From: Fidelibacterota bacterium
Lineage (GTDB): Bacteria; Marinisomatota; Marinisomatia; Marinisomatales; TCS55
NCBI GenBank assembly: GCA_002725545.1
Contig: PBPW01000062.1
Location: 2,573 to 17,480 of the forward strand
Length of the DNA: 14,908 nt
Reading direction: 5' to 3'
Positions 1 to 14,908 of the stretch are shown one piece after another. The notes under the pieces are model-generated. The model was not told where the DNA came from and ran no database searches. It was given only the letters and a program-made list of their open reading frames with translations. How positions within the stretch are numbered: position 1 is the stretch's first letter; each line of letters starts with the position of its first letter. The position numbers were made by a program, and so were the translations under genes.

Positions 1-48
1 CTTTTAATAGCAGCAGGTTATGACGTTACTGTTAGGGAGGCTGCCTGA
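1..48 (+). CDS. C-terminal end of an upstream phage gene (partial)
   Basis: Frame 1 is open from the window edge to a TGA at 46-48 and encodes only the last 15 residues, ending in LLIAAGYDVTVREAA. The stop shares its A with the ATG of the next gene (TGATG), which is typical of translationally coupled phage genes, so this is probably the end of a real gene in the structural operon. Too little is present to assign a family. Confidence 0.5.
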   Translation, partial: LLIAAGYDVTVREAA

Positions 49-398
49 TGGGTACTAAATTAAGAAGAGAGAATGGTCGTTTTGTTAGCGACGCTACACC
101 TGAAGAACGTGAAGCTTTCAGACAAAACGCTCGGTCTTTTCGTACCGCCCCTTCAGCTATGCCTTCTCGTAGTAGTGCGGCTGGCGAAAAAAAAGCTTGG
201 AATGATTTGGAAACAGACATGGATTCCTACAAGCGTTTAAGGGATGATGGTTTACAACCGCCTTCTATTCGTGGTTCTGCCGACTTAGAGAGTCGTGCTG
301 AGACTAAGATAGAGGTGGAGTCAGGACAGGTTGTTGAGGATAAAACAACCCGACAACAAGTTGAAAAAGTTATTAAAGAATCAGAGGGCAACACATGA
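48..398 (+). CDS. Small conserved phage protein of unknown function
   Basis: The protein is 116 residues, charged and without membrane segments. A good ribosome binding site (GGGAGG, 35-40) sits 7 bases before the ATG. The centre, roughly residues 55-85, reads MDSYKRLRDDGLQPPSIRGS and then a short acidic and basic helix. I recognise this RLR-DGLQPPxI pattern as recurring in small proteins beside virion genes of actinophages, but I know of no assigned function. The C-terminal third is probably helical and rich in K and E. It overlaps the next gene by 4 bases. A virion assembly or head-associated role is suggested only by position. Confidence 0.8.
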   Translation: MGTKLRRENGRFVSDATPEEREAFRQNARSFRTAPSAMPSRSSAAGEKKAWNDLETDMDSYKRLRDDGLQPPSIRGSADLESRAETKIEVESGQVVEDKTTRQQVEKVIKESEGNT

Positions 399-1273
399 CA
401 GCACAAGTCTGGATAGATAGAACTAGAGATTTATTATTATCTGGCACTGTCGAAACAATTAACCGTCTTAATGGAAGTATGACAGATTCAATCAGTTCAA
501 TGAACACGGAGCTTGATACTGGTCCTATTTCTACAGGTTCAATCATAGAAATTGACACAGAGTTGATGTATGTGACATCGGTTAGTGGTCTTAATGTAGG
601 TGTCATCAGAGGTTATGGTGGCTCTACAGCCGCTGCCCATGATGATGATTCTATTATTAGGGTTTCACCTCAATACCCTGCTCACATGATCTTGGATGCT
701 TTGAACGATGATTTGAATGATCTTTCAGCTAAAGGTTTATATCAGATGAAAGTAGCTACGTTTACTTACACAGCTTCCACGCAAGGATACGATCTTGCTT
801 CGGATGTTCTTGGTGTTCATCGTGTTACTTTTACTGACGAGTCCGGTGATTTGTCAGAACCAGAAGTTCGTAGATGGTCGTTGCGTCGCAACAGGCTTTC
901 TTCTACTTTTTCTTCTGGAACTGCTTTGGTTTTAGCGGACACTCCAACTTCAGGTCAGGGTGTTCGTGTTGAATACAAAGAACCCTTTACTACTTTAAGC
1001 ACTTATTCAACAGCTTTAACAACTGTTGGTCTTCATTCAGAAGCGTATGATCTGCCACCTTTGGGTGCAGCTTTAGCTTTAATGACTTTCAAACCGATAG
1101 CCCGTGAGAGTGTGATGACTCAATCACCTATCAGACGAGCCGAAGAAGTACCTTCTGGAGCTATTTCAGCTTCAATGCGTGATCTACGTTTCCGTAGGGA
1201 TCAAAGGGTAGAAGCAGAAAAGATGCGACTCGCACAGCTTTACCCAACCCAATGGTTGCGTAGCGGAGAATAA
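395..1273 (+). CDS. Putative head-tail connector or neck structural protein
   Basis: The protein is 292 residues. Residues 1-100 contain an acidic beta segment followed by VGVIRGYGGSTAAAHDDDS. The pattern of an 'RG-x-GGT/S-A-x-H' turn after an 'I-x-IDxELMxV' strand recurs in connector or neck proteins of tailed phages, where it forms part of a small beta domain. The middle is beta-rich, and the C-terminus (about 230-292) is a basic helical region with several R and E residues. It lies directly upstream of the large tail protein and overlaps the previous gene at ATGA-type spacing, so a role in head-tail joining or tail assembly is the best reading. The exact function is inferred from the motif and position; it could also be another minor virion protein. 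Confidence 0.6.
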   Translation: MTAQVWIDRTRDLLLSGTVETINRLNGSMTDSISSMNTELDTGPISTGSIIEIDTELMYVTSVSGLNVGVIRGYGGSTAAAHDDDSIIRVSPQYPAHMILDALNDDLNDLSAKGLYQMKVATFTYTASTQGYDLASDVLGVHRVTFTDESGDLSEPEVRRWSLRRNRLSSTFSSGTALVLADTPTSGQGVRVEYKEPFTTLSTYSTALTTVGLHSEAYDLPPLGAALALMTFKPIARESVMTQSPIRRAEEVPSGAISASMRDLRFRRDQRVEAEKMRLAQLYPTQWLRSGE

Positions 1274-1275
1274 TT

Positions 1276-3135
1276 ATGGCGATTGCGCCTAAATACGACA
1301 TCTCGATAAATGGTCGAGGGTACATGGTTGATTATACTAATTACCGTCGTAGGACTATTCCTGCACAAAAAGAACAAAGAGACACATCTGAAGATGTTGG
1401 TGAAAACACTCTTAGTAATGTTGGTCAATGGGTTAGAAGCCAGTCGGATTGGTCACATGGCGCTGGTCAAGAATTTTTTGATTTAAATGATTCAGACAGA
1501 AGAAGGTTTCACACTTCTAAGAACATAGATATTTTTACTAAAGGCCAGCTTCACATGTGTAAAGCCATCGAAGAAAAATCTTCTGGTTCTAATAACAACT
1601 TGTACGCCAAGATAGTTAACGGTTCGGTTTTCTATTTTTCTGATGGACAACTTATGAAATTCGGTAATCCTGATGTTAATGCTGGTTCGTATTCTCCTTC
1701 TTCTATAGACATGGATTACGCAATTTTAGATTGGACTTCTGATGGTGCATCTATTTATTGCGCTCAAGGAGCTAATGGTGTTCGTAAAGCGACTGTTTCA
1801 TCTACTAGCGGTGATTCTACAATAGGGTCGTTTCAAGCAGATGTTATTGAGTACGCAAACGGTAGACTTTTAGCTTCTGATGCAGGAAGAATAGTAGAAC
1901 TTAATACTTCAGGTGTAGTTCAAACTTTCGATAAAACTCTTACAGGTACATGCAAAGCCATAAAAGGTGGACCTAATAGTATTTATGCAGCTTACAATGT
2001 GAATGGTCAGGGAATCCTCTACACGATAGGCATATCGACAACAGACGGTTCTCTCGCCTACCCAGTCCCAGCGGCGGTGCTACCACTAGGGGAAACATTC
2101 TCTGGTCCGTGCTGTATCGATACATTTGGAGAATTGATTGTGGTTGGTACTTCCGCTGGGGCTAGGTTTGGTTTAATTAACTCTAACGATCAGCAATCGG
2201 TCACATTCGGACCTGTAATAGATACAGGTGGAGCAGCTTATGGTGTTCGTATCTCCGGCAAGTACGGATATTGGGGTACAAAAAATGGGGATACATATAA
2301 AGCTGACCTTTCTATTTTCACAGACACTCTTGTCCCAGCCTATTGTCGTCTTCTTTCATTTGACGATGCGGCGAAGGGAAATGTTCTTTCATTAGAACTC
2401 TACAATAACAAACTTTTCTTTACTGTGTCTGCCGGTGAATTATATGGAGAAGATGCAACTGGGGATCTTTCAGCTACAGCAGAGTTGACAGTTGGAACTA
2501 TTACTTTTGGAACGTCAGCTTCTAAAGTTGGCAGGGCTGCTTCCGGCAGGTTTGCAAAAGAACAAGCTGCATCAGCTTCAGGTGATATTGATTACAGTGT
2601 AGCGAATACTGATTACCAAGCAAGTTCAATCAATTATGGTGGTTTAGTTGCTGGTCAAGCTGGGACTGTGACAGTAACAGCTACAGATGAAAACAATGTT
2701 TCGACAGCGATGGTTCTTGAAGGAACAGGAATAGAATCTTCTTATTCTGCCGCAGACCCATCGAGTGAAACTTTCACAATTAAATTAACTTTGAATAGAG
2801 ATGCAGGTTCAACTACTAGCGGTCCTATATTTGAACGCTGGTCTTTTCATCCTAGACCCCAACCAGTTCGCATAGAAGAACTAATAACTCCTCTAATAAT
2901 ACAGGGGAGAGTAACGACTATGCACGGTTCTGGTGCTTTTGTAGGTTATGATAGTCAAGAAGAATATTTACATTTGCGGAATCTAGCTAATCAATCAAAA
3001 GCAGTTACTTTTGAAGAAGGGAATCTGTCATACTCAGTAACGGTTGAAGACATTGAAATGTCTCCAGTCAGAATGAGTGCTGATGATTCTTTTTGGGAAG
3101 GAACTTTGATATGTCGTCTTCTAACAGTCCCATAA
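1276..3135 (+). CDS. Large beta-rich tail protein with a propeller-like region
   Basis: The protein is 619 residues and begins two bases after the previous stop, with GGAG (1265-1268) placed before the ATG. After an Arg/Gln-rich N-terminus, residues of about 100-400 are a run of short strands and turns rich in G, S, T and N. Segments such as SDGASIYCAQGANGVRKATV look like the blade repeats of a beta-propeller. A second Ala/Ser/Thr-rich beta region follows (about 430-540), then a distinct C-terminal domain beginning near RVTTMHGSGAFVGY. Propeller-like platforms occur in phage tail nozzle and baseplate proteins. The size, composition and place at the end of the structural block suggest a tail or host-contact component. 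Which tail type it belongs to cannot be told from this window. Confidence 0.65.
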   Translation: MAIAPKYDISINGRGYMVDYTNYRRRTIPAQKEQRDTSEDVGENTLSNVGQWVRSQSDWSHGAGQEFFDLNDSDRRRFHTSKNIDIFTKGQLHMCKAIEEKSSGSNNNLYAKIVNGSVFYFSDGQLMKFGNPDVNAGSYSPSSIDMDYAILDWTSDGASIYCAQGANGVRKATVSSTSGDSTIGSFQADVIEYANGRLLASDAGRIVELNTSGVVQTFDKTLTGTCKAIKGGPNSIYAAYNVNGQGILYTIGISTTDGSLAYPVPAAVLPLGETFSGPCCIDTFGELIVVGTSAGARFGLINSNDQQSVTFGPVIDTGGAAYGVRISGKYGYWGTKNGDTYKADLSIFTDTLVPAYCRLLSFDDAAKGNVLSLELYNNKLFFTVSAGELYGEDATGDLSATAELTVGTITFGTSASKVGRAASGRFAKEQAASASGDIDYSVANTDYQASSINYGGLVAGQAGTVTVTATDENNVSTAMVLEGTGIESSYSAADPSSETFTIKLTLNRDAGSTTSGPIFERWSFHPRPQPVRIEELITPLIIQGRVTTMHGSGAFVGYDSQEEYLHLRNLANQSKAVTFEEGNLSYSVTVEDIEMSPVRMSADDSFWEGTLICRLLTVP

Positions 3136-3347
3136 GTCTTAACGAGTTTACAGAAAATACAAGAAATGGTGGCTCCGGAAGATGGTGCGACAAGCTTCCT
3201 GAAAAAATCAGAGAAGAAATTATTGCTTCTAACGCTGGTTCAAAAGTTGCAGCAGATTGGTTAAGAGAAGTTCACGGGTTTGAAGCTGCTACTCCTAAAA
3301 AATGTGAACCTTTAATGGAAGAGCGAAAGAAGAGAAACGCTGGCTGA
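3111..3347 (+). CDS. Small basic phage protein, possibly DNA-binding
   Basis: The protein is 78 residues from the ATG at 3111. This start is preferred over the in-frame TTG at 3093 because AAGGA (3098-3102) lies 8 bases before it. It overlaps the 3' end of the tail gene by 25 bases. The sequence has a Gly-rich N-terminus, then a helical core (RWCDKLPEKIREEIIAS, then VAADWLREVHGF) and a very basic C-terminus ending KKRNAG. Two helices with a conserved Trp in the second suggest a compact helix-turn-helix fold, but I do not recognise a named family. Its stop overlaps the proposed CTG start of the phosphoesterase gene, so the two are probably translated together. Confidence 0.7.
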   Translation: MSSSNSPISLNEFTENTRNGGSGRWCDKLPEKIREEIIASNAGSKVAADWLREVHGFEAATPKKCEPLMEERKKRNAG

Positions 3348-4410
3348 TTCTTTAGAAGAGTTCAGTAACAATACTGTTCTCTTAGACCGTTTATCACGGT
3401 TAGAAAAGGCACATATAAAAGCCAAGTCTGAGCTTGCTGTAGCTCGTAAACAAAATGTTGTTCTTATAGATGAAGTTGATTTACTTGAAGATCGAATTGA
3501 AGCTTACGAAAAGGTAGGTAAAAATAAACCACCTGTTTGGTTGACTCCTAAGAAGCCTAAGAAGACAGCAGCTACGGTTGTTGCAATGCTTTCTGACTTA
3601 CATCTTGATGAAGTTGTTGACTTGGATGAAATGGGTGGCGCTAATAAATATGACCGAGAAATAGCAGAAATAAGATTAAAACGATTTGTTGAAAAAGTAA
3701 TTGAACTTTCTAATAATTATATTGCCGGAGTAAACATCGAAGGTTTATGCTTACTACTTGGCGGTGATTTAGTTAGTGGCGATGTCCATGAAGAATTAGC
3801 TCAAACAAACGAAGGGGTATCCGGCATAGACACTTGTGTTTATTGGTCATCCATTCTTGCTTCTTGCATAAGTGGTTTAGCTGACCATTTTGGCAAAGTG
3901 CATGTTAGTAGCGTGGTTGGTAATCACGGCAGACAAACACGTAAACCTAGAATGAAAGGAAGGGTTAGGGATAATCTTGATTATCTACTTTCTACAATGG
4001 CAGCTACACATTTATCAAAAGATAAACGTGTGACTTGGAACATTCCTGATACTGCTGATTGCCTCGTAAATGTTTATGACACAAAGATTTTACTCACTCA
4101 CGGAGATCAAATTCGTGGAGGTGGGAATGGTGTGGGCGGCTTGCTTGCCCCTGTGATAAGGATGATTCAAAAGAAGAGGGTGAATCAGCCTTTTGATGTA
4201 ATGGCTTTTGGTCATTTTCATCAACAAATAATTAGCCCTGAACAGGGTGTTTTTGCTTGTGGGTCTTTGAAAGGAGTTGACGAGTTTAGTCGTTTAATGA
4301 ATTTCCCTGACTCTGAACCTCTACAAGCTTTTGCTGTAGTAACCCCAACAAGGGGCTTTACTTTTACAGCGCCTATATTCGTACAAGATAAAGAAAAAGA
4401 AGGATGGTAA
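3340..4410 (+). CDS. Calcineurin-like metallophosphoesterase with coiled-coil N-terminus; likely CTG start
   Basis: The five motifs of the calcineurin-like (Mre11/SbcD-type) phosphoesterase fold are intact. Numbered from the CTG start they are SDLH (D86, H88), GGD (D143), GNH (N195, H196), THGD (H254) and GHFH (H292, H294), which together bind two metal ions. These enzymes cleave phosphodiesters or phosphomonoesters; the substrate here is unknown. The first conventional start in this frame is a TTG at 3541, but the frame is open back to 3316. The extra 67 residues (ADSLEEFSNNTVLLDRLSRL...) read as a sensible N-terminus with a coiled coil. No ATG, GTG or TTG lies in that stretch. A CTG at 3340 follows AGAAGAG by about 5 bases and overlaps the upstream stop. 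Product is secure, start is not; a +1 shift from the upstream gene is the alternative. Confidence 0.85.
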   Translation: MADSLEEFSNNTVLLDRLSRLEKAHIKAKSELAVARKQNVVLIDEVDLLEDRIEAYEKVGKNKPPVWLTPKKPKKTAATVVAMLSDLHLDEVVDLDEMGGANKYDREIAEIRLKRFVEKVIELSNNYIAGVNIEGLCLLLGGDLVSGDVHEELAQTNEGVSGIDTCVYWSSILASCISGLADHFGKVHVSSVVGNHGRQTRKPRMKGRVRDNLDYLLSTMAATHLSKDKRVTWNIPDTADCLVNVYDTKILLTHGDQIRGGGNGVGGLLAPVIRMIQKKRVNQPFDVMAFGHFHQQIISPEQGVFACGSLKGVDEFSRLMNFPDSEPLQAFAVVTPTRGFTFTAPIFVQDKEKEGW

Positions 4411-4415
4411 TAACC

Positions 4416-4622
4416 ATGATTACAAAAGATTTAATAGAGAGAGTAGTAGCCACATTCGTGCAGGCTGCCATAGGTGCCATGTCATCAAACTCCATGTTTG
4501 ACTTAGGTGTTGACCAATGGAAGATGATGGCAGGTGCAGGTGTCGCTGCTGCTGTGTCCGTTATTAAGGGCGCTCTCGCTCAAAAAGTTGGAACTAAAGG
4601 AACTTCTTCCTTAACTGATTAA
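4416..4622 (+). CDS. Holin, r1t type
   Basis: The protein is 68 residues with two hydrophobic helices, around VVATFVQAAIGAM and MAGAGVAAAVSVIKGALA, separated by a short turn containing FDLGVDQW. The pattern (TFVQ in helix 1, a Trp before helix 2, SVIKG at its end, then a short polar tail) matches the r1t-family holins common in phages of Gram-positive hosts. Holins accumulate in the cytoplasmic membrane and open it at a set time so that the lysin can reach the wall. The ATG at 4416 is preferred, with AAGG and GGATGG upstream. An ATG at 4404 would abut its own binding site and add four residues. The putative lysin is not adjacent but lies at 8498. Confidence 0.82.
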   Translation: MITKDLIERVVATFVQAAIGAMSSNSMFDLGVDQWKMMAGAGVAAAVSVIKGALAQKVGTKGTSSLTD

Positions 4623-4632
4623 AACTAATTAG

Positions 4633-4683
4633 GTAGGGTCAGGGTGTGTAAATACAGTTTGACGGTTATCACCCTGACTCTAC
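4633..4683. other. Long inverted repeat (hairpin) after the holin gene
   Basis: The arms 4633-4646 and 4670-4683 pair over 14 bp with a single G-U pair and enclose a 23-nt loop. The hairpin begins 10 bases after the holin stop. There is no T-run after it on the plus strand, so it is not a typical intrinsic terminator. It may end or protect the holin transcript, or act as a protein-binding operator near the following promoter. The pairing is seen directly; the function is a guess. Confidence 0.6.
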
Positions 4684-4737
4684 TGAACAAAGATTACGAT
4701 GCTTGAATTACTTGAATTGGCTAATCAAAAGAATGAC

Positions 4738-4766
4738 TTGACCAGCAAGTAATTAGCGATTACGCT
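4738..4766 (+). promoter_or_regulatory. Probable sigma-70-type promoter for the 4790-10121 operon
   Basis: TTGACC (4738-4743) is followed after exactly 17 bases by TACGCT (4761-4766), which fits the TANNNT form of actinobacterial -10 boxes. Transcription would start near 4773, giving a short leader that carries AAGGGGG (4777-4783), 6 bases before the ATG at 4790. It is the only gap in the plus-strand genes large enough for a promoter between 3111 and 10121. A match of this quality can occur by chance in AT-rich DNA. Confidence 0.5.
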
Positions 4767-4789
4767 ATCTGTAAACAAGGGGGTTATTT

Positions 4790-5695
4790 ATGGAGAATCA
4801 AGTTAGTGTTATTTCAGCCACAGTAGAAAAGTTTCTACAAAACAGATGGCTTAAAGAACAAGCGGCTGGTGGTAAACCAACTGCTTGTTCTACTTTAGGA
4901 AGAGCTTCAGATGTTCTTTCATGTCAACGTAAGATTGCTTTTGGGATGGCTAAAGTTAATCCTTTAGACGTTCCGTATCTTTCAAATCTTATTGCTTTAG
5001 ATATTGGTAATGAGATGCACGAAAGAGTGCAAAGCGCCCTTCACGATGCTTTCCCAGATTTTAAGTCAGAGGTGCCGATTGATTTGACACCTTTAGGTTA
5101 TGACGTAAGTGGATCTGCTGATGGGTTATTAACTATTGCAGATCAAAAAATAATTGTTGAGATCAAAACGACTGCCGGTTTCGGATTTAAAATTTGTAGT
5201 GAAGGTCATGCAAAAAGTGGTGAGTTGCCTGGTGCAAAAATAGAGCATCTTATTCAAGCTGGCATCTACGCTCATGGGGCTGATGCTGACGGCGTTCTAA
5301 TAATTATGATTAACAAAGAGAACATGGAGTTTGGTAAATACAAGGTAGGTCAAACTCTTGAATTTGAACAACGGCTTGATGATGTAGTCCCACCTTGTGG
5401 TAAATATGAAGGCGGTCAAACTTTACGTGAGCTTGCTTTAACTGAGCTTATGAGGATGCAAAGAATCGCTGACCAAGTTCAAGAAAATGTAGTTCCTGCA
5501 AGGATCGACCCAGTTGAAGGTGTTATAGATAACCCTCCAACATTCATGGCTACTAGAGGCTATTGGAGATGCAGGTATTGTAACTACAATTCTATTTGTC
5601 AAAACCTACCCACTGAAGAGATCAGTGTTGAAAAGTCAACTCAGCATGTCATCCAAACTTGGAGTCCTGTTGCTAAGGAGGTCGCTAATGTTTGA
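4790..5695 (+). CDS. Cas4/RecB-like PD-(D/E)XK exonuclease
   Basis: The protein is 301 residues. The nuclease core shows H77 (GNEMHERV), D111 (SADG), the catalytic pair E124-I-K126 (VEIKTTAG) and Q156 followed by Y160 (QAGIY). A C-terminal cluster C261, C264 and C270, together with an N-terminal Cys (C45, in LSCQRKIAF, or C33), is the arrangement that holds a 4Fe-4S cluster in Cas4 and AddB-type nucleases. Phage proteins of this type resect DNA ends to give single strands for recombination. It opens the operon and overlaps by 8 bases a winged-helix protein, with an annealing-protein candidate, SSB and a second nuclease following. No CRISPR array or other cas gene is present, so a recombination role is favoured over spacer acquisition. 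Confidence 0.85.
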   Translation: MENQVSVISATVEKFLQNRWLKEQAAGGKPTACSTLGRASDVLSCQRKIAFGMAKVNPLDVPYLSNLIALDIGNEMHERVQSALHDAFPDFKSEVPIDLTPLGYDVSGSADGLLTIADQKIIVEIKTTAGFGFKICSEGHAKSGELPGAKIEHLIQAGIYAHGADADGVLIIMINKENMEFGKYKVGQTLEFEQRLDDVVPPCGKYEGGQTLRELALTELMRMQRIADQVQENVVPARIDPVEGVIDNPPTFMATRGYWRCRYCNYNSICQNLPTEEISVEKSTQHVIQTWSPVAKEVANV

Positions 5696-5987
5696 TGGTA
5701 TTACTTACGATAAAGAACAAGATGAGGACAGATTACTTACCTTGTTCGATAAAGTATTAAACCTTATGTCAGATGGTCATTGGCGCACGTTGAATGAGAT
5801 AGCTTTTCAAGTCGGCGGTCAAGTCCAAAGTGTTAGTGCAAGATTAAGAGATGCACGTAAAGCTCAGTTTGGTGGGTATCAAGTGGAGCGTAAACGTGTT
5901 GGGGGTGGATTATGGATTTACAGAGTCTTAGATCCTCTCCCAGTAGATAATAACCAGCAAACATTGGAGGTATGTGATGGGTTTTAA
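5688..5987 (+). CDS. Winged-helix DNA-binding protein
   Basis: The ATG at 5688 follows a perfect AAGGAGGT (5675-5682), giving 99 residues and an 8-base overlap with the exonuclease gene. Residues 16-75 read as a winged helix: a first helix (RLLTLFDKVLNLMSDG), WRTLNEIA as the turn, SVSARLRDARKAQFG as the recognition helix, and a basic strand pair VERKRVGGGLWIYRV as the wing. Phage proteins of this pattern often sit beside recombination genes. It could be a regulator of this operon or an accessory factor of the nuclease; the sequence does not distinguish these. Confidence 0.75.
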   Translation: MFDGITYDKEQDEDRLLTLFDKVLNLMSDGHWRTLNEIAFQVGGQVQSVSARLRDARKAQFGGYQVERKRVGGGLWIYRVLDPLPVDNNQQTLEVCDGF

Positions 5988-6582
5988 TCCCGATGAGTAT
6001 GAACAGGTAGCTGATCGTATCCCGTTATTTTGGGAAGCATTTCCAAACGGGCGTATAGAAACTGAGATGATTAGCTATGACGAAGAGAAAGGCACAGTTG
6101 TTTTCGTTGCCCGTTTATTTAGAGAAGGGGAAGACACTCCTTTTGCTACTGGTTGGGCTAGAGAAGTACGTGGTGATGGGTTCGTTAATAAAACTAGCCA
6201 TGTAGAAAATTGTGAAACATCAGCATTGGGCAGAGTTTTAGCAAATGCTTGTTTCTCAGATAAGAATAAGCCACGCCCCAGTCGTGAAGAAATGTCAAAG
6301 ACGGTAGGGGCAGGGGAAAAGGTTACGGCGACCCTAGATTCTCAACCCCCTCCTGAATCTGAACCTGCGCTTACCGTCGTTCCGAACGATATAACTAAAG
6401 AGCTTAAAGAACTTGGGGGTAGAGGTAAGGATCTTGGTTTAACTCAACCCCAGATAAGAAAAATAGCGAGCGAAGTATTAGGTAGAAAGATCAGCAAAGC
6501 TGCTGATATATCTACGAGTGAAGAAGTAGAAGCTGTCCAAAGACAATTTGATGAGATCGAACAATTAAAGGAGACACCATGA
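5977..6582 (+). CDS. Possible single-strand annealing or recombination protein
   Basis: The ATG at 5977 lies 6 bases after GGAGG (5966-5970), giving 201 residues. Residues 1-110 form an alpha-beta domain containing RIPLFWEAFPNGRIETEMIS, a strand with FVARLF, then ATGWAREV and the motif CETSALGRVLANACF. An 'E-T-S-A-x-GR-A/V-L-A' helix of this kind occurs in ERF and Rad52-like annealing proteins. The region after about residue 115 is a low-complexity linker (Q, P, E) followed by a small helical C-terminal domain, a layout common for phage annealing proteins. Its place between an end-resecting nuclease and SSB supports a strand-annealing job. The family is not certain from the sequence alone. 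Confidence 0.5.
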   Translation: MGFNPDEYEQVADRIPLFWEAFPNGRIETEMISYDEEKGTVVFVARLFREGEDTPFATGWAREVRGDGFVNKTSHVENCETSALGRVLANACFSDKNKPRPSREEMSKTVGAGEKVTATLDSQPPPESEPALTVVPNDITKELKELGGRGKDLGLTQPQIRKIASEVLGRKISKAADISTSEEVEAVQRQFDEIEQLKETP

Positions 6583-6974
6583 GTTATATCAATGTTAACG
6601 GAACGGGAAAAATAGTTACCGAACCGGAATTAAAAGAACTCTCTGGCGATAAATGTGTAATCAAGTTACGAATAATGGCTACCAATAAAGCAGGCAAAGA
6701 CGGTAACAATATGTTTATTGACTTGGAAGCTTGGGATCATTTAGCTAGAAACTGCAACTCTTTAATGTCTAAAGGTACTTACATTATTTATTCTGGGAGA
6801 CTTCAACAGGATGAATGGGTTAACACTAAAGACAACAAGACCATGACAAAGGTTAAAATTACTGCTTCTGATATAGGTGTTCAAACTTCTCGATGGGATG
6901 ATGACGACCAAGAAAGAATCAAAGAAGCAAAGCATGAAATTGAAACATTGGATGATCCCGAAGAATTATTCTAA
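6579..6974 (+). CDS. ssb: Single-stranded DNA-binding protein
   Basis: The protein is 131 residues. Residues 1-105 follow the SSB OB-fold pattern: a first strand with NGTGKIVTEPELKEL, then MFIDLEAWDHLARNCNSLMSKG and the typical GRLQQDEWVNTKDNKTMTKV strand pair. The C-terminus ends in DDPEELF, an acidic tail with a final Phe that SSBs use to recruit partner proteins. It starts in an ATGA overlap with the previous gene and has GGAG upstream. It coats single-stranded DNA in replication and in the recombination module encoded around it. SSB of bacterial type is secure. Confidence 0.93.
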   Translation: MSYINVNGTGKIVTEPELKELSGDKCVIKLRIMATNKAGKDGNNMFIDLEAWDHLARNCNSLMSKGTYIIYSGRLQQDEWVNTKDNKTMTKVKITASDIGVQTSRWDDDDQERIKEAKHEIETLDDPEELF

Positions 6975-7318
6975 TGAGTTCTAAGAATAAAATTAAAGGA
7001 ACAGCTTTTGAAACTGCTGTTGTTAACTACATAAACAATAACTCTTGTTTGAATGTTGAACGCAGGGCTTTGTCCGGCATGAACGATAAGGGCGATATTA
7101 TTGGCGTGCCGGATACAGCCATAGAATGTAAAAATGTTAAAGACTGGTCTCAAAGACTTGGCTCATTCATTAACGAAGCTGAAGAGGAAGCTGCCAATGC
7201 CTCTGTCAACATAGGTGTTGTTGTTATTAAGAAACGTAACGCTCCTATAGATGATGCTTATGTTGTGCAATCATTACGTCAATGGGTTGAGACTATAGAA
7301 AGAGATTTGAATGGATGA
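6974..7318 (+). CDS. PD-(D/E)XK nuclease, Holliday-junction-resolvase-like
   Basis: The protein is 114 residues and starts in a TAATG overlap with ssb. It begins KIKGTAFETAVVNYI with E13, continues with ERRALSGMNDKGDIIG (D41) and then IECKN (E51, K53). A strand ending VVVIKKR follows the core. This order (E in helix 1, D, then ExK) is the catalytic set of small PD-(D/E)XK endonucleases such as archaeal Hjc and phage resolvases. It probably cuts branched recombination or replication intermediates. VRR-NUC-type nickases share the same core, so the substrate is inferred from family and neighbours. Confidence 0.75.
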   Translation: MSSKNKIKGTAFETAVVNYINNNSCLNVERRALSGMNDKGDIIGVPDTAIECKNVKDWSQRLGSFINEAEEEAANASVNIGVVVIKKRNAPIDDAYVVQSLRQWVETIERDLNG

Positions 7319-7664
7319 TATGCAGTTGTTTGATCCTCAAGCACCTGAGAAAAACAATGCTAAAACTATTTTCGCAGAATGGGCGCAAGACCCTGATAGT
7401 AGACCACGTTTAAGAAATAGTCGTGATGCTACTGTTGTTGCTCGAATAGTCGAAGCTTTAGAAGCAGGTTTCAAAGAGCCTGTAATAAAAAAAGCTTTAG
7501 ATAAGTGTTGGAAATTTTCATCTAAAGCTGCTTGGGAGACTGCTTTGAATATTGCTTTCGAGGAGTGTAGAAGAGAAAATAAATCTAAAGGGATTCGTTT
7601 ATCAGACACTCAGGAAGCTTTGTTGCGTTTAAGAGAAGATCGTGGGCTACTTAAAAAACCGTGA
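7311..7664 (+). CDS. Hypothetical helical protein in the recombination-replication operon
   Basis: The protein is 117 residues, overlapping the nuclease gene by 8 bases. AAAGAGA lies upstream of the ATG at 7311; an ATG at 7320 would also be possible. The sequence is mostly helical: FAEWAQDPDSRPRLRNSRDA, then VVARIVEALEAGF and a helix ending CWKFSSKAAWETALNIAFEE. The tryptophans and alternating acidic and basic residues suggest a compact helical bundle similar to those in phage replication accessory proteins, but I do not recognise a family. Its context argues for a DNA-replication or recombination role. Confidence 0.7.
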   Translation: MDDMQLFDPQAPEKNNAKTIFAEWAQDPDSRPRLRNSRDATVVARIVEALEAGFKEPVIKKALDKCWKFSSKAAWETALNIAFEECRRENKSKGIRLSDTQEALLRLREDRGLLKKP

Positions 7665-7857
7665 GAGTGGCTGGGCAAGTAGAGCCGCTTGCAAGGGAGA
7701 ACCAGTAGAGATTTTCTACAAGAAAAAGTATTTAAAAATAGCTCAACGTATTTGTTCCGCTTGCGTAGTTAAAAAAGAATGTGGTCTAGCTGGTCGTAAA
7801 GAAAAGTTTGGAGTTTGGGGTGGGATTCCAAGAGGGTGGTTAAGAGAAGAGAAATGA
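7642..7857 (+). CDS. WhiB-like iron-sulfur transcription factor (copy 1)
   Basis: The protein is 71 residues from a GTG start, with AAGAGAAG just upstream and a 23-base overlap with the previous gene. It has the complete WhiB signature: C17 (RAACKG), C38-x2-C41-x5-C47, and the turn GVWGG (57-61) followed by a basic tail. The four Cys hold a 4Fe-4S cluster. WhiB proteins act on transcription in Actinobacteria by binding the housekeeping sigma factor. The WhiB-like protein of mycobacteriophage TM4 is known to interfere with host WhiB2. A role in redirecting host or phage transcription is therefore likely but not proven here. It strongly supports an actinobacterial host. Confidence 0.9.
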   Translation: MGYLKNRESGWASRAACKGEPVEIFYKKKYLKIAQRICSACVVKKECGLAGRKEKFGVWGGIPRGWLREEK

Positions 7858-8141
7858 TTTCTTTAACAAGTTTTCCTGAAAATCTTTTTGCTATCAGCAG
7901 TATTCATAATGAAGACAGGTTTTTAGGAATGAGAATAGATGACCCTGACCATTCAGAAGTTGTTCTTTTTGTGGGGCATCACGGTGTTGAATTTGATGGT
8001 GCTATTACTGCAATGGTAGAAACAGGTGTAGCTATTAACAGAGATCAGTTAATTGAAATGTCTCAAGCGATGCTGGCTACTGCTATGAGTATGATAGAGC
8101 CTGACGATTTTTCAGAGAATGGAGAAAGTTATTATGGGTAA
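7854..8141 (+). CDS. Hypothetical acidic protein between two WhiB genes
   Basis: The ATG at 7854 forms an ATGA overlap with the first WhiB gene and follows AAGAGAAGAG, giving 95 residues. The protein is acidic and has a short beta part (HSEVVLFVGHHGVEFDG) followed by a helix (NRDQLIEMSQAMLATAMSMI). No catalytic or metal-binding motif is evident. Placement between two WhiB-like genes with overlapping ends suggests coordinated expression with them. Function unknown. Confidence 0.7.
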   Translation: MISLTSFPENLFAISSIHNEDRFLGMRIDDPDHSEVVLFVGHHGVEFDGAITAMVETGVAINRDQLIEMSQAMLATAMSMIEPDDFSENGESYYG

Positions 8142-8496
8142 AACAAAACTTTTTGAAAAGACTCCCAACTGGATGGATCAAGCTGCTTGCAAAGGTATGA
8201 ACCCTGAACTCTTTTTCCCTAAAGGAGCTATCCCTAATAAGGTTAAAGAAGTTTGTGGAAGCTGTTGTGTAAAAAGTCAATGCTTAGAACACAGTCTTAA
8301 AAATAATGAGATTGATGGTGTCTGGGGTGGAGAAGGTAAAGACGCTCGTAAAAAAATTAAACGAATTAGGTGGAACTTTACTTACGGACAGATTATTAAA
8401 TGCAGAATTTGTGAATCAGATTTTAAAACAATTAGCCCCCACCATAAAATTTGTAGTGAACCTTGTCGTCAATTAGCTAAGAGTAAACGATTATAG
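8134..8496 (+). CDS. WhiB-like protein fused to a C-terminal zinc ribbon (copy 2)
   Basis: The ATG at 8134 is preferred over 8119 because GGAGAAAG (8120-8127) lies 6 bases before it; this gives 120 residues. The N-terminal half is a full WhiB domain: C19 (QAACKG), ELFFP, C41-x2-C44-x5-C50 and GVWGG (62-66). A basic linker (KKIKRIRW) joins it to a second module, residues 88-115, with C90-x2-C93, then C107-x3-C111 in a treble-clef arrangement (ICSEPCRQL). The extra metal site could add DNA or protein contacts. Standard WhiB proteins end soon after the GVWGG and basic region, so the fusion is unusual. It overlaps the previous gene by 8 bases. Confidence 0.88.
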   Translation: MGKTKLFEKTPNWMDQAACKGMNPELFFPKGAIPNKVKEVCGSCCVKSQCLEHSLKNNEIDGVWGGEGKDARKKIKRIRWNFTYGQIIKCRICESDFKTISPHHKICSEPCRQLAKSKRL

Positions 8497-8497
8497 A

Positions 8498-9055
8498 ATG
8501 ACTTCTCTTTTGCTTGCCGTGATTGTTGCCGTGAACTCTATGGTTGTGATACCTGAGATAGTGGATCAAGAATATCGTATGTATGAGCGTGGTTCTCATA
8601 TCGTGGAGTTACAAAAAGAAATAGGTGGAGTTCAGGTTGATGGGATTTATGGACCGAAGACTAGAGCGAAACATATTGCTTCTGTTGGTGGTGGAGTAGC
8701 TGCTGTTTACAGGTGGTACGGGTTCACACCTTTAACGAACAACACTAAACCTTTAAGCGTTCTAATAGATGAGTATTTTAAAACAGAATCAGATCGTCTA
8801 TGGGCGACACGGGTTGCTTTCTGTGAATCGTCTGCTTTGCCGCATCATGTTCGCTCCACTGCTGTTTCACCTGCTCTAGCTGTCGGAGCTATGCAAAACC
8901 TTATGCGTTACTGGTCAAGCCGTGCCGTTTCAGCAGGTTTGTCGGCTGATGCTTCTCCTTACGATTTAGAAAATAACATAAGGGTAGCTGCACATTTGTT
9001 TTACACCTCAGGTAAACATCATTGGAATCCTTCTAAGAAATGTTGGGGGAAATAA
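8498..9055 (+). CDS. Cell-wall lysin: peptidoglycan-binding plus lysozyme-like domain
   Basis: The protein is 185 residues. The first 20 residues are hydrophobic (SLLLAVIVAVNSMVVI) and look like a signal or signal-anchor. Residues 28-60 match a peptidoglycan-binding repeat (GSHIVELQKEIG, then VDGIYGPKTRAKHI). Residues 95-185 resemble a small transglycosylase or lysozyme-like domain: a catalytic Glu candidate E110 in FCESSALP, GAMQ at 130-133, and an ending with W and CWGK. C109 and C182 could form a disulfide. It probably cuts the host wall at lysis, paired with the holin at 4416. A virion-associated wall enzyme is the alternative. The ribosome binding site before the ATG at 8498 is weak. Confidence 0.75.
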   Translation: MTSLLLAVIVAVNSMVVIPEIVDQEYRMYERGSHIVELQKEIGGVQVDGIYGPKTRAKHIASVGGGVAAVYRWYGFTPLTNNTKPLSVLIDEYFKTESDRLWATRVAFCESSALPHHVRSTAVSPALAVGAMQNLMRYWSSRAVSAGLSADASPYDLENNIRVAAHLFYTSGKHHWNPSKKCWGK

Positions 9056-9057
9056 TA

Positions 9058-9813
9058 ATGCAACAAGCTCACCAAAAAATTGTTAGAGAAAAAATGAAAA
9101 CAGAAGATTCTTTCAATCTGTTTGGTGACTGGTGGGAAGACATAGAAGTAGACATTAAAAAAGCAGTTGTTAAACCGATTGATTACAAGACGGCTGCGAG
9201 TGTGATTATCAAGTATGAGTGGCTTGGTTGTATGCCTGCGATGGTTAAGTATTGTTTCGGTATTTACTTTGACGTCAATCTAGGTGGCGCTGTTGTTTAC
9301 AGCACGGAATATATAGAGAACTTAGGTAAGTGGGATAAGTACGATTACACAGGCAAGATCATTCTCTTATCAAGGGGCGCTTGTGTTCATTGGGCTCATC
9401 CTCATAGTGCCAGCAAACTAATAACAAGTTCGATGAAAATGCTCCCTGAGAAATACAAAGTCGTGACTGCTACTGTCGATGAACACGCTGGCGAGATAGG
9501 AACTATCTATCAAGCCTGCAACTTTGTTTATATAGGTTCTATGCGAGACAACAATCCAAATGTGAACAGCAGAAAAGATGACAGGTTTGGAGTTGAGATT
9601 GACGGCAAGTTATATACCGCTCGCTCCATGAGGCAGAAGGTCGGTTCACAAAAAAAGGAAGACATTTTAAATGTTTATCCTCACGCCGTGTTTGTACCTC
9701 AAGCTAGTAAGAAAAGGTACTTTTATTTTCTTGGGAATAAGAAAGAGAGACAATACCACCGGAGTCAAATAGAAGATCAAATTCAACCGTACCCAAAAAG
9801 AGATTTGTTATGA
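9058..9813 (+). CDS. Mom-like DNA modification protein (GNAT fold)
   Basis: The ATG at 9058 follows GGGGGA (9045-9050) by 7 bases, giving 251 residues. The core resembles the Mom family of phage Mu and its actinophage relatives: R106 in LLSRGAC, a Ser-rich turn HPHSASK (S117, S119) of the type that binds acetyl-CoA, D141 in TATVDE, and GEIGTIYQACNFVYIG (146-160). Mom converts adenine in DNA to a methylcarbamoyl form, which blocks many restriction enzymes. By analogy this protein would protect phage DNA. It has no nearby com-like translational activator that I can see. The family call rests on motif resemblance; a different GNAT enzyme is the alternative. Confidence 0.7.
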   Translation: MQQAHQKIVREKMKTEDSFNLFGDWWEDIEVDIKKAVVKPIDYKTAASVIIKYEWLGCMPAMVKYCFGIYFDVNLGGAVVYSTEYIENLGKWDKYDYTGKIILLSRGACVHWAHPHSASKLITSSMKMLPEKYKVVTATVDEHAGEIGTIYQACNFVYIGSMRDNNPNVNSRKDDRFGVEIDGKLYTARSMRQKVGSQKKEDILNVYPHAVFVPQASKKRYFYFLGNKKERQYHRSQIEDQIQPYPKRDLL

Positions 9814-10121
9814 GTCCTGAAGAAGTCGAAGAGATTCTTTTTACGATGACTGCTATTTGGACTCAGAAAATAAACGACCCTACGTTAATGGTTTGGAAGG
9901 AACTGTTAGCTCCAGAAGACCGTTCTAAAGTTAGAGCAGCTATCAAACAATTAGCTGATACCAGTAAATATTTTCCTGCATGGTCAGAGGTTAAAGAAAT
10001 TGTAGAGCTTTTAAAACGTCAAGAAAGAGAAGCACCTAAAGCTATTGAAGCTGGGAGTTATTTATCACACAAAGAAAATCTAGAACGATTAAAGGAAATC
10101 AAAAAGCTTAGAAGTATGTGA
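9810..10121 (+). CDS. Possible helicase loader or replication accessory protein
   Basis: The protein is 103 residues and starts in an ATGA overlap with the Mom-like gene. It is all-helical: SPEEVEEILFTMTAIW, then VWKELLAPEDRSKVRAAIKQL, and FPAWSEVKEIVELLKRQE. An N-terminal helix followed by 'W-x2-LL-x4-R-x2-V-x3-I' and a 'FPxxxEV' turn resembles the N-terminal domain of phage G40P-type helicase loaders. Without a search this is only a resemblance. It ends the plus-strand operon, about 70 bases before the terminator. Confidence 0.5.
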   Translation: MSPEEVEEILFTMTAIWTQKINDPTLMVWKELLAPEDRSKVRAAIKQLADTSKYFPAWSEVKEIVELLKRQEREAPKAIEAGSYLSHKENLERLKEIKKLRSM

Positions 10122-10148
10122 GTAAATGTTGCTCTTGCATGATATGAT

Positions 10149-10191
10149 TTTGTTTATACACATTTCACTCCAATCGTTTTGTGTAAACAAA
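10149..10191. other. Bulged inverted repeat just upstream of the terminator
   Basis: Bases 10149-10156 pair with 10184-10191 and 10159-10162 pair with 10180-10183, leaving a 2-base bulge (10157-10158) and a 17-base loop. The right arm runs into the A-tract of the terminator at 10189-10194, so this hairpin and the fully extended terminator stem share bases. It might tune termination or hold an operator. The loop contains, on the minus strand, ACGATTGGAG (10165-10174), the same ribosome-binding context found after the hammerhead elements. Confidence 0.45.
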
Positions 10192-10218
10192 AAACCCCCC
10201 GATTATGGGGGGTTTTTT
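10189..10218. terminator. Bidirectional intrinsic terminator between convergent operons
   Basis: A6-C6, a six-base loop GATTAT, then G6-T6. The G-C stem followed by T6 works on the plus strand, and its complement works equally well on the minus strand. It lies between the last plus-strand gene (ending 10121) and the last minus-strand gene (ending 10240), where both transcription units should stop. Confidence 0.93.
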
Positions 10219-10239
10219 ACTTGGGTTGACAGTCCTAGA

Positions 10240-11187
10240 TTATGCGGCTTTACGTTTTAGTCGCCGTATCTCAGCTTTGAGTTCAGCAACTTCTTCCCGT
10301 AGGGCTTTGACCCTACAAGCTTCTGCATTGTTTTCTTTGTACGAAATGCTTTCCAAATGGTCAATGTTCACACACGCTCTTTCCCCACAGATATGGTGTA
10401 TCTGGTTTCCTTCAGGGATAGTTTCGTTGTTGGCTACTTCCCAGACTTTTCGATGGGTAGCAATCCGAGTCAACCCTTCTCCATCTTTCGCTATGCAAAT
10501 AGACCCGTAACCTGATTCCATTTTGGTGTGTTGCCAAACTAAACAACCGTTGTTGTTTGGCTTCACGTACCCATTTTGAGGATCTAAATAGAAAGCAATA
10601 GTTTCAGTCCAGTCTAAATGAAACAAAGTAGGGCGTAACTTTCTACCTGCTTCAAAAGTTTTATTTTTGTACCATCTTGCCCCATGTCCCTGACAAATCT
10701 CACCGTATTCGATTGATTTTGGGTCAAACTTTGAAGGATCTTTAAGCCCTACATATCCTTTGTCTGTGACTCGACCACATGGGGTTCCTTTGGAATCTAT
10801 AGGCACCATGCAAGTGCTGTTGCGAGGTAAGGATTGAACTAACGGAACATCAGGGTACGTGTCTCCGTATTTGTCTAATCGTTTAGCATGACCACGACAA
10901 TGATCGTCAGTCTGTGTTCTTTGTTTAAATGAACAGCCCTTAACTATGCAGTTTTTATATTGTTGTTCTTTAATCAGTAGGGTTTTGCTACCCAGACAGC
11001 AACGCCGATTCTGATGTTTCTTAGCAGCACGTTGAGCGTTACCAAGTGTTGCATATCTTGGTTCCCCACAGCGAGCGCACTTCACATGCAAGGGTATTTG
11101 CGAATCTCCACTGTATGGCTCTAGTGGAATATATTCACATGCTCGCATTATCTTGTCGGCTTCTTCTAATGTATGTTTATTCGGCAT
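10240..11187 (-). CDS. HNH endonuclease with several zinc-binding modules
   Basis: The protein is 315 residues. The C-terminal catalytic part holds H245-R246 (ATHRKVWE), H264-H265 (QIHHICGERACVN), N274 and H277 (DHLE), the His-Asn-His set of phage HNH nucleases of the HNH_3 type. Before it are at least three Cys/His groups: C37-x2-C40 with C63/C64, then C80, C85, C97, H100, and C126, C137, C165, H168. The last 25 residues (LREEVAELKAEIRRLKRK) form a charged coiled coil. Such proteins are often mobile homing endonucleases that cut intron- or gene-free sites, but some are general phage nucleases. It is the last gene of the minus-strand operon, starts in a TAATG overlap, and has GGAG upstream. 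Confidence 0.85.
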   Translation of the reverse strand: MPNKHTLEEADKIMRACEYIPLEPYSGDSQIPLHVKCARCGEPRYATLGNAQRAAKKHQNRRCCLGSKTLLIKEQQYKNCIVKGCSFKQRTQTDDHCRGHAKRLDKYGDTYPDVPLVQSLPRNSTCMVPIDSKGTPCGRVTDKGYVGLKDPSKFDPKSIEYGEICQGHGARWYKNKTFEAGRKLRPTLFHLDWTETIAFYLDPQNGYVKPNNNGCLVWQHTKMESGYGSICIAKDGEGLTRIATHRKVWEVANNETIPEGNQIHHICGERACVNIDHLESISYKENNAEACRVKALREEVAELKAEIRRLKRKAA

Positions 11188-11681
11188 TACGCTATCTCCA
11201 TCTTCGGAGCTTGTTTAGCACGACTGTTTTTCAAGTGAGCATCAACTTCAGGATCGTCGTCGCCTATGTCGTAACGAACATTACGTTCTTGAAAACCGAC
11301 AGGTATCTGTGAGTCTTTAGTCCATACCCATAAATGGTACTCGTTAGCTGTATCAACAACTCTAGACTCAGCAGGATAAAGCTCAAGTGCTTCACGCTCG
11401 TCACCAAAAATGTCGTTTTTAATCTGCTGGAAATGTCGCCAAGGTCGATTCGTTGCCCGTGTATGAGAGTGAATACACATTTGGCAAATACCATCACGAC
11501 CTAACTCTTTGTTTAAGTATCTGATTGTTGCCTGATACCTGTCGTTTATCCAAACTTCGTCAGGCATGTCACCATGAAACTTATCTTTTATTTTTTCATA
11601 GATGTTATCGTCAGCTAGTTGAGCGGCTTGCATACGCATCCAAGCCTTAGCTTTAGTTGGGGCTTTACGTTTCTTACCCAT
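11187..11681 (-). CDS. DUF7694-like protein of unknown function
   Basis: The ATG at 11681 is chosen because GGAG (11691-11694) lies 9 bases before it; an in-frame TTG at 11696 would overlap that site. The protein is 164 residues with a basic N-terminus (GKKRKAPTKAKAW), then WINDRYQATIRYL and the well-conserved block RHFQQIKNDIFGDEREALEL, followed by YPAESRVVDTANEYHLWVW and GFQERNV. This block occurs in many phage and plasmid proteins of unknown role, which I associate with DUF7694. It is the first gene after hammerhead element a, so cleavage there would give it and the HNH gene a separate mRNA. Confidence 0.75.
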   Translation of the reverse strand: MGKKRKAPTKAKAWMRMQAAQLADDNIYEKIKDKFHGDMPDEVWINDRYQATIRYLNKELGRDGICQMCIHSHTRATNRPWRHFQQIKNDIFGDEREALELYPAESRVVDTANEYHLWVWTKDSQIPVGFQERNVRYDIGDDDPEVDAHLKNSRAKQAPKMEIA

Positions 11682-11699
11682 TGTTTTATTCTCCAATCG

Positions 11700-11760
11700 T
11701 GGTCTGTCTCATCAGTATGTGGTGACCAATCCACATAGACACCCTTACGGGTGTTTCAAC
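11700..11760 (-). ncRNA. Type II hammerhead ribozyme, copy a
   Basis: Read on the minus strand, the core is GAAA (11757-11754; its last A is A15.1). Stem III runs 11754-11749 with 11744-11739 around a GUAA loop. The cleavage base C17 is at 11738. Stem I is UAUGUGG (11737-11731) with CCACAUA (11722-11716), a perfect 7 bp, with loop AUUGGUCA. Then come CUGAUGA (11715-11709) and stem II GUU/GAC (11760-11758 with 11708-11706, one G-U). UGGUC in the loop can pair with GACCA (11704-11700). The TGA stop of the upstream gene (11758-11756) supplies the first two core bases G12 and A13. Ribosome binding site GGAG of the next gene follows at 11694-11691. Cleavage itself is predicted, not shown. Confidence 0.85.
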
Positions 11761-11986
11761 TAGCTTTCCTTCCGGTTTCAAGTAACCATTTTTCAACGTC
11801 AGCTTTAAGGAAAAAAACTAACCCCCATCTTCTAATAACTGAAGAAGGAAAATCATTACTGTTAATCCAGTAAGTAATATTTGATTTATGCACCCCTTCT
11901 TTTTTTGCTATATCTGACAAGGTGATTAACTCCGATAAACGGTAATCGTTTATATTTATTTCAGGTCGAGGAGGAACTAATTGCAT
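11756..11986 (-). CDS. Small excisionase-like (MerR-type) helix-turn-helix protein
   Basis: The ATG at 11986 is preferred to the GTG at 11995, because AGGGGGTGGAG lies just upstream of it; this gives 76 residues. Residues 20-43 are a helix-turn-helix (ITLSDIAKKEGVHKSNITYW) and residues 52-68 form a short wing and a final helix ending in VEKWL, the layout of excisionase and MerR-like DNA-binding proteins of phages and plasmids. It could be a directionality factor or a small regulator of the operon. It overlaps the preceding gene by 26 bases, and its stop codon lies inside the catalytic core of hammerhead copy a. Confidence 0.8.
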   Translation of the reverse strand: MQLVPPRPEININDYRLSELITLSDIAKKEGVHKSNITYWINSNDFPSSVIRRWGLVFFLKADVEKWLLETGRKAS

Positions 11987-12395
11987 CTTCTCCACCCCCT
12001 GTCACGAAAGTACCAACATTGACGTTGACAACATCTTGAGTCATTTCACGAACATGCTCATCGTGTCCGTTTACTTTGTATTCAAGGTCGGCGTAAAATC
12101 TTTGAACGACTTTCCATTTGCGTGAAGCTTTAGAAATCACGTAAGTACCGTTGTCGCCATTGTCGTAATCAAGGTTTTTGATTACATCAACGTAAACGCT
12201 TGAATTGCCTCCGAACCAGTTGCCTATCATTTGAATGAACCTTGCAGGCTCGTTGACACCCAAAGCTGATGCCGCTTGACAAAAAGCTTCAATGGACTCA
12301 ATACCACCGTTCCAATGAAGGTAAATGCCTACCTGTGATGTATCCAAAATGCTCTCAGATGAATCTTGAAAACTTATTACCGCTCTATTTCCCAT
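11961..12395 (-). CDS. Conserved hypothetical protein with YLHWNGG motif
   Basis: The protein is 144 residues, starting with GNRAVISFQD and continuing with VGIYLHWNGGIESIEAFCQA, a combination I recognise in many small phage and plasmid proteins with no known role. A beta strand and helix pattern follows (FIQMIGNWFGGNSSVYVDVI), then KWKVVQRFYADLEY. The C-terminus is a polar, Ser-rich tail. AGGAG lies 7 bases before the ATG, inside the 3' end of the previous gene, so translation is coupled. Function unknown. Confidence 0.75.
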   Translation of the reverse strand: MGNRAVISFQDSSESILDTSQVGIYLHWNGGIESIEAFCQAASALGVNEPARFIQMIGNWFGGNSSVYVDVIKNLDYDNGDNGTYVISKASRKWKVVQRFYADLEYKVNGHDEHVREMTQDVVNVNVGTFVTGGGEDAISSSST

Positions 12396-12735
12396 GATTG
12401 TTCTCCTTTCGTTCTGTCATAGATATAACTGGTCTAGGTGAATTGATAATTTCTTTTTTAACAATCTCATCTCTAACTTTGTAAATGTTTACACAACACT
12501 TCCTTAAAGAAAGATCGATTTCTTCTAACTCTTGAAGCCATAAAGCAAAACGTGGTTTCAAGTCTTCCCAAGCTTGATCTCTTGTTACAGATAAAGCCGA
12601 CAGGATAGCGTCGTCTCTAAAATAAGGATGACATTTTATAGAAGCCTCGACACTTGTCTCTAAGTGTTTAGCATTTATTAGTATTTCTTTTAGCCGCTCG
12701 GTTATTCCGGCGACTGGTTCAAATGGTTCTATCAT
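12385..12735 (-). CDS. Hypothetical helical protein
   Basis: The ATG at 12735 is chosen because GGAG (12744-12747) precedes it by 8 bases; the ATG at 12753 lies upstream of that site, next to the hammerhead element. The protein is 116 residues, almost wholly helical, with repeated acidic and basic heptad-like segments (ITERLKEILINAKHLETSVE; LWLQELEEIDLSLRK) and a Cys pair (CC at about 84). The C-terminal tail is polar. I do not recognise a family. It is the first gene after hammerhead copy b and overlaps the next gene by 11 bases. Confidence 0.65.
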   Translation of the reverse strand: MIEPFEPVAGITERLKEILINAKHLETSVEASIKCHPYFRDDAILSALSVTRDQAWEDLKPRFALWLQELEEIDLSLRKCCVNIYKVRDEIVKKEIINSPRPVISMTERKENNHGK

Positions 12736-12754
12736 TTGTATTTCTCCAATCATT

Positions 12755-12816
12755 TGGTCTATCTCTTCAGCGTTAAGAGACCATCCTTAACGGACACTCC
12801 GAAGAGTGTTTCGATA
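12755..12816 (-). ncRNA. Type II hammerhead ribozyme, copy b
   Basis: On the minus strand: GAAA (12812-12809), stem III ACACUC/GAGUGU (12809-12804 with 12799-12794) capped by a UUCG tetraloop, and C17 at 12793. Stem I is CGUUAAG (12792-12786) with CUUAACG (12777-12771), a perfect 7 bp, with loop GAUGGUCU. The core CUGAAGA (12770-12764) has A at the variable position N7. Stem II pairs 12815-12813 with 12763-12761 and can extend by one A-U pair. UGGUCU in the loop is complementary to AGACCA (12760-12755). The element starts one base after the upstream stop codon. Both stem sequences differ from those of copies a, c and d, while the core is the same. Confidence 0.87.
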
Positions 12817-12969
12817 TTATTTACAAACCGGCGCTATTAGTTCCGGATCGGTTGTATCAGGACAAAACGGTTCATAATTTTTTGGGTCGTCAATCCATGC
12901 AACTATCATTAAACATGAGATAAGCAACCCAATATAAACACGCTCTTTTAATGTCAACTTATTAGTCAT
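12817..12969 (-). CDS. Small single-pass membrane protein
   Basis: The ATG at 12969 has AGAGGAG 7 bases upstream, giving 50 residues; the longer open frame to 13032 lacks a comparable site. A basic N-terminus (TNKLTLKERVY) leads into one hydrophobic helix (IGLLISCLMIVAWI), then an acidic, Pro- and Cys-containing tail of about 25 residues. The charge pattern suggests an N-in topology with the tail outside. It overlaps the previous gene by 8 bases. Small membrane proteins of phages can act in lysis control or superinfection exclusion, but nothing here decides this. Confidence 0.72.
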   Translation of the reverse strand: MTNKLTLKERVYIGLLISCLMIVAWIDDPKNYEPFCPDTTDPELIAPVCK

Positions 12970-13273
12970 TTTCAAACTCCTCTCTAAGCTGCCATGTAGT
13001 TCTCTTGTGCCATTTGTGTTCAAATAGTCCAAGCTCTATCAATTTATTACCGGCTTGATTAAGTCGTTCTATAGCGTGACTTAATCGAGTGTTTTCTGGG
13101 TTATAAATATGTCCCATGTTGTGAGCGTCATCGAGATAAATGCACATAGTTTGATCGTGCTGTGCATCGAGAAACTCTCTAACGTAAAACAATATTTTTG
13201 TATCCTGTCCGGAATCAAATTTTAGAATTGCTTCTTGGCAATCTCCGGATATACCCTCTAAAACTAATTTCAT
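12962..13273 (-). CDS. Hypothetical protein
   Basis: The protein is 103 residues with GGGAG before the ATG at 13273. The N-terminal half looks alpha-beta (KLVLEGISGDCQEAILKF, then KILFYVREFLDAQ), and the second half has a helix (RLSHAIERLNQAGNKLIELG) followed by a Trp- and basic-rich C-terminus. No metal-binding or catalytic motif is obvious. It lies 39 bases after the previous gene and has no hammerhead element before it, so it would share the mRNA of the small Cys-rich protein. Family unknown. Confidence 0.68.
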   Translation of the reverse strand: MKLVLEGISGDCQEAILKFDSGQDTKILFYVREFLDAQHDQTMCIYLDDAHNMGHIYNPENTRLSHAIERLNQAGNKLIELGLFEHKWHKRTTWQLREEFEND

Positions 13274-13312
13274 TTTATTCTCCCTCTCTTTTCTTGTGCT
13301 TCTGTCATTGTT

Positions 13313-13480
13313 TTATTCGCCATATTCACACGCTCCGCAGATGTAATCCGCTGTGTAGATATTGCCGACATAAACACCATGCCTGCAATAATCTTTGTCA
13401 GGGATCGGTTCGACATCACTATCTAACACTTGACCTGTTCTAGCCTCTCTAAGTATTTCCTCTACTGACAATTCAGCCAT
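13313..13480 (-). CDS. Small zinc-ribbon-like protein
   Basis: The ATG at 13480 is chosen because GGAG lies 7 bases upstream, directly after hammerhead copy c. The frame is open further but would run through the ribozyme. The protein is 55 residues: an acidic helical N-terminus (ELSVEEILREARTG), then C32-x-H34 (YCRHGVYVG) and C48-x2-C51 (ICGACEYGE). This 'C-x-H-G-x-Y-V-G ... C-G-x-C-E' pattern recurs in small actinophage proteins. It probably binds one zinc ion and may contact protein or nucleic acid. Function unknown. Confidence 0.75.
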   Translation of the reverse strand: MAELSVEEILREARTGQVLDSDVEPIPDKDYCRHGVYVGNIYTADYICGACEYGE

Positions 13481-13496
13481 TAGTTTTCTCCAATCG

Positions 13497-13557
13497 TGGT
13501 CTATCTCTTCAGTGACTAGAGACCATCCTAGCCAGACACCCTTACGGGTGTTTCGAT
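13497..13557 (-). ncRNA. Type II hammerhead ribozyme, copy c
   Basis: On the minus strand: GAAA (13554-13551), stem III ACACCC/GGGUGU (13551-13546 with 13541-13536) with a GUAA tetraloop, and C17 at 13535. Stem I is UGGCUAG (13534-13528) with CUAGUCA (13519-13513), 7 bp with one G-U, with loop GAUGGUCU. The core CUGAAGA is at 13512-13506. Stem II is AUC/GAU (13557-13555 with 13505-13503). UGGUCU in the loop is complementary to AGACCA (13502-13497). The A of the first stem II pair is the last base of the upstream TAA stop. The next gene's GGAG follows closely. Confidence 0.87.
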
Positions 13558-13982
13558 TAGTTCGTGTAAAGAGTTTCAAAAGGAAATGTCTCTTGAAAAT
13601 AATCTCTAAGCCATACCGCCCAATCAAGATGTGTAATATCTCTTCTAGCGTTATCAAACCAATCTTTATAAACAAACTCTATTTTTCCGAGTGTGCATAT
13701 ACCATATTGCATGTTGAAAGTTTTAGGGTAAAAACGGATCTCTTCAGAAGGTCCGCCCCAAGAGATCAGATATTTAAGATAGGGTAGCTCCCCTTCTTTA
13801 ATCTCTTGCCAATCTAGAGACAAACCGTACTCATGAAATCTAGTAGTAGCGTCGTCTTGCTCGACGATCATATCGCTAGACTCCATACCTTCGATCATGT
13901 CCTGAAAGTCTTCACCCCTGCTTACGATTGCGTCGTCGATAACGGCTTCGCAATTTACAGTTAGCCCGTTTGATTTATTCAT
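13557..13982 (-). CDS. Conserved hypothetical protein with WGGPSEE motif
   Basis: The protein is 141 residues, with GGAG (13991-13994) 8 bases before the ATG at 13982. An acidic N-terminus is followed by RFHEYGLSLDW, then LKYLISWGGPSEEIRFYP and FVYKDWFDNARRDI. I recognise the 'EYGLSxDx ... SWGGPSxExRFY ... DWFDxA' layout from plasmid and phage proteins of unknown function that often travel with ArdC-like antirestriction genes. That association is recalled rather than searched. It sits between hammerhead copies d and c, so it should end up on a one-gene mRNA. Mostly soluble alpha-beta protein, no membrane segment. Confidence 0.75.
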   Translation of the reverse strand: MNKSNGLTVNCEAVIDDAIVSRGEDFQDMIEGMESSDMIVEQDDATTRFHEYGLSLDWQEIKEGELPYLKYLISWGGPSEEIRFYPKTFNMQYGICTLGKIEFVYKDWFDNARRDITHLDWAVWLRDYFQETFPFETLYTN

Positions 13983-13999
13983 TGTTATTTCTCCAATCG

Positions 14000-14059
14000 T
14001 GGTCTATCTCATCAGTAGCTAGAGACCATCCTAGCCAGACGCTCTAAGAGCGTTTCGAT
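14000..14059 (-). ncRNA. Type II hammerhead ribozyme, copy d
   Basis: On the minus strand: GAAA (14056-14053), stem III ACGCUC/GAGCGU (14053-14048 with 14044-14039) with a UUA loop, and C17 at 14038. Stem I is UGGCUAG (14037-14031) with CUAGCUA (14022-14016), 7 bp with one G-U, with loop GAUGGUCU. The core CUGAUGA (14015-14009) matches the consensus exactly. Stem II is AUC/GAU (14059-14057 with 14008-14006). UGGUCU in the loop is complementary to AGACCA (14005-14000). It starts directly after the TAA of the ArdC-like gene, and GGAG for the next gene is at 13994-13991. Compared with copy c, stem I changes G-C to G-U and stem III changes A-U to G-C, keeping the pairs. Confidence 0.88.
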
Positions 14060-14908
14060 TTAGGCAACCTCCTTTAATGCTACGGCTTCGTAAGATGACT
14101 CCTGAGCGTCTTCGTAGCCTTCAGAAGCTCCGACCCCTTCCATCTTGTCTAAAATGTAACTCGCTGCTTTCTGGGCATCCGTTCCGGCTTTCCAAAGTAG
14201 CTGGGCTCCATCTTCACCCTCTAACGCTCTTATCCAACTTTTAAGATAAGAAGCGTGATTATCTAGCGGCTGATGCTCGACACCTAAAACGTTAGCTAGA
14301 AACACTCCGCAGAGTTCAGCTATTAGCTCTTCAAACGCATATTTAGCGTCACCGAAACGACCCTCTAAATCTCTATTAAGACGGCTTTCGTATCCTGACC
14401 AATGACCAAATTCGTGACCTACAGTAGAGACCCATTCTGAGAGGCTAATAAATTGATCAGCTATCGGGGTAATAATTTTATCTTGCGAAGGAATAAAGCA
14501 GGCTCTATCGCCGCCGTTCTCCTCTTTCCAATTAGCTCCTACTTTAAGGAACTCTGACCGGATCTTTTCAACCTGTTCATCGTTGGTTAATTCGGTCTCC
14601 TCGACTCTTACAGGAAGTGAAGGATGCTCTGGTTTTTCACCCTCTAACGCCTCGACTTGTGAAGCATTAAAAACGGTATAAGTACGCTCTAACAAAACCT
14701 TTTTCATTTTGTGGTTTTCTTTGCAAGTCTTCCCAATATTAAAAAGACCTTTACAAGGTGTCTCCTCGTTGCAAACCATCTTAGGAGCCCAATAAATAAT
14801 CTCGGTTCCTCGCTCGCCCTTCTGAACTTGGCAGCCTTTACTTTGCCACTGTTTGTAAGTAGCAAACCGCCCATCCTCCCAGCCTTCACAACTCTTAGCC
14901 ATACTCAA
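14060..14908 (-). CDS. ArdC-like antirestriction protein (5' part beyond the window)
   Basis: About 282 residues are visible; the frame is open to the right edge, so the N-terminus is missing. The first part (FATYKQWQSKGCQVQKGERGTEIIYW) is the end of the ArdC single-stranded-DNA-binding domain. Later come YTVFNASQVEAL and a zincin-type metallopeptidase domain with H165-E-F-G-H169 and FEELIAEL (E193/E194). ArdC proteins are carried by plasmids and phages and are linked to protection of incoming DNA from restriction. A Cys-containing stretch (C46, C52, C62, H66), inserted between the two domains, is not part of the ArdC layout I know. It is the most upstream visible gene of the operon, and hammerhead copy d starts right after its stop. 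Confidence 0.88.
   Translation of the reverse strand: MSMAKSCEGWEDGRFATYKQWQSKGCQVQKGERGTEIIYWAPKMVCNEETPCKGLFNIGKTCKENHKMKKVLLERTYTVFNASQVEALEGEKPEHPSLPVRVEETELTNDEQVEKIRSEFLKVGANWKEENGGDRACFIPSQDKIITPIADQFISLSEWVSTVGHEFGHWSGYESRLNRDLEGRFGDAKYAFEELIAELCGVFLANVLGVEHQPLDNHASYLKSWIRALEGEDGAQLLWKAGTDAQKAASYILDKMEGVGASEGYEDAQESSYEAVALKEVA

Follow-up and report, generated by a model that had tools for sequence, protein, structure and literature searches.

The operon, its gene junctions and four hammerheads

The window, i.e. the whole stretch of 14,908 nt that was analysed, carries on its minus strand a phage operon of ten genes with a non-coding share of 7.4%; all features given below lie on this strand. 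In the direction of transcription the operon begins with an ArdC-like antirestriction gene (14060..14908; Pfam ArdcN, E 7e-13, and MPTase-PolyVal, E 4e-33; phrog_7245), whose 5′ end lies beyond the contig and whose start is present in a near-twin contig (L007). It is followed by a gene for a 141-aa protein (13557..13982; phrog_36747, E 1e-12, function unknown) and by three short genes at 12817..13480 (13313-13480, 12962-13273 and 12817-12969), for which Pfam and PHROG searches gave no informative family. A second trio at 11756..12735 (12385-12735, 11961-12395 and 11756-11995) ends with the gene for an excisionase-like HTH protein, and the last two genes, at 10240..11681, encode a DUF7694 protein and an HNH endonuclease. 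A bidirectional intrinsic terminator (10189..10218) closes the operon. None of the eight promoter-like sites found in the first 5.5 kb of the near-twin, where 10.3 are expected by chance, precedes the ArdC-like gene; gene order and the terminator are therefore what the single-operon reading is based on. The operon DNA had zero matches among phage records, and a protein search with the 141-aa gene found relatives in the near-twin contig only. The phage also carries WhiB genes and a gene for a 619-aa protein.

The initial annotation had proposed that one and the same RNA, a type II hammerhead ribozyme, fills all substantial gaps of the operon, with a covariance-model search of the minus strand as a check. 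A cmscan search of the whole window returned exactly four matches, all to RF02276 (Hammerhead_II) and all on the minus strand, with 44.7-52.4 bits versus a gathering score of 37 (E 1.5e-8 to 1.6e-6). In the ORF lists they fall one each into four gaps of 74-81 nt, the four widest and the only ones above 40 nt, while hammerheads are absent from the remaining five junctions, where the genes are 39 nt apart or overlap; the proposal is borne out on both counts. The same four matches and nothing extra were obtained with Rfam on the whole 17,480-base contig and on the 37.5 kb near-twin, which is 99.8% identical to the window's contig across 11.3 kb. An independent motif detector found the same four on the minus strand and zero on the plus strand, and a permissive Rfam search detected no further ribozyme in 9900-14908.

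Hammerhead 1 (13998..14060; 52.4 bits), at the junction of the ArdC-like and 141-aa genes and with covariation in its stems, is directly adjoined by the stop codon of the upstream ORF; its predicted cut lies between 14038 and 14037. In hammerhead 2 (13495..13558; 49.9 bits; predicted cut between 13535 and 13534), which separates the 141-aa gene, a lone cistron, from the first trio, the first bases are overlapped by the TAA of the upstream gene. The stop of the gene upstream of hammerhead 3 (12753..12816; 49.8 bits; predicted cut between 12793 and 12792), located between the two trios, ends at 12817; this copy has a UUCG loop on stem III and a compensated stem I. The TGA of the gene preceding hammerhead 4 (11698..11761; 44.7 bits; predicted cut between 11738 and 11737), which lies before the last two genes, overlaps the GAAA core strand. 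The cuts were read from the sequence, and the resulting 5′ ends at 14037, 13534, 12792 and 11737 are identical to those given in the initial annotation.

All four copies have the same order of elements: GAAA, closed stem III, GUC, closed stem I, CUGANGA and an open stem II of 3-4 bp. The core strands are CUGAUGA, CUGAAGA, CUGAAGA and CUGAUGA in copies 1-4, GAAA and GUC are present in 4/4, the cleavage base is C throughout, and all cores match the consensus. The loop I sequence UGGUC can pair with GACC immediately 3′ of stem II, which is the published type II pseudoknot; its sequence is intact and its four pairs are possible in every copy, invariant and hence without a covariation signal. In the four-copy alignment 98.8% of cells are paired, and both sides are altered in 9 of the 21 base pairs, compared with 3.8 in shuffles, a value reached in 0 of 500. 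Together with the sequence elements, this covariation confirms the type II layout proposed initially. Pairing drops to 24-46% in slid registers, a control biased toward a structure read from the same sequences, and the number of further pair types is unexceptional (68 of 500 shuffles). Copies 2 and 4 have a common stem III sequence. When the 62-nt downstream product is folded in isolation, stem I of copies 2 and 3 is absent from the structure of lowest energy.

Directly 3′ of hammerhead 1 lies a Shine-Dalgarno leader, GATTGGAG (13991..13998), and the same octamer follows hammerheads 2, 3 and 4 (13488-13495, 12744-12751 and 11691-11698). The contig has five occurrences on the minus strand, four of them after hammerheads, and zero on the plus strand. 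We rejected the idea that the octamer is specific to the ribozymes: it is likewise present after the terminator and, with no hammerhead, before ArdC, and hence looks like the ribosome site of the operon.

Placement of hammerheads between genes in other genomes

Two pattern scans of viral sequences yielded at least 215 distinct hammerheads, the four of the window included. These scans and a scan of cellular genomes select consensus hammerheads, and 80 of 120 and 80 of 118 stretches were obtained as loci; 13 of 63 pattern-matched viral contigs had no Rfam match. Among the viral hammerheads listed, the stop of an ORF of at least 40 codons falls at −40 to +25 nt in 181 of 209 evaluable cases (null 24%), and no more than 5 nt separate the start of the hammerhead from an ORF stop in 135 of 204 (null 4.9%). 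A Shine-Dalgarno sequence plus start lies at most 45 nt away in 149 of the 210 listed (null 10%), at a near-constant distance with a median of 23 nt, and hammerheads of the same locus share a strand in 302 of 304 listed pairs. Bacterial and archaeal genome contigs are similar: among the matches listed there, 65 of 77 have the stop and 52 of 77 the Shine-Dalgarno and start (nulls 20% and 7%). A 59-nt match in Pseudomonas phage Knedl was rejected, as neither the detector nor Rfam finds a hammerhead there. Dulem virus 39 (L467) carries an rtcB gene in addition to two Rfam hammerheads; its scored matches at 2566-2653 and 16-134 look spurious and were left out.

A second set was chosen by protein and comprised the best 80 of 536 confirmed ArdC relatives, 77 of them evaluable. 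In this set a hammerhead lies 1-3 nt past the ArdC stop in 6 of 77, one of which is the twin of the window, and no hammerhead follows the gene in the other 71; in the 400 nt upstream of the match, the same relatives have 0 hammerheads. The five hammerheads outside the twin form about three sequence groups by eye (L276 with L292, L270 with L299, and L294). The position at the ArdC junction seems to have been kept although the sequence was lost. A match with a score of 14 in L299 looks spurious and was left out. An ArdC relative at 36% identity (L008) has no hammerhead.

Other elements at equivalent gene boundaries

The viral operon L133 contains about 31 ribozyme candidates, among which stem III sequences can be common to several copies. 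Two of the candidates are HDV-like and sit at junctions within the hammerhead array. They score below the RF02682 gathering score (34.3 and 28.1 bits versus 44), with E-values of 1e-4 and 3e-3 in a 511-base search and of 0.006 and 0.16 in a 28-kb search; P1, P3 and P4 were aligned by the model (the second with one P1 mismatch) and P2 was read by eye; the HDV-like label is a judgement on our part. The hairpins preceding the two elements have fold z-scores of −3.1 and −1.4, the latter making the second unexceptional. An HDV-like element in L462, with neither an upstream hairpin nor a start codon, speaks against a universal layout. An HDV-pattern match in L461 looks like coding sequence and was discarded.

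Nine Rfam hammerhead matches are present in each of the Streptomyces phages Omar, Daudau, Spernnie and R4, the last a phage of S. coelicolor; in these isolated phages the nine hammerheads lie in one operon. Their relatives Hydra and GreenWeasel have zero Rfam hammerheads, and at many of the gene boundaries of the hammerhead phages they carry a 40-nt tRNA-like hairpin; Hydra, which can be grown on S. griseus, has ten of these. On the start side, hairpin sites have a hammerhead at the orthologous boundary in 18 of 25 pairs versus 6 of 72; on the stop side the figures are 18 of 35 versus 8 of 62, the other 17 of these 35 pairs having a tRNA-like site but no hammerhead. The Fisher values (2e-9 for start and 8e-5 for stop) overstate independence, because ortholog pairs share ancestry; counted by gene, in a hand tally from the ortholog table, the start side gives 8 of 9 versus 3 of 21 (2e-4). 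A tRNA model had 0 matches at E ≤ 10 in both the Hydra and GreenWeasel genomes and ARAGORN found 0 tRNAs in the regions retrieved from them; thus we call the hairpins only tRNA-like. Two of 154 hammerhead loci (L020 and L178) have one tRNA-like match each, neither resembling the Hydra element. In the Streptomyces phages a hammerhead can also persist after a gene that has an ortholog even where the gene that comes next lacks a reciprocal one. Stella and WRightOn, both among the named phages matched by the 619-aa protein of the window phage, have no hammerheads, so phages of the wider group can do without these ribozymes.

Selection appears to act on the cut at the gene boundary and not on the hammerhead as such, given that equivalent boundaries carry different predicted cutters in other phages. 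We consider it somewhat better than an even chance that long phage operons are punctuated by interchangeable RNA cutters, with a type II hammerhead, an HDV-like element or a 40-nt tRNA-like minihelix in one slot; the substitution at orthologous boundaries in the Streptomyces phages suggests that what is conserved is the cut and not the cutter. The shared order would be stop codon, hairpin, cut, folded leader, ribosome site and start, and for the minihelix the probable cutter would be RNase P or RNase Z of the host. A relevant parallel for the hairpins of Hydra and GreenWeasel is the tRNA punctuation of mitochondria, where RNA elements at gene borders mark the cuts of polycistronic RNA; those hairpins are, however, unrecognised as tRNAs, and the window uses ribozymes. 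If both hammerheads and tRNA-like hairpins are cut, RNA processing would be a routine punctuation of phage operons, which would change the annotation of phage transcripts and the modelling of gene expression.

Predicted cleavage of the transcript and alternative readings

The fold and its covariation, the abutting or overlapping stops, the Shine-Dalgarno leaders downstream and the terminator at the operon end can all be read directly in the DNA. On this basis we estimate a probability of about three in four that the four hammerheads cut the ten-gene transcript just past each preceding stop into five mRNAs with separate lifetimes and translation. Each ribozyme would cleave co-transcriptionally. 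By the type II layout, stem III would then form a 3′-terminal hairpin, with a 2′,3′-cyclic phosphate, on the upstream mRNA. The 5′ end of the downstream mRNA would carry a hydroxyl and the hairpin of stem I, which the pseudoknot would tie down directly before the ribosome site. With both new ends structured, neighbouring cistrons of the shared transcript would likely be free to differ in lifetime and translation. The five gene units into which the initial annotation had divided the transcript agree with the ORF lists, and its idea of an mRNA-splitting system gains support.

The same idea had been put forward earlier. In the consulted sections of Perreault et al. (2011, PMC3088659), hammerhead clusters of prophages (examples are Clostridium scindens, Azorhizobium and an Agrobacterium triple) flank single genes or short gene blocks, and processing of long phage transcripts to operon- or gene-length mRNAs is proposed. 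According to the same sections, three tandem arrangements cleave in vitro, and the A. tumefaciens triple, which flanks the antirestriction gene ardA, cleaves in E. coli (PMC3088659). The claim of the initial annotation that four hammerheads between cistrons had not been described is therefore wrong: the window, with its several hammerheads flanking genes and short blocks, is a further case of the known clustered phage hammerheads and not the first. It resembles those clusters also in its antirestriction neighbour, as the first copy here follows the ArdC-like gene, and differs in that a type II copy occupies every wide junction of a single operon, four in all, and in that the phage bears WhiB genes. 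Another likeness is HHphage of haloviruses HF1 and HF2, a hammerhead 13 nt before a phage start codon, with a transcript 5′ end within 3 nt of the cut; unlike the copies here it is a core variant analogous to a high-magnesium one, and it is named there as a single element, not an array (PMC3088659). For the clusters of hammerheads and twisters near Mu-like phage genes, in which self-cleaving ribozymes are likewise enriched near each other, the consulted part of PMC10085705 mentions neither a rule of spacing nor the replacement of one element by another at orthologous borders. The stop-ribozyme-Shine-Dalgarno spacing and the exchange of cutters come from the present analysis and are absent from the consulted text of PMC3088659. 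Titles and abstract openings of open-licence PMC articles yielded no report of arrays of this size, of the spacing rule or of hammerheads in Streptomyces phages. The function of the clusters for phages was left open in 2011 (PMC3088659), and the reason for ribozyme clusters was still called unknown in 2023 (PMC10085705), in the parts consulted. Isolated Streptomyces phages with differing elements at common borders make this function testable.

Cleavage could instead serve down-regulation, with a host nuclease removing the RNA behind the exposed 5′-OH end, so that downstream genes would be lowered rather than insulated. The glmS ribozyme, which likewise leaves a 5′-OH mRNA by self-cleavage in a 5′ UTR (unlike the present elements it is ligand-dependent, single and of a different fold), gives a product that is degraded in B. 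subtilis, which argues against stabilised downstream pieces; the anatomy, too, fits any cut before a start codon. A constitutive ribozyme before nearly every gene, as in L133, would nevertheless depress most of an operon, the Shine-Dalgarno and start follow at a near-constant distance among the matches listed, and the new 5′ end would sit in a hairpin and pseudoknot. We regard down-regulation as unlikely, though not negligible.

It is in our judgement quite improbable that the elements aid the swapping of gene cassettes, as linkers for recombination or mobile inserts at the borders of genes, with cleavage incidental. The stem III sequences common within a phage (copies 2 and 4 here, and L133) and the hammerheads retained in Streptomyces phages behind an orthologous gene with a non-orthologous neighbour would fit such linkers; against them stand the compensatory changes in the stems, for which DNA linkers have no need, the fixed orientation among the pairs listed, and the HDV-like and tRNA-like elements of different fold and sequence at equivalent borders.

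That the elements fold without useful cleavage in vivo, as intercistronic hairpins or decaying relics, is very improbable. Of 18 consensus hammerheads in the 2011 tests, 4 were inactive in vitro (PMC3088659, sections consulted), whereas the four copies here retain consensus cores, the cleavage base and the pseudoknot sequence, and replacement by HDV-like and tRNA-like elements points to cutting.

Least probable of all is a rejoining of cut ends by the ribozyme or an RtcB ligase into circular or spliced, retrozyme-like RNAs: a pair of hammerheads on the same strand can free an intervening unit whose ends could be joined, and Dulem virus 39 combines two of them with rtcB, yet spliced or circular products were sought and none detected by Perreault et al. 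(PMC3088659, sections consulted), Pfam found no reverse transcriptase or RNA ligase family in the 20 window proteins scanned (a subset of the ORFs), and every unit released here, unlike the non-coding repeat units of retrozymes, consists of complete protein genes with their own Shine-Dalgarno sites.

Hammerheads in the gaps of one phage operon

The initial annotation had placed four type II hammerhead ribozymes in the gaps of a single minus-strand phage operon, and the Rfam covariance model (RF02276) bears this out, with exactly four matches in the window, all over the cut-off (13998–14060, 13495–13558, 12753–12816 and 11698–11761, minus strand). They occupy four gaps of 74–81 nt, one per gap; each is abutted or overlapped by the upstream stop codon and followed on its 3′ side by GATTGGAG and then a start codon. 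Numbered in transcript order, copies 1/2, 3 and 4 differ from one another at most positions of stem I with pairing kept, and 9 of 21 pairs are altered on both sides across the four copies. The observed pairing was reached by none of 500 shuffles and is lost when the partner strand is slid by 1–3 bases. The supposed novelty of such a set does not survive: clustered phage hammerheads were already published in 2011 (PMC3088659), and the window array is a further example of this kind.

The operon fills the right-hand 4.7 kb of the window (bases 2573–17480 of a viral contig of 17,480 bases). Its genes run from an ArdC-like antirestriction gene and a gene for 141 aa through two trios, the second closed by an excisionase-like HTH gene, to a DUF7694/HNH pair, with a bidirectional terminator at the operon end (10189–10218). 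A twin contig (37.5 kb, 99.8% identity across 11.3 kb) supplies the ArdC start and the preceding leader; Rfam finds the same four hammerheads in each and no others in the whole contig or the twin. Gene content suggests an actinobacterial host, because the phage has two WhiB genes and its 619-aa plus-strand protein has 21 distant matches in phage records, 19 of them Streptomyces (all <60% identity; 21.6–24.9% among the matches listed).

A Mom-family DNA-modification protein is encoded near the operon (9040–9813, plus strand), and with ArdC it likely gives this phage two anti-restriction functions. Directly past the terminator, at 10175 on the minus strand, a GATTGGAG leader and the ATG of a 24-codon reading frame can be read by eye, in antisense orientation to the last part of a plus-strand gene.

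Hammerhead placement in relatives and other genomes

ArdC relatives were gathered by protein only, and the best 80 of 536 (31–41% identity excluding the twin) were taken. Among their 77 evaluable loci a hammerhead lies 1–3 nt past the ArdC stop in six, one being the twin, and is absent after ArdC in the other 71; none of the 77 has one ≤400 nt upstream of the ArdC match. One locus (L293) carries a hammerhead away from the ArdC junction. In the 79 non-twin ArdC loci, five of six hammerheads fall within 2.7% of the sequence, a score-14 match at locus L299 being left out. At other orthologous junctions the stems can differ at most positions yet pair, although pairing is itself demanded by our motif program for type II hammerheads (the detector).

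Hammerhead-length DNA matches led to Streptomyces phages. Whole-genome Rfam searches gave nine matches each in Omar, R4, Daudau (eight over the cut-off) and Spernnie, all on the minus strand within 40.4–49.5 kb, and none in Hydra, GreenWeasel, Stella or WRightOn; detector counts for the four phages with matches were 9, 9, 9 and 10. Annotated gaps of ≥45 nt hold a hammerhead in 6/7 (Omar), 8/9 (Daudau), 9/11 (Spernnie) and 3/6 (R4) cases, and shorter gaps in 0/15, 0/21, 0/11 and 0/27, respectively; those hammerheads that lie outside such gaps overlap annotated genes. One Daudau hammerhead lies 24 nt upstream of an OCR-like antirestriction gene. Near the right end of the Omar genome (L463, 550–667) a small-subunit rRNA fragment is matched by Rfam at 68 bits.

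A scan with the type II core pattern matched 64 viral stretches; of the 63 non-twin contigs, 50 had an Rfam match at E ≤ 1e-3 (46 over the cut-off) and 13 had none. A second scan matched at least 120 viral stretches, 80 of which were taken as loci. At a threshold score of 16 or more, the detector made 281 matches in 1.48 Mb from 155 sources vs three in one shuffled copy. Compared with random same-strand positions, the 215 distinct viral hammerheads it found begin far more often at a stop codon and far more often have a ribosome site after them; genome contigs of bacteria and archaea show the same placement (82 distinct elements, 80 loci). Contigs from Lokiarchaeota (L409) and Acidimicrobiaceae (L372) MAGs have four detector hammerheads apiece. 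Dulem virus 39 (L467) has two by Rfam and a third, weaker, by the detector; it also carries several tRNAs and a RAGATH-27 RNA, as well as an rtcB gene for a ligase whose substrates are the kind of ends that hammerheads produce.

A large mixed array with HDV-like elements

A single strand of the 64.8 kb viral contig G041 (L133) carries 18 Rfam matches, eight over the cut-off. With relaxed settings, the detector picks out 27 over 19 kb and none on the opposite strand, with one false match in 20 shuffles combined; adding an Rfam match that it missed (9934–10000, 38.2 bits) and an element recognized by eye near 5083 makes 29 candidates. Two further junctions of this array carry sub-cut-off Rfam matches to HDV-like elements (2303–2367 and 2665–2729), in which P1, P3 and P4 are aligned by the model and P2 is readable. 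A GC-rich hairpin precedes each, ending 2 nt short of the predicted cut (folding z −3.1 and −1.4), and a third HDV-like element, in L460, is similarly arranged by eye, its hairpin lying 4 nt ahead of the cut. If active, these elements would leave ends of the type II hammerhead kind, with a hairpin closing the upstream RNA and a fold ahead of a ribosome site at the start of the downstream RNA. The layout is not universal, as a counter-example in L462, a 146 kb viral contig, contradicts it; a group I intron (2012–2235, minus strand) lies ∼1 kb from the HDV-like element there. In L133, short repeats containing GCGC/GCGTG and AACCC motifs were seen by eye where there are no clear genes (7540–7830 and 15060–16060), and a tandem repeat finder reports a single 36-nt pair at 15861–15931.

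A tRNA-like element at orthologous gene borders

In the right-arm operons of Hydra (L469) and GreenWeasel (L470), a 40-nt element missing from the record annotation occupies 10/12 and 5/9 gaps of ≥45 nt, respectively. It consists of a 5-bp stem, an 11-nt linker and a 6-bp stem with a TTCGANN T-loop, usually followed by AC. All 15 copies are on the sense strand, with none in 20 shuffles of either locus and none elsewhere in the Hydra genome. In form the element is close to a tRNA's acceptor and T arms, but neither the tRNA model nor ARAGORN recognizes it; it is possibly a new RNA element. A sequence pattern leaving seven stem pairs free matched 63 viral stretches, with 62 distinct sites. Of the seven pairs, five are variable and form in 59–62 of 62 sites vs shuffled maxima of 37–50; the other two are nearly invariant and carry little information. 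Three or more elements occur in 40/63 loci, and the detector found a hammerhead in none of the 63.

For gene starts that follow the element in Hydra or GreenWeasel, a hammerhead precedes the reciprocal ortholog in the other phages in 18 of 25 pairs vs 6 of 72 without the element; for gene ends the figures are 18/35 vs 8/62. We infer that the element may be cut by host RNase P or RNase Z.

The theme that these elements appear to share is a predicted cut at a gene border with structured ends on either side. For this reason we favour, with a probability of about three in four, mRNA punctuation as the role of the window array over destabilisation, DNA linkers or circles. Full-text searches of the open-licence literature, partly aimed at this topic, listed no title or abstract beginning that showed exchangeable predicted cutters at orthologous borders.

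In the right arm of Stella (L534, 38996–44421), eight of nine wide gaps have at their end, by eye, a ribosome site like GGGAGAGA or GGGGAGAG, in several cases preceded by a hairpin, and GGTG...TTGCCACC flanks are common to two gaps; these gap ends might be a further processing element.
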